64,000 bases of DNA from Galerina marginata (lineage: Eukaryota > Basidiomycota > Agaricomycetes > Agaricales > Galerinaceae). Below the pieces are notes generated by a model. That model saw only the letters and a program-made list of their open reading frames with translations, was not told where the DNA came from and did no database searches. Every line of letters starts with the position of its first letter. Position 1 is the first letter of the stretch. This document shows, piece after piece, positions 1-64,000 of the stretch. Location: contig JAECYW010000004.1 in the NCBI GenBank assembly GCA_023014335.1, forward strand, positions 806,001 through 870,000, in the 5' to 3' direction. The translations under genes were made by a program, and so were the position numbers.

Positions 1-336
1 TCCCTGTTGATATTTACCAGCTGGGCAACCTCTTCAACCAGTGCATGAAGGTTTGAACATTTAGCCAATATCTGTTTCGTATTATCTGAAAACAGCTCTA
101 AGCAATACGACGGTCTTTCGGCATTTACAGATATTGCAGAACTTATGACGAAGAAAGACCCCATAATGCGACCGACCGCGTCGGAAGCTGTGGTCCTCTG
201 TAAAGACCTCATCGTGCGTCTCAAGAGGTCCGGGAAATTCGCGAATCGAGTGTGGCGTATTACCACGGAGTACACTACAGGTATTAGTAACTTTGAAAAG
301 TTGGCCGTGCTTCTTGGTCAGAACCCCATGCGTTAG
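1..336 (+). CDS. Protein-kinase-like protein, C-terminal part (partial)
   Basis: The reading frame enters from outside the window. Exon 3..50 encodes DIYQLGN followed by an apparent 52-nt intron (51..102), and exon 103..336 ends at TAG. The frame is kept across the junction. The DIYQLGN segment matches the helix after the activation loop in basidiomycete kinases, and KDPIMRPTASEA matches kinase subdomain XI, with its conserved Arg. ATP-binding and catalytic motifs would lie upstream and cannot be seen, so activity cannot be judged. The C-terminal tail is basic and has no recognised domain. Confidence 0.7.
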
Positions 337-652
337 AGGCTTTGTCGACGTCTTCTTTTGGAACGGAGCGTTAATATCATGTGTAGAGTACACCAATTGG
401 GTTCAGGCCTTAATTGCACATCCGTGAGCATCTTGAATAAGGCTGAAATGTTTCTCAATGTAAGGCAAGCATCGATAGCCTACGACGATATATGGGTACT
501 CTATTAAAACTGTTTATAAAAAAGGAACAACACAGGTTACGTAAGCTACCCTCCATCGGCTTACTCGAGTACCGAACCCCGTCCTTAAGTTCAATTAGAG
601 GCCTTCTCCAACCTTCACCACAAACCGCTCTTCACGAATATTGCCAGCCAAT
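337..652. other. Intergenic stretch
   Basis: Between the kinase stop and the SDH3 start. It must hold the SDH3 promoter; no convincing open frame or repeat was seen. Confidence 0.5.
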
Positions 653-1413
653 ATGATGTCAACAAAAGCGCTTGGGCTTAGTTTAACTATGAAAAGAGCT
701 GGCTTTACTCCAAAATCCGGTATGTCAGCTCAAAAGCTGTAGAAATTTCTGAACATTGCTTCAAATCGCAGTGCGCATCCAAATTACACCTCGAAGTGTC
801 CTCGGAAAGCGGCGAGTACTCTTCAAATTGTTTATGAAAATACCTATAACTTATCCAGTACAATAGGTCTATTCAGACCGAGTCGTTATCCCCGTCTGCC
901 CAAGAAGTAATCCTGAACAAGCAGCGATTGCTCCGCCCAAACAGCCCTCACCTTACCATTTACCAACCCCAGCTGACATCAATCGTCTCTATTGCTAATC
1001 GTATCACCGGTGCTGGCCTCAGCGTCTGTGCGTACCCGAGGTTCACCCTCTCAATATTGTCTTCCCAACCTGCTTGATAACCATCTAGTGCTTTATGGGT
1101 TCTCTATTGCATACCTCGTCGCTCCAGGAACTTTTGACAGTACACACATTGTTGAAGTCGTTGCTGGACTGCCTGAGGGAGTTAAATACGCAGGAAAGGC
1201 TGTTCTGGCTGCCCCATTCGCTTTCCATTCTATCAATGGCCTCCGACATCTAAGCTGGGATTTGGTCAAATGTATGTATCTTTCGCTTCGGAAGGATCCA
1301 TTGATTCACTTGTTTTCTATGAAGTCACTAGCGTGAAAGGCGTCTACGTAACTGGATACATCGTGCTGGTGGCTACAGCTGTGTCAACAGTCGTTTTAAC
1401 CCTGATAAAATAG
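653..1413 (+). CDS. SDH3: Succinate dehydrogenase cytochrome b subunit (complex II membrane anchor)
   Basis: Five exons fit in phase: 653..719, 772..815, 859..1027, 1089..1271 and 1325..1413, giving about 183 residues. The N-terminus is Arg/Lys/Ser-rich and acid-poor, as expected for a mitochondrial targeting sequence. The mature part begins near RSIQTES. The SdhC signature follows: [19 protein letters not shown] with ITG, whose Ser and Arg belong to the ubiquinone site in this family. Next come LYGFSIAYL and the haem-ligand segment [12 protein letters not shown]. Three hydrophobic helices are visible. The protein anchors complex II in the inner mitochondrial membrane and helps pass electrons from succinate to ubiquinone. 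The second intron (43 nt) is short and the 44-nt second exon is inferred from phase, so the 5' half is less certain than the 3' half. Confidence 0.85.
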
Positions 1414-1679
1414 ATGACCACTTTGTATCGCAAGCATTTGATTAATCCGACATTTCTGTCTGCAGGAACACAATAAGTCTCAAACCTGAAAAGATGCAAT
1501 GTCATCCTGGTTTGGGAATCTTTTGTTAATGTATGAGCTTAATTTTTTTGCTCTTGCTACCATTGGTTATGAACTTATCCAAAAGATGTTTACGTTTACA
1601 CAGATAGAAGCAAGCAAAGCAATTTACTTAAATACATAATGTCTGTTCGTTTTCAATCGACAGTACGAGTAAAAATGCA

Positions 1680-3203
1680 TCAAGGTAACAAGTACGCGAA
1701 TGATGACTTGCCTCGCCCGACCCAAGTCCCGCCCCACGTATCCCGATGATACTCGAGTCCCTGTGCCCATGCCGCATCGCCGGCAACCTCAATGGCCTTT
1801 TCAAGGGCCTCCAGTCGTACACCGCGCCTTGTGTAGTAGCTTACCGCCGGAATACATTGCTGTCCTTGCGGTAATATACCCACAAGTGCAAGAAGGACGT
1901 TCTCTGGCATAAAATGGTCGACAATTTCCAATTTCTCAAACTTCCAGTCCCGCCCAGAAAGAATGGACGACCGAAAGAGGAGGTCTTCTACTAAGACACA
2001 ACTCTCTATTGTCGTGCGGAAGTTTTGGAATGCAAGGAAGCGCAGGGCTGGGAGGGTAAAGAATTGTAGGATTCGCGTGCAATCACACGCTGACCCCTTG
2101 AGGCCCATGCTCAGGTCCTGCAATTTGGGGAGTTCATGCCGAGTCGAACAGGAAGATTTATTGGAATACAGCCAATCCTTCTTCGCCTGTGAATGGCTTT
2201 CACGCAAGAACGCTTCCAGCTGCAATGCATGCTCGTTATCTTCCTCTCCTAACGAGGCATCTGTTATACACCCGAGCGCCACTACTTCCGCCTGCACGCA
2301 CTGCGACAGAAAACGTATGCTCTCGTCCATTGTCAACCCCATGCTGAGGTCGATACTCCTAAGATTCACCCATACCGGGTGATAGATGATCCCCCTCGAC
2401 GGTCTGCTTTCCCATGACAATTTCTTCATGTCGAAGGATGACGATCTGGAGCATTGGAAGAGGAAGGTAAGGATTTTTTCTCCAATTTCGGTGTCGCGGC
2501 CGACCAGTTGAAGTGATAGGCGTTCCAATCGTGTCGCATTCTTGAGCGGTAGCTCGAGGAACCTGGGGGCCCACTTCCAATCCAGAAACAGCTCAACGTT
2601 TCGCCAGCGCTTCAGCTGTGGGACGAGCATAGTCCAGACCTCGACCGGCGCGCTCTCTTCGTCCGGTGAGAGCTTGTGGACATGCTGATGCGGGACCACT
2701 ATTTCATCAGCGGCAGCTGTTTCTTCATCGGCGATGTACTCAGCGTGGATACGCAGGTCCAGTGGCGCTCTGTCGCCGGATCTTGAGAGCCAGAGCCTTA
2801 AGAGCCCTGTATGCAGGCCGTTCCGTATATGAATGGAATTCCAGAGCTCTGGCACTTTGAAAAGCGCTATTTCCCGCCACCTGTGGCAAACCTGGCTCAG
2901 GATAAGAGGTGCGGAGGTCGGATGAGGTTGGATGAAGAGAGAGGAAGGTGGTGTGGTGAAGGCAACAAGGTGGAGAAATATATTTTTCAGGATGGATTCT
3001 GAGAATAGGTGCGTCCAATCGATGTCGTAGTGTCCTGGAAGGAAAATTATTCTGTGAGGATACCGAAACCAATTATGATGATACGACTTGCCCAGAGAGC
3101 CATCGTCGTCGGAGTCATCCCCCCATTTCTTACCCTCAGCTCGGAGGCAGAGCGCTGTTTGCAACTTGTGAAAAAAGTACTTGAAGGAGTCTGAAGATGG
3201 CAT
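1680..3203 (-). CDS. F-box/LRR-type protein, single exon
   Basis: An uninterrupted frame of 507 codons. Around residues 95-130 it reads APLILSQVCHRWREIALFKV and then PELWNSIHI, the form that F-box motifs take in agaricomycetes (substrate adaptors of SCF ubiquitin ligases). The rest has irregular leucine-rich stretches such as FLELPLKNATRLERLSLQ, consistent with degenerate LRRs. The N-terminal ~60 residues are acidic and low-complexity. Two in-frame Met codons lie near the start and the first was taken. It converges with SDH3 over a short 3' spacer. The substrate is unknown. Confidence 0.75.
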   Translation of the reverse strand: MPSSDSFKYFFHKLQTALCLRAEGKKWGDDSDDDGSLGKSYHHNWFRYPHRIIFLPGHYDIDWTHLFSESILKNIFLHLVAFTTPPSSLFIQPHPTSAPLILSQVCHRWREIALFKVPELWNSIHIRNGLHTGLLRLWLSRSGDRAPLDLRIHAEYIADEETAAADEIVVPHQHVHKLSPDEESAPVEVWTMLVPQLKRWRNVELFLDWKWAPRFLELPLKNATRLERLSLQLVGRDTEIGEKILTFLFQCSRSSSFDMKKLSWESRPSRGIIYHPVWVNLRSIDLSMGLTMDESIRFLSQCVQAEVVALGCITDASLGEEDNEHALQLEAFLRESHSQAKKDWLYSNKSSCSTRHELPKLQDLSMGLKGSACDCTRILQFFTLPALRFLAFQNFRTTIESCVLVEDLLFRSSILSGRDWKFEKLEIVDHFMPENVLLALVGILPQGQQCIPAVSYYTRRGVRLEALEKAIEVAGDAAWAQGLEYHRDTWGGTWVGRGKSSFAYLLP

Positions 3204-3776
3204 TCCAGTGTATGTTTGGCTAGCCTATAGAGAAGTTGCTCTATGTGCCGGGAGCAGAATACCACTCAGAAAAGTGCTAGTGGGTCAAACGAAGAGGAAC
3301 TTGAAAGTTGACGCACACCTAGCGAGCTCTTTCGATTATAAGTCTACGCCGAGCGGGTGTCCGGGCTGTCCACTGTCCAGGGCGTTATTAACTTGAAGGC
3401 AATTATAACAGCCCCAGAAGACAGCCTGAGGCCTAGCTGTTCGTTGTGATACCCTGCCAGTGGCATGGCACTAGTAACCAGAGGTATTCTCGGGGTTCTG
3501 TTCAAAAATTGTCCACGGTTATCATAGTTCGCGATATATCAGTGTATCCTCCTAAATTTAGATCAGACTGGACTTCTATCGGACACTTTTGAGAACTTGG
3601 ACACAGTCAATACTATGTACATTTTATTGACAATTTATACGCAAATATTAGACCTAAGAGATGTCCCTTTAATCTCGAACATTTCCTTGTCCTCTAAATA
3701 CAGAGCCTTTGTCACCGTTCTTGGGAGGGGTACCTCCCACACGACCTTTCCTCGCCCGTTGACTTAGAAGCCAGAC
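3204..3776. other. Intergenic stretch
   Basis: About 570 bases upstream of the F-box gene and downstream of the membrane-protein gene. No frame with coding character or recognisable repeat was seen. Confidence 0.4.
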
Positions 3777-5390
3777 TTAAACTTCCTCCTGTTCTACCTT
3801 GCGTTGGCCAAACTCACGGTAGTTTACACTGCTGCCACCGTCAGTGACCTGGACAAAAGTGCCATTGTTGATGGCAATATTGGAGCTGCCAAGGAAAAAG
3901 CCCGTATTCATGGTATGCACATTCTCGGTATGCACATTCCCTGTAAGATTGTTATTGCGCATTAGCAAATGCAATTGTGGGATTGATTTATTTACCTATG
4001 CCGGATCTAATTGATGAGCCGATGGTAGGTTCCCCAGCGTTTCCAGAACTAGCAATATACTCTGTAAGATTTCCGTAAGATGAGAGAAGGATTCCTATTG
4101 ATAATTAAGAACGGTCTACTTACCCAATTGAAGGCTATGAGGGTTTGTTATATCATCGACAGGCCATTCATTTGGATTATGAATCCCATCTGGAGGTTCA
4201 CTGGAAATGGACTGCTGTTGAGTTTCTTTGAACTGTTTGAGCCAGGTGGGTACATTTCGCAGAAAAAGCCATGCTGGTGTGATCGCCAAAGCTAATGGCA
4301 ATACCTATAGGCAGAATAAGCTCCATAATAAGCTAGCTGTTGATGGGACGAAGTGAATCTCGTGCCTGTCCCAGCGACCATTTTCCAATGGTTTCTCCCG
4401 TTTCAACGATGCGGTGACGATTGCCTCGAATGGTATATTCGAGGAATATTATGACCGTTGCAAGAGACAATGTCCACAGAATAAATAAAACGAGGTGAAT
4501 CCGTGGTCGAGACAAACGGCCGGATTGTTGATCACTTGATCGGCTTCACCTTTCTTCGAGTAGTAATACAATAACCATGTGGATGATGCGCTGACAGCGT
4601 AAGGGAGAAAGGTCAGAAGCAGGAACCACTGGATAGGAAAACCTTTCTGGAGAAAAAAGCCCTCGACGGTCTCCACACATTCTTTGTATGACACTGAATA
4701 GATGCTGGAGAGCAATATTACGAGCCCCACAAGTTGCGCGATTCGATACCACGTTCTCCAAGGCGCAGGGTGCACATTATTTGTCCGGTCCGCGTCGAGG
4801 ATGCTCTTCTCTGCCACCCATACGATCACGGCGTGCAAAGCAAGCACATGAAAGCACAGTAACAAATGAAGGACCAGCGCATAATAGACAGATTCTCCTG
4901 TGATGACCTCATACAGTAGGACCCCGCAAATTGCTAGGATCGTCATGAACGAAGGCGTTAATTCATGCTTGTCAATTCCAAGGAGGCCGTTCAAGGCTTA
5001 ATGACGACGAAGATAGCAATTTAAAGGAAACAAATCAGCGTATATCAGGCATCCATGGATAGCCTGCTCACCCATGAGAAAACCCTGCAGGTAGAAGGAA
5101 AGAAGTATTCCTCGCCCAGTGATTTCGGGGTTGTCCAGGTATGTGCATTCCTCCATGATGGAACTATGGCAAGCAAGGTAAATCTTAGTGAAGAAGGCTC
5201 CGATGAAAATGCTGCTCGCCGGTGAAAGGCGTTCTATGTCTGTGCAAAGGTTGAGGAGGGAAAGGAGAAGAATGGCTTGCTGAGCTTTTGACGCCCATAT
5301 TCGCTGTCCTTGGCGTTGTCAATGTCATTGTCAAGGATTGGTCAAGGCGGCGCTGCCCTGGGATTACGTAAACCGCCGAAAACTCATCTG
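3777..5390 (-). pseudogene. Multi-pass membrane protein gene, apparently frameshifted
   Basis: Coding character runs through several frames on the minus strand. An upstream exon, ending at 5072 after SFYLQGFLM, contains the segment EECTYLDNPEITGRG. A clean intron (4997..5071) leads to an exon from 4996 with at least four hydrophobic helices (for example FMTILAICGVLLYEVI). Near 4520 the hydrophobic frame changes by one base with no room for an intron: another helix (LVLFILWTLSLATVIIFLEY) continues in a different frame. More exons carry WLFLRNVPTWLKQF and a C-terminal tail with SNIAINNGTFVQV, an Ile/Asn-rich pattern seen in many agaricomycete hypothetical proteins. The start codon was not found. 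Decay or a single indel are both possible. Confidence 0.45.
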
Positions 5391-5517
5391 CTGGAGCCTG
5401 GATTGCAGTGTTGCACAATGCATAGGTGTATATAGAAACGAGAAACGCGAGTGGTAGTACAAAACTGAAAGTTACAAAACTGAAAGTCGACCCGCACAGA
5501 ATGAAACTTCTCTCTCT

Positions 5518-7983
5518 TCAACCAAAAACTGAAGCCTCAACCCAAGGAGTCTCTCCAGGAACCTTAATCTCCCACTCCGCCTCAAGGTTAACCTTCGCCC
5601 CGCTCCCAACCTTCCACTTCCACTCAAACCTGCCCTCCTTCTCGCCTCCCTTCCCAGAGTCCACAACCGGTTCCCAGCCAACCTTCAGCCCATCGTTCTT
5701 CAAATCCACCACCGCGCCGTCTTTCGCCCCAGCGAGACCGGCGGGCTTGCGTAGTATGACCTTGGCACGCTTGTCGTCCGACGTCGGGATCACCTCGCGC
5801 ACGATCAGGTCCGTGATGTCGAACTGATGCTTATTGTGGATCGAGATCTTCGTTGTGTATGTCGTGGTGTTGGTCACCTCGGAGAAGGTGCCTTCGTCGG
5901 ATTTCACGGTCTTTCCAGAGCGCGAGTAGGTTACTTTTGTGGAGGCGTCATCGCCAAGCGTGCATTCGAAATTGTCGCCGGTGTTGATATCCTATAAAGA
6001 AGGAAGAGACAGGGTTAGATTCGCCACATCCAATTGCGTAAGGACATACGTTGATAGATGTCTTTGAAACATAACTGTCATCGAGAATGACAGTGACGGG
6101 CCCAGAGAGCAGTCGATATTCGCTGCTATTCTTAACCTCGCACTGAAATACAAACCTCATCAGTAAACTAAAACTCATTCAGCGCTGATCAGAAATAGAC
6201 GCACCTGTAAGAACACCCTAGGGTCGATGCGAGGAATGCAGATGTAGGAGATCTTGGCCTCGAATGGTAGCACAGCGACGGAGACTTGATGATCGACACC
6301 ATCACTGGGAATAGTCGACTCCCCATGAACAGAGAAAGACACAGCGATGGGAGTCTCAGAAACGACGGTAGTTGGCTCAGTGATATTGGCAGGGCCGTCG
6401 ACCGCTTCAAACCCGCCGAGGTCGTCGTCGTCTTCTGGTAAAGGCATAGCCTCCGCTGCAGCTAGTTCTGCCTCATATTGAGCGATGCGAACTGGATCAA
6501 CTGTAACGGGTGCAGGCGCGGGGCCGAAGCTGAAGGCCGGAGGGCCAGTAGGGACAGTGGTCCCGAAAAGCCCAGTACCGATCGTTGTGTGAGCTGGAGC
6601 TGCACCGAACAGACTTGTACTTGGTTGTGCCGCAGGTGCACCAAATCCGCTGAAACCACCGCCGCCGCCGCCACCTCCGAATGCCGTCGACTGCGCTGGA
6701 GGTGCACCGAACAGATTCGTACTTGGTTGTACATTCGGTACACCAAATGCGCTACCTCCCCCGAAGGTGGCTCCGGTGTTCGTAGCTGTGCTCCCGAAGA
6801 TTGAAGTGCCAGTCGCAGCCTGAGGTTGGCCAAAGAGATTTGTATTTCCGTTGAAAGGCTTCGATTGCTGCTGCTGTTGATTTTGTTGGTTTTGGTTATT
6901 TCCGAAACGCGCGCCTTGAACATTTGAGTTCACGAAATTATTCATGACCATTGTGGGTTTGGAGGGGACGTAAGTTGACCGCTGTACGCCTGGTTGTAGT
7001 TTCACAGGTCGTAACTGTGGGATCTTTTTCACAAACAGGTCTGAGGCCACGGTGCTCAGCGTGAGCGAGGTGTTATTCCAGTCCTCGCCCGTGCCTTGGG
7101 TCACCCTGGCTCGGTAGTGAAGGGCGACGGATGAAGAAGGCTTCCCATTCTCGGTGGTGGCATGGAGTTCGTAGGTTGGTTTCCATTGAACATTGCTGAC
7201 GACTGAGAAGGGTTTAACAAAACACGAACATTTAAAATATTGAAAGACTGACTGTAGGTAAGTTTGAGCTCAACGGAACTCTCTGCATCCGCGAATATGA
7301 CGATGTCAACTTGGCCAAGGGTCGATCCTCGCTTCGCAGCTGCCTTTTCTTGCTCAGCCTCGATCTGACGAGTGATTTGGACGATCTGCTCGTTAAGCTG
7401 GGTAACCTGCACAGTTGATACAACTCAGCTGTGGCTCAGGAATTATGAAACCGAAAAGATCTTACAGCTTGCAACGTCTTACGACCACGGTCAACATAGC
7501 TCTCCAAGAATGCCCCCATCTGCGTAGGAACGACGTGCTCGCCCGTCAAGGTCTCGGCATACTTCAGTAGAAGCTGCGACTCTTGCTGTCTGACGGCTCT
7601 CTCACTCTCAAGACCAGCTTTCTTCACTAACAGGGTACGGATGACCTCAGAGGAGCTCTCAGGGGCATAAGACGCCGCTTTGTTGTTTCCGAGGGTACAG
7701 ACAACATCGAACAGACGAGCATCGCCCAGCCCGGAGACTCGAACAGAGTGTGTGTCAATAGAACTCGAAAGACCCCTTATCTCGACCTTATTCTGCCCTT
7801 TCTGTTGTTCGATGACAAAAAAGTAATGCATTGATATTTACAGTGTGGAATAGACAGGGGTGGGTTAGAACTTACCTTGAGGTCGAGTGTGAAAGTACGA
7901 GCGACCTCTGCCTTCTGTGATTTGAAGACGGTCACCGATTTAATGGCGTGGTCAGAGGCTTGAATGGTGAGAGTAGAGGCCAT
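5518..7983 (-). CDS. DUF4140/DUF4139 (mucoidy-inhibitor-A-like) protein with FG-repeat insert
   Basis: Six exons agree in phase: 7876..7983, 7801..7466, 7406..7253, 7202..6205, 6142..6050 and 5991..5518, giving 720 residues. The N-terminus (AIKSVTVFKSQKAEVARTF) followed by NKVEIRGL is the DUF4140 module. A coiled-coil linker covers roughly residues 100-175. The beta-rich DUF4139 domain follows, with VQWKPTYELHATT, GEDWNNTSLTLST, ISYICIPRIDP and a C-terminal GRFEWKWKVG. DUF4139 is split by an insert of about 190 residues (about 270-460) that contains eleven FG dipeptides, poly-Gln and poly-Gly. The biochemical function of the family is unknown; fungal members are thought to be cytosolic. A paralogue lies 1.6 kb away on the same strand, with the coiled-coil gene at 8385 between them. 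The start is the first Met of DUF4140 and matches the paralogue exactly. Confidence 0.88.
6523..6906 (-). repeat. FG/GLFG-type repeat-coding segment
   Basis: Inside exon 4 of the DUF4139 gene this part encodes eleven FG dipeptides in about 128 residues. Units include NLFGQ, SIFGS, SAFGV, NLFGA, SLFGA and GLFGT, with spacers rich in Ala, Pro, Thr, Gln and Asn plus a poly-Gly run. Composition and spacing resemble FG nucleoporins. The paralogue at 9585-12616 lacks the segment. Confidence 0.85.
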
Positions 7984-8384
7984 GGGGTTGATTTGCTTTC
8001 CGTTTGTTCATCTCATCTTTTATAGCCGCGCGGAGTCAGAAGACGTCGACGGTAACGAGGCTGTACATCACAGATATGACTTGGATGACAATGGGCGGAG
8101 CCGCATGGCGTCCCATGTAGGACAAACTTGACGTCGAGCGTAAAGGCTTGAAGTCGCAGAATCCTCCAGAGGCCTTAGAACCCAGGGAAACCTAAGACCC
8201 AAGGGTGAGGAATACAAAGGCGATGGCGGAATGATGAAGGTGGAATGAAGTGCGAAAATCGAATTCGGCGGAAGCGGCAGCACGTATTTGTTTTCGCTCG
8301 CAATGTCCTCAAAACCAAATATTACATAAAGCAGACTAGACGGTTGCGAGTCTGAGACCAGAAACCTTCTTTACCCTCACTAAC
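7984..8384. promoter_or_regulatory. Divergent promoter region
   Basis: About 400 bases lie between two divergent start codons, of the DUF4139 gene (minus) and the coiled-coil protein gene (plus), so both promoters should be here. No specific element was identified. Confidence 0.4.
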
Positions 8385-9327
8385 ATGCACTTCTCGCCAA
8401 AAGAATTCCTCTATATGTGCATTTGTGCCCCTCTGCTGACGCTTAAGAAAAATAACGCCGCTTCGTATTTCGAGTTCGCCGATAAACGATGGCCATGGCC
8501 TGTTATCACCTTTGCCATGTTCCTACAGGGCAATTACTCCAGCTTGACCTCTCAGCGAATGAGGGCTCTTCGTATCTCTGCTCTCGACCTCGTCACTCAG
8601 GTTAAATATGGGTTAGAACACGAATATGTTGTGGCCACCGTCGTGGACGATAAACACTCTCTGCAGCAATTCGTGTGCTTTGAGCGTCTGCCCAATTCGG
8701 CCTGCGAATATCCAAGGAGGCAGCCATCGCTAATGGATCTGGGAGTCTATAACAAAGCCGGCCGATTTTACGACTCGATGGAATTCACCGACAGAATTCT
8801 GCGATCGCCTCGAGACCGTGTACTGACTCACCTTAGCCTCCCAACTGACTCGGAGGCACCACTTTATTTTTATCAACTCGTCGTTCTGGCCAACGCTCTG
8901 CATAATATTGGGGGCTCGTATATTCTCTTTACGGTCGATCACTCCTGGTTTGCAGGAATGCTACTTAGCCTTGTCGGACATGAACGTAAACTTGAGCCTG
9001 AAATGATTGAACCTGGACACCGGACGTGGCAGAGCCGGTTGTTTCAACCAGTTGATGGTCAAGCCCTTGCAGCTCCTATGGAAAGACTCACTCCGGCCTT
9101 GACAAGGTATTATTCGGATTTCGAGAAATTTGAATCCATTGTATGTTTTTGTCAACCTTGTCTTAAACACGGAACTAATCTTGTGGTGAAAGATCATCTC
9201 AAGACAGCAACAGAAGATCTTGAACGACAGGCTCAAGGAAGAACGTCAAAGGCTCAGGGAAGAAATCAAGCAGGCCCAGGATGAAATCCGTCGGCTACGT
9301 GAGAAGACGAAAACTTCCAAAACGTAG
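8385..9327 (+). CDS. Hypothetical protein with C-terminal coiled coil
   Basis: Two exons: 8385..9140 and 9193..9327, with a 52-nt GT-AG intron. Splicing keeps the frame and gives 296 residues. The main body (residues 20-250) has a mixed alpha/beta composition with WPWPVITFAMFLQGNY and a hydrophobic stretch LYFYQLVVLANALHNIGGSY. I do not recognise a named domain, but this arrangement occurs in agaricomycete hypothetical proteins. After the intron the sequence becomes a charged heptad-like helix (RLKEERQRLREEIKQAQDE), clearly coiled-coil. Without splicing the frame would end in low-complexity sequence, which supports the intron. It sits between the two DUF4139 paralogues in the opposite orientation. 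Confidence 0.7.
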
Positions 9328-9584
9328 TGGATTTGAGTATTCCCTTTTCCACATATGGGCTAATATCCCCACCTGTTCAAATTACATCAACTTGGTTTGC
9401 ATTTGTGTTCTGCAGTGAATTTGACCGGTAACTGGGATGAAGTTGGTCATAAACTTGAACTATCCTCACGGCGTCACCTCTGAAGAATTCTCAGACGACG
9501 GTTTTGGTGCTGATGACGAGGCCACATCTTATGCTCTGCGAGTCTCTGCTTCTCCATTAATAAGTAATCGTCTCTGGATGACGA

Positions 9585-12500
9585 CTAAACCGACAACTTT
9601 TGGAACATAGTACAAAGATTTGACGAATCATTAACTTCATCGTCCAAACTGGTAGACCGCCTGTCTAATCCTATCTTCTCCAGAGCCAACAGAACGCGGG
9701 TGCGCGCGCCTTGCGGCCATTTTCCACCTATCAGGTTGCCGTTTTCGTATTCAGCGGTGACACCTCCGCGGACCAAGGCGAGCATTTCGATCCACTCCTG
9801 GCCCCAAATATTTTCGGCTTCGACGCCTAGCACATCAAGAGCAGCTAAGGAAAGAACCACAAAGTCAGCGAAACGGATAAGACAGAAAAGAAATATTACA
9901 AGCACGCACTGTAGATAAGTTGAGGAGAGATAGTCTCCTGAAGCAGTTTGGCATTCCCCATGATCCGTGCAAACCAGGTCCAAAATCTTGGAAGCTGGAA
10001 CATAGGATCCAAGGCTTTCTTTCCTGGCCGTATCTTCAAGATACTGAAATACACTCGCATGATGGCAGAAACACGATTGACGTACTCTTCGGGGGTTTCG
10101 CGCCCTTGCCCAATCATGCTCTTCCTCCAACCCGAGACCTTGATGAATTGTTCTGGAGAAGACCATGGCGTTCCGTCCTCGTCGTGGTCGGGAACTACAA
10201 TTGGGATCAGCCACCCGCCGGAGCGCTGGACGAGTTTGGCGAACAAGATTGGAGCAAAGTCGTCCAGGGTTTCGAGAAGACTGAATGCCACCTGTGCGAG
10301 GGGGCCGGCGGTGTGTTTCGCAGCTGACACTTCTACTTCTGCCTGCAGAACGATGGCTTTAGCAAGCGAGTAGCACAGGGCGATGTAGAGGTTCGAGTCG
10401 TGGGGTGGCGCAGTGGATGGTTTAACGATTTCGACAAGCTGAAGGGACTGTTGTGAAGTGTTGTTTAGTCCGCGATCACAAGGGCAGAAGGAGTGGGCAG
10501 TCTTCTTACAATTCCAGAAATCTGGACAGGGTCATTGGTTAGTTGTCCAATCCTGAGTACGATTTGTCTTCGTAGTCGATTCCACATTGCCTTGACCTCC
10601 TTATGAGCTTTGACGTATCGCAAAGGCCCTGTTTTAATGAACTGGAATCGTATCTGTGACAATGAAGAATAAAGAGCACTGATAAATTCACGTACCTGCA
10701 ACCTGGTTCGAGCAATTTTCCAATCGGTCTCCGGTGGAACTGAGGATAACGTCTGCGATTCCACCCAAGGTGTCTCTCCTAAGACGGTGACCTCCCACTC
10801 CGCTTCAAGGTTGACCTGAGTCCCACTCCGAACCTTCCCCTTCCACTCAAACCTGCCCTCCTTTCTACCTCCCTTCCCAAAGTCCCCAACTGGCCCCCAA
10901 CCAACCATCAACCCGTCGTCGTTCAAATCGACCGATGCATCTCGCTTGGCGTCCGAGAGACCCACAGGCTTGCGCAAAACGATCTTGACGCGCTCGTCGT
11001 CAGATGTTGGGATGACCTCGCGGACAATCAGGTCTGTGATGTCGAAGTTGTGCTTGTTATGGATAGAGATCTTCGCGGTGTACGTCGTCCTGTTGCTGAC
11101 TTCGGAGAAGGCGCCTCCATCGGAACGGACGGTTTTTTCGGAGCGAGCGTAAGTGACCCTTGTGGAGGTGTCGTCGCCGAGGGTGCATTCGAAGCTGTCG
11201 CCTGGATTGATGTTCTGTTATACAGTATAGAGACGTAAGATTGTGAATACCGAGAATGATGAAATGCTTACATTGATAGATGTCTTCGACACGTAGTGGT
11301 CATCAAGAGTAACGATGACGGGACCGGCAAGCAGTTGGTACACGGCGGTATTCTTAACTTTGCACTAGAATACGAAGCTTGGTCAGTACACCTAGAGGAT
11401 GCGTTCAAAATAATGTCCGCACCTGTAAGAAAACCCTGGGCTCTATATGGGGGATGCAGATGTAAGAAATCTTGGGCTCGAGCGGCAGTACTGCGACAGA
11501 GACCCGATGGTCGACACCATCGCTGGGTATTGTCGACTTTCCTTGTACCAAAAAAGCTACAACATCGGGAGACTCCAAGAAGACAGTAGCTGGTTCCGGG
11601 ATAGTAGTTGCATTTGTTGCGAACCCCGGAGGTGTGAGCTTGATGTACCTCAGTCGAGGGATGCATTTCACAACGTCGTCCGAAGTGGTGCTTAGCGAGA
11701 GCGAGACGTTATTCCAATCTTCACCTGTGGCTTGCGTCACCATTCCCCGGTAATGGAGGGAGCCAGAGGAAGAAGCCTGTCCGTTATTGGTGGTTACGTG
11801 GAGCCCGTAGTTGGGCTTCCATTGGACGTTGCTGACGACTGAGAAATATTGGTATAGGAGAAATGTCTAATGGGCAATAACTCACAGTAGGTGAGTTTCA
11901 GCTCAACGTAACACTCTGTGTCCGCAAAAACGACGACATAAATTTGGCCGAGAGTTGTTCCTCGCTTCAAGGCAGCTTTCTCCTGCAAAGCTTCGATTTG
12001 ACGGTCGATCTGTCTGATTTTCTCCTTGATCTGTGCGACCTTTACGATCGCGGTGGCACAGTCATTAACGATTCGTGATGGAAGTGAACAAAACCTACAG
12101 CTTGGAACGGTTTAAAGGCTCGATCGGCATAGCTCTTCAAGAACGCTGCAATTTGGGTGGGATTGCCTTGCTCGCCATTTAAAGTCTGTGTGTACTTCAG
12201 CAACAACTGCGACTCCTGTCGTCTTACGACGGCCTCCCTCTCAAGTTCAGCTTTCTCGGTAAAAAGAGCACGTATGTCCTCGGATGAGTCGTCGGAAGCG
12301 TAATTTTGTGCTGGGTTGGCTTCGACAGTACAGCCAATGTCAACCAGAATGCCGTTTCCTGCCACGGAGACTCGAACAGACTGAGTATCAATGGAACTTG
12401 GAAGGCCCTTGATCCTGAACTTATTCTGTCCTGGCTGTGCGACAAATATAATGAGTTTTGTGATAATGATGGTCTAGGATTGAAACCCAGAGGTAAAAAA

Positions 12501-12616
12501 CGACTTACTTTGAGGTTGAGGGTGAAAGTTCTTACGACCTCCGCCTTGAGTGATTTGAAGACTGTTACCGATTTGATAGCGTGGTTAGAGGATTGAATAG
12601 TAAATATTGAAGCCAT
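9585..12616 (-). CDS. DUF4140/DUF4139 protein fused to GLE1 C-terminal domain
   Basis: Nine exons: 12616..12509, 12434..12099, 12039..11886, 11838..11423, 11364..11272, 11214..10696, 10653..10510, 10447..9910 and 9844..9585. All phases agree, giving 855 residues with no stop. Exons 1-6 copy the architecture of the gene at 5518-7983: exons 1, 2, 3 and 5 have identical lengths (108, 336, 154 and 93 nt), and the FG insert is absent. From about residue 530 the sequence becomes GLE1-like: WNRLRRQIVLRIGQLTNDP, YIALCYSLAKAIVLQAE, a PMFQLPRFWTWFARIMGN block, and LDVLGVEAENIWGQEW. GLE1 is the mRNA-export factor at the cytoplasmic face of the nuclear pore that activates the DEAD-box ATPase Dbp5 with IP6. 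The N-terminal half of GLE1 is missing. The only optional intron is 10654..10695 (42 nt), which keeps frame either way. Two separate transcripts remain possible, but no intergenic space or start for a separate GLE1 is apparent. Confidence 0.85.
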
Positions 12617-13041
12617 GCTAATGGATCGGTTTAATTTTGAACTTGTTCGTCCGTTTTTTTAGGCAGCGTCGAGGCCTTGAGCTTGAGGGACCCAGTCATA
12701 AGGAAAGGCGGAAGCGATTGGAAACGTGGACGTAAAGCATCAGGAATCTTGACTACAAGCATATCATTTGCCAAGGAGTCCGAGGATGAGGATTCAGAAG
12801 GTCGAACCGCAAGCCCGAAGTAATATATACCCAGGACAAAAGGCGAATAGGCGGGAGCAAGGCAGGAGAAAAGAAAGGAACCTTACCTTTATTTGCTCAC
12901 CCTTGCAACGCGGCCCAAACCAAACAACCCCGGGCCAAACCTCCTCCCCAATTGTGCCTCCTGCCATTCAGTTCTACTGCCGAATCGCTCAAGAATCGCT
13001 TCAGGAATAAAATGACATAGTTTCTAGCCTTCACCATTATC
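12617..13041. promoter_or_regulatory. Divergent promoter region of the DUF4139-GLE1 gene and POP5
   Basis: About 425 bases between divergent start codons. No long coding frame is supported. Both promoters are expected here. Confidence 0.4.
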
Positions 13042-13754
13042 ATGGTCCGATTTAAAGTGCGTAAGAATCCCGTGTCTTTGACTGACTTTTCTGATTTTGG
13101 GAAGTTTTTAGAACCGTTGGCTTCTCGTTGAATTTCTACCGGAAGCGCAAGGACGCGCCCAGCTCGGTAAACCTACAATCGGAAATGGGCCATCGCTTGA
13201 CGGAAAAGCTATATGGGCAGCCTTGAAGCAGTGCGTATTAGCGAACTTTGGGGATTCGGGATGGGGTGCCGTTGGGTTATCACTGACAGGTATGTTTTAT
13301 TACTCTATGAAAGAACTGGATCACTGGTAAAGGCTAACATCCTCGCCTTCCGTTAGTCAAGTACTTTTCTCCGACGACTAACATATGCATCATACGCGTT
13401 GGTCGCGACCAGCACAATATCGCATGGGGAGCTCTGACGCTTCTGACGTCCATCGATGGTGTGAGATACATCCCGAACGTTGTCCATGTATCAGGTGAAT
13501 AGATATTTTCCTCACCTAGAGAAAATTTCTGACTTGGGATCCTAGGTACTATCAAACACGCACAGCTCTCTGCTATCGCTCACAATCGCGAAGTTATCGC
13601 ACGGTATAGAGCTTTAGCCAAGACACCAGGTACGGCTTAATGTTTGTATCTAGATCCAGCTTTCATCTGATATTATTTCGTCCGGGTAGTGGACTATGAC
13701 GATGAAACATTTCTTGAAGGTAGCCAACGCGAAATCGAAGCTTTGCAAGATTAA
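13042..13754 (+). CDS. POP5: Ribonuclease P/MRP protein subunit POP5
   Basis: Five exons in perfect phase: 13042..13056, 13112..13289, 13357..13494, 13546..13629 and 13690..13754, giving 159 residues. The first exon encodes only MVRFK. The protein shows the Pop5/Rpp14 pattern: NRWLLVEFLPE near the N-terminus, a central WAALKQCVLANFGDSGWG, then YFSPTTNICIIRVGRDQ and VVHVSGTIKHAQ. Pop5 binds the catalytic RNA of RNase P (tRNA 5' maturation) and RNase MRP (rRNA processing) in the nucleus and nucleolus. Length is usual for the family. A decayed copy of its end lies near 25.2 kb. Confidence 0.92.
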
Positions 13755-14073
13755 ACCCGTGCACTCTCGATTCTTGAACAGCATGTAAATAGCAGCCACC
13801 TACCACATCCAGTTTGTACCTGGCTCTTCCCCCCGGAATGCATTCCATTTCGACCTTTCAATATCTCCAAGTACCTATGTCCCACCATTTTTGTAACCAT
13901 TTCCCGTAAGTCATCTCGTTCTCAATATCAATTGGCGCCTGGGTTGCCCATATAAAATTCATCGTGGAGCAATGAAGTTTTGATTCCGCCGTTCATCATC
14001 GCCAACGCATCTCTCCCTCTCGGTGCGCACGCCTCTCTTTGATTATTTCTGCGTTTCGAAAATAAAGATCTAT
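13755..14073. other. Intergenic stretch
   Basis: Between the converging POP5 and F-box gene ends. Nothing recognisable was seen. Confidence 0.4.
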
Positions 14074-15493
14074 TTAGAAACCCGTTGCACCTTCTGTACG
14101 GCTGTCCTTTTCTTTCTTATGCAACGTGCATTGTCGGGAAGCAAGCTCTGTCAATATATGTTCGTTGGAACAATCAACAATGTCTATGTCGAGAGAACAA
14201 TCGGGTGGAAGGGAAGGAAGGCATTTCGTCCCCTCGCCTTTCATCTTTTTGAATTCATTCTTGATTTCCAGGCTCTCAAGTTCTGGCAAGTCGCTGTGAA
14301 CAGGGCGGCGACCTATAACCAAATCGAGATTGAGACGGGAGAGGGAAGGGAAAGTGCCGTTTGCTAATACTTCATCCAGGATACTGATATTCGGGGCTTG
14401 GGTTCGGACTCTGAGATGCTTGACGCAAGCCGCAGGGATCGGCATGCGGGGCAGACCAAAAACGGGGTAACTATTAGAAAATGAGACCCTCGGGTCGCTG
14501 TCCAACGCCAGATATTCGACATTTGGACAAATACTAAAGTCGAGGTCTGAGGGCGTTGAGTTTGGGACTATGCATGGCGTTCTTCAACCAACCGATTTAT
14601 ATCTAAAAAGAAGGAAGGCGTACAAGGTTGGGTTGTCACATAAAGGCGCTTGATGACCTTTCCACTCATTGCAATTAAGCGATGCCTATGTATAAATTTC
14701 TCCTGTGGAGCAAGGAACTTTAGTTCCTGTAGGTGAGACACGAATGAAGGTTCGGACAGCAGATTGTTAATAATATGCGGACAGTCGCTGTCTATCTCGA
14801 GAAGGTCAAGCTGGGGTCGGGGGAGTCGGGGACCGCCTAGTAGTTTTGCGTACGAAAAGGTAATGTATGATAGATGGAGACCTTTTATGAAAGTGCCGTC
14901 AAACAAAGTCGGGGGGATACAATAGACGCCCGTGATTTTCAGTTTCCTAAGGCGAGGGGACTGGCAGATGGCCACAAAAGCAGCAGTAAAATATGGCCCC
15001 AGGGTCGACCAAGATATGCCGACCTTGCCATGATAGCTTCGAATACCATATAGCGTCAGCTCATCGATGCCGTAGTTCTCGTCGTGTAGGTTGTCCAGTA
15101 TATCAGCGAGAATGCAACGCAGATTATCGGACCGGCTTTGCAGCTCGTCTGCACGCACAAAAAAACGCTGTTCAGCTTTCGGCCAACTTGGGGTAATAAA
15201 ACAGACCTACTCAATTTAATCGTAAACTCCCTAATATACTGTGCGATCCCCTTCCTACCGGCTTTAGATTCTGGCGAAAGGATGTCTTTTAGGGCTTTTG
15301 TGCGGGGAAAGATATCGAAATGTCGAGCGCCGTTTATTTCCACGGACCGAAACAGGTGCTTTCGAGAAGAAGCGACAAAAGCAGCTGAAACGAGTAGACA
15401 GGATCGCAAGGCAAATTTGTAAGGCTCATGATGAATATAAAGCGCCAGCGTGTCAAGGATAGCATCGACCAATTCTTGGGGAAGGGAGACCAT
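14074..15493 (-). pseudogene. F-box-like protein gene with one frameshift
   Basis: Exon 1 (15493..15211) starts MVSLPQELVDAILDTLA, a classic agaricomycete F-box opening, and continues with LRSCLLVSAAFVASSRKHLF. An intron (15149..15210) joins in phase to exon 2 (from 15148), which carries LRR-like strands such as LRKLKITGVYCIPPTLFDG. At about 14570 the frame reaches TAG just after LVEERHA, while the sequence continues with clear coding character in another frame (NVEYLALDSDPRVSF) down to a stop at 14074. No GT-AG pair in the right phase spans the break, so one base is missing or extra. It could be a real inactivating mutation or a sequence error. About 40 bases of its 5' end are copied at 22.2 kb. 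Confidence 0.7.
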
Positions 15494-15793
15494 TTAGATG
15501 GACGTTGAAGGAGATCAGTTTGATCCATCCACCTGAGACTGACACTTAGATGTCTCATTGCAACCGTTTGAGTCTCATCGTAATCGCTTGAAAAAACCTG
15601 TATATTTCCATATGTTCAACAAGGAAGAAATAGAGGACAACAAAATAACTACGTGCTATGTATCAGTTCAAATTTCTTGAGCTTCAAGGGTCTTGTATTC
15701 CAGTGTAAGGGTGGTAGCCCGTATATGATAACGGATACCCTACTTCCTTCTTCCCCCTCGCTCTCTCTCTTTCGCGCTCTCTACCTACAGACG

Positions 15794-16307
15794 TCATGCC
15801 TGCTCTGTTCCCGTGTGGCATTGACCTGTGAGTTTCCTCTCGAGTGTTTCCCGTTGTTCCGCACGACGGTTTTCCAACCAGATCAGAGTTGCATGCTGCT
15901 GACCGAGTGACTCCAACAACATATTCAGCCTACTATTCATATTCGCGTCCTTGTCTATCCAATCGATGTGCTCAGGACAGAAACCCATGGCTTCCAGTGC
16001 AACTCTGTACTCTGCACCTGGGGTGGTATTAATTTGTCGTAAGTCAAATGCGGGAGAATAAAATGCCCACCCGTTCCGCCCAAGCTTATAGTCAGTGTGG
16101 ACACCATGTTGGCGCTCCAATACGAGTACAATGCCCAGTTTGGGCTAGTCATTGCCTCAATAAGTTCGGCCTGTGTGGCATTTGCAACAAAATGCTCTGC
16201 AAATTCTTTGGTGACCCCGCAGGCGTAAAGGTCTACAGAGATGATTGAGATGGGAATAGATAGTGAGGTTGATGCGATGCACTCGCAATGATTTTTGATT
16301 GATCCAT
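15794..16307 (-). pseudogene. Hypothetical gene of the duplicated module, copy 1 (frameshifted)
   Basis: Homologous to the intact frame at 22300-22803. The start MDQSKIIAS corresponds to MNQSKIIAS there. A one-base deficit near 16235 then moves the conserved part (DLYACGVTKEFAEHFVANAT) into another frame. A short deletion near 16065 in the GGTGGHF region shifts it again before INTTPGAEYRVALEAMGF. Two frame breaks relative to the sister copy make it very likely a pseudogene. The family function is unknown. It lies downstream of membrane-protein copy 1 on the same strand. Confidence 0.65.
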
Positions 16308-16376
16308 CTCGGACGCTGCTGTGAGGTGTAGAATATTTTGAGATGACTCGGATGAGATGGAATTTAGGAGGTCGCA

Positions 16377-16384
16377 TGACGTCA
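16377..16384. promoter_or_regulatory. CRE-like palindrome TGACGTCA, module copy 1
   Basis: A perfect TGACGTCA palindrome about 70 bases upstream of the hypothetical gene start, within a conserved block (gcatgacgtcaaggtctggg). ATF/CREB-type bZIP factors bind this sequence. The same site is kept at the same place in copies 2 and 3. Confidence 0.55.
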
Positions 16385-16660
16385 AGGTCTGGGCGCGCAC
16401 GCGCCGAGCCACGGTCCAAATCGGGTTCACAACTTTCCTTTTTTATTTCGGTGGGTTTATAAAACCGATCTTGCAATATGCACTACACTCTCCAAGATAC
16501 TCTAGCACGCTGAATGGCGCCGAGAAATTTATAATCGCATCTAGGTCCTGCTATGTCGATACGAGGACTAGGATACATCTATGATCTACTTTACAAGCTG
16601 ACGAACAAGACCAAAAAGAACTGTAATTCCGTCGAAATACACTTAATTCTCCACAGGTAT

Positions 16661-17793
16661 CTAGTCCAGAAATCTCATTCCCCTAAAGATCTGAATAGTT
16701 TCTCCAATTATAAGCACTGTCACAAACACCGCCGTCATTGTGGCAGATGTGCCAGACTTTCCGCCAACAGCAGAACTGTCACCTGAGGCTGTGTCCATCC
16801 ACACCACGATGCAGATTGTCGCTAAGCAAAAGACTGCAGACCTAATATAGGAGTCTTGATTTCACTTATGAAAGACGAAGGTAAGAAAATACTCACCGAG
16901 CAAGGCAGGAAATTGGCGCAATCAGGAAAACCCAGAAATCGATCGATGCTCTGGTATCGCGAGAGCTGGATGCCTAAAATTATACATCAGTATTAAAATT
17001 GTGGGTCAATTAAGCACCGTACTTCAATCCACTCTTCTTTCATTCCGCGCGTTCTGAGCCTAGACCTGTTGAAAAGGTACCAGCTGCTTGAAACAAGTCC
17101 AGCACACGAGACGAGAAAAGCCGACAGAGCGGTAGTGCGCGTGTAGACATTGTCTCCAACACCGTTGATTTGAAAGAGGGAAAGAGAAAGCCTAATGACC
17201 GTGTTAGAAAATGACAGGAAGTAATAGAAATTTGTCAATTACTTACGGGACGACTAACATGCATCCTGTGAAAGCTATCGCCCAAATTCCTGTGAACCGA
17301 TCTACGTTTTCGTTCCATTGATTGTCACCAGAGATCAACGCTCCAGCGCTTACGTTGAGGGCATGATCGCGCACATCCAAAGCGCGCATTCGTTGAGAGA
17401 GCGCCGTGCTTGGGAAAGCCATATTTCTAAAAATAAGGCGGTCTAGTCCGAGTGTGAATAAAGTCATCGTCGGCATGTAGAGCACATGCAGGCAGGCACT
17501 TATGCCCGTCCAAATACGTGTAGCGGTCAATTTTGCCGTGGCAGCCTCTTGTTGGCAGCTGTGCAGTAGGTTAATTATATCGTATATGTCAAATTACGTT
17601 GTGCCTACCTGTTGGCGCCTCCACAACCGGGGTTCGTGTTGGAATGCGGCTGTTCTCGATCGGACGGACTGGACGTCGTCAAGGTTGGAGGGAGCGGTGA
17701 GGCATGTGAGGCAAAAACAGAGTTGTGTATAGGAGCAGGTTTGGATAGACTCTGCGTTCTATCCCGGTCTGAAGGGTGAGGATTAGGCTGCAT
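16661..17793 (-). CDS. Multi-pass membrane protein of the duplicated module, copy 1
   Basis: Five exons in phase: 17793..17609, 17558..17247, 17191..17023, 16973..16897 and 16841..16661, giving 307 residues. The N-terminal ~60 residues are Pro/Ser/Thr-rich and soluble. Hydrophobic helices follow around IWTGISACLHVLYMPTMTLF, IWAIAFTGCMLVV, TALSAFLVSCAGLVSSSWYL, FWVFLIAPISCLA and VFCLATICIVVW, with a last helix TAVFVTVLIIGETIQIF. I recognise no named family; transporter or receptor is only a guess. It has an N-proximal segment (about 20 residues, exon 2 start) that copy 2 lacks. This is the best-preserved copy along with copy 2. Confidence 0.72.
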
Positions 17794-19044
17794 AATAGGA
17801 GTGTTGCGTTTTTGCGTTGGGGTAAGTGACTAGAAGGTAGTAGGAAGGAAGAGGCTCTTGGCGTTACTTACTTATCGACTTGAAAACCACATTAGAAGAT
17901 CACCCATTTTATAGGTCCACACAGTCTGGCGCGGAGGCTGTATTTCGGTGAAGATGTTCAAAAAAAGAGGACAGGGTGAGTAGAATCTCGTAGATCGGGA
18001 CACTGTACAGCGCTAGGGCTTCTTTCCAAATACAAAATTATGAATGCGCGAAAATCGTCGAGAGCTGAGACTCCGTGACAGAGAGTGTTGAAGTGGGCAG
18101 TATCTTCTGAGGAAGGTTTGCCGGAACTGGACTCCGCTCCGAGAATGTGATACTGTCCGATCGCGTTCGACCGTTTGATTCCGTTTTGTTAATAAATTGG
18201 GGAACAATGTGGGGTATTCTGTGAAGGGCTGCGCAACCTAGCCAGAACGAGAAATCTTTTCATGGCAACAAGGGACCAACGTTCCGACCCAGGTCCTGAA
18301 TTTTCGGACAGTATTCGGGAAACTGGTTATGTAAGAGGATAAGGTCGATGATGCAATGGGCGGACCAACGGCTCATGCGGTCATGACTCGGCGCAGTTCG
18401 AGAAATGATAATTCGTGGACCTGACCTCAGCGATCGGAAGACATCGGGACGTCCTCGAGGCAACTTGGTCTCTGAAATACAACGTGTTGGGTCACGCGTC
18501 GAAGACGAGGCAAGACACGAGGCCGGTGCGGTCTCAGAACATGGGCAAAAAAAACGCGCCGTTGGGACTACAAGGACCTCCGAACTGCAGTTCATGGCCT
18601 TTCATGAAATTTTTTGACCCTAATACTTGCTGAATATGAAGGAACTGTGAGATGAATCGAACAATGGGCTGAACAACGGTCAAACAAAGGCTTACAGTAC
18701 TCAGAAAATTTACAATTCAATGTTCAGTGTCCCTTCGATCTTGGTTGATTTAGTAAATCGTGCAATTGGGTCGAGTCAGAAGGTTGAAGGCGACGCGTAT
18801 GTGCGGTGCATATCCAGGATCTGTCTGGAGCGGCCAATTCAGTACTAGTGCATTTTTGGTGTAAAATTAAAGGCCATAACTAAGAATGGCACCCAATTCC
18901 TGTGCGGAGAAGAATGTGCAAGAAAAATCTGAACGACGCGGGCATTTGCGGGTCGGACTGTTCGCTGACGAACTGGACAATGCAAATCAACAGGATGGAT
19001 CAAGGGGCTATCGACCGAGCATCCGCTGAAATCAACCCCTCCGA
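17794..19044. other. Spacer between module copies
   Basis: About 1.25 kb that holds the promoter of membrane-protein copy 1 and unassigned sequence. Several short frames exist on both strands but none shows coding character or conserved splice sites. Confidence 0.4.
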
Positions 19045-19098
19045 GCATGTAGAGTAGATTGTGGTGACTAAGATGAGATGAAGCTAGAAGCGGTCGCA

Positions 19099-19106
19099 TG
19101 ACGTCA
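19099..19106. promoter_or_regulatory. CRE-like palindrome TGACGTCA, module copy 2
   Basis: The same conserved block as in copies 1 and 3 (gcatgacgtcaaggtctggg). Here the hypothetical gene it should control is missing: similarity to the other copies stops near 19045. Confidence 0.5.
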
Positions 19107-19395
19107 AGGTCTGGGCAACGCGCACGCGCACGCGCCAAAATTGAGCTCATGTCCAAATCGGGTTCATGACTTTCCTTTTTCGTTTCGGTGGGTTTATTAA
19201 ACCGAACTTGCAATATGCACTACACTCTCCAAGATACTCTAGCACGCTGAATGGCTTAAAATCGCATTTAGGCCCTGCTATGTCGATACGAGGACTAGGA
19301 TACATCTACGATCTACTTTACAAGCTTGCGAACGAGACCAAAAGGAACTGTAATTCCGTTGAAAACTTGAAATGCACTTAATTCTCCACAGATAT

Positions 19396-20490
19396 CTAAA
19401 CTAGAAATCTCATTCCCCTAAAGATCTGAAGAGTTTCTCCAATTATAAGCACTGTCACAAACACCGCCGTCATTGTGGCAGATGTGCCAGACTTTCCGCC
19501 AACAGCAGAACTGTCACCTGAGGCTGTGTCCATCCACACCACGACGCAGATTGTCGCTAAGCAAAAGACTGCAGACCTAATATAGAAATCTTAATTTCAT
19601 GTATGAAAGACGAAGGTTATAAGGAAGTACTCACCGAGCAAGGCATGAAATTGGGGCAGTCAGCAAAACCCAGAAATCGATCGAGGCTCTGGTATCGCGA
19701 GAGCAGGATGCCTAAAATTATATATCAGTATCAACACCGTAGGTCAGTTAAGCGCCGTACCTTAGTCCACTCTTCTTTCATTCCGCGTTTTCTAAGCCTA
19801 GACCTGTTTAAAAGATACCAGCTGCTTGAGACAAGCCCTGCACACGAGGTCAGGAAAGCCGACAGAGCGGTAGTGCGCGTGTAGACATTGTCTCCAACAC
19901 CGTTGATTTGAAAAAGGGCAAGAGACAGCCTAATGACCGTGTTAGAAAGTGACAGAGGAAGTAATAGAAATTTGTCAATGACTTACGGGACAACTAACAT
20001 GCATCCTGTGAAAGCTATCGCCCACATTCTTGTGATTCGAACTATGTTTTGGTTCCATTGACCGTGTCCAGGGATCAATCCTCCAGCGCTTACGTCGAGG
20101 GCACGATCGCGTACGTCCATAGCACGCATCGGACGAGAAAGCGCTATAGATGGGAAAGCCATATCTCTATAAAGCAAGTGGTCCAATCCGAGTGCGAATA
20201 AAGTCATCGCCGACTTGTAAAGCACAAGCAGGTGGGCACTGTAGGTCAATATTTAATCATAGGAGATATATCAGTGAGATACTGTGTTGTGCCTACCTAT
20301 TAGTACTTCCAATTGGGTTAGTGTTGTAAATTATGTTCCCTAATCCAGATGGACTAATAGGTGTCGCTGAGATTGACGACGATGGCCCGGGCGAAAGCGG
20401 GGCATAAACAGCGGAGGATTGTAAGATGTGTAGAGGAGGAGGTCTAGATATGGGCTGGGTTTGGTATGAAGGGCGCTGGTCAAGTTGCAT
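19396..20490 (-). CDS. Multi-pass membrane protein of the duplicated module, copy 2
   Basis: Five exons: 20490..20297, 20238..19987, 19929..19761, 19711..19635 and 19576..19396, giving 290 residues without interruption. Exons 3, 4 and 5 have the same lengths as in copy 1 (169, 77 and 181 nt), and exon 2 is 60 nt shorter. The N-terminus is Pro/Ser-rich (SRPPPLHILQSSAVY) and differs from copy 1, while the helices from MTLFALGLDHLLYRDMAFPS onward are closely conserved. Function unknown. The partner hypothetical gene downstream has been lost. Confidence 0.72.
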
Positions 20491-21380
20491 ACCGGAAGAT
20501 GTTGAACTTTGAGTTCAGGGAGGGAGATGGGCTGGCACGGTTAACTTGAAAGCACATAACGGGGAGTAGCCATTTTATATGTCCGTAGAGTCTGGCCAGT
20601 CTCTCCTAGCGAAATCCCACAGGGGTCTCTTGCATTTATTATTACTGCTCGATCTATCGTCAAAGGTGTCTTCCAATTCCGTAAAGACTGGCCTCAAGGC
20701 ACCGAGATCTACCTGTCACACATCAAGATTTGTCAACGAGCCGGCAAACGCCGTATTCTATTTTAGTCACCCGCCCTCGTCGGCAAATCACATCAACCAT
20801 CTCCTTCACGTTGTAGGCTGGCTTGTCCCGTCTGCCCTCCTGCCCATCATGTGTTCATAATACTCAACTATCGGTAGGTTCTTTACCGTGGCTATTGAAA
20901 TCTTTTTTCTTTTGCTGACTCATTTTCCTCCGGCCCCAGCTGCCTTCAGGCTTTTTGGCACTGCTACAACATCGTGATGTTTTGCGATGTACTTGCGTCC
21001 TAGACGCCCGCACCCTCCCTGCTCTACTCCTCACGGTCTTTTTTCATTGCACCTCCTCTGTCCCCGCCGCTTTCTGACTGTCTCTGCCCGTCTCACCGTC
21101 GTCTACCGGTTCAGTTGGTCTACTGCCGTGTTGCCTCAGATGTTTGTTCCGCTCTTCGAAACGCCAACTCTTCGGTTGGCGCCGCGCACTGACCCAATGC
21201 GGGTGTCCTTGTCACCACCAGCACCTGTCGGACCAACGATTGGGACCTGCCCTCTGCCGTATGCTCACCTCCTTCCAATGCTGCACAAATACCGAGAGAG
21301 ACTTGAGAGAAGCCTTGCGGGATGTGAAAAGACCCAAGTTGCTCTTGGAGTAGTTCTCAGGTATGTTGACGTCCCAATTG
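20491..21380. other. Spacer without a supported gene
   Basis: About 890 bases upstream of membrane-protein copy 2. Pyrimidine-rich on the plus strand around 20990-21130. Open frames here look fortuitous. Confidence 0.4.
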
Positions 21381-21842
21381 CTATTGACAGTTTTTACTTA
21401 CTCCATTTCTAGCTCGAGGCAAAGCGCCGTTGCGCCGCAGCCCACTATGAGCCATCTGAAAAAGTCTCGGCAAGCCGCGGTCGTCGTTGTCGAGATCAAA
21501 CTCCTCTGCAGCGTCTTTGATGGGGAACGGGTTCGCTGTACTGAACCCCCGTGCCGTTGGAACAGCAGCCTCATTGACTAACTCCAGTAGCTGCCCCCGT
21601 TGTCGCTTATTGTCATCCATGCCGATTCTTTAGCTGGAAGGAGAGAGGTTGAGGTCGATGTTAGAAATGGGTGTCTGATTGAAGGTGGAGAGATGCTGAG
21701 TCAATGATGGGTGGGCAGCGATCTCAAAATTTCCAGTCGTTGCTGCCCAATCTAATGCGCCCAGTCGCAATACTCCCGGTCGTTGTCTTCTTGCGCAGGC
21801 AACGCGAACCCTCGGCTTCTTGCAGTGCCAGCCTGTGTCCAA
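21381..21842 (-). other. Possible gene remnant
   Basis: Two short minus-strand frames have some protein-like character. One starts with MDDNKRQRGQLLELVNEA (21620 downward) and is followed by a plausible GT donor. An upstream one (21842..21630) contains LDWAATTGNFEIAAHPSL, vaguely ankyrin-like. They do not join convincingly and I recognise no family. Confidence 0.2.
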
Positions 21843-21939
21843 ACCAAGTGCAATGTAATTTGTTCAGTGTACATTCTTTTGCAACTCTCCATGCGTACAA
21901 TAGGTATCTTATGTTTCTTTCTAGCCCCACCCCACCACA

Positions 21940-22187
21940 ATGAACCGAAAGAGCGCGCTCGAAACCCGCCTCCAAGCAGCCCTCGCATCCTGCGAAGAGT
22001 GCTGGATCCGGCGACGCCTCCCCGACCCCGCAGCGTCCACCCCGCCAACACACACCACCCCTCTAGCCGACTTCACCTCAAACGACTACCTCTCCATCTC
22101 CGCCCCCTCCAAGCTCCGCTCGCATCACCTCCGGCGGCTCTCTTGCGCCCCCGACTTCCTCGGGTCCAGCAGTTCGAGGCTGCTTGT
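21940..22187 (+). pseudogene. Truncated 5' copy of the bioF-like gene
   Basis: The frame MNRKSALETRLQAALAS with LADFTSNDYLSISAPSKLR and SRLLVN is a diverged duplicate of the first ~83 codons of the KAPA synthase gene at 25702, including a few bases of 5' flank. Similarity stops abruptly after the SRLLVN codons. The next bases match the F-box gene start region, so the join is a rearrangement junction. The catalytic part is absent. Confidence 0.85.
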
Positions 22188-22202
22188 GAACGAAGCCCCA
22201 GA

Positions 22203-22240
22203 ATGTCAAGGATAGTATCGACCAATTTTTGAGGAAAGGC
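22203..22240 (-). pseudogene. Fragment copied from the F-box gene 5' end
   Basis: About 40 bases match 15450-15490, the first codons of the F-box-like gene (for example tgtcaaggatag and atcgaccaatt), with a few substitutions. It is sandwiched between the bioF fragment and module copy 3. Confidence 0.6.
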
Positions 22241-22299
22241 CCTTATTTGTACATATGATAACGGATTCCCTTCTTCTCCCTCGCCCTCCCTCCCTCTGT

Positions 22300-22803
22300 C
22301 TACCTATAGACGTCGTACCTGCTCTGTTCCCGTGTGACATCGACCTGTGAGTTTCCTCTCGAGTCTTTCCCGTTGTTCCACCCAACGGGTTTCCATTCCA
22401 TCAACTTGTGCGGCCTATTCATATTCGCGTCCTTGTCTATCCAATCGATGTGCTCCGGACGGAAACCCATGGCTTCCAATGTAATCCTATATTCTGCACC
22501 TGGGGTGGTATTAATTTGTATTTGTCGTAAGTCAAATGCGAGAGGATAAAATGTAAAATGCCCACCCGTTCCACCCAAGCTTCGAGTCAGTGTGGATGCC
22601 GTGTTGGCGCCCCAATAGGAGTACAATGCCCAGTCAGGCCTATTCGTTGCCTCAGTAAGCTCGGCCTGTGTGGCATTTGCAACAAAATGTTCCGCAAACT
22701 CGTGGGTCATTCCGCAGGCATAAAGATCTGCAGAGAGCAGACTGAGGGGAAATAGACAGTGAGGTTGACGCGACACACTCGCGATGATTTTTGATTGATT
22801 CAT
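22300..22803 (-). CDS. Hypothetical protein of the duplicated module, copy 3
   Basis: An uninterrupted 167-codon frame beginning MNQSKIIASVSRQPHCLF, with a conserved core DLYACGMTHEFAEHFVANAT, a Gly-rich turn RSLGGTGGHF, and INTTPGAEYRITLEAMGFRP. It is the intact relative of the frameshifted copy at 15794-16307. The C-terminal ~25 residues differ from copy 1, and a splice site near 22355 could change the end. No domain is recognised and no convincing signal peptide is seen. Confidence 0.5.
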   Translation of the reverse strand: MNQSKIIASVSRQPHCLFPLSLLSADLYACGMTHEFAEHFVANATQAELTEATNRPDWALYSYWGANTASTLTRSLGGTGGHFTFYPLAFDLRQIQINTTPGAEYRITLEAMGFRPEHIDWIDKDANMNRPHKLMEWKPVGWNNGKDSRGNSQVDVTREQSRYDVYR

Positions 22804-22888
22804 CTCTGACGCTGCTGTGAGGCGTGTAGAGTAGATTGAGATGATTGGGATGAGATGACTCGGATGAGATGGAGCTTAGAAGGTCGCA

Positions 22889-22896
22889 TGACGTCA
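22889..22896. promoter_or_regulatory. CRE-like palindrome TGACGTCA, module copy 3
   Basis: Perfect TGACGTCA 86 bases upstream of the hypothetical gene start, in the same conserved block as copies 1 and 2. Confidence 0.55.
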
Positions 22897-23173
22897 AGGT
22901 CTGGGCACCGCGCATGCGCCAACATTGGGCTCATGTCCAAATCGGGTTCATGACTTTCCTTTTTCGTTTTGCGGGGTTTATAAAATCGGTCTCGCAATAA
23001 GCCTTACTCGATCGAGTATGGTAATACTCTCCAAGATACTCTAGCACCCTCGAGAAATTGAAACATCGCATTTAGGACCCGCTATGTTGATATGAGGACT
23101 CGAATACACCTACGATCTACTTTATAAGCTAATGAACAAGAACAACCAGAACTCCAACTTCATTGGAATACAC

Positions 23174-24279
23174 TTAATTCTCCACGGGTTTCTTATTAAT
23201 AAATCCCATCCCCCTAAGCATCTGAATAATTTCTCCGATCATAAGCAGTGTCAGAAACATGGCAGTCATTGTGGAAGATGAGCGAGACTTTCCGCTGACA
23301 GCGGAACTGTCACCTGTGTCCATCCACACCACGATGCAGATTGTCCCTAAGCAAAATACTGCAGACCTAATGTAGACGTCTTAAATTTAGCTCATGAGAG
23401 ACGAAGGTAAGGAAGTACCCACCGAGCAAGGCATGAAATTGGTGCAGTCAGGAAAACCCAGAAATCGATCGATGCTCTGGTATCGCGAGAGCGGGATGCC
23501 TAAAATCATACATCAGTATCTATATTATGGGCCAGTTAAACACCGTACTTCAATTCACTCTTCTTTCATTCCGCGTGTTTTGAGCCTTGACCTGTTGAAA
23601 AGGTACCAGCTGCTTAAAACAAGCCCTGCGCATGAGACCAGGAAAGCCGACAGAGCGGTAGTTCGCGTGTACGCATTGTCTCCAACGCCGTTGACTTGAA
23701 AGAGGGCAAGAGACAGCCTAATAACCGTGTATTTCTGTTGTTAAAATCCGAAGAGGAAGTGATAGAAACTTGTCAATTACTTACGGGACGACTAACATGC
23801 ATCCTGTGAAAGCTATCGCCCACATTCTTGTGATCCAAACTACATTTTGGTTCCATTGATTGTGTCCAGAGATCAACCCTCCAGCGCTTACGTCGAGGGC
23901 ACGATCGCGTCCGTCCATAGCACGCATCCGACGAGAAAGCACTATGGATGGGAAAGCCATATCTCTACAAATCAGGTAGTCCAATCCGAGTGCGAATAAA
24001 GTCATTGCCAACTTGTAGAGCACACGCAGGTGGACACTGTACAGATTTAAATCATGGGAGATATATCAGCGAGATATTGTGTTGTGCCTACCTATTAGTG
24101 CTTCCAACTGGGTTAGTGTTGGAATTTAGGTTTCCTAGCCCAGACGGACTAATAGGTGTCGCCGAAATTGACGACGATGGTAAAAGCGGGGGATAAACAG
24201 CAGAAGATTGCAAGATGTGTAGAGGACGAGGTCTAGATATGGGCTGGGTTGTGAATGAAGACTCCTGGTTAAGCTCCAT
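23174..24279 (-). pseudogene. Multi-pass membrane protein of the duplicated module, copy 3 (nonsense mutation)
   Basis: The five-exon structure matches copies 1 and 2 (exon 1 24279..24092, exon 2 24036..23785, exon 3 from 23717). In exon 3, the Trp codon TGG that follows GMKEE in the other copies is TGA (23557..23555), ending the protein after about 200 residues and removing the last two or three helices. The exon 4 donor has become GTGGGT. Downstream exons still align. Either a truncated product is made or the copy is dead. Confidence 0.75.
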
Positions 24280-25179
24280 AACGGAAGGGGTTGAACTTTG
24301 AGTTCAGGGAAGGAAAGTGAAGGGAGGTAGGAGGACGATGGGCTGGCACCGTTGCTTGTTAACTTGTTGAAAGCACAAAATGGGGAGTGGCCATTTTATA
24401 TGTCCGTAGTCTGGCTCGGATACTTTTCATTTGCTAAAATAAGCATACTTCGTTTGACGGATTGATGTACATGGAATTCTTGAGGTGGGCGGTAAATCCT
24501 GGTATCACGTGTTCTAGTACTTACTACGTTGGCGCTCATCCCCTCGGCGCTAGTCTCCAGACAGACCACGATATATGTGATGTGCCCTACGGATTACGAT
24601 ATATGTACCCCGGCGCCTGCTAATGGTCGTGCGCAGTTCCGGATCACGTCGGGCTTGAGGCAGTGTTGTCGTCAATCGACGCTCAGTACCATCAGACATT
24701 GTTCTGGTGAGGTCTCGGACCACCCAATCGAGGTCCTCCCCCATCTGCACACCGTTCTCAAACCCCAAGAAACCGAAATCTGCACCAGAAAGGATGCGAA
24801 AGCTGTGTATTTTCCTCACCAACTGTCGATGTTTGCCCACCACTAACACTGAACGTCGATGCCTACGCCTCTCACAAAGACCGCCGGCTCTGCGGCATCG
24901 AGTATGAGCTGAACATGCTGCAAAAATAGCTTGATTGCAGTGAGGACACTCAACGATATCACAACTTGCTTGATACCATTCGAAGCCCATTCGGCGATCA
25001 GCACAACGCTGCATGGGCCCTTCCCTTTTGATGTTGTGAGGTACATCCAGGTACATCCCATACTTATGTTATCCGTGTATCGGGAGTGAAGCTTGTAAAG
25101 GCTGGAGGATTTTCATTCCTCGTAACTGGTAGCTTACACTTGCATTTTGCTACAATACATGCCTAGCTCTTTGCCACGG
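24280..25179. other. Spacer without a supported gene
   Basis: Between membrane-protein copy 3 and a POP5 fragment. A 168-codon frame on the minus strand (25056..24550) is open but has a composition unlike a protein and no splice context. A competing frame there contains a hydrophobic stretch. No assignment is made. Confidence 0.3.
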
Positions 25180-25290
25180 CTAGCGAGGGGTCATTGCACG
25201 ATATAGGGGTTTAGCCAAAAACAATAGGTACAAGCCTGATATTTTTTCAGTGGGCCAAGACGACGTTTACGAAACGTTTTGCACTAAGTA
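25180..25290 (+). pseudogene. Decayed fragment of POP5 (end of exon 4, intron, exon 5)
   Basis: The stretch near 25198 (attgcacgatataggg then tttagcc) resembles POP5 atcgcacggtataga with tttagcc at 13589-13620. It is followed by a GT-rich intron-like part and gacgtttacgaaacg, resembling the start of POP5 exon 5. Identity is about 75 percent by eye with frame damage. Confidence 0.45.
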
Positions 25291-25701
25291 TAACTCTTTC
25301 TCTCCTGACCATGATCTTCGTACTGATCATGTAGCTCTACAGCTTTGCGATGTATCTGACGTCTCACTGTACAATGTATATCAAGTTTATCCCTGAAATA
25401 ATACTCCGTACCCCATTCCCCAAAGCCCCTTCCCCAATTTTTTATCGCCGAAGAGCCGGAAACGACTTTCACTCATCTCCGACGTGGACGAACCACCAGT
25501 CTCTTGATCCACGACCACCATTACACCCACCCAACCATCCTCAAAGTCCGTTCTACTTCCCTTCACTCATGAGCTGAACACTTAAAAAGACTCTCCCAGC
25601 CTCTCCGTGGTTGAAAGAAAAAAAATACACAGTCCAGTCGGAACCCGGGCCAGCACCACAACCGACTCCATCTCATCCCATCTCACCCCACCACAGTGAC
25701 G

Positions 25702-27273
25702 ATGAACGGAAAGAGCGCGCTCGAAACCCGCCTCCAAGCAGCCCTCGCATCCCGCGAGGAACGGTGGATCCGACGTCGCCTCCCAGACCCCGCAGCCTCC
25801 ACCTCGTCCTCACACCCATCGCCCCTAGCAGACTTCACCTCAAACGACTACCTCTCCCTCTCCGCCTCCTCCAAGCTCCGCTCGCACCTCCTCCAGCGGC
25901 TCTCCTCCGCCCCCGACATCCTCGGGTCCGGCGGGTCGAGGCTGCTCGTGAACGGGAGGGCACACGCCCAGCTGGAAGCGCGGTTGGCGGCGTTCTTTCG
26001 AGGGGAGGAGGCGTTGCTGTTCAACTCGGGGTTCGATGCGAATGTGGGGTTCTTCGCGTGCGTGCCCCAGCGCGGGGACGTCGTCATATATGACGAGTAC
26101 ATCCACGCCTCGGTGCATGATGGGATCCGCGGGTCCCGCGTTGGGCGGGACTCGCATTTTTCGTTTGAGCATAACTCGCTTGAGGGGCTATGGAGCCTGC
26201 TGTGTCGGCTGAAGCTGGAGAGGAGGGGGTTGAGGGAAGGCGAGAGCAGTCTGTTTTTGGCGGTGGAGAGCTTGTATAGCATGGATGGGACGTTTGCGCC
26301 GTTAACGGAGATGGCGGATATGCTGGAGGAGGTGTTCCCGCTGAAAAACGCCTATCTCGTGGTGGACGAAGCCCACTCGACGGGGATCTACGGTCCTCAA
26401 GGCAGAGGACGCGTCGCCCTGCTCGGGCTGGAGGATCGGGTCCTAGCAAGGCTGCATACGTTCGGAAAGGCTCTGGCTGCCACCGGAGGTGCGTATTTAC
26501 TATTTATACACCCTGATGATGCCCTCAACAAAGTTGACCATCTCCTTCTTACAGCCGTGATAATCACATCCACGCTCATCCGCGATTATCTCCTAAACTA
26601 CGCTCGGTCGCTCATCTACACCACCTCGCTCAGCTACGCCAACATCATAGCCGCAGACTGCTCCTTCGACATGCTGATAGACGGGACGGCGCAACATGTA
26701 AGCTCCCTTCCCCTTCCTCTTCCTTCCTCCTTCAGTTCCCTCATCTAATCCACCAATCCAATCTAGCTATCAAACCGCCTCCTCGACCTATCCTCCTACT
26801 TCACCAACACCCTCCAACCCCTCCTCACATCCCGCCAAATCCCACCCACCCTCGTCTCCCTCCCCCCACACGTTCACGTTCACGTCCACCCCTCCTCCCT
26901 ATCCTCTCCCCACGCCTCTCCCCTCCCCTCCCCAATAATCCCAATCCACACCCCTTACCACAACGCCCGCCCGCTCTCCGCCTACCTCCTCGCCCTCGGC
27001 CTAAACGCGCGCCCCATCACCTGGCCCACGGTGCCGAAGGGCAAGGACCGCGTGCGGGTGTGTCTGCATGCGGGGAATACGAGGGGGGAGGTGGATAGGC
27101 TTGTTAGGGGGGTTGTGGATTGGGCGGAGGAGACTTTGCGGTTGGGGGTGGGGGTGGGGGTGGATTTGGGTGGGGGAGAGGGAGAGGAGACGGGGGATGG
27201 GGGTGGGGGTGGGGGTGGGAGGAGGACGGGGAGGGGGCAGGTGCTTGATGGGGTTTTGGAGAGTAAGCTATGA
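25702..27273 (+). CDS. bioF: 8-amino-7-oxononanoate (KAPA) synthase-like PLP enzyme
   Basis: Three exons in phase: 25702..26488, 26555..26697 and 26767..27273, giving 478 residues. It has the alpha-oxoamine synthase features in order: FTSNDYLSLS, GSGGSRLLVNGRAHAQLE, a long fold-type-I core with YDEYIHASVHDGIRGSR, SLYSMDGTFAPL, the PLP-binding VVDEAHSTGIYGPQGRG, and TFGKALAATGG with the Schiff-base Lys. The order and the GRAHAQLE-like motif favour KAPA synthase (pimeloyl-CoA or -ACP plus L-Ala to KAPA, biotin pathway) over serine palmitoyltransferase or ALA synthase. At 478 residues it is longer than the usual ~390-400, partly because of a Gly/Glu-rich stretch near the C-terminus. The gene is strikingly GC-rich compared with its neighbours. 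The first intron is 66 nt, a multiple of three, so unspliced RNA would also be open. A truncated copy of its 5' end lies at 21940. Confidence 0.88.
27136..27240 (+). repeat. G-rich low-complexity tract at bioF 3' end
   Basis: Repeated ggggtggg-type runs, with more than eight G-tracts of at least four, encode a Gly/Val/Glu/Asp-rich tail. The plus (coding) strand could form G-quadruplexes. Confidence 0.7.
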
Positions 27274-28010
27274 ATTGTGATTAATTGTCGTATTGGATTC
27301 AGACCGGCGTACTAAGTATGTTAGTTGTTAAAATTAGAATTTACATGGTTATAAAACCAAACTTGTAGATATTTGCCGTACTTGTTACTCGAATGAGGGA
27401 GGTTTCGAGTACAAATGTCGACCCTCCAAATAATGTTGCTTGAGCAATGAGAAAGGCAAAGCCCTTTGAGTGTACTCTGCGTTATTATGTCCCGTCTAGG
27501 CTCCTCGGAACGATCTTCGAGCGCGTGTTTGCAAACTATCCTGTCTACTTTCGCAGCGGTTTCATAAAAACAACTAAAACTTGCTCTTGAAGTATATGCA
27601 CAGCTTCTGCCCGTGTGGGGGGATTCAGATTCTCAGAATAATAAGTCCTGTACGTCCGCTTCGTACGACACGATCTGTCATTGTCAAGTGGGTTGAAATG
27701 AAGAATGGACGTCCTATAAATAGCCGGCGCCAATATTAATTTGGTGCTTCTGAATCTGGAGTAGATATAGATATAGATCTAGAGAGAAAACGCGATTCGA
27801 TTCGTACACAGCTACAACAATAATATAACACAAGCGGGGTGAGAGAATGAGAGCTAATACATAGATAGATTGGACGTTGAGAACATAAGCGAAGAGAAAA
27901 AGGAGAAATACATCGAAAGTTGGGTGGATAAAATAATCAAGGGGAGAAGTAGAAGTGTCCAAATGGGAGCGACATTCGATGAAGGTGTCGGGGGCAGGGC
28001 TACCAGGAGG
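27274..28010. other. Intergenic stretch
   Basis: The 3' flanks of two convergent genes (bioF plus, Arg/Asp-rich gene minus). AT-rich with short simple repeats (atagatatagat near 27770). No gene seen. Confidence 0.4.
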
Positions 28011-30046
28011 TTAGGCAGCATGTTCGGATGGGGGCAGACCACCCATAGCATGCTCAGGCGGAGAAAAGACTTCCTGGAACTTGGACGCAGATGGGTCGCC
28101 TTCGAATTCTTGTGCTGGTGGCTCTTCTTCTTCAGCGCGATGTCGTCTCTCCCTATCCTTATCCCTATCCCGCTCTCGTTCCCTATCCTTGTCCTTATCC
28201 CGAGGTCTATCCCTGTCCCGCTCTCTATCCCTCTCTCTATCCCTATCTCTATCCCGATCCCCACCACGATCCCTGTCCCTATCATCATACCCCCTACTCT
28301 TCCCCGACGACCGATACTCGTCCTCATACCGCCTCGACGACTTGCCATACTTATCGCGCGAGGACGACGACTTGTAATAATCCTCATCCCGCCTATGCGT
28401 CCTCTCATACTCATCCCGCTCGCGGCGCCTGTCCCTGTCCCTGTCCCGGTCTGGGGCAGCGCGCTCTCTATCTCTGTCCCTATCTCTGTCTCGGTCCCGA
28501 TACCGGTCGTCCCGTTCACGATCCCGATCCCGATACCGGTCGCTCTCCCGCTCCCTCTCGCGGTCTTTCCGTTTCCGCTCCTCGCCCTCGCCGGGGTACT
28601 CGAGCGTCGTAGGCGCGAACGGCACGCCTGCCCCACCGTGCGCGGCGGAGAGCGGCGCGTCCTCGTGGACAACGCGCAGTGGGGGATCAGTGCGGGAATA
28701 GTCGCCTTTACGCCCGTCCCTGTCCCTATCCCTATCCCTATCCCTGTCTCTGTCTTTATCGTCGCGGCGACTCCGCTCGCGGTCCCTGTCGCGGTCTTCG
28801 TATCGCCTAGAACGGCTGTCGTAGTAGTCCTTGTTATAATCCCGCGTGTCTGAATAGTGTCGTGAGTGCGATGGGCGCTTGTAGTCCTTATCTCTGTCGG
28901 TGGAGCCCTTGTAAGGGTCCGAGCGGTCCTTGCTTCCGCTTCGGTAGTGCTGACATAACAAAATCAGTTGGCGGGTTAGAGAGTGCAAGAAAGACCGAAA
29001 ACGAACATCCGAGGTATAGCGGCGCGAGTCGGAGCGCTTGGGGTCATCTCGATATTTATATCTGTCGTCGTCTTTCCGTTCTTCTCTGTCATATTTCCGT
29101 GATCGGTCTTGATCAGGTGCTCTCTAAAACGAACCAGAGTGAGCCTCGTTATTACCAAGATACCAGGTCATGCAAAGCCCACTCACCTGCGAAGTCGACC
29201 GAACCAGATCACCCTCCTGTTCCCGATGACGAGAAGACGAAGGCGGCTTGACGCTCTCCTGACGCATCAGCTCCACAGCTTGCTGTTGTTCTCGTGGATC
29301 ACGCCTGCTTGAGGACTTGCGGGATAGATCGACGTTGGGGTCTGGCTTCATCTGGGCGGTGAAGGTGACTTTGGGTGACGGTGGTTTCCTCGGAAGCGGA
29401 GGTGGTGACTCAGACCGGGATCTAGTCATTGGGTGCTGTTCCATCTGTGGGTGGTGTTGTTGTGGATCACCCGGGTAGAGTCCTGGGTGCTGCTCGAATT
29501 CTTTGAGAATGTTCTTGAATTCGTTTCAGTATATGTCAATGTAAAAACGGTAAATAATTTACCTCGACCTCTTGGAAGAGAGCTTTGGCGCTTTGTTGAA
29601 AGGCAGATATATCGGCCGGGGATTTCTTGGGGAGCTTGGATTTAGAAGGTGCATTCTTGGTCAGTCTACATCGAACCGTTGTGCTCAGCCACAGCTCCCG
29701 CCATACCAAGGTTTGGATAAGACGCTCACCTCGCCGCCTCCTTCCTAAACCGCTTCGTCCCATCCTTCCCAATGATATGGCCCCCCATCTCCAGCATATC
29801 CTTCGTCCTATCTAACAACTGCAAGCCGTCCTGCCAGAGCGCCTTCTTCTCTCCGAGGCCCTCGTCTCTACCCCCACGGCCATTGGATTGAACAGGAGGT
29901 ATAGGCAGCGGCTCGCGCGAGTCTGGAGAGTCAGGAAACTCCGGAGGAGCTGCTGGTCGGGATTTATTGCTCCTCCGGAGGAACGAGAGAAATGTGTCGT
30001 TGAATAGCTCGCGTTGGCCGAATTTCAGGGGCGGTGGGGGTGTCAT
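28011..30046 (-). CDS. Arg/Asp-rich low-complexity protein, possibly RNA-processing
   Basis: Five exons in phase: 30046..29730, 29665..29563, 29513..29187, 29123..29007 and 28949..28011, giving 600 residues. The N-terminal ~150 residues look folded (FGQRELFNDTFLSFLRRS and WQDGLQLLDRTKDMLEMGG). The middle is Ser/Pro-rich with DPREQQQAVELMRQES. The C-terminal ~340 residues are dominated by RD, RE and DR dipeptides in long mixed-charge runs, with SSSRDKYGKSSRRYED in between. Such mixed-charge domains are typical of nuclear-speckle and splicing or 3'-end factors, so a nuclear RNA-related role is inferred. No RRM or zinc finger was seen. The last intron (57 nt) is a multiple of three and could be retained. 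Confidence 0.72.
28140..28580. repeat. Degenerate hexamer-type repeat coding RD/RE dipeptides
   Basis: The plus strand shows recurring cctatccctgtccc-like units, the complement of agg-gac-like codons. This drives the Arg/Asp runs of the overlapping gene and produces a long but artificial open frame of alternating Ile/Pro/Val on the plus strand. Confidence 0.75.
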
Positions 30047-30954
30047 TCGTCGGATACAAGGATACCAGCCTTGCTTGCGGTATTATATGGTCGGAACAGG
30101 AAGGGTATATGGGTGTCAGGGAATAGGTTGTGGTACAGATCAATGGCTGTGGTTCAAGAAACGGTGGTGACAGCTCTTCGGCCTTGGAACCAAACAACAA
30201 CAAACTGGGGAAGGGTACCGGTCCGGTGCATCTTGTCCTTGGGACAACGTTGGGGAGGATATTTTCCTTGCATTTTCTTATCGCAGAGGACACAGATACT
30301 TACCGTTTCAACAGATTTCAGCCACTATTGACTTAATTTTTTTTGGCTATTTTAGCTTGATTTTAGCTTAATTCCGAAGCCGCCACTACGCCTGACGTCA
30401 TAACGGATGTCCACGCTTCAGAATCAGAAATGGTCGGAATCTGTTTAGACCTTGACAGTACAATGCTTCGAGAAAGCATTACTGGAATTTTTAAGTATTC
30501 CTTGTCGAAGGGGAATTACCTACTCTGCACTGCCTCTCGAGCTTCCCAAATCTCCGCTTTCCCCGCACAAACTTTAGAGATGTCAAGGCTTACATTCCGC
30601 TGTCTCTCGCAAGATACCTGAAACTCTCCCTGTCGCAAAACACGGAGGAGAATCTATTTCTGAGAAGAGCGAACGTGCACAAACCCGGAGGAATTTCTCG
30701 CGAGGAATGAATGATGAGATACAACAACCAGAACTCACGATGCAGAATTCTTCCAGAGCTCGTTGCTTGAGGTGAGAGTGTTCAAATACTATGCTCATGC
30801 CAAATAATTCGTCGACCCCTCTTTCTCGGTCTATAGTACCCATCAGCACCTAATTTTCATGCCAGTCATCAAGCACAGTCGTCCGTTCAAGTTTCCAACT
30901 TCGAAGTTTACACTCGACACGTTGCCAATACCCAGTGAAGTCTCGATCCACATG
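30047..30954. other. Intergenic stretch
   Basis: Upstream of the Arg/Asp-rich gene. Short frames near 30430-30850 on both strands show no recognisable protein. It should hold the promoter of the minus-strand gene. Confidence 0.35.
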
Positions 30955-31030
30955 CGAAAAAACTCTGGAAATATTTTATCGCTCACGAAGGAAAGAAATT
31001 ACTGACTGTAGAAGTGGGTGGCACAAGCTA
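30955..31030 (+). pseudogene. Decayed DUF4419 exon 3 fragment
   Basis: The segment FIAHEGKKLLTVEVGGT can be read here and resembles FVAHEGKKKLVVYADGT of the two intact DUF4419 genes downstream. The surrounding sequence is degenerate. Nearby, 31107 onward resembles the 5' flank of the second DUF4419 gene. Confidence 0.45.
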
Positions 31031-31493
31031 CGTCACGGCAGCATCGCGTTTCGCCTCCGCGGTGGCCTCGTTTGTTGATTTGGTTGGAGTCACTGTCTCG
31101 AGTCACCGAATATTTTAATCTGGGAACCCGCAAAGGTTAACATGGAAGCAAGTCGGTTTTTTTTCTTATCAGAACGCAGTGAGGAGTCTGAGCTCTGCGC
31201 ACTTCAACTCTGATGGGCCAAATTTGTACCAGAACACCCAAAAATACCGTTTGCAGACCTCCTGACGCATACATACCTGTATGCGTATAAACTTCGAAAA
31301 CAAAGTATGGAGGTACTCGTTATTTGGATTTTTAACTATTATTGTCTATCCTTTCCCAGCATCGCTCGCTCCAAGTCAACATCTGATGATTCTGATCGAC
31401 ACAGCCTCGTTCCAAAATTTCTACTTATACGCATCGATACGGGATGAAATCCGAGCGGGAGCATCTCCTTCGCCCACTCTCCCTGGTCCCAAT

Positions 31494-32929
31494 ATGCCTG
31501 TCACTTTCACCGTCGCTAAGCACAGCGCCAACTCCGTGCCTGGGCAATATCGGCCTTGCCAAAGCGCAGACGAGCTACTCGCAAGTACCTGGGGCGAGAA
31601 TGCGCGTACGACGCGCTCGGCTGAGCTCCTCCAGAGCTCTCTGATTGACCCTGATTTCTCTGCTATATCTCCAAAGCAAAACGGGTTTGTCGATACGATT
31701 GTGGCGGCTTATAACGGGCATCAACACCTTGTCCTCAGGTTAGGCGCCCATCATGCCCTATGGTTTGGTTCGAACCCAGCTTACTTTTAACAGGCCTGAC
31801 AATGTATGGATTGCCATACTTGGGCAATTCAACTTCTAGTGAGGCTCTTCTCCATTCAAATTAGATTTACCTGATTTAATTCATGTGGTTTATGAAGTGT
31901 AAATGCACACGCCGAAGAACTACGCCAACATTTTGTCGCGCACGAGGGGAAAAAGAAATTGGTCGTTTACGCTGACGGGACGCGGTATAGTGTTAATTTC
32001 GGTGACCTTGCCCGCCAGATGGCTGACTTGATCCACGAGAATGTTGGTTGATCTACTCATGCTTGCTCTCTAATTGTACTCACTTTGTTTTCACTAGGTT
32101 GTCGATAAAGACCTGAAAGATTGGATCCTTCCCGATTTTACTACCACCTCACATAGCGATACAGTCGTTTGCGCTGTCATGATGATGGCGACGCTCAAGG
32201 CGTACGTCGTTTTCTCACCGCCATAATCTTTAGACATTAATATTTTGTCAAAGTTATTTTAGCTACGGCTTTGAACTCGCCTGCGGGATCCCATCAGTGA
32301 CCCTGGAGGGAGAAAAAGCCGACTGGGAGAAGCTCCTCGCGCGAGTGGACAAGCTCAAGTCCTTCGGACCCGAGCCAACGATGTGGGCATCCCTCCTTCG
32401 ACCTATCCTTAGGCGATTCGTGAGCGCCTTCGATGGCGAGCCTGACCTCGATTTTTGGGGGAAGGTTTGCCATTTCCATTCTGGTGGCTCTGGGCCAACT
32501 TGGCTTTCTGGCTGGATCACCGCATTTTGCGTGTGGACCAGTGAAGGTAAATGGCAAGGGCCACCTTTATCGGAATCTTCGCACACCTGGAGACCGTCAG
32601 GATCATTCAAGTTGAACCTCGACGATGCGACATACGCGATCATTGACTCGTCTAAAGTTCCTCCGGGATTTTGCGAAGTTGATGTTGAATTAAATGATAA
32701 TGGTCAAATTTTTGAGTGTATGATGGTTTCCGGTCATTTGGCGAACCAGGTGGAAGGGGAAAAGAGAGATACCCTCAAACCATTGCCTACTTGGTTCATG
32801 TTTATCAAGGAGGAATGTGAGGACCCAGAGGTTGTGGCGATGAGGAAGTTTATGGAGGAAATGTCGACGGAATATCCAGATTTGTATAAAAACATGGAAC
32901 AACAAGGCAACCTCCCAAATGTCGGATAA
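31494..32929 (+). CDS. DUF4419 domain protein, copy 1
   Basis: Five exons in phase: 31494..31738, 31794..31838, 31898..32042, 32098..32201 and 32263..32929, giving 401 residues. Diagnostic DUF4419 blocks are present: GFVDTIVAAYNGHQHLVLRP, DNVWIAILGQFNFYV, DWILPDFTTTSHSDTVVCAV and GIPSVTLEGEKADWEKLLAR. They are followed by HFHSGGSGPTWLSGWITAF and PTWFMFIKEE. The start MPVTFTVAKH is shared with the sister gene; an open frame extends 5' of it but is not conserved. DUF4419 proteins are widespread in fungi with no established activity. The first four exons have the same lengths as in copy 2. Confidence 0.88.
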
Positions 32930-33114
32930 CTGCGCAAGGAGGACATAGCTTAGGTACTAGTAGATAAGGAATTGAACGAAATGTAACAATACCAGGGAAC
33001 AATTGGTCTCATGAATAAATGACTTCTACATACTCTTCAAGCCGTCCAAATTTAGCGCTGGCTATTTTTAGCCCCTGTGTTCCGACTTTTGTGGATGGGG
33101 ATATCATGATCCCT

Positions 33115-33560
33115 CGTAAGAGTTGACAAATTCAAGTCCTTCGGTTCAGAACCAGCATTTTGCACCTGCGACCTATTCTCAAGCGATTTGTGAGCGCTCT
33201 TGATGGAAAGCCTGACGTCAATTTTGGGAAGAGGTTTGCCCCTTCTAGTCCGGGCACTCTGGACTTACGTAGCTTTCAGGCCGGATTACAACATTCTGCG
33301 CATAGTCTAGTGAGGGAAAATGGCAAGAACAACCTGTATCAAAGAAACGTCCAACCTAGACATCGAAGAGACTAATCCGCCTGAAGCTCAATGGTATCTC
33401 ATATAGTCACCCAAGTGTTCCGCCAGGGTTCTGAGAGGCGGTCTATGTTAATCAAAGAAGAGTACGAGGACCCAGAATTTGTGAAACGTGATGGAAGAGA
33501 TGCCCGAGATGCACTCTATGAAAAGCTAGAACAAGGCTCTAAGAATGTTCATGATCGTGA
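33115..33560 (+). pseudogene. Decayed DUF4419 copy between the intact genes
   Basis: Corresponds to the last exon of the DUF4419 genes. It begins like VDKLKSFGPEP, continues with a version of RPILRRFVSAFDGEPD, and ends near EEYEDPEFV. Several indels and stops break the frame, and the 5' exons are missing. Confidence 0.75.
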
Positions 33561-33864
33561 TACAGTACCACAAATTCATATCAGTAGGTAGTGTACTAGC
33601 CTAGTAGTAGATCTCCCTTTTTATTTACTCGACTGGAGTCACCGGACTATGTCTGTTCTCGAATTCTCACCGAATATTTTGAACCTGTCAACGCGGAGGG
33701 GCAGGGGCTAACTTGGAAGCAAGCTGGTTTTGCGCATATTTTCGACTTTCCCACATTCGTATCAGCATCTGATCAACACTGCCTCTTTCCAAATCTCTAC
33801 TTATACGCAGATAAAATCAGAGCAGAAGCATACCTCGAAGCTTCTCCTTTCCCTCTCTTCCAAT

Positions 33865-35289
33865 ATGCCTGTCACTTTTACCGTCGCTAAGCACGGCGCC
33901 AACTCCGTGCCTGCGCCATATCGGCCTTGGCAAAGCGCGGACCAGCTACTCGCAAGCACATGGGGCCAGAAAGCGCGAACCTTGCGCTCTGCTGAGCTCC
34001 TCCAGAGCTCTCTGATTGACCCTAATTTCTCTGCTATATCTCCAAAGCAGAATGGGTTTGTTGATACAATTGTGGCGGCCTATAACGGGCATCAACACCT
34101 TGTCCTTAGGTTAGGCGGCCATCATGCCCTATTGTTTGGTTCGGACCCAGCTTACCTTTTTACAGGCCGGACGATGTATGGATTGCCATACTAGGGCAAT
34201 TCAACTTCTAGTGAGGCTCTTTTTTATTCGAATTAAATTTATCTGATTTAATTCATGTGAATTATGAAGTGTAAATGCACATGCCGAAGAACTACGCAAT
34301 CATTTTGTCGCGCACGAAGGGAAAAAGAAATTGGTCGTTTACGCTGACGGGACGCGGTATAGTGTTAATTTCGGTGACCTTGCACGCCAGATGGCTGACT
34401 TGATCCACGAGAATGTTGGTTGATCGACTCATGCCAGCTCTCTAATTGTACTCACTTTATTTTCACTAGGTTGTCGATAAAGACCTGAAAGATTGGATTC
34501 TCCCAGATTTCACTACCACCTCACATAACGATACAGTCGTTTGCGCTGTCATGATGATGGCGACGCTCAAGGCGTATGTCGTTTTCTCTCTGCCATAATC
34601 TTCAGATATTAATATTTTGTCAAAGTTATTTTAGCTACGGATTTGGACTCGCCTGCGGGATCCCATCAGTGACGCTGGAGGGAGAAAAAGCCGATTGGGA
34701 GAAGCTCCTCGCGCGGGTGGACAAGCTCAAGTCCTTCGGACCCGAGCCAACGATGTGGGCATCCCTCCTTCGACCTATCCTTAGGCGATTCGTGAGCGCC
34801 TTCGACGGTGAGCCTGACCTCGACTTTTGGGGGAAGGTTTGCCACTTCCATTCTGGCGGCTCTGGGCCGACTTGGCTTTCAGGCTGGATCACCGCATTTT
34901 GTGTGTGGACCAGTAAGGGTCAGTGGCAAGGGCTGCCCTTATCAGGGTCTTTGCAACCCTTGACACAATCAGGATCGTTCAGATTGAACCTCGACGATGC
35001 AACATACGCGATCATTGACTCGTCTCAGGTTCCTCCGGGATATTGCGAGGTTGATGTCGAATTAAATGACAACGGAGAAGTTTTCGAGTGTATGATGGTT
35101 TCCGGTCATTTGGCTGCTCAGGTGGAAGGGGAAAAGAGAGATACCCTCAAACCATTGCCTACTTGGTTCATGTTTATCAAGGAGGAATGTGAGGACCCAG
35201 AGGTTGTGGCGATGAGAAAGTTAAGGGAGGAAATGCCGACGAGATATCCCGCCTTGTATAAACAAGGAAACCTCCCAAATTTAGGATAA
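33865..35289 (+). CDS. DUF4419 domain protein, copy 2
   Basis: Five exons: 33865..34109, 34166..34210, 34270..34414, 34470..34573 and 34635..35289, giving 397 residues. It is very close to copy 1 in both exons and introns, so the duplication is recent. The C-terminus is slightly shorter (RYPALYKQGNLPNLG) and a linker around residue 285 differs (LSGSLQPLTQSGSF against LSESSHTWRPSGSF). All conserved blocks are intact (GIPSVTLEGEKADWEKLLAR, GGSGPTWLSGWITAF). Function unknown. Confidence 0.88.
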
Positions 35290-35603
35290 CTTTACAAGGA
35301 TGACAAAGCTTAGGTACTTGTAGATAAAGCATTGGAAGAAATGTAACAATACCGGAGAACAAGTTCACTCTTAAATAATTGAGACCCTAAATAAATGACT
35401 TCTACATAGTCCACTCGAAGCCGTCCAAATTTAGCGCCGGCTATTTATAGCCCCTGTGTTTCGACTCTTTGATAGTAATACGCCTTTGCGCAACAGGGAT
35501 GGCTTTAATTCCCAGTGTAGCATAAATTAATTGAACGAACCTTAAATCCTATAATTCCATAATTTCATAATGACTGTACATTAAGCAAACCCCCGTATTA
35601 TAC

Positions 35604-36304
35604 CTAGTCAAGCTCATCCAATCCAAATTCTTCATAATCACGGCCCAATAAACCCTCAGAGTAAGGTTCGAGGTCCCCGTCCCTCTCATAAACCTCAAAG
35701 TCGTCATTAAAATCGCGGTCGTAAAGCTCCGCATTAACAGCCCGCTCCAAAAGCTCCAAGGGCTCGACCAGCTCGCGGCAGTCAACCTCGAAATCCTCCA
35801 GAGCGCGTCCATAGACACCACCAGCTTCCAACGCGAACTTTCCGTACTTCCTGTATTTCTTGGCATATTTCTTCATAGTTTTTGCTGTTTTCATTAATTT
35901 CATGAGCGATCCCCTGGGGCTGCGCGCCAAGAGGTCGTGCAGCTCGTCCATGCTGTCCATGTCCCTTGCGGCGAGGCTGGGTGAGCGAGCTTCGATGTCT
36001 TCTCGCAGGACCATCTTCGCCATTTTGAGCGCCATTGGGCCAAACTTTTTCAGGCCGCCCACGAACTTCTTAAGGAGCTTCGTATTGACGTGAACTTTAG
36101 GGACATGAATGTGGATTCGACGACGAGCAAGCTCGTTGGGCTCTCGCCTAAATATTTATTACTATTAGCATCTTGGCTTTCGATCCTCCAAAATGGTAAT
36201 ACTCACGCGTCGATTTCCTGGCTTTGTTCGCCACTGAACGGGACTGCCAAGGCCGGAACCACGAAAAGCAGAGCGACGATGTGCGATGCGGTAATTTGGA
36301 CCAT
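35604..36304 (-). CDS. Small secreted protein with Lys-rich amphipathic core and acidic tail
   Basis: Two exons: 36304..36207 and 36147..35604, giving 213 residues. It starts with a clear signal peptide (MVQITASHIVALLFVVPALA, then VPFSG). After it come dibasic sites (LARRRIHIHV), several Ala-Arg motifs (EARSP, AARDMDS, LARSPRGS), and a strongly cationic helix region around residues 120-145 (KLMKTAKTMKKYAKKYRK). The tail is acidic and Tyr-rich with DR and ER pairs (YDRDFNDD, YERDGD). Agaricomycetes have many such secreted proteins with KEX2-type processing sites, none with a firm function. Cleavage could release a cationic peptide from an acidic partner; this is inference only. Confidence 0.72.
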
Positions 36305-37403
36305 TATTATGTCGTGAAGAGATAGTAGGATAAAATGCGAAAAGCGTGAATGCGGGAGATATGTAATATGTGATCAACACAATATTGCTTTGACTGGTTT
36401 GGGAGGTTGTGGATGAGACCGGCTCAATGTAGACTAGTTTGCGAGGAGAGCGTTTTTATGGGTCCACGAACACAGCGTCAAAATTAACCTGAAAGGTACC
36501 ATCGAACCTCCATGGGTATCGGCGCGTACAGCATGCCACGTCAAGGATCGGCGTTTTGTTTTTAGAGACCTGCCGAACGTTGCGCCGCATTTTACCAAGT
36601 AGGAACAGACGTATCTCCTAGGTCTCTCCATCTAGTTGTGTGCGCCAATCGTGTCAGAATCCGACTTCGTCTCGCCTGATCATGAGCAAGGCATTAATTG
36701 TAAGCCTTAGTTAAGCAGGTTGAATGAACGGTGGCAAAGACACAACCCCAATCCAGTAGGAGAGTTAAACGATGCCTTTGTCCAAACTCAAGTGTCGTTT
36801 GAGGATTTGCGGGTGCGGGTAGACGAAGCTCGTTCTTCCCTGTCAATGCCCAGGTCAAATGACAAGCACGCCATTTCCAGGCCAAAACATCGACCTGAAA
36901 CTTGTACCGGAAGATCCGGGAAGGAAGCGTCCCGGAAACACCATTCTCTCTCCATCTATTTCCGTCATTGAAGCTGTCCACGAAGGTTAATCAGTACATC
37001 CGAGGTCTAGACACAAGATCGTCGACAGAAGGAATTGGAGAAAGCATACCGAGAGTGCTATAGATGTTGTTGAGGTCGGTGTAGGAGAAGGGAGCTAGGC
37101 CTTGTTAGCCAGCCCGACCATGACGGTTAATGACAAAGAATTGTTATCTGTCGGATTCGAATTCAGTACCAGGGATGGATTATCCTTAGGAAGGAACACA
37201 TTCTTCCTAATCTTAGTTCTCTGATATATCATCGAACGCAAGTTACGCGGTGCTGGTAGGCGAGAGGGATTGCTCGAAAATTCGGAGCCAGGAGATTCTT
37301 TCCTAAGATTAGATGGATTACCCGGGTCGATAGAGTACGATAACATTATAGTTTGATACATTTTGCAGATCTCCAGAAAAATGGCTTGTGGAAGAGTGGC
37401 TTG
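36305..37403. other. Intergenic stretch
   Basis: Promoter of the secreted-protein gene and 3' flank of GUP1. A 95-codon frame (36981..36694, minus) has no recognisable features. Confidence 0.35.
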
Positions 37404-39662
37404 TCAGCACCTCCGAACGATTCCTTGCCGAAGCTCTTCCTCTCTGGAAACAAAGAACGACATCAGACAGAAAGGCCATACACGACGAAGAGTTGAAGAC
37501 GCACCGATATTCAAACATCAGCTGCACCCCAATGAAAAGACACGACGAACAGAGAACCATAAATCTAATACCCTCCAATGTCCCAAATAACTGCGAGAAG
37601 AAGAACTTGACGCCGTCAGTACCAACGACGAAGCCGACTAGGTTGGCGGCCATCATCATCAGGATATTCAGCACCCCTCCAATGGCGCAGACGTGTCTGT
37701 ACCATGGGAATTTATCATACTAGATAAGCGACGAAGGTAAATGAGTACACGATAAAGGAAAGCCGGGCGCAGAACTAATAATATACACACCTTCTTCGCT
37801 GGCAAAAAGTAGGTGGCCACCAACTCGGGCACAACGAACAGGCTGACGAGCCAGCCCCACGCTAGCAGGCGGAAAGTGAGATCGTGCCACAGGGCAACGA
37901 ACGAGAACACCAGAACGGTGTTCAACACGACATTCTTCGCGCCGCCCAAAGGGATGTAGATGTACCTGCGCCACAAATCAGATTGACGGACAAGGTAGGA
38001 TAGGAAATGAAGAACATACCGAATGATCCAGAGGTTATAACTCCGGTGCCAGCTTCGCCAGAACCCAAAGGCCGAATAATTGTTCGCCATACAACGGACC
38101 ATGTTCTCAGGCGGGTCTATTCCATCCAACAAAGCCCAGAGGCGAAAGAACCTCCACGGAATCAGGAGCTACACGTATTCTTAGTCGACTAGTGAAAACA
38201 CAAACGAGCAAAAAACATACCTTGAGCCAGACAATGATCAAATTCCAGAATCCAATCATAGCAATTTCCGCGGGAGAGTCGCCCACCCATGCTTTGCGGT
38301 CTTTGATTGCGACCATGTACATGAAGTGCAGTATGTATTCCATGGTCATGTAGCAGCAGATAAAGCGCACGAAATACATGATCTTGGTTCTGTTATCGAT
38401 CAGCAGCGGAGACTTGTGCTGAAGGGGTGATTAGGCAGACTCGACGACTTCTGAGTGTATGAAACGAACCTGCCAGACGAAGTCATTGAAGGTCATGATC
38501 GGCCCAGCGATATAGAGTGGGGAGTATAATACGTAGGCCACGTAGTTCATAGCGGAATATTGTTCTTCGCGGTGGGGAATGCTTGTGCGCTGTTTTTCGG
38601 TTGGCACTGTCAAGTCGGCCTAAGGGGTGGTATGGCACTGATGAGAGGTTTTTCGGAATCGAAAGAGTAAACATACGCACATCTACGCTCTCCAAATTTT
38701 TGCACGACCAATAATAGTCCATGTTGAAAGATATGAGGCGGAGCATTGTCATATTGAACATAACGTGCCATCGGTACACGCCAGAGAATGAATCCTGGAA
38801 GGCAATGGCTTTAGGTAAAAAGTAATGACAGAAAACCTAGGAAAAAGAACACGTACAAGAAAGGATAAACCTGGGAGTATACTACCGAAACGATACCCGT
38901 GATATATCTCAATAGAAAAGAGGATACATGCATTGAAAATCCAGGTCAGGAGTGGCGCCAATCTGCTTGCACGACATGTTTTGGCTATGAGAAAATTTAT
39001 CGCCATGATAGCAACGATCTTGAGAGAGCTAGACCCATGAAGAGCGACAATCATGCCTAAGGACAGGACAACATTTATAGGGAGGAGGCTGAGGTGGTTG
39101 GGAAGTGGAAGGGTGAGGCGCTTCACAATGTACCTTATGAGTAGGTATCCGAATGCAGCTTGGGATAGTAATGGGATGTTGTCGCGAAAGGAGCGGTATT
39201 GTGCATCGCTATTGTCCTGCCTCGATTTAGACACCGACAAAGTGAGTGACGGTTTGAACTCACAACCAGTCGACCATGTATCCAGCCCGGTGAGAGTCTC
39301 GACGCGTAGAATGGGTAATTTTGATGTGTGGCTGCATAAACTTCAGCGTTGGGCGTCAACAACCAAACAACCGGCTCACATTGGCTGAGAGAAACCGGTA
39401 TCCATATCATCGCTGGAATGGCGAACAGCGCTACGAGATAGTAGAACCTGAACTCAAGGCTACCCCAACGAGACGAGGAGCTAGCTTTTCTGACATTTTC
39501 TTTGAATGCAGAGGGTATATGAACTGTCAGACGCGCGATTCCAGTTGCTTTCAGTTGGTGTCTTGGTTGACTAGGTGGCATCTGCAAGGTGGGAGGGTAT
39601 GTTTGGGTATTATCCGATGGGTTGGAAGGCGAGTGTAGTGGCAAAATATTATCATAGCTCAT
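37404..39662 (-). CDS. GUP1: MBOAT family O-acyltransferase GUP1-like
   Basis: Ten exons in phase: 39662..39380, 39331..39264, 39216..38857, 38794..38681, 38619..38470, 38418..38221, 38168..38020, 37965..37791, 37719..37505 and 37443..37404. They encode about 583 residues. Features are [33 protein letters not shown], many membrane helices, [35 protein letters not shown], and [20 protein letters not shown], containing the MBOAT Asn/His signature. Next come the catalytic-His region [17 protein letters not shown] and a C-terminal [16 protein letters not shown]. Yeast Gup1 is an ER enzyme that remodels GPI-anchor lipids by adding a long acyl chain. An alternative start, [10 protein letters not shown] at 39581, is attractive because the first codons of the longer form overlap a repeat fragment. 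Confidence 0.92.
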
Positions 39663-39815
39663 TCCGCTGGGTTTTCGTTGTACAAATGGAAAGCATTGGT
39701 CGACGTTGGGGAAGAGAAAGTCGAGGAAGAAAAGCCCAGCTTGAGCGGATTACCTAACACTACCTCCGTGTTAGGAAGATACTTCCCACGAGTCTTGACC
39801 ACAGTCTTCATTAAT
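39643..39815 (+). pseudogene. 3' fragment of the repeated membrane-protein gene
   Basis: It matches the last exon of the gene ending at 42547 (aatggaaagcattggtcgac, gaagagaaagtcgag and atacttcccacg blocks) but is frameshifted and lacks everything upstream. Its left end overlaps the start of GUP1. Confidence 0.7.
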
Positions 39816-40771
39816 CTTCAACGTTGCAACGTTCAACGTTCAACGACTTTTCCTTTCAACCAACCCACAATCATACAGCGTCGTATTTGCAATTTAAAGT
39901 GGACCACTTGGAACCACCTCTTAGTTCATAATACCATCGGAGGTCATTCAGGTACTTTCGATTTATTCGTGTTCCTCAGGCGAACGCTTGCCGCCAGTCG
40001 CAATATCCATAGACTCGGTAATGGTTCATAGAAAAATCAGGTCAGTACAGAAGCTGGTCTATCTTGTACGGCCGTACTTATTATACTGACTTTCGTACTT
40101 AAGTCTTCCATAATGAAGAGTTGTCGACATCAATGCCGAAGTGACTGCCTGTGAGATAGAAGGCGAGGGCTGAGTGAGATCCTCTTCCATTTATTTCCCA
40201 ACAACGACAACGAAACGAGATTGGCTCTTTTCAGGCCAGAAACTTTTGAGGATATATCTTACAGGTGAGGCTTCCTGACAACTGTTGATACTGCTCCATA
40301 ACCTCCGTCTCCACCACAGACGGTCAAACTCCGCTGTCACTCAAAAAACTAAAGTAATCTCTTGCGGTAACCACCACCATCCCACTCTCAAAAGGATCAA
40401 TGCTAGCTCATGGGTAGCGCTTAAACGCATCCAAAAGCTTCACCACCAATATGTCTGATTTACCCTGGCATCCCAAGATCACACCCTACCGTTTGGCAGT
40501 TCTGGCCACGACGCTAGGTTTGGGGACGGCAAAAGCAATATCAACCCAGATGGGTAGCGTATTCATACCAACCACTTTCGAATGGATAAGTGGGACTGTA
40601 ATATTTTTAATGTGAGCTCCAGCTAGTTTTATATGTGATCATACTGAACAAAAACAATCTACAAAATATAGGCTGTTCATTATCAGTCCCTACGACTCTG
40701 ACGAGGACGCACCGCGGTATTTGTCTTGGTTATTTGAACCAGACTGTATGGACGTAATATGGCATCTGCTT
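39643..40771. repeat. Direct repeat, left copy
   Basis: Contains a membrane-gene 3' fragment, spacer and the 5' end of the intact membrane gene. The same order recurs at 42369-43287 in the same orientation, with indels in the spacer. Confidence 0.75.
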
Positions 40772-42547
40772 GCCATTTTCTTATCTGTACCGCGTCCCAG
40801 ATACCTTTCAAGGGAACGAATTCAGACCATCCCATTTAACACCAGCCGTCCCCCAATTACGATCTACCGCATTCTCGTTTCCTTCTCGGTCCTCGCTTTC
40901 GGTATATTGAAAGCTGCATTCGGTTACCTTGGAGCCTCGACTGCGGCGACATGGACAGATTGGACACTTGGAGTTGTAGCAACGTCGATGTAAGTATGCC
41001 CCAAGTCAAGCCCATCTGTGTCAATCGCGCTGATCAATAGTGGGGCATTATTTCCAGATTTTACTGTCTTGGATTGTACGAAAAGAGTTCTTCGAATCTC
41101 TGGCCATCTTTTTTTTCCGATGACCAACAACGACATCTCTATACTTGTAAGTCTCGCTTCAGAGCATCCACATCTCTATTTAATCGAGTCATTAATCCCC
41201 ACAGGTGGCACCGCAGCATCATATGCAGCGGGCATCGCGCTTTCCTCATCTTGGATCTTGTACTGGAAAAACGCCCTAATGCGCACCTGGCTCGACACAA
41301 CAATCACCTCCAGCAAGCCCGACCCACGTCATCCTATCCTCGACAGAGCATTCTTTATTGCTATGAAATGCTTCCTCCTTGAAGGAACAATTGTCGTGAT
41401 TGCCTTTGGTGTAATGTGCCTTGTTGTCCTCCTCGGATCAGCCGGTATTTCGATCGTCTCATGGGCAGCTACTACCCGCCCAGTTCGTACACGAATTTCT
41501 AGCAATTCTCTCCCGTCGTTCTCGGGGGACCAGCCATCTTTCTTCTCAACTGTCATCCCGAGACGTTATATCACACACAGTAAGTCTCTCCGATCTTTCT
41601 TTGTCCTAGTACTCATCCGCCATTCTATTCTGTCCCTGGGCTAGTCACAACAACTGGTCGAGTCTGCATCCACATCATTGTTCACCTATGTGGGCTCGCT
41701 TGCTGCCTAACGGTGTCTTTCCTTATCACTGGCGTCGTTACGGTCGTTTATGATGCCTTTAAAGTCATCAATAATATTTTCGTTATGATACTATTTGGTA
41801 TGTTAGGTGCCTATATAACCACCATGGCCGGATTGCTGTGGCTCTTTGACTTTATGATTGTCATTTCGATGGTAAATCCTTTGTTTATGTACCGTGATGC
41901 TCGCCAATTTCGTAGCAGCCTTATTTCCCCGTAGAATTATTTCAATGTATTATCTGTCACTAGAAAATCTGAGTAACCCTGCGGACAAAGTTTTGTCATT
42001 TTCCGCGCATTTCAGGAAATCATGGTGCCCAGGACCTACTATCACAATTTCTTGCCCAAAGTTAAGAACCAGAGCTCTTGGCCACTCCGAATTCCACGGC
42101 GTCAAAGATCTGACATCCTTAGATATAGTACATGGTCGTTATGAGTCAAGCCCCCGTTGTTTATTAAGTTCCTTAGGCACTGGTGAAGTTAAGTTGGGAC
42201 TAAGCTGTTAGTCAACGAGGTAAATGCCTGGATGACAATAACTATCTCAATTGACTACAAACCGAATAAAGAAAGCGAAAATTTGTACCTGTCTGGAAGA
42301 AACACCTGCCGTAAATGCCAGGAATGCGGAAACAGGATACGAAATTAATGCTCCAAGGACTTTCTATGGCAATATAGTATCATGGCTCACTCCGCTGGGT
42401 GTTCCTGCTACAAATGGAAAGCATTGGTCGACCGACGGTGGGGAAGAGAAAGTCGAGAAGAAAGGCGACCCTGAATGGATGAGGTCCATGTTGGGAAAAT
42501 ACTTCCCACGTGTCTTAACGAGAGTTACCTCAACGACTTTCCTTTAA
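40451..42547 (+). CDS. Multi-pass membrane protein flanked by its own truncated copies
   Basis: A model with eight exons keeps frame: 40451..40611, 40672..40975, 41041..41146, 41205..41579, 41645..41871, 42016..42127, 42212..42284 and 42322..42547, giving about 527 residues. It starts MSDLPWHPKITPYRLAVLAT. Hydrophobic helices include ITIYRILVSFSVLAFGILKA, TIVVIAFGVMCLVVLLGSAG, IHIIVHLCGLACCLTVSF and FVMILFGMLGAYITTMAGL. A conserved-looking EIMVPRTYYHNFLPK precedes a soluble C-terminus ending in GKYFPRVLTR. The second donor is doubtful: the strongest site (GTAAGT at 40990) would leave the next exon one base out of frame, so a weaker GTAGCA donor at 40976 was used. No named family recognised. 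Confidence 0.6.
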
Positions 42548-43287
42548 GTTTCAGCCAACTCGATTGCTACAGCATTGTATTTGCATTCACATTGGAACCA
42601 CTTCTCAATGTCATCAAAATACATTCAGGTGCTTTCTATCTATTCGTGATCCTTCAGCGACTCGAAGCGCTAACTCCTAAGTGACATCTCTCTTCCGGCT
42701 ATTCCCCCCAAAAAAAGAAACGAGATTCGCCTGAATCTTTGAGGGTGTATCTTACGGGTGAGGCTTCCTGACAACTGCTAATATTGTGCCGTTTCTCCCT
42801 CATAATACATATTCACTAACTAGAAAAAATTGTCGACAGTAAACGGTCAAACTCCGCTGTCACTCGAAACAGAAGTAATCTCTTGCGGTAACCACCACCC
42901 CTCTATCAAAGGATCAATGCTAGTTCATGGGTAGTGCTTAAACGCATCCAAAAGCATCGCCGCCAAATGTCTGATTTACCCTGGCATCCCAAGATCACAC
43001 CCTACCGTTTGGCAGTTCTGGCCACGACGCTATGTTTGGGGACGGCAAAAGCGATATCAACCCAGAGGGGTAGCGTATTCATACCGACTACGTTCGAATG
43101 GATAAGTGGGACTGTAATATTTTTAATGTGAGCTCTGGCCAGTTTTATATGTGAACATACCAAACAAAAACAATCTACAAAATATAGGCTATTCGTTATC
43201 AGTCCTTACGACTCTGACGAGGACGCACCGCGTTATTTGTCTTGGTTGTTTGAACCAGACTGTATGGACGCAATATGGCATCTGCTT
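42369..43287. repeat. Direct repeat, right copy
   Basis: Second copy of the 39643-40771 repeat. It includes the real 3' end of the membrane gene, spacer, and a truncated second 5' end. Confidence 0.75.
42967..43287 (+). pseudogene. 5' fragment of the membrane-protein gene
   Basis: Duplicates exon 1 (MSDLPWHPKITPYRLAVLAT), the first intron, and the first ~30 codons of exon 2 (SPYDSDEDAPRYLSWLF), then breaks off after the codons for IWHLL. The sequence beyond is unrelated. Confidence 0.8.
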
Positions 43288-44462
43288 TACGAGACCTTAT
43301 GTAATAAGGACTCGTCTTACTGGATGAGACGAATTGTTGCCTCCTGCAGTTTCATTACCCGGATTGTGTGGCCCTATTTACGCCTTTCCGGTACTTGAAG
43401 TTCCCGAACCGGCCCTTTTCGATAGTTAGAAGCATAGTCAGTCTCCAGATTCTAATGTAGTGTATTTTTTTTCGAGTCGAATGAAGTATTCTTTTTTTTT
43501 TCGGTGGTCATGGCTTACAACGAAAGTGTTCATAGTAGACTTTTACGGGTACGGGCATGCCCGTTTAACGGTATATGTTTTTTTAAAAAGACATGTAAGT
43601 TATTGAAGATGTACTCTGGTTCTGTTGACCCAGTGGATGCCGGGTCCGTATTCCGAGGTATTCGGTTTCTTTTGTTTTTTGGAGTGACAGAAGTTACCTA
43701 TATGTCCTGATATTCTAGTTCGGATGGATAAAATATGGGAAGGTGTTGAATGATCCATCTTCCGACGTACTTGTCTTCTATTGCGCCTTTCATCTTTAGA
43801 CAGAGATTGATGGATTGACTGACGAGCGACTGTGAAGTGTGTGCCGCCGACGGGAGAGTTTTAATTGGATAAATGACGTAGCTGTCAGCAAAATGGGTTT
43901 GTATACGTCGGCTATGGTTGGGAGTTGATTGTTAGGGGGCCGAATAAGGGAACAATGAATCCTTTTTAAGATGTTCGATGTTATTGTTGATCGGCTTTTG
44001 AGATGGAAGCTCGAGCGATCTATGTCTCTACATTTCTTGACGCCCTTTAGGAAGCGTTGAATAGGTTTGATGCGCTACTTTCTGACGTGTTCTGACGGTA
44101 GATTGTCTCGAGTCATGTTGATTGTCCAGACGTTGTCCTGGTATTCCACTTGTTGACGTATTTTGAAGACTTGATCTCTGACATGCTCTGACGGAAAATT
44201 TTCTAAGTCAAGTCAGGCAGGCAAGGTGTTCTCGGTACATTCAGATTGTTCAAATTAAATTCAATTATTCTAGATGTATAAATGCTGCAAGGGATGAGGT
44301 TGGTGAACATTAGGAAGTTTCCTTTTTTTCGTCGTTTGGTTTGCATCGTCGTCATGAAAAGTGTGTCCTTTGTAAATTTATGACGATGGCTACTAACTAT
44401 TTGGCCGTATAGGAAGGAGTTATGTCAACATAGGGAACAGGCGTTCAGAGCGGGTTCGAAGG
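43288..44462. other. AT-rich spacer at the start of the accessory region
   Basis: About 1.2 kb with long T-runs near 43470-43500 and 43670. No gene recognised. Confidence 0.4.
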
Positions 44463-45477
44463 ATGCTTTGTGCACCTCCCGGAGGCTCGTTTCAGACGTT
44501 CGGCCGTATGGTTTACAACGTCCCAGAACTCCTAGAGTCAATCGCTGAGCAAACCAGTTGGAGAAGTTTGGTTGCCTTAGGGAATTCGAGCAAGTATGCG
44601 CAAGAACTGATGCGAAGGATTGTCCGTCAGAGGATCAAGCATCTTGTTTTGCCGTTCACATTCCACGCCCGTAATGTTGACACGTTTTTCACGTTACTTA
44701 GAGTAACTGAAGGCGCTATCACTGGTTCCCTCGCCTGGTCTGTTATGGCGGCGGTCGAGGAACGATCAGAACCGCGTCCCCTAAATGATCTTAACATTGT
44801 GGTGCCCAAGGGTGGACAGCGACTTTGGTTTTGGATGCGATTCCTCGTGAGCTTGGGATACAGGAGGATTATGTACAGCGAAGCCTCGGGAATTGACAGT
44901 GTGGTCAGTCGGCGAACTCTGTGTTTTGAAACGGACGTAAGTATCTTTTCCCTACTTTGGCAGTGATTTTAATTCGGATTTCTAGGGTTGTTTTATCAAT
45001 GTGACGGAGAGCAAGACATCGTCGATTATTCCTGTTGTCATTTCTTCGCCTTTGACATCTATGATGAATGCTGTCACTTATTGGCGCGTTTATTGCTTCC
45101 TTCCTAGCCTTTTTGCTAGGAGAGTCGCACTTGAAACGATCAACACCCGAGCCACCATAGTGGAAAGAATTGATCTCAATAGACGTGGAATTGCGTTGCA
45201 CACCTTGTCATATATCAACCGGTGGGATGAAGCCTGTGGGGAGTCGTGTCCGGCTATATGGAGAAAAACGAGAGGATTGGCTGGTGTTGGTATAGCTCGA
45301 TGGGGAGGTATGCGAGCTGGGCCGATTTCAGATGAGTCGGATATTCCTTTGCCCATTCAGGAGCTAGGAAATGCGAATCTGAAGTGGAGGATAGGCCGGT
45401 CGTGCGTGAATCGAAAATGCGCTCGCTATAGCTTAATTTGGGAGTCGTACGATAGCTATAGAGATCGACTAAATTAA
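44463..45477 (+). CDS. F-box-like hypothetical protein with Cys-pair motif, plus-strand copy
   Basis: Two exons: 44463..44936 and 44986..45477, with a 49-nt intron in phase, giving 321 residues. The N-terminus (VYNVPELLESIAEQTSWRSL then VALGNSSKYAQELM) resembles an F-box. A middle block GSLAWSVMAA then NDLNIVVPKG recalls the GS-x(n)-DxD pattern of nucleotidyltransferase-like folds, but the second acidic residue is Asn, so activity is doubtful. The C-terminal half has CGESC and a CVNRKC pair separated by GLAGVGIARWGGM, a candidate zinc-binding arrangement. A homologue lies at 50089-51047 on the opposite strand. LCAPPG before the Met of VYNVP is conserved in both, so the start may lie further upstream. 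Confidence 0.7.
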
Positions 45478-46117
45478 ATAGCGATGTTTTCAATTGGTAG
45501 ACTTAGTTCTGATCGGTTTATTGTCAGCAATTATGGTGGAGCCACAGTAATTGTTGAGTCACTCGATATGTAGTCGTTGTCATTTTTCAAATAGATATTA
45601 ATATGGACAGAACTAATAACTTGCGACTAGGAATCAGTACCATAAAATTTAACGTGAGTGGTACTCGTTGGGAGCAGCAGGGTGGAGTTTTAAGCGTGTA
45701 TCGATAGTCTTATGCACGAATTCTATCTGCTTGAGTCCGCGTCGTAGAACTTATTAATTGGGCCTTGTATGTCCGTTCAGTCGACTATATGATGAGTTTT
45801 AGTTTTGATTAATAGTAAATTCAAGTACTGGTAGTTAGTCTATTCAGCAGGTTTGAGTCTATGGCAAGAGTTAATTGAAAATGTTGTACCGGCGCTTATT
45901 TGGGATCGTGTGAAATCCCATTGATGGAAGTACGTCCTAATTGGGCACTCCGTGTCTTCTTCGTTCTGCGTCGTCTTCCCATCGCACGTTGGGTTATATT
46001 TCGCGACTTCTGTGAGTACTTACATTCTCACAGTTTGTGCTAACTAATCATTTGTTCTTCTGTTACTACTCTCATCGGTCGACCTCGATTTCAGCGACAA
46101 ACTTATTCGATCTGGCT
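45478..46117. other. Intergenic stretch
   Basis: AT-rich. Possible 5' non-coding exon and intron of the next small gene (gtgagtactt to ctcacag near 46010-46040). Confidence 0.35.
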
Positions 46118-46570
46118 ATGCGCTTCCGTCTTTTCTACCGCCGCGGGGAGCTTACCGGTTTCGATTCGCGAGACCAGCGTAGAAAGTCTGCTTTGGAGTT
46201 TGTTGAAGCGATCTGGGAGAACGAGCACCGTATTGTCAACAGCTACGGTGACCACGATTGGACCATAGTGATCTAGTAAGTCCTTTTCCTCGTCTTATAA
46301 TTACTGATTGAAAGTATTTTAGCAACGGTACCTACCATGCGACTCCGAGTCACATCACCGCCTACGGTTTCCGAGAAGATGGAGCGTATTTGCAGCAGGT
46401 TTTTTCGCTTCATGTCAACGTTGGCGGGAGTCTGCAGCATTGGCCAGGAGCGAGCCGACGGGTTAGGGAGGTTGATTTGGATGTGGTTGGTTTTGGTACG
46501 TATTGAATTCGTATTACTGTTACGTCTCTTACTCACTATCAAAACAGTTGATCTGAAAAGTCCGGTGTAG
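46118..46570 (+). CDS. Small hypothetical protein
   Basis: Three exons in phase: 46118..46275, 46323..46495 and 46548..46570, giving 117 residues. It starts MRFRLFYRRGELTGFDSRDQ, contains WENEHRIVNSYGDHDWTIVI, and ends with THYHAT-type sequence (GTYHATPSHITAYGF), LHVNVGGSLQHWPG and DLKSPV. The open frame continues 5' to 46037 and could add an N-terminal extension. No domain recognised. Confidence 0.55.
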
Positions 46571-47240
46571 AAAGTGGTATATAGCGTTTGTCATCGTTTG
46601 CGATCTTCAACATAAAAGCCGAACCTCTATTACGCATGATTTACGCGTATGTTAGGTCCATGGCGCTGAAATTTGATGGTGTGCTTATTGTCAATTTATG
46701 AAGGTTGCCTGTGTCGCTCGTACCTAGGACCGACTTTACGCCTTTTCTCTTCGCCATCGGAACACGAGCAGTTGCATGTGCTCACGTTCTTTGGCGTGTA
46801 GCAGCTGGTGGAAGGTTGTGCAACTGCCATTGTTTCTCGTAGGAGTCGCGGACTTGAGACCTTGCGAATGATTTCATGTTAGTATGTTTTTTGCTTTTAT
46901 TGTCTGTCATACTTGTTGTTGCTGATGATTCTCCCTCAGGCTTGCCTACGCGAAAATATTCACGACATGTCATATCTGTGTTTTAAAGGTAGCGAAGAAG
47001 TTTTTGCGTGTCAGACGCGTGGATGATGCTAGAGCTACCAGAAGTGTGACACGCTCTCTTCCATCCTATTTGCAACATTGATATACGATTTTATTAGTTT
47101 CTTGTGGCCAACAGTGGAGATGCATGGATGTCTCAAGATATCAAGTCGGATGCCGTGTCAGTTATTGTAACTGGGAGTCAAAATTAGCGCTCCTGATGGT
47201 AAATTACGAGTCCTATAAATAGGACTCGGTAAAACTTAAA
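46571..47240. other. Intergenic stretch
   Basis: No supported gene; AT-rich with isolated short frames. Confidence 0.35.
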
Positions 47241-47527
47241 GTGGGTTATCAACTGTGGTTATTTATAGCAACATTGTTGATCCGCCAGAGCAATTCGGTA
47301 AACGGGATCAAATGTATCGACTTAGAGCTTTTAGAGAAAACAACATTGATCAGGGGAGCGAGGGGTGCTTCGCTGTCAATGACTTGTCCTGCCTCATGTA
47401 CCCGGATAGCTCAGACTGTCAAGGGCAGCCGGGAGTCACTATTTACGGTTGGCCGCCGGTTCCGGTTTTGACAGATCGGTTCTCTGTAAGACCCCGGTCA
47501 AGAAAAATTGTGCTGACGACTGTATGA
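47241..47527 (+). other. Possible short coding segment
   Basis: Two overlapping frames are open. One contains EGCFAVNDLSCLMYPDSSDC and then GVTIYGWPPVPVLTDRF, which looks protein-like. No start codon or splice context settles it. Confidence 0.25.
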
Positions 47528-47604
47528 ATGTATTAAAAATTGTTTTGCCTGTGGGTGGGGATTTTTTTACAGTCAAAAAGGAGTATTGAGCATCGAATTT
47601 AGAT

Positions 47605-48878
47605 TTATATTTTGTGTTTGGGTGTCTGCCATTCGGAGGTTGAATATATGTAGTCGCTAATCTCCTGTCCGACTGCCGTCCTCGAAGTTCTGGTGGTGGA
47701 GTTGGTGGAAAACTCGTAGATAATGGATACTTGATGCCAGTTCTCGGGGATTCGATGGGAGCTGTTGACGTTGGCTATTTCTAATGTTTGTAGGATGGTA
47801 AACTGCGTCGCATCTGTTGAAATTGTTGTGAATACAGCAGTTATAGTTCTACGAAATGTGTGCTTACCTTGAGACGATGACAGTCGATTCCAAAACATAG
47901 GAACAAGGTCCACGCCGTAAAGCCACTGCGAGGATGGGTCTGGTGATAATTTTGACCGCAGGATTGAATTTTCTATATGAACCGGCGATGGGTTACCGCT
48001 GATGTATACTTCGAATACCGTCTGCGGTATGAAGGGAAGCGGCGATAGAAACTGGACGTAATTGCTCAGGAAGGGGAGAGGATTTTTTTGAATGTCTTTT
48101 GTTCGAGCTGGACCGTGAGGCAGCGAGGGAAGTGGAGTGAGCTGGATTGTTAAGGATGAAGTGTAAACAAATTTTTCGAAGTTGATTGTTGGGGGAGGGA
48201 AGGGCCACAGAACATTTTGCATCATTATATTTATGTATTTGGCGCCAAACGGTGAGTCTGAGTTTTTTTCTTCTTGTCGGCGCAGAGGATGAGTAGCATC
48301 TACAGTTCTGGATGCGGTTGGGGCGGACGATGGTGTCTCCTCGGTGGCGCTCCTGCAATATAATATCTCGAGCACTAGGCTCTCGTCAGGACTATGATGG
48401 GAGGAGAATAAATGTGTCAACGCACGTTCTTTCTCTTTACAACATGAGCGAAGTTGCTGAATGCGGCTGCTAATCTGCTTCGGTGTTCGGTAAACTCCTG
48501 TGTGCTCGAGGATGTAGTCCGATATCATGCTGTTTCGTTTCGGAAAACGCATGTAAGGTTTTGCCCGACATGGTGTAATATATTTTGGTTTATATATGTG
48601 AAGGGCTGTAAAGGATTTTGTTAACTGAGATCGTTCTTATAGTTAGTCGTAGAGTACCTTTAAGAAAGGCTGCCTCCCTGATGTCGAGTCAGAAGGTGAT
48701 GCGGCGTGGAGGCTATATTGATTTTGAAGAAAACTTACAGGTTCGGTGGCCAAATGGCCTCAGCTGTTCCTTTGACTGTTTTCCAACCCCTTCTGCCTGT
48801 AAAGACCCACTTGGAGGCGTCTCGCTGAATCTCCTCCTCAGGTGGTGTGTAAGATAAACCTTCCACGGTCGTTAACAT
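47605..48878 (-). CDS. TEA/ATTS-domain transcription factor
   Basis: Four exons in phase: 48878..48739, 48677..48658 (only 20 nt), 48605..47868 and 47813..47605, giving 368 residues. Splicing rebuilds a complete TEA domain at residues ~25-110: GRRGWKTVKGTAEAIWPPNL, EAAFLKALHIYKP, then MRFPKRNSMISDYILEHTG and VYRTPKQISSRIQQLRS. The last part is the recognition-helix region of the TEC1/AbaA/TEAD family, which binds CATTCC/T-type sites. The C-terminal ~230 residues contain Pro-rich stretches and beta-rich sequence (PQTVFEVYISG) reminiscent of the C-terminal partner-binding domain, but this is not certain. Fungal members control filamentation and conidiation. The last intron (54 nt, a multiple of three) has good splice sites. 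It lies between the two inverted F-box-like genes. Confidence 0.85.
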
Positions 48879-50088
48879 GGAGGAGAACTCCCGGTGATTG
48901 TTGATTATCATAGGTGCTGTATTTTTTTATACAGGATTGCAGGAGAGTTTGGAGATGCAAACGCGGGAAGGAAAAAATGGTGGGCGGTAAAGAAGAAGAC
49001 GAAGCCTTTGATAAGTTAAGGCTGTTGACTGTCTGAAAGGGTGGGAACGTGAGCGAGAACAAGAGGTGGTAACATATAGTCACATTGTAGGCGCATGAAC
49101 CGCCTGACGATGTGTCCCCGATCTTGACATCGAGCGTTCCTTTCGGATTGAGCAGAATTTTTTGCTTGATATATGGAAATTTTCATTTTACAATGTCATT
49201 CTCTGCGCTAAAATTATGTGGCTTTGTGTCGGGGTGCATTGCTTGCCTGGTGCCAGATAAATTTTAGACGTCAAACTGTCTTCTCTAGATGCAGACGTGA
49301 TTTAAAAAGACGTGCCGTTTTTGCCGCTCCGTTTAATATTTTCCCAAATTTTGCCTTGTGAATTCTTCTAGGAAGACGACGTCAGGATTGGGTTACGGTA
49401 ACCCTTAAAGGAATGGTTTTTCCGGATTCTGGCGATGTCTTTTGACGTCGTCTTTATTGTCAAATATTCTAATGCCGCGGACGAAGCAATTAGATAAGTG
49501 GTCTGAGCCACTTTCCGTGGATCTGTCTTGTCAAAGTATTAGTTAGTTTTTTTATGTTCGTAAGTTTGAGGAGTTAAATGTGAATACCATTGGTTGAAGT
49601 TTCCGTAACGCGAAAAGGTTCTTAAAGTGCATTATTACGAATATCGGCGATGGGTGTAAGTCCAGGTGGTGTCAATTGTTCAACCGGTATTACAGGTGGC
49701 ACGAAGTGATAGCCCGTAGGGTAGTGTTGGAGCGACGGTACTACGTTGTGTTTCTTAGTGCCGACTTTAGCTCATAAGAATGATTGCGAGCTGTTCACGT
49801 TAAACATGCGTGGGAAAAATACGGATGTGTTTTGCGTCCTGCAGACCATTGATTCACATATTCACGTTGCTGGTGTTGACTAGGTGCCTACATTGAGGAG
49901 TTGGCGCTTGTACCGACCGGGCCGAGTAAGTGATCGTGTCCAGGGAAGGTGAGAATAATGTCACACATATTGTGCGCGTTAAGCGCTGATTGCGGACTCA
50001 AACATTTGATCACTGCTACTTGGTTGGAGTTCGAACAGAATTGAGTATTTTGGATGATTTTTGGACAAGGGTAAATGTGATTACGAAG
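48879..50088. other. Intergenic stretch upstream of the TEA gene
   Basis: About 1.2 kb, AT-rich, expected to contain the TEA gene promoter. No gene recognised. Confidence 0.4.
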
Positions 50089-51047
50089 CTAACGTAGGCG
50101 TCTACGGTTTAAATCGTATGAGTTGAAGAATTCCCCAAAGTTTGGGCATTCTTGATTCTCGCATTGATAACCAATCCTAAATTTTTGGTTTGTCCTGCCA
50201 AGTTCCTCCTCGGCGTCAACTATATCCGATTCCCTTGACTCCATATCTGTGCCGCCCCATCTAGCTATACCGACTCCAGGCAGGCCTTTTGTGCGCCTCC
50301 AGATTCCGGTGCACTCTTCTTTACACGCTTTCGTCGGCTCAGGCGTGGCGGGGGTTCTCCATATTAAATTGATCCCGCGTCTTGCCAGGCTTGGCAAATT
50401 AGTTGAACTGTACTCGGGTTTGATGCACCTCTGGGATGATCGTATGGCAAAAAGAGTCGGAAAAAAACAGTATATGCGGTGGGCTGTGACTACGTTCATC
50501 ATGGAGGTTAATGAACACGATAAAAGAACGGGTGTAATTGACGATGTCTTGCTCTCGGTGAGAGTAATAAATCGACCCTATAATCTATGTCAATTTTGTT
50601 TGAGAGGTGTATTCGATAACTTACCTCTGAATGGAACGTCAATGTTCGTCTACACGACGACTTTCGGCTGCCCCAATCGTGTCTGTAGTATATGGTTGTA
50701 TATCCAATTTTCGTCAGAAATTCCATCCAATGCCAAACCCGAAGGTCTCCATTAGGTACGACGAGGTTCAGATCGTTGATTGGCATCACTTTGTGTTCCG
50801 TCGCCATGACGGACCATGCAAGCGATCCCAAGATACCACCGTTGGTTAGATGCAGGAATTTAAAGAATAAAACAAAGTCACTAGCTGGATCTGGAAGGAA
50901 TGGTTTGACGTGGTTGAAGATCCTCTCTCGGATCATACTGTAGACAAGACCTCGGGCGTAATTACTGGAATTTCCTAATTTCACCAGACTTGCCCAGGTC
51001 ATTTCGGTTGCTATAGCCTCCAATAACTCTGGAATGTCGTAAACCAT
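50089..51047 (-). CDS. F-box-like hypothetical protein with Cys-pair motif, minus-strand copy
   Basis: Two exons: 51047..50625 and 50577..50089, giving 303 residues. It is a paralogue of the plus-strand gene at 44463: shared blocks are MVYDIPELLEAIATE, GSLAWSVMAT, NDLNLVVPNG, the exon 2 start with TESKTSSI, LTSMMN, GLPGVGIARWGG, and the Cys pairs CKEEC and CENQEC. The intron sits at the same codon. Overall identity looks moderate, so this is an old duplication. The peptide LCAPPG is encoded in frame just upstream of the chosen Met, as in the sister gene, so the real start may be further 5'. Confidence 0.7.
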
Positions 51048-52174
51048 ACGGCTAAAAGTTTGATAGAGGGCGCCAGGAGGTGCGCATAACTTGCGCGATA
51101 TGCGACCAGACCGCCGTTTTTGAAGGTTCTTATCTTTTAAGTCGCTTTACGTGAGGAGATAGGGGCATGTTCATAAAACGTTCAACTCACCGTCCATTGT
51201 GTAGAATAAGGGAACCGCAGTGTCGTACGGACGGTGATTGATTGTAGGTTATTTATACGCTGAAAATTTTTTGGTTCTCGTGGATGAGTAGTTTCTGGAG
51301 AAGGAAGTTGGAGAACGATTGAGGGTGTCATGGTTGACTAATTTCTTCAGAAGAATGTTGGCGAACAAGTCATTTAGACTGACAGGATGTCCATCGACAG
51401 ATCTCAGACCGTTTGAGGGGATTTTCGAGTTCAGTCCTTCTCTTTCGTGTGGGATGGGGAAATGAACATTGAATTTTGCTATCATGGAAATCTACGCGGA
51501 TAACGATTGCATGGAAGGCGATGTCTTTGTTGGATAATGCGGTATTATCGGCACTCTAGAAATGTCAGCGATGCGAGGAGTGGACCGTCTGATCCGATGT
51601 TACTATTTCAAACGCAGCTTGTCTCCGAGTTCCGTGAATCTGCGTTATTGACCCACCGAATTCGGGATACTATCTGTCAAATAGTGCGGACAAGTGGTTA
51701 AAATTAAGCAATTATAATTCGGATAGCAGGCGAAAATCTCGAGTTGAATATTTTGGAAGCAAGGGATTGATAGAATGGAAAGACGTCTGGTCCATCGCTG
51801 GAGTTTGTTGTGGCTCTAAAGTCATGATGTCATTTTGATTGCAGGGCTACCTGTCCTAAACTGTATTGATGATTGCTATATTTAGAAGTTGTCGATCTGT
51901 TGAGATTGTCGGACGACCTGGCGTACCAGTTTTTCGTAGCGCAAACATTAAAAATGGACTTTATTCGCTACGAGGTGTCTGTCAAGTGGGTATGGTAGAC
52001 CGTAGCTGATTTGTATTGGTAGATAATTTGAAAAATACGGCTTCCGATGTCACATAGGACATTGTTTAACATAGGAAAGGCACTAAGACAATAAAAGAGG
52101 GACAAGAAGCGGCGGTCTAGGCGCTTTAGTGATGACAAGTATGCGTATTGCTATCTGCGTCAAAGTTTAACTAG
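51048..52174. other. Intergenic stretch
   Basis: Promoter of the F-box-like gene plus 3' flank of the 7TM gene. Isolated short frames only. Confidence 0.35.
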
Positions 52175-53361
52175 TTAGTGTCCGACTGAGACCGCCATGG
52201 AACTGGAGGAGTCAGATTTGAAGGAGTCAGAATTGGTGGCACTGGCTTCATTCTCGGTGTTTCCGGATTCGACATCGACGTGGTGAGATGGGGCTTCAAT
52301 TGACGGGTATCTTAGGGTGGCCTCCTCCTTCTCGTAGTCCTTAAAGTATGTCTTATAAACTGTACGGAGAATAAACGGAGTGTTGGTGACGATGTTCGAA
52401 ATTGAAGCCTTTTAGGAGGAGTCAGATATCAATGTCATTTGCTGCTGTCTAGATTTGGTAGCTTACCGACAGGTTGGCGAGACATAGAATGATTGGCTGA
52501 TTGGAGTGGAACTGAGTGATAAGCAGCAACCAGCATGTTAAGTTAGAGACGAGGGTCCACATGCTGCATGAAAAGGCCAGTCGTATTGTCCATTCCTGTA
52601 TGGGAAGAAATCGCATTTTGACAATTATCTTCGTGGATATATAGACAAGCGTCAGGTCAGCGAGTACGTCGGCTTGAGGAGAGTTAGTCAGCTGAAGTAA
52701 ATAGGGATTTGAATGATTTTTACTCAGTAGTATAACGATAGCCATGAAGAGGGGTATTGCAGAAAAGACTGTTGCTTCTGTATCGTTTGTAGGCGAGTTG
52801 AAGTAACATAGTAAGTTGACTGCAATGCAGTAGCCGAGGCCGGCGTTTATCATAATCGTGGCTGCTCTCCTGCATTTTGTGACGAGGTCTTCCACTTCGT
52901 GGAAGACACGAGCGACTCCCATAATGAGGCTTGCACGGGAGAACCTAAAGAGATGTCGGCGCGTATGATTTAGACAGGTGTAAAAGTGCATACCATAAAG
53001 TGACGAAGTACATATTAATGATGACCTGTAATAAGGTAGGGGACAGTTGGAGCGGCCTCGTTATCACTTGGTTGGTCTTTAGATACGAGTATGTACGGTG
53101 GGATGGAAGGCGTACCTATGGACAAGAGGGTACCAAACATAAACATAGTACTGCCCGCAGAGAATACCGCAAGTACGTCGTCAGCGCCTAGCTTTTCTTT
53201 TCGTTGCCGATAAGCGATACGGAATATAGTCGACGTGAAGGCGAGGGTGTGGAGCGTTATAAGAATTCCTATAAATTCTGTTACCCAGTGCGCAATGTTG
53301 GGTATGTGTCAAGCTTCTTACCCGACCATGGGACTGAAATATAGCCACGATATTGAGGCAT
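52175..53361 (-). CDS. 7TM-like membrane protein, agaricomycete-specific type
   Basis: Likely exons: 53361..53322 (MPQYRGYISVPWS), 53277..53116, 53076..52994, 52944..52467 and 52408..52175. Helices include ILITLHTLAFTSTIFRIAYR, VIINMYFVTLWFSRASLIMG, IMINAGLGYCIAVNLLCYF and LVSNLTCWLLLITQF. The acidic pair after the first helix (LGADDVLAVF) matches the WDD position of this family of seven-helix proteins with a cytosolic tail. The tail is Ser/Glu-rich (KDYEKEEATLRYP, TNSDSFKSDSSSSM). The junction between exons 2 and 3 does not agree in phase in my model, and a further intron inside exon 4 is possible. A receptor-like role is inference. Confidence 0.6.
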
Positions 53362-54818
53362 TGTGATTGCACGCTCCACGCTGGTCGGTGTTGAAGGAGT
53401 GTAGTGTCGCCCGCAGAGATGCGGAGAAAGTTTGGATGTGGGGGTGAAAGCGAAATTGAGTTTACGACAGGGTTCAATGAGAAGGGTTTGGAGGCGGTTT
53501 ATATGAAGGTCTATTTTTTAGATTTGTAGGTTCGAGAGAGGACGGGCGTGGGAGGAAGGGGTCGTCTTTTGGTTCGGTTTCGTTCGTTTGTAAGCACCTG
53601 AGTTTGCGTTTCTGAGATACCTATACCTATTCTTCTCTGTTTACGGCTTCAGGTTCGATTTCCAACTCGGCAAGGGGGAGTACCGCATACTACTTAAATG
53701 GAAGAGGCCCCATGAATTCCCTAGGGAAATATCACGTTGTTCTCTTAACTATTGCTCGGGGTGTGTTTGCAAGATTGATTCGTCCGTTTTGTGATGTCTT
53801 ACGATACTGATAATTCAGGTCCGCTAGGTGGCTTATTGGTCCAGGTTTATATCAATTGAGGTTTAGACTCTGAGGTCGTTTTTGTTTTTTTCCTTACTAC
53901 TAGCCGAAATTTTGAATGGTGATCCGAAGTGAGTCAATCCCAGGTCGAGGTCGCCGGTTGCTTATTTGACTTATTTACCCCACGAAAAAATGGTTATCTC
54001 GGCCGCATGTTAGGTGGTTTATACGTATGTAGGAATGTCTTATGAGGTGTGTATTTTATTTATTTTACTCAGATGTGTAGGGTGCGCCGTGACGATGACT
54101 CGGAATCCGTTAGGGAAGGCAGACAAGCTCGGCCTTGGCTCGATCACTAGACACAGGCCGATCAAGTAATCTTGCCACAGCACGTGTGAATCGAATTTAA
54201 CATCGATATTTCGTCGTCTTTTTTCCCTTGCACACCATTCCAAAAAAAACTCACGACGCATTTGACAAAGTTCGAGAAGGCGAAGTTATTTACGACCGTT
54301 GAATACCGTTAGTAGATTAGAATTTTTCCTCTTTTGAAGGGTGTTACCTGTTCTTTCGATTACCTTCATGGAAGACCCGTGACGATTTGACGGTGGGTTC
54401 CAATTATTTCCTTGACATAGTTGAAAGCGAGTAACTGGAGGTAATATCAGAGAAGCCTGGGCGTTGGCATTGAACATCTTGAGTTGAAAGAGGAATTGTA
54501 GAAGATTTATGAAATGACGAGTTGTCGGTGAACATAGTAGAAAATCGGTGTTCTTACTGCCAATGATTGGCGCCGATCATCGAGCTTCCGAGGATGTGGT
54601 AAAGTTGACGTTCAACATGCATAAAGTGAACCGGTGTGCCTCGTGTGCCTCATGAGAAATTCCCTTGGTTGACGGGGATATTATGGGAAAATCAATTATT
54701 GGACAACCGCATAAGCGGGTAGTCACAGAATGGGACTAGTAGCTACTACGGGGCTTCTGTATCGAATTCCACTAATTAATATCCCCACTTGGTTGAACTC
54801 GCAAGAAGGATCGCTGCA
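53362..54818. other. Spacer between two genes
   Basis: About 1.45 kb. Two short minus-strand frames (54261..54040 and 54477..54286) are open but unconvincing. Confidence 0.35.
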
Positions 54819-55477
54819 CTACAACAGCATCATTTGGTCAATGACTCTGGTATGTGTGGCATTGGGTTAGCATAGGACATCCAAGAGAAAAGAAACTTCT
54901 TACAGGCGTGTAACAGTATTTGCTGTTTGGATGTCCTCCTCTGTGATGTTTCTTACACCACGGCTGGTCTGTTTAACAACCACAACCGACCCTCTCCATT
55001 TCGCGTTTGTTATTCGGCTTACTTTTCCCACTAACTCGTTTGTATGGAGCAGGTTGTCGGCCTGGAAATCTACGTGATTAGATCTTGATCACATGATAAA
55101 CGAGGGCCTTCTTACCTTTGGACAGAAGATTACGGAGTAGCTGGCGTCGAGCTTTTTTCCACCTGGCATGGTATCTATGGTGGCGTTATTTTGATTGAGG
55201 TCCACTATGTGAGGGTACTCCTCGTCAAACGTAGGCAACCAATATTCCAGTGCAAGATCCTCAAAGGTATTAGCCTTAGATGTACCGCCGTCGACTGGCA
55301 CGGGTACTATATGCAGAGTCCTGCATGTAGATCCGTATAGGAGGACATCGTATAGCTTTCTGCCCTATGTATAGATGTTGGCTCGTTAGGAGCACGGACC
55401 GCGGATATTGATCATTAGCTTACCTGTCTATTGGCATGTATATCGAATGTAATATCGAGAACGTCTTTGTCGTGCAT
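54819..55477 (-). CDS. Small hypothetical protein
   Basis: Exons: 55477..55424 (MHDKDVLDITFDIHANRQ), 55364..55116 (GRKLYDVLLYGSTCRTLHIV, and PTFDEEYPHIVDLNQNNATI), one from 55069 (NLLHTNELVGKVSRITNAKW then RGSVVVVKQ), and a short last exon ending VIDQMMLL at 54819. The junction 55116/55069 is one base out of phase with the best GTAAGA donor, so there is either a weaker donor or a frameshift. The pattern of an Ala/Trp-Arg-Gly block near the end is common in agaricomycete hypothetical proteins. Function unknown. Confidence 0.5.
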
Positions 55478-55719
55478 GCTGTAGCTGTTCGCGAGTAATC
55501 TGGGATGTCGTTAGAGAGCCTTTTCAACATAGCTTTTATATGGTATACGACAGGTTGAATTTGTCATCTCAATTTGTCGATGGATCGCACGTCTATGAAC
55601 AGATTTTCACTGTGGATCCTTCAGCTGGAAGTGGATTCCCACATACGTAGTGTTAATTATTCGTGACGAAGGAGATATATGACAATGTAAAAGAACACCG
55701 GGGTAAAAAGATGTAATTT

Positions 55720-55920
55720 TCAAATGAGGAATGGATTATTGCGAAGAATGTCCACGAGTTCGTCTACAGATGGATACCGGGTGGCAGTAGCCAGATGGTG
55801 TTCGGAACTACTGACATTTGGAGCGTCAGAAGTCGTGGAATTCATGGGAATGAATCGGAGATCGAGGAAGGTGAAAACGAGCGGTAAAAGCTCGCGTTTG
55901 TCGGGCGATAACCCGTGCAA
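55720..55920 (-). other. Possible 3' exon of the 7TM-like gene
   Basis: A frame reading SPDKRELLPLVFTFLDLRFI and ending RNNPFLI lies just downstream of the 7TM-like gene at 56051 and has protein-like character. It could be an alternative last exon, but no phase-compatible splice was found. Confidence 0.3.
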
Positions 55921-56050
55921 AGTAGCAGGCGTAATCGAAGGGCTAAAGGTGGTGTAGAATTGATAGGTTGAATACTCCGGTGGAGGAGAATAGCATACCT
56001 TGTTTATGGTACATTATTTGACAATTCGGTCCGAATATCGTACTTCAGCA

Positions 56051-57101
56051 CTAGAAGTCTGGTATTGTATACCTTGACGGGTTGAGGTGGCGTTCGAGTA
56101 CTTTCCTGTGCATGTACCCCAGCATGACGGGTAGGTTACACGCAAAGACGGAGACAATGATCTGATTGTTCGTTGAGATGATAGTTATGTTTAATAAAAG
56201 ATGTGGTAGACTTACAGAGGCATTTTCAAGAGCAATTATGGTTTCCCCGTTCGTTGGAGGTGGTTGGAGCTTTACGTATGTAAGTGCGGAGGTGACGCCA
56301 ATTATCCAGATCGTGCAAGAGTAGCCGGCGAATATAACGTATTTGTGGACTGGATCACGAAGGCGCTTCGTCATGTAGAATGGCGACATCATCAAGGCTA
56401 GGTCCACACAGACGCCGACTTAGTGGCGTAGTGTTAGTTTATTGTAGATGAGCGGTTGACCTAGAACGTACCTGCGAATATCGCGGCTACGGCAGTTGGT
56501 GGTATCGGAGATTGAGGGTCAGGAATGTTGAGCCAATTCTGGTCGACAGCGCAAAGGTAGGTTGAGATAGTAAGCATGGAAGAGCCTATAATGCCCAGGA
56601 GGATGGCAAGGAGTCGGAAATATTTTGTCTGTTTGGGGCGGTTACGGTCTAAGCGTGAAATGGCAAACACGATGCTTATTCTTGCGAACCTGTCATTAAA
56701 TAAATCAGTATTGGGCAGGTAGGCCTTGTGGGCTAAGCCTACCACACCACAAGTTCTTCCGTCGTCATCGTCAGCCAGGAGACGCTGTTTTGGCTTCTCA
56801 CTGACAGGTCCTCAGCTAGTTAAGAGTTAGAAGGTTGGGTCGATGATGTGAATGGCTACTGACTCGGTAGACATAGGCAACCAAATGTAATTAGGCTTCC
56901 AAACCAACAGAACACAGCGAATGCATCGTCCCACCACAAGAATGACGAACCCCGACGGTAGAGCAGTCTTCCGCAGGTAGCGAGCAGGACGACTAGATGA
57001 CCCGCTAAAATGAGTGCTGTGTAGAGTGTCAGTAACGGTTAGGGCACAAGACGACGAGGACTCGAACGTGTTTGTTGTAATTGGCGTTTATCTTCAGTCA
57101 T
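56051..57101 (-). CDS. 7TM-like membrane protein, agaricomycete-specific type
   Basis: Six exons in phase: 57101..57068, 57016..56864, 56815..56743, 56689..56472, 56418..56216 and 56161..56051, giving 263 residues. Helices begin with LILAGHLVVLLATCGRLLYR. The hallmark SFLWWDDAFAVF follows, then FGSLITFGCLCLP, WFARISIVFAISRLDRNR, LLAILLGIIGSSMLTIS, GVCVDLALMMSPFYM and IWIIGVTSALTYV. It is related to the gene at 52175 (same WFxRxS block after the third helix, same DLxL helix). The final exon ends YTIPDF at 56051, but splicing to sequence near 55.9 kb is an alternative. A receptor-like function is inferred from topology only. Confidence 0.68.
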
Positions 57102-58099
57102 TGAAATTTCTTGAGTCTTGGTTCCGCGTCTCAAATATGGGGAATTGTGGTGAAGGGGAAGAGGAGTCAGTGTTCGTGGCTGTTTAAGAGTGAAACCAAG
57201 TCGTACCTGAATTTTTCTTACGACTTCCTGTGACCCTACTTGATGCAATAGAGTTTCTATGGGCTTCAGTTAAAAAACCCGGTTGCATTGCGCTTTCGGC
57301 TACAGTGGGTGAAAGCATAGTGACGATAACTCGTGACAAATCAGTTCTAACATCCCGTAAGAAAATTGAGACCACAGACAGCATTGAAGGGAGAAGGGAC
57401 GGAGGCCATCGACCTTCATCCAAAATCAAGGTATCAGGGAAACGGTGAGATGGCAGAATCAAATTATCTCGCTCAGACTCGACGGTAGTCAAGAAATAAT
57501 GGTTTTGGTAGGCGTTAAAAGTGAACGGCTTTGAGAAACGAAAGGCGCGAATTATTTTGGGAGTATTATCTTCGCAAACTGACTCGTTTGTTTGTGTGCA
57601 TACGAACGAACCATATTGCACCGGTTGGAGCTCAGCTGCCAATCTCGATTCCCCATTTTGGTCCGAAAAACCACCACCTACCGACTTCTCCAGGAATTCC
57701 TCGCCTCAGAAAAAAACAAAGAACGCCCTTGCACTGGCCTACGTACCTTCCAGAATTTCAGATTTTGGCTACCAGGTCGTCAAGCAGATATGGTGCGTGG
57801 TTCTTGAACAAGCCAAGAGTTGTTGTCATTTAAACCTCGTCCATCCAGCGAGAGCCTTTATTCCAGTTGGCGTCGTCCTTCTCCGCAGATAGGACTGTGG
57901 CTCAGTAAAATCAGTGCGAGAACGACAGGATATTTATTATGTGGACGGTCGGGAAGCCGGGACTAGGGAGGCAGGTGTCCGCATCTCTGCATTGCTTGCG
58001 TAGCCGCTCTGTAAGTCGTCAATCCTTCCGAGTTTATGAAAGCGACTGGGTTTCCTCCTAAGCTGCCTTTTTATCGCCTCTAGGACGAAGGCTTGAGTG

Positions 58100-58361
58100 G
58101 ACTCGTTGGGATGGGACTTACAGATTGTCAGTAGGCAGTGTGTAATGCGGAAAGCGTGTCGGCGAAATGCTTGAGCAGGTCCTCAGCCCAGGAAGACGGT
58201 AGTCGTGAATTAATGACATTTCAAGAAGGAATAAGGGCGACATAACTCGTTGGACTGGGACTTACTGACGGTCACCGGGCAGACTGCGAAGCAGGAAGCG
58301 TGTCGGGGGAATAGTTCAGTAAGTTCACATCCTGGAAAGAGTGTAGTCGATGCTAACGACC
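58100..58361. repeat. Imperfect direct repeat, two units of about 115-120 bases
   Basis: The blocks ctcgttgggatgggacttac, gcggaaagcgtgtcgg and gacggtagtcg of the first unit recur about 145 bases later as ctcgttggactgggacttac, gcaggaagcgtgtcgg and gagtgtagtcg. Overall similarity is about 70 percent by eye. Confidence 0.55.
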
Positions 58362-58374
58362 TTCCAGGATGTGA
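58325..58374. repeat. Perfect 13-bp inverted repeat with 24-nt loop
   Basis: TCACATCCTGGAA at 58325-58337 is the exact reverse complement of TTCCAGGATGTGA at 58362-58374, able to form a hairpin. Confidence 0.8.
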
Positions 58375-58824
58375 TTTTACACTCTATGGATGACAGCTCA
58401 AGACAGCGAGCCATGCCTTCGGGACAGTGAGTAGACGAGTCATAATGAAAAGAGAATCCGCATTGCAGCTAGTGGGTCATTTTTCGTCTGGGGAATATTA
58501 ATGTTCAATTTACCTGCTGAGCACGAGTCGTTAGACCTGAGGTTATCGATGATCAACGGAGCAGGAATGGAGGGTAAATCCGGAGTGCATATTCTTTGAA
58601 GGGAGTCATTGCTGGTCGGAAGAAAGCTTTAAAAGACGAGTGGTCCCTCGATCGCTTTCTTTTGGGCATGGAGGTGAAGGCGCGATGCATTCATCGGGTG
58701 AGGACATATAGATGGAGGGCGTGGACGGCGTATCATGCCTGGCAGAGGGCATTTTACCTGTATGTTTTGTCTTTATAATTATGTTCGAAGCTGACAGAGT
58801 TGCTCAAGATTATCGTGTTAACGG

Positions 58825-59214
58825 TTACACGACTGGAACTGGGTTACTGACCAAAGTATGAAATTTCGTTTCCCCACGTTCTCGTAGACAATCAGTGAGC
58901 AGTTGACCTACTGAAGGGGTGATGTTGTTAAACTTTTTTGTTTCCAGGTACTTACCTCTGACCACTAGGATTCGATCATAGTCACGCCTGGGCGGTATAT
59001 AGTTCGTGTCAATGAACGCTAGTGCTAGTGACATCAAGTAGCAGAACGACGCACCAGTCATAGCGGAAGCCCACCATGCTAAGAGATTCTGCAATTGCTC
59101 GAATCCGATAAACCCCGGCTTCTGCAACGCTTCACTGTATCGATTTCGAGTACTGTTCGGGTCGTTGGGAATGCTGAACGTCGTATCACAAGAGATTGGC
59201 GAGTGGTGGAACAT
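58825..59214 (-). CDS. Possible small protein with one membrane segment
   Basis: An open frame of 129 codons starting MFHHSPISCDTTFSIPNDPN. It contains one hydrophobic stretch (WWASAMTGASFCYLMSLALA) and then DTNYIPPRRDYDRILVVRG, after which a GTAAGT donor occurs, so the real protein probably continues in a downstream exon not identified. No family recognised. Confidence 0.35.
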   Translation of the reverse strand: MFHHSPISCDTTFSIPNDPNSTRNRYSEALQKPGFIGFEQLQNLLAWWASAMTGASFCYLMSLALAFIDTNYIPPRRDYDRILVVRGKYLETKKFNNITPSVGQLLTDCLRERGETKFHTLVSNPVPVV

Positions 59215-60330
59215 AAGACATTGGAAGATTGGAAGGCGTTGTGGTCTCTAGAACACGCTCGGGAATGAAACCAAGCGGTGGTGAGCAATCTATGCCCGCG
59301 TTGAACGAAGATGACCGACATGGTTACGATGTGGAAAACCCTCCGCTGGTATGCGTCCTCTTCGAAATCGATATTGTTTCATTGAAAACTGATATAGCGA
59401 TCACAGACAATCGAAAACACCGATTTCAGTGTTTACAGTGTGGCAATAGGTAAGCTCCTACTCAAGGGTATTAATAAAGATTGACGCACAACTTTGACAG
59501 CTACACTCTTGCGATCGAGCCACGGCACTTAACCGCCCCCTCCCAAGATACCCAATGTACCCAATGACAACCAACGTATCTCGGTGAACTGATTTTGAGG
59601 TTCGGTTACTTCGAGTCAGTGAGTTCATGTTGGTCTACCTCCTCTATCTCCATATCGTCGAACGACGGATAACCACATGTTTTCCTATCCCAAGTGTTCA
59701 CTTTATATGGTCGCCAGATGCCTCGTTACGAACTATTAGTCAGTCTTTATGTGAAAAGGTGCACCACTTACCAACTATGATGCTGGAACATTGTTGTGTT
59801 TTCGTGAGTTTTCCTTTGGCGAATCAAGAGAAAAAATCATGACGTGGTGTAAGATTTATGTTCAATGCGATCGGGACGGGTCTACATACCGTTTGGAAGG
59901 TATATGTGGGTTTGTCGTTTGTAACGTTCTCTTTTCAGATACGCGTACACTATGCAGTGAGAAGGCGCTGGGTGAAGTGTGAGTGGGTGAGCCACGCTTA
60001 GTCAGCTTCAACCGAGTGCAGGCTGAATTTCTCATTTACGCTCTGACGGTTCTGCCGTGAACCGGGTCGATTATGTACAGGTGGTCGGTATGTTCGAATG
60101 GCTTCATACGTGTGCTGAAACAAGACTAAATTCGACAACTTATCGATAGGCCTCTCCTATTCACGCATAACATTTGGCATACTTAATGGCATACATAATA
60201 GTCAGCGACCAGATAGCATACAGGTGGGCTGAAACCATGTGAGTCATTCATCTCTTTATATTGTTCATCTGATAAATGGGTACTACGGACAGGACTGCTG
60301 TACTGTATTCTGCCCATCGTAAATTGTTGC
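59215..60330. other. Spacer
   Basis: About 1.1 kb. A plus-strand frame (59229..59453) is open but has no other support. Confidence 0.35.
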
Positions 60331-61388
60331 TTAGTCGACCCTCATGCGAGATCCGGTATCACCTCTGGTGGTGTCTGATAAGTCATCTTCGGCTGTGACT
60401 TTCCTCTTGACGGTTACGCCTGTTGGCACTATGAAAACTCGATGCTGCATTCGGAGTATTGCAGCGCGCTGCAGCAATCAGATTGGAGGTTGAAGCGTTG
60501 ATAGGGAGTGAAGCGGCTCACCTTCGAACAGGAGTCGTCCAAAAGGGTTAGAGCGCGAAGGGTGGACAACATTCTGTATTTGCTTTTGTCCACTTGAACG
60601 ACCTTTAAGGCGATTTGTACCTCGACGATGTCTCCGACCCGGAAAATTACAGGAGATACGTCAGAAAGGCTAAGATTGAAGTTAGAAGTCGCCACTTTTT
60701 CAATTGACTGGACACGAACTTTTGGCTTTTGGTCCTAATGTGGTAGTTTACAAGGTTGTCTTTGCAGAAGCAATACTTGTCACTCATTGTTTGCCTCAGC
60801 CTTCCCGACGTATCCCAAGACTTAGGGAAGGGAAGAGAGGCGGCTTGGTCGGTGTCGTAGCTGGGAGTGAAAATCCTGTTACTCATTTCGACCGCCAGCA
60901 TTTTGCAGGAAATTTTAGGTGTCCATTGCTCCAGTTGACCTTCGGGAAATTGTCGCTCGAAGATTCCGTGAATAATGCCTATATTCTCGACGGCTTTGTT
61001 GAAATTCATGACGTTCATTCCTACTACTTCCACATGCTGTCGCATATATTTGTACTTTGATATGTTCTTGGGACTACTGTTTGTCAGGACGAGGAAGGGA
61101 TCTGAGGCGAAGTAACCGTACTGACCATTGCTCGTTATCGAAAGGTGGGAGGTTCTTGGCGTACAATATTCCTTTGAGCGTGATGGTCATATTGTCCTGA
61201 ACATGGTCTCCACCGGGTTTTGTTTGCCACACTAGATTCCAGGACTTAGGCTTGTCCGTGTAAATTACGGACAATTCGTCGAGCTTGGAGGAATCCTGTT
61301 TATGAGAAATTTAAAAGTAGGGCAAGGGTAAGAATAACGTGCATACCTCGATCAGATGTGAAAGAGATGATTCGTCAACAACTTCCAT
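60331..61388 (-). CDS. Hypothetical protein of an agaricomycete-restricted family
   Basis: The start exon 61388..61347 (MEVVDESSLSHLIE) joins in phase to the exon from 61295 (SSKLDELSVIYTDKPKSWNL). The middle part contains DPFLVLTNSS, YMRQHVEVVGMNVMNFN and ENIGIIHGIFERQFPEGQ in a frame one base off near 61130. The C-terminal part reads SPVIFRVGDIVEVQIALKVV and STLRALTLLDDS, with a last exon 60444..60331 (VFIVPTGVTVKRKVTAEDD). The FRVGDIVEVQ block recurs in many mushroom genomes in proteins without known role. The frame change near 61130 may be an error, an unseen intron or decay. Confidence 0.5.
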
Positions 61389-62125
61389 TAAGTTCTCAAG
61401 CAGCTTGGCTGGCATCGCATGCGGTGAGCTCTAGAGTAATTGAAGTAAATAATAAGTGTCTTACTGGCTTCTTCGCGATCGTAGAACTCATCCATAGTCA
61501 ATTGGATAAAAAGTACTGCGGTATTCAAGTCATTGTTACTTGGATCATTTTATACCCCTCGGTCGTAGGTATCTTATTGCAATACAGCTCAATTTTTGGT
61601 GGAATCTGACGCTAATTATGATGTATATTTTTTTTCAATTGAGCGAAGCCGCGTTCTTGTCATTTTATGACTTCTTGCCAGGTATCATTGGAAGTTCCAC
61701 GCCAGTTTTTGAAGACGTATTCCATACGCTTTATTCGGCCAAAGTGGTGACATTGGGAATGTGTGTATTGATAAGTGGCGCAGCGTCAATGGTTTGTCAA
61801 TTTGTCGGTGTTGATGGGATGACAAGTTGTCATTGCAGATCGGTAACTATTTTTAGTCAAATTGCTGGGACCCACAACTCCGATGTTGTCTCCAATTTGA
61901 AAGCGGACTCAGTATTCAATTGAGTTCGTCATTTTTTTTATACTTGAGATCTAACTGTGTCATACCAATAAACAGATTCAATGGAAGACTGCAATGAATG
62001 GTCATGAATTTTCAACTCCGGTGCGGCAGCGATAATGATTTACTGAGTCTGGTTAGTCCTAGCCAGAATTTTTGTCTATATAAGGTGGGCGATCTCTTGG
62101 TCGATTCATTAACAATACCTTTACC
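61389..62125. promoter_or_regulatory. Divergent promoter region
   Basis: About 740 bases between two divergent start codons (61388 minus and 62126 plus). Short plus-strand frames with hydrophobic stretches are present but unsupported. Confidence 0.35.
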
Positions 62126-64000
62126 ATGGATTCAGCAAGAGAAATCGATAACTCGAAGAACTCGAAGGGCAGTCAGAAAGCTACAAGGTACGGCAATTGG
62201 CTCAGATTTTTTGGTTTTGACCTGCGTTGTTGATGATTATTCATAGTGGACGTCGGACTAGGCGACAAGGGGAAGCCGCTCCATTGTACGTATATTTGAA
62301 TGCATCATCGTCGTCATTGCCATATTGACTGGTCGTCCACAGAGATATGAGCGCTTTGAAAGATCAGAGTGAACCGCAGAATTCGATGCTTCCCGTGCAT
62401 AACGAAGCAGATGTTGTCCAAGCGAAGTAAGTATTGATTCTTTGCCTGTTGTCATGATTAAGTGTTAAATTTTTGGGCAGCGTCGAAGTACCGGAGATAA
62501 TTGCCGCCGATGGTGGGAAGACCGCGTAAGAAAAAACAAGCGCACGTTTTTATAGGCTTCTCATCTCATTTATCCAGTGCCTCTACGGGCAAACGCAAAG
62601 CAGGCGATGCAGGTTTAGATAATGGAAATACGTGAGCAATTCCTTGGATCTGTGGTGGAATTTCATGACAGTTTATGGGGTAGATCTCATCGCCGAGTAG
62701 TCCAGCAGAAGATGACTCACGAGGTTTTGGACAACGCGATAGAGTCTCCAGATAATGCTCTGACTATAGCGGACAAGCCCAGCGAGCATGATGAAGATAA
62801 CAAGTGAGTGACTTATTTCTCGTGGTATTTTATTTATTTATTCTGATATACTATCTCCAGTAGCGGTTCTCTTACCGCAGATGGCTCTGCATCCGATGTA
62901 GAGGCTGACATCACTAAGGATGACAATAGTTCGGAGTGAGTCCCGAGGTTCAACAGGATATATTTATTCTCTGACTAACTATTTGAACATAGAGCCGACG
63001 ACATTGACGCGAAAGGAAAATCCGTGAAAATTGACTGGCCGCCTTCCCCGGTGACTGGGTCTGTCATGATTGAGGCACTACAAGCAAAGGGCCTTAGAGA
63101 CACTTATGATGGTTTACCCGTTCTTCGGTTGGTGATAAAAATCCGCGGAGTGTTATCAAAATTCAAAACCTACCTTTTTCTGTTAGGCCTGCTAAATTAG
63201 ATCCTGCGAACGACAACGAAACTCTGACAGGCTTCTTCGACTTTCAGGTTTGGAAGAACTTGTTGGATGGCGGATCCGAGACGTTGAGGTAGGTTAATTT
63301 CTTGATATTTGAATCACTCTAAATCTGAAATGGAACTTTGCAGGAAGATCAAGAGTGCTATTGTTTTCGACATAAAGGGGATATATTTTAATCCTGCCAG
63401 AGCCCATCCGGCGTCTGTCGCAGTTGGTACTATTTTAAGCGCACGTTATGTGGTATCGCCCGGCCGCCCCTCGTCCTGTATGATGGCAATCACTACAGGA
63501 TGTTCGACTTCTTCCGAGTTGAGAGATGGACGGGTCAACTCGTATAATGCTGAAAGGAGTACAATTAGCAAACGAGTCACTGTCATACCTCACAGTCAAG
63601 AGTTTGAGAGGATGGTGGCCTTTCTAGGAATGGCGTTTGGATTCGACACCATGAAGGCTTTATGCTATTCCGACTTCAGTTTGACTTTCAGCACTCGTTC
63701 GGCTGCTTTAGGTAAAGATCTTCATAAACTTTTAGGTGAATTTTGCGATTTAATAATTGTTGTTACAGAAAGTACCCCTCCTCGTTCTACGAACATGAAA
63801 TTACACAATTATTTGGCAAGATCTTCTTCGTCTTCCTCTTTGTCCCCTGCTGTAGCACGCGGGAATAGCGCCGGAACATATATTCGTACCTCTTTGGCTC
63901 CACACGAAGACGGTATTTATTTCTTTCAATCACTGGCATTAAAGTTTACTGATATATGCTCTTTAACAGTACCTATATACGATGCTAGAAATGTCGACTT
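62126..64000 (+). CDS. Intron-rich hypothetical protein, 5' part (partial)
   Basis: Twelve exons fit in phase before the window ends: 62126..62187, 62247..62285, 62343..62426, 62481..62525, 62578..62631, 62672..62803, 62861..62935, 62993..63127, 63187..63288, 63344..63711, 63769..63912 and 63970 onward. The N-terminal ~200 residues are Ser/Asp/Lys-rich and disordered, built from small exons, nine of which end after the second codon base. A folded part begins about IDWPPSPVTGSVMIEALQAK and continues with NETLTGFFDFQVWKNLLDGG, IKSAIVFDIKGIYFNPARAH and SKRVTVIPHSQEFERMVAFL. It then has a Ser-rich loop and PIYDARNVDF at the edge. The type occurs in agaricomycetes without known function. Confidence 0.7.

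Follow-up and report, generated by a model that had tools for sequence, protein, structure and literature searches.

A DUF4139 protein apparently fused to the C-terminal domain of the mRNA-export factor GLE1 in Galerina marginata

The window analyzed here, a stretch of 64,000 nucleotides from the mushroom Galerina marginata, carries two DUF4139 genes on its minus strand, one of which continues in frame into the C-terminal domain (CTD) of GLE1. The splice model of this fusion gene runs from an exact start at 12616 to an exact stop at 9585, and comprises nine exons and eight introns of 47-74 nt, all GT..AG, with a frame that is open throughout, consistent with the original prediction that nine exons keep phase from the DUF4140 start to the GLE1 stop. 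The predicted length of 855 codons is obtained with the intron 6 acceptor ...TTGTCACAG, and is replaced by 851 codons with the acceptor ...ATTCCAG, which yields the canonical GLE1 spacing. Retention of this 54-nt intron would leave the window frame open, at 869 codons. The features are:

9585..12616, minus strand: DUF4140-DUF4139-GLE1 fusion gene (splice model, Pfam matches, same protein in two pieces in strain CBS 339.88)
12616-12509, 12434-12099, 12039-11886, 11838-11423 and 11364-11272, minus strand: exons 1-5 of the fusion (splice model)
11214-10696, 10641-10510, 10447-9910 and 9844-9585, minus strand: exons 6-9 of the fusion (splice model)
10759..12616, minus strand: DUF4140/DUF4139 half, residues 1-521, FG loop cut to 12 residues (identity to the sister and to protein P0184 of CBS 339.88; insert length)
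10732..10758, minus strand: junction spacer within exon 6, residues 522-530 (placed by hand from the exon table)
9585..10731, minus strand: GLE1 CTD, residues 531-851, with a new tail of about 20 residues
10642..10695, minus strand: intron 6, at a canonical GLE1 position; the gene models of CBS 339.88 are divided here
5518..7983, minus strand: sister DUF4139 gene with six exons and a product of 720 aa, the second member of the tandem pair (model and 96.7% identity, 695/719, to P0185 of CBS 339.88)
6379..7002, minus strand: FG-repeat loop of the sister, residues 267-474, 11 FG (placed by hand)

Between the two DUF4139 copies an uninterrupted ORF occupies 8385-9284 of the plus strand; its true end may differ by splicing, and its first 252 residues gave no Pfam match. 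At about 13042-13754, also on the plus strand, a Pop5/Rpp14-type RNase P subunit gene adjoins the fusion (query with one wrong residue).

Pfam places DUF4140 at residues 17-114 of the fusion (PF13600, 64.1 bits, cut-off 27), DUF4139 at 195-512 (PF13598, 108.3 bits, cut-off 31.8) and GLE1 at 547-790 (PF07817, 145.1 bits, cut-off 24), each above its curated cut-off; E-values of 3.1e-42 and 5.4e-31 were obtained. The join lies within exon 6 and not at an intron. Homology with the sister extends to PWVE (residues 518-521), after which the sister continues with ASVFG and stops, five codons on; the DUF4139 part had been predicted to end as in the sister, and it does so to within about five codons. 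After PWVE the fusion has nine spacer residues, without counterpart in the sister and reading LKTLSSVPQ in P0184, and then ETDWKIARTRLQ, which corresponds to DDWRVARTDLH of canonical GLE1. Homology with GLE1 thus starts at about residue 531-533 (ETDWKIAR), just beyond the coiled coil of the canonical protein, in agreement with the claim that the GLE1 part lacks its usual N-terminal half. The first five introns of the fusion are found at the positions of the sister's five introns, and the next three at canonical GLE1 intron positions, indicating that the GLE1 half arrived as genomic DNA with introns, starting at a domain boundary. Chance is excluded as the origin of this arrangement by the E-values, by the intron positions common to both parents and by the recurrence of the join in another genome.

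Over 526 aligned residues, the DUF4139 half of the fusion and the sister share 68.6% identity. The fusion shares the whole two-domain body and the sister's five intron positions with DUF4140-DUF4139 proteins (named "Protein F37C4.5" or "mucoidy inhibitor MuiA family"), but lacks their FG-rich loop of about 200 residues and has a GLE1 domain in place of the stop. In a DUF4139 tree of 30 rows (28 of 61 database matches and two from the window), the fusion pair from the two Galerina genomes and the Galerina sister pair are each other's closest relatives (100/98), and both copies from Gymnopilus junonius branch outside them, consistent with a tandem duplication in the Galerina lineage. The genome (69.3 Mb, 43 contigs) holds at least 18 DUF4139 matches. 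They fall at a minimum of nine places, of which the window accounts for two and contigs C10, C16 and C40 for seven; these seven extra places, several on C10 and C40, form a small family expansion. GLE1 is found at two places only, and therefore none of the seven other DUF4139 places shows a GLE1 domain.

The second of the two GLE1 places, C42:1402361-1403043, belongs to the full-length gene that the original prediction had proposed to search for, which proved intact: a canonical GLE1 of 594 aa and seven exons, the first intron modelled with a GC donor, 97.5% identical (579/594) to P0001 of G. marginata CBS 339.88 and 98.3% (294/299) within the CTD. This identity places the window genome close to CBS 339.88, with which it is probably not identical. 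The neighbors of the C42 gene presumably, by eye, are oxidoreductase and P450 ORFs. With the canonical gene complete on C42 and part of GLE1 duplicated in the window, the proposal that a tandem duplicate landed inside GLE1 is not needed in that form, although its other element, a DUF4139 duplicate fused to the C-terminal half of GLE1, is supported. In a GLE1 tree of 35 rows (33 hand-picked from P0001-P0183, and two more), the fusion pair falls inside a Galerina-Hebeloma-Psilocybe group (100/99); its place beside Galerina GLE1 is weak (77/43), neither shown nor rejected, and its stem measures 0.38 versus 0.14 for Galerina GLE1.

The GLE1 half resembles GLE1 proteins (PF07817; PDB 3PEU, 3RRM, 6B4E-J, 9LT9) in its predicted CTD fold, which is assigned with confidence, in its conserved columns, in the residues of its IP6 pocket and in its intron positions. 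Relative to 27 canonical GLE1s it keeps 40/41 invariant, 57/63 95%-conserved and 75/83 90%-conserved columns; each canonical GLE1, when withheld from the set, retains no less than 0.932, 0.896 and 0.884 at these three levels, with medians of 1.000, 0.969 and 0.964. At the two looser levels the fusion, with about 90% of columns, thus sits below the canonical median, toward the lower end of the values normal for GLE1. The residue list for the fungal IP6 pocket was taken from PMC5998080. At the positions of yeast K264, K286, K333 and R374 the fusion has K, R, K and K, as does canonical Galerina GLE1 (the K264 equivalent being taken by hand from a profile alignment), and at the yeast K378 position P0121, the CBS 339.88 counterpart of the GLE1 half, has H where the canonical copies compared have R. 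The fusion differs from GLE1 in its additional C-terminal tail and in the absence of the N-terminal unstructured and coiled-coil half, which is present in the C42 gene and here replaced by DUF4139.

The extent to which the fusion is constrained bears on the possibility that it is a decaying chimera, an accidental fusion, translated or not, that drifts without function. Between the two genomes it changes four- to eight-fold more than canonical GLE1 and the sister, indicating weaker constraint, and it has lost both the FG loop and the N-terminal half of GLE1, all of which speak for decay. Nevertheless, no stop and no indel occurs over 851 compared residues, although this count draws on gene annotation, which favors open frames. 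Neutral simulations with the same number of changed residues yielded means of 3.5 stops in the DUF4139 half and 2.3 in the GLE1 half, with zero stops in just 9/300 and 27/300 runs, respectively. The replaced residues are also somewhat milder than neutral, a level matched in 9 and 29 of 300 runs, and the near-complete set of invariant GLE1 columns has been kept despite the long branch. Pairwise dN is 0.23-0.25 and dS 1.8-1.9 for the GLE1 half against C42, and 0.20-0.22 and 1.2-1.3 for the DUF4139 half against the sister, giving dN/dS well under 1, though dS is near saturation and the constraint belongs partly to the other copy. Decay is therefore unlikely, and we read the constraint on these sequences as relaxed but real. 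With its join recurring in a second, independently sequenced genome, the fusion would seem to be a genuine new gene that is being maintained, rather than an artifact of assembly.

An independent hint of a tie to the nuclear pore, absent from the original prediction, comes from the FG loop of the sister DUF4139 proteins. In an alignment of 46 of the 61 database matches, an FG-rich loop interrupts DUF4139 in 14/24 Agaricales/Russulales proteins (P0184 not counted; orders assigned from species names). These 14 have 4 to 12 FG pairs in the loop, a number above that expected from composition (p below 0.01, 2,000 shuffles each), and the stretch from the first FG to the last holds 0 to 5 charged residues. 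Of the other ten, three show a weaker signal (2 or 3 FG, p 0.01-0.04) and seven have at most one FG; in the 21 other homologues, which include those of Rhizoctonia solani, a chytrid, an amoeba and bacteria, the loop never holds as many as two FG. Among five FG-bearing proteins scanned, the Nucleoporin_FG cut-off is reached by P0204 alone (32.3 versus 32.2 bits), with P0201 just below (31.6 bits) and P0185, P0192 and P0203 weak; for P0185, the sister orthologue, PF13634 has an E-value of 0.062, under the cut-off. Searched with Nucleoporin_FG (PF13634), the window genome shows six matches, located on C34 (2.1 Mb), C43 and C1, and none of them is the sister loop. When the fold of the DUF4139 body was compared with others, no relative emerged with confidence. 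In both genomes the loop of the fusion consists of 12 residues without FG, a single FG being present in the entire DUF4139 half of the window protein; the presence of the loop in the sister and in Gymnopilus suggests that the fusion has lost it. A nucleoporin-like FG-repeat loop in DUF4139 proteins could mark an unrecognized pore-linked family. A bolder version of this idea is that mushroom DUF4139 proteins are an unrecognized FG-nucleoporin-like group that acts beside Gle1/Dbp5 in mRNA export, the fusion hard-wiring this partnership as a "Rosetta stone"; this is a speculative reading that we consider unlikely. If it were true, one pore link would show itself twice and independently, in the FG loop of many mushroom DUF4139 proteins and in the Gle1 domain of their paralogue.

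In CBS 339.88 the fusion corresponds to two annotated proteins, P0184 (551 aa, DUF4140 and DUF4139, 86.3% identity to the fusion, 468/542) and P0121 (310 aa, GLE1, marked partial, 87.1%, 269/309). Taken at face value, this annotation would mean two adjacent genes, a DUF4139 gene whose end falls within exon 6 or shortly beyond it and a short GLE1-like gene of its own, and P0184 as printed does imply a stop nine codons into a retained intron 6. The ends of the models point in the other direction. P0184 finishes with SSVPQEADWKIARTKLE and then VREFSSPLY, which is intron 6 read through (VREFISALY in the window), and it carries exon 6 including the GLE1-derived DWKIARTKLE ahead of the intron, whereas P0121 has no start codon and begins with exon 7, at the exon boundary right after intron 6. 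The 54 nt of this intron in the window, at a canonical GLE1 place, leave scant room for a terminator and a promoter. The window protein has methionines 1, 472, 716 and later ones in common with the CBS 339.88 models, in which its M561 and M697 are K and T. The two genomes thus share no start between residue 472, inside DUF4139, and residue 716, well within the GLE1 domain. This gives no support to a conserved, separate GLE1 frame beginning at 10.4-10.8 kb, where the original prediction had placed the start of a possible separate gene. Two genes are therefore improbable; the CBS 339.88 annotation has apparently broken a single gene at intron 6, and the two resulting models presumably adjoin, judging partly from their ends. 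By comparison of these sequences, this is a lineage-specific fusion gene common to two Galerina genomes, and the fusion would be older than the split between them.

The division of the gene into two models in CBS 339.88 has hidden the fusion. No protein had both halves by Pfam among the 120 matches listed (138 found) or among 61 proteins of a second search, which scored just the 7,995 candidates with most words in common; the limits of both searches admit 851 aa. A further search, of about 176 to 561 aa and thus excluding the size of the fusion, listed 75 GLE1 proteins. As the original prediction had supposed, a DUF4139-GLE1 fusion seems undescribed: no account was found in the literature searched, which leaves most subscription journals outside, nor did that literature give a match for DUF4139 in fungi, and the accessible part of PMC2951903 contains nothing on such a fusion.

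Two other explanations fare less well. The fusion might compete with canonical Gle1 or serve as its decoy, by binding to Dbp5 or IP6 off the pore and either damping export or acting in translation, consistent with the retention of CTD columns, the loss of the N-terminal half and the translation roles of Gle1 described in PMC7864074; this variant of the best explanation, from which it differs just in the sign of the effect, is distinctly improbable. An assembly or scaffolding error uniting two unrelated pieces, which the original prediction had raised, is so very unlikely as to be negligible, no point having been found in its support and the join, which lies inside one exon, recurring in the independent CBS 339.88 models at 86-87% protein identity, a strong argument against it.

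The fusion is best read, from its sequence, as a relocated Gle1-type helicase activator, that is, as a Galerina chimera of a duplicated DUF4139 protein without FG loop and a GLE1 CTD, probably a helicase activator that is placed by its DUF4139 half. According to this proposal, a DUF4139 gene would have been duplicated in tandem within the Galerina lineage, and one copy would have lost its FG-rich loop and gained the GLE1 CTD, as genomic DNA with introns, about five codons before the old stop. In the predicted product, DUF4140/DUF4139 would form a scaffold for a folded, helicase-activating Gle1 domain complete with IP6 pocket, whereas the N-terminal half of Gle1, responsible for pore binding and the coiled coil, would be missing. 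The Gle1 domain would most likely still bind and stimulate a Dbp5-type DEAD-box helicase, and the DUF4139 half would determine where this stimulation occurs. Transcription as one mRNA, helicase activation and an altered location are all inferred. The N-terminal parts of GLE1 are reported to be important for its location at the pore; since these parts are missing, the tie of the fusion to the cytoplasmic side of the nuclear pore is likewise only inferred.

A possible parallel is found in Boletus coccyginus, where P0112 has a second GLE1 CTD behind a RING finger (281/307 residues identical to the canonical P0102). As in Galerina, the CTD is cut at nearly the same boundary and placed behind another protein, beside a canonical GLE1 (P0102) in apparently the same genome; the Boletus chimera differs in having its CTD joined to a RING finger, in stemming from a recent duplication and in being represented by one gene model only. 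P0112 suggests that the GLE1 CTD can be captured more than once, even though this single model could be a merger of neighbors. Further candidates from Volvariella (P0082, PF00069), Tricholoma (P0109, PF00364) and Pleurotus (P0087, PF13560) were not used as parallels, as they may be neighbor mergers.

DUF4139 is present from bacteria to fungi, judging by protein names in the search, and also occurs in nematodes, and no function for it was found in the literature searched, where it is mentioned by two papers. The fusion suggests that the Gle1 CTD is separable in nature from its N-terminal half while the canonical gene persists. Together with the FG loops, a maintained fusion with a helicase activator would make the orphan DUF4139 family a testable nuclear-pore/mRNP candidate.
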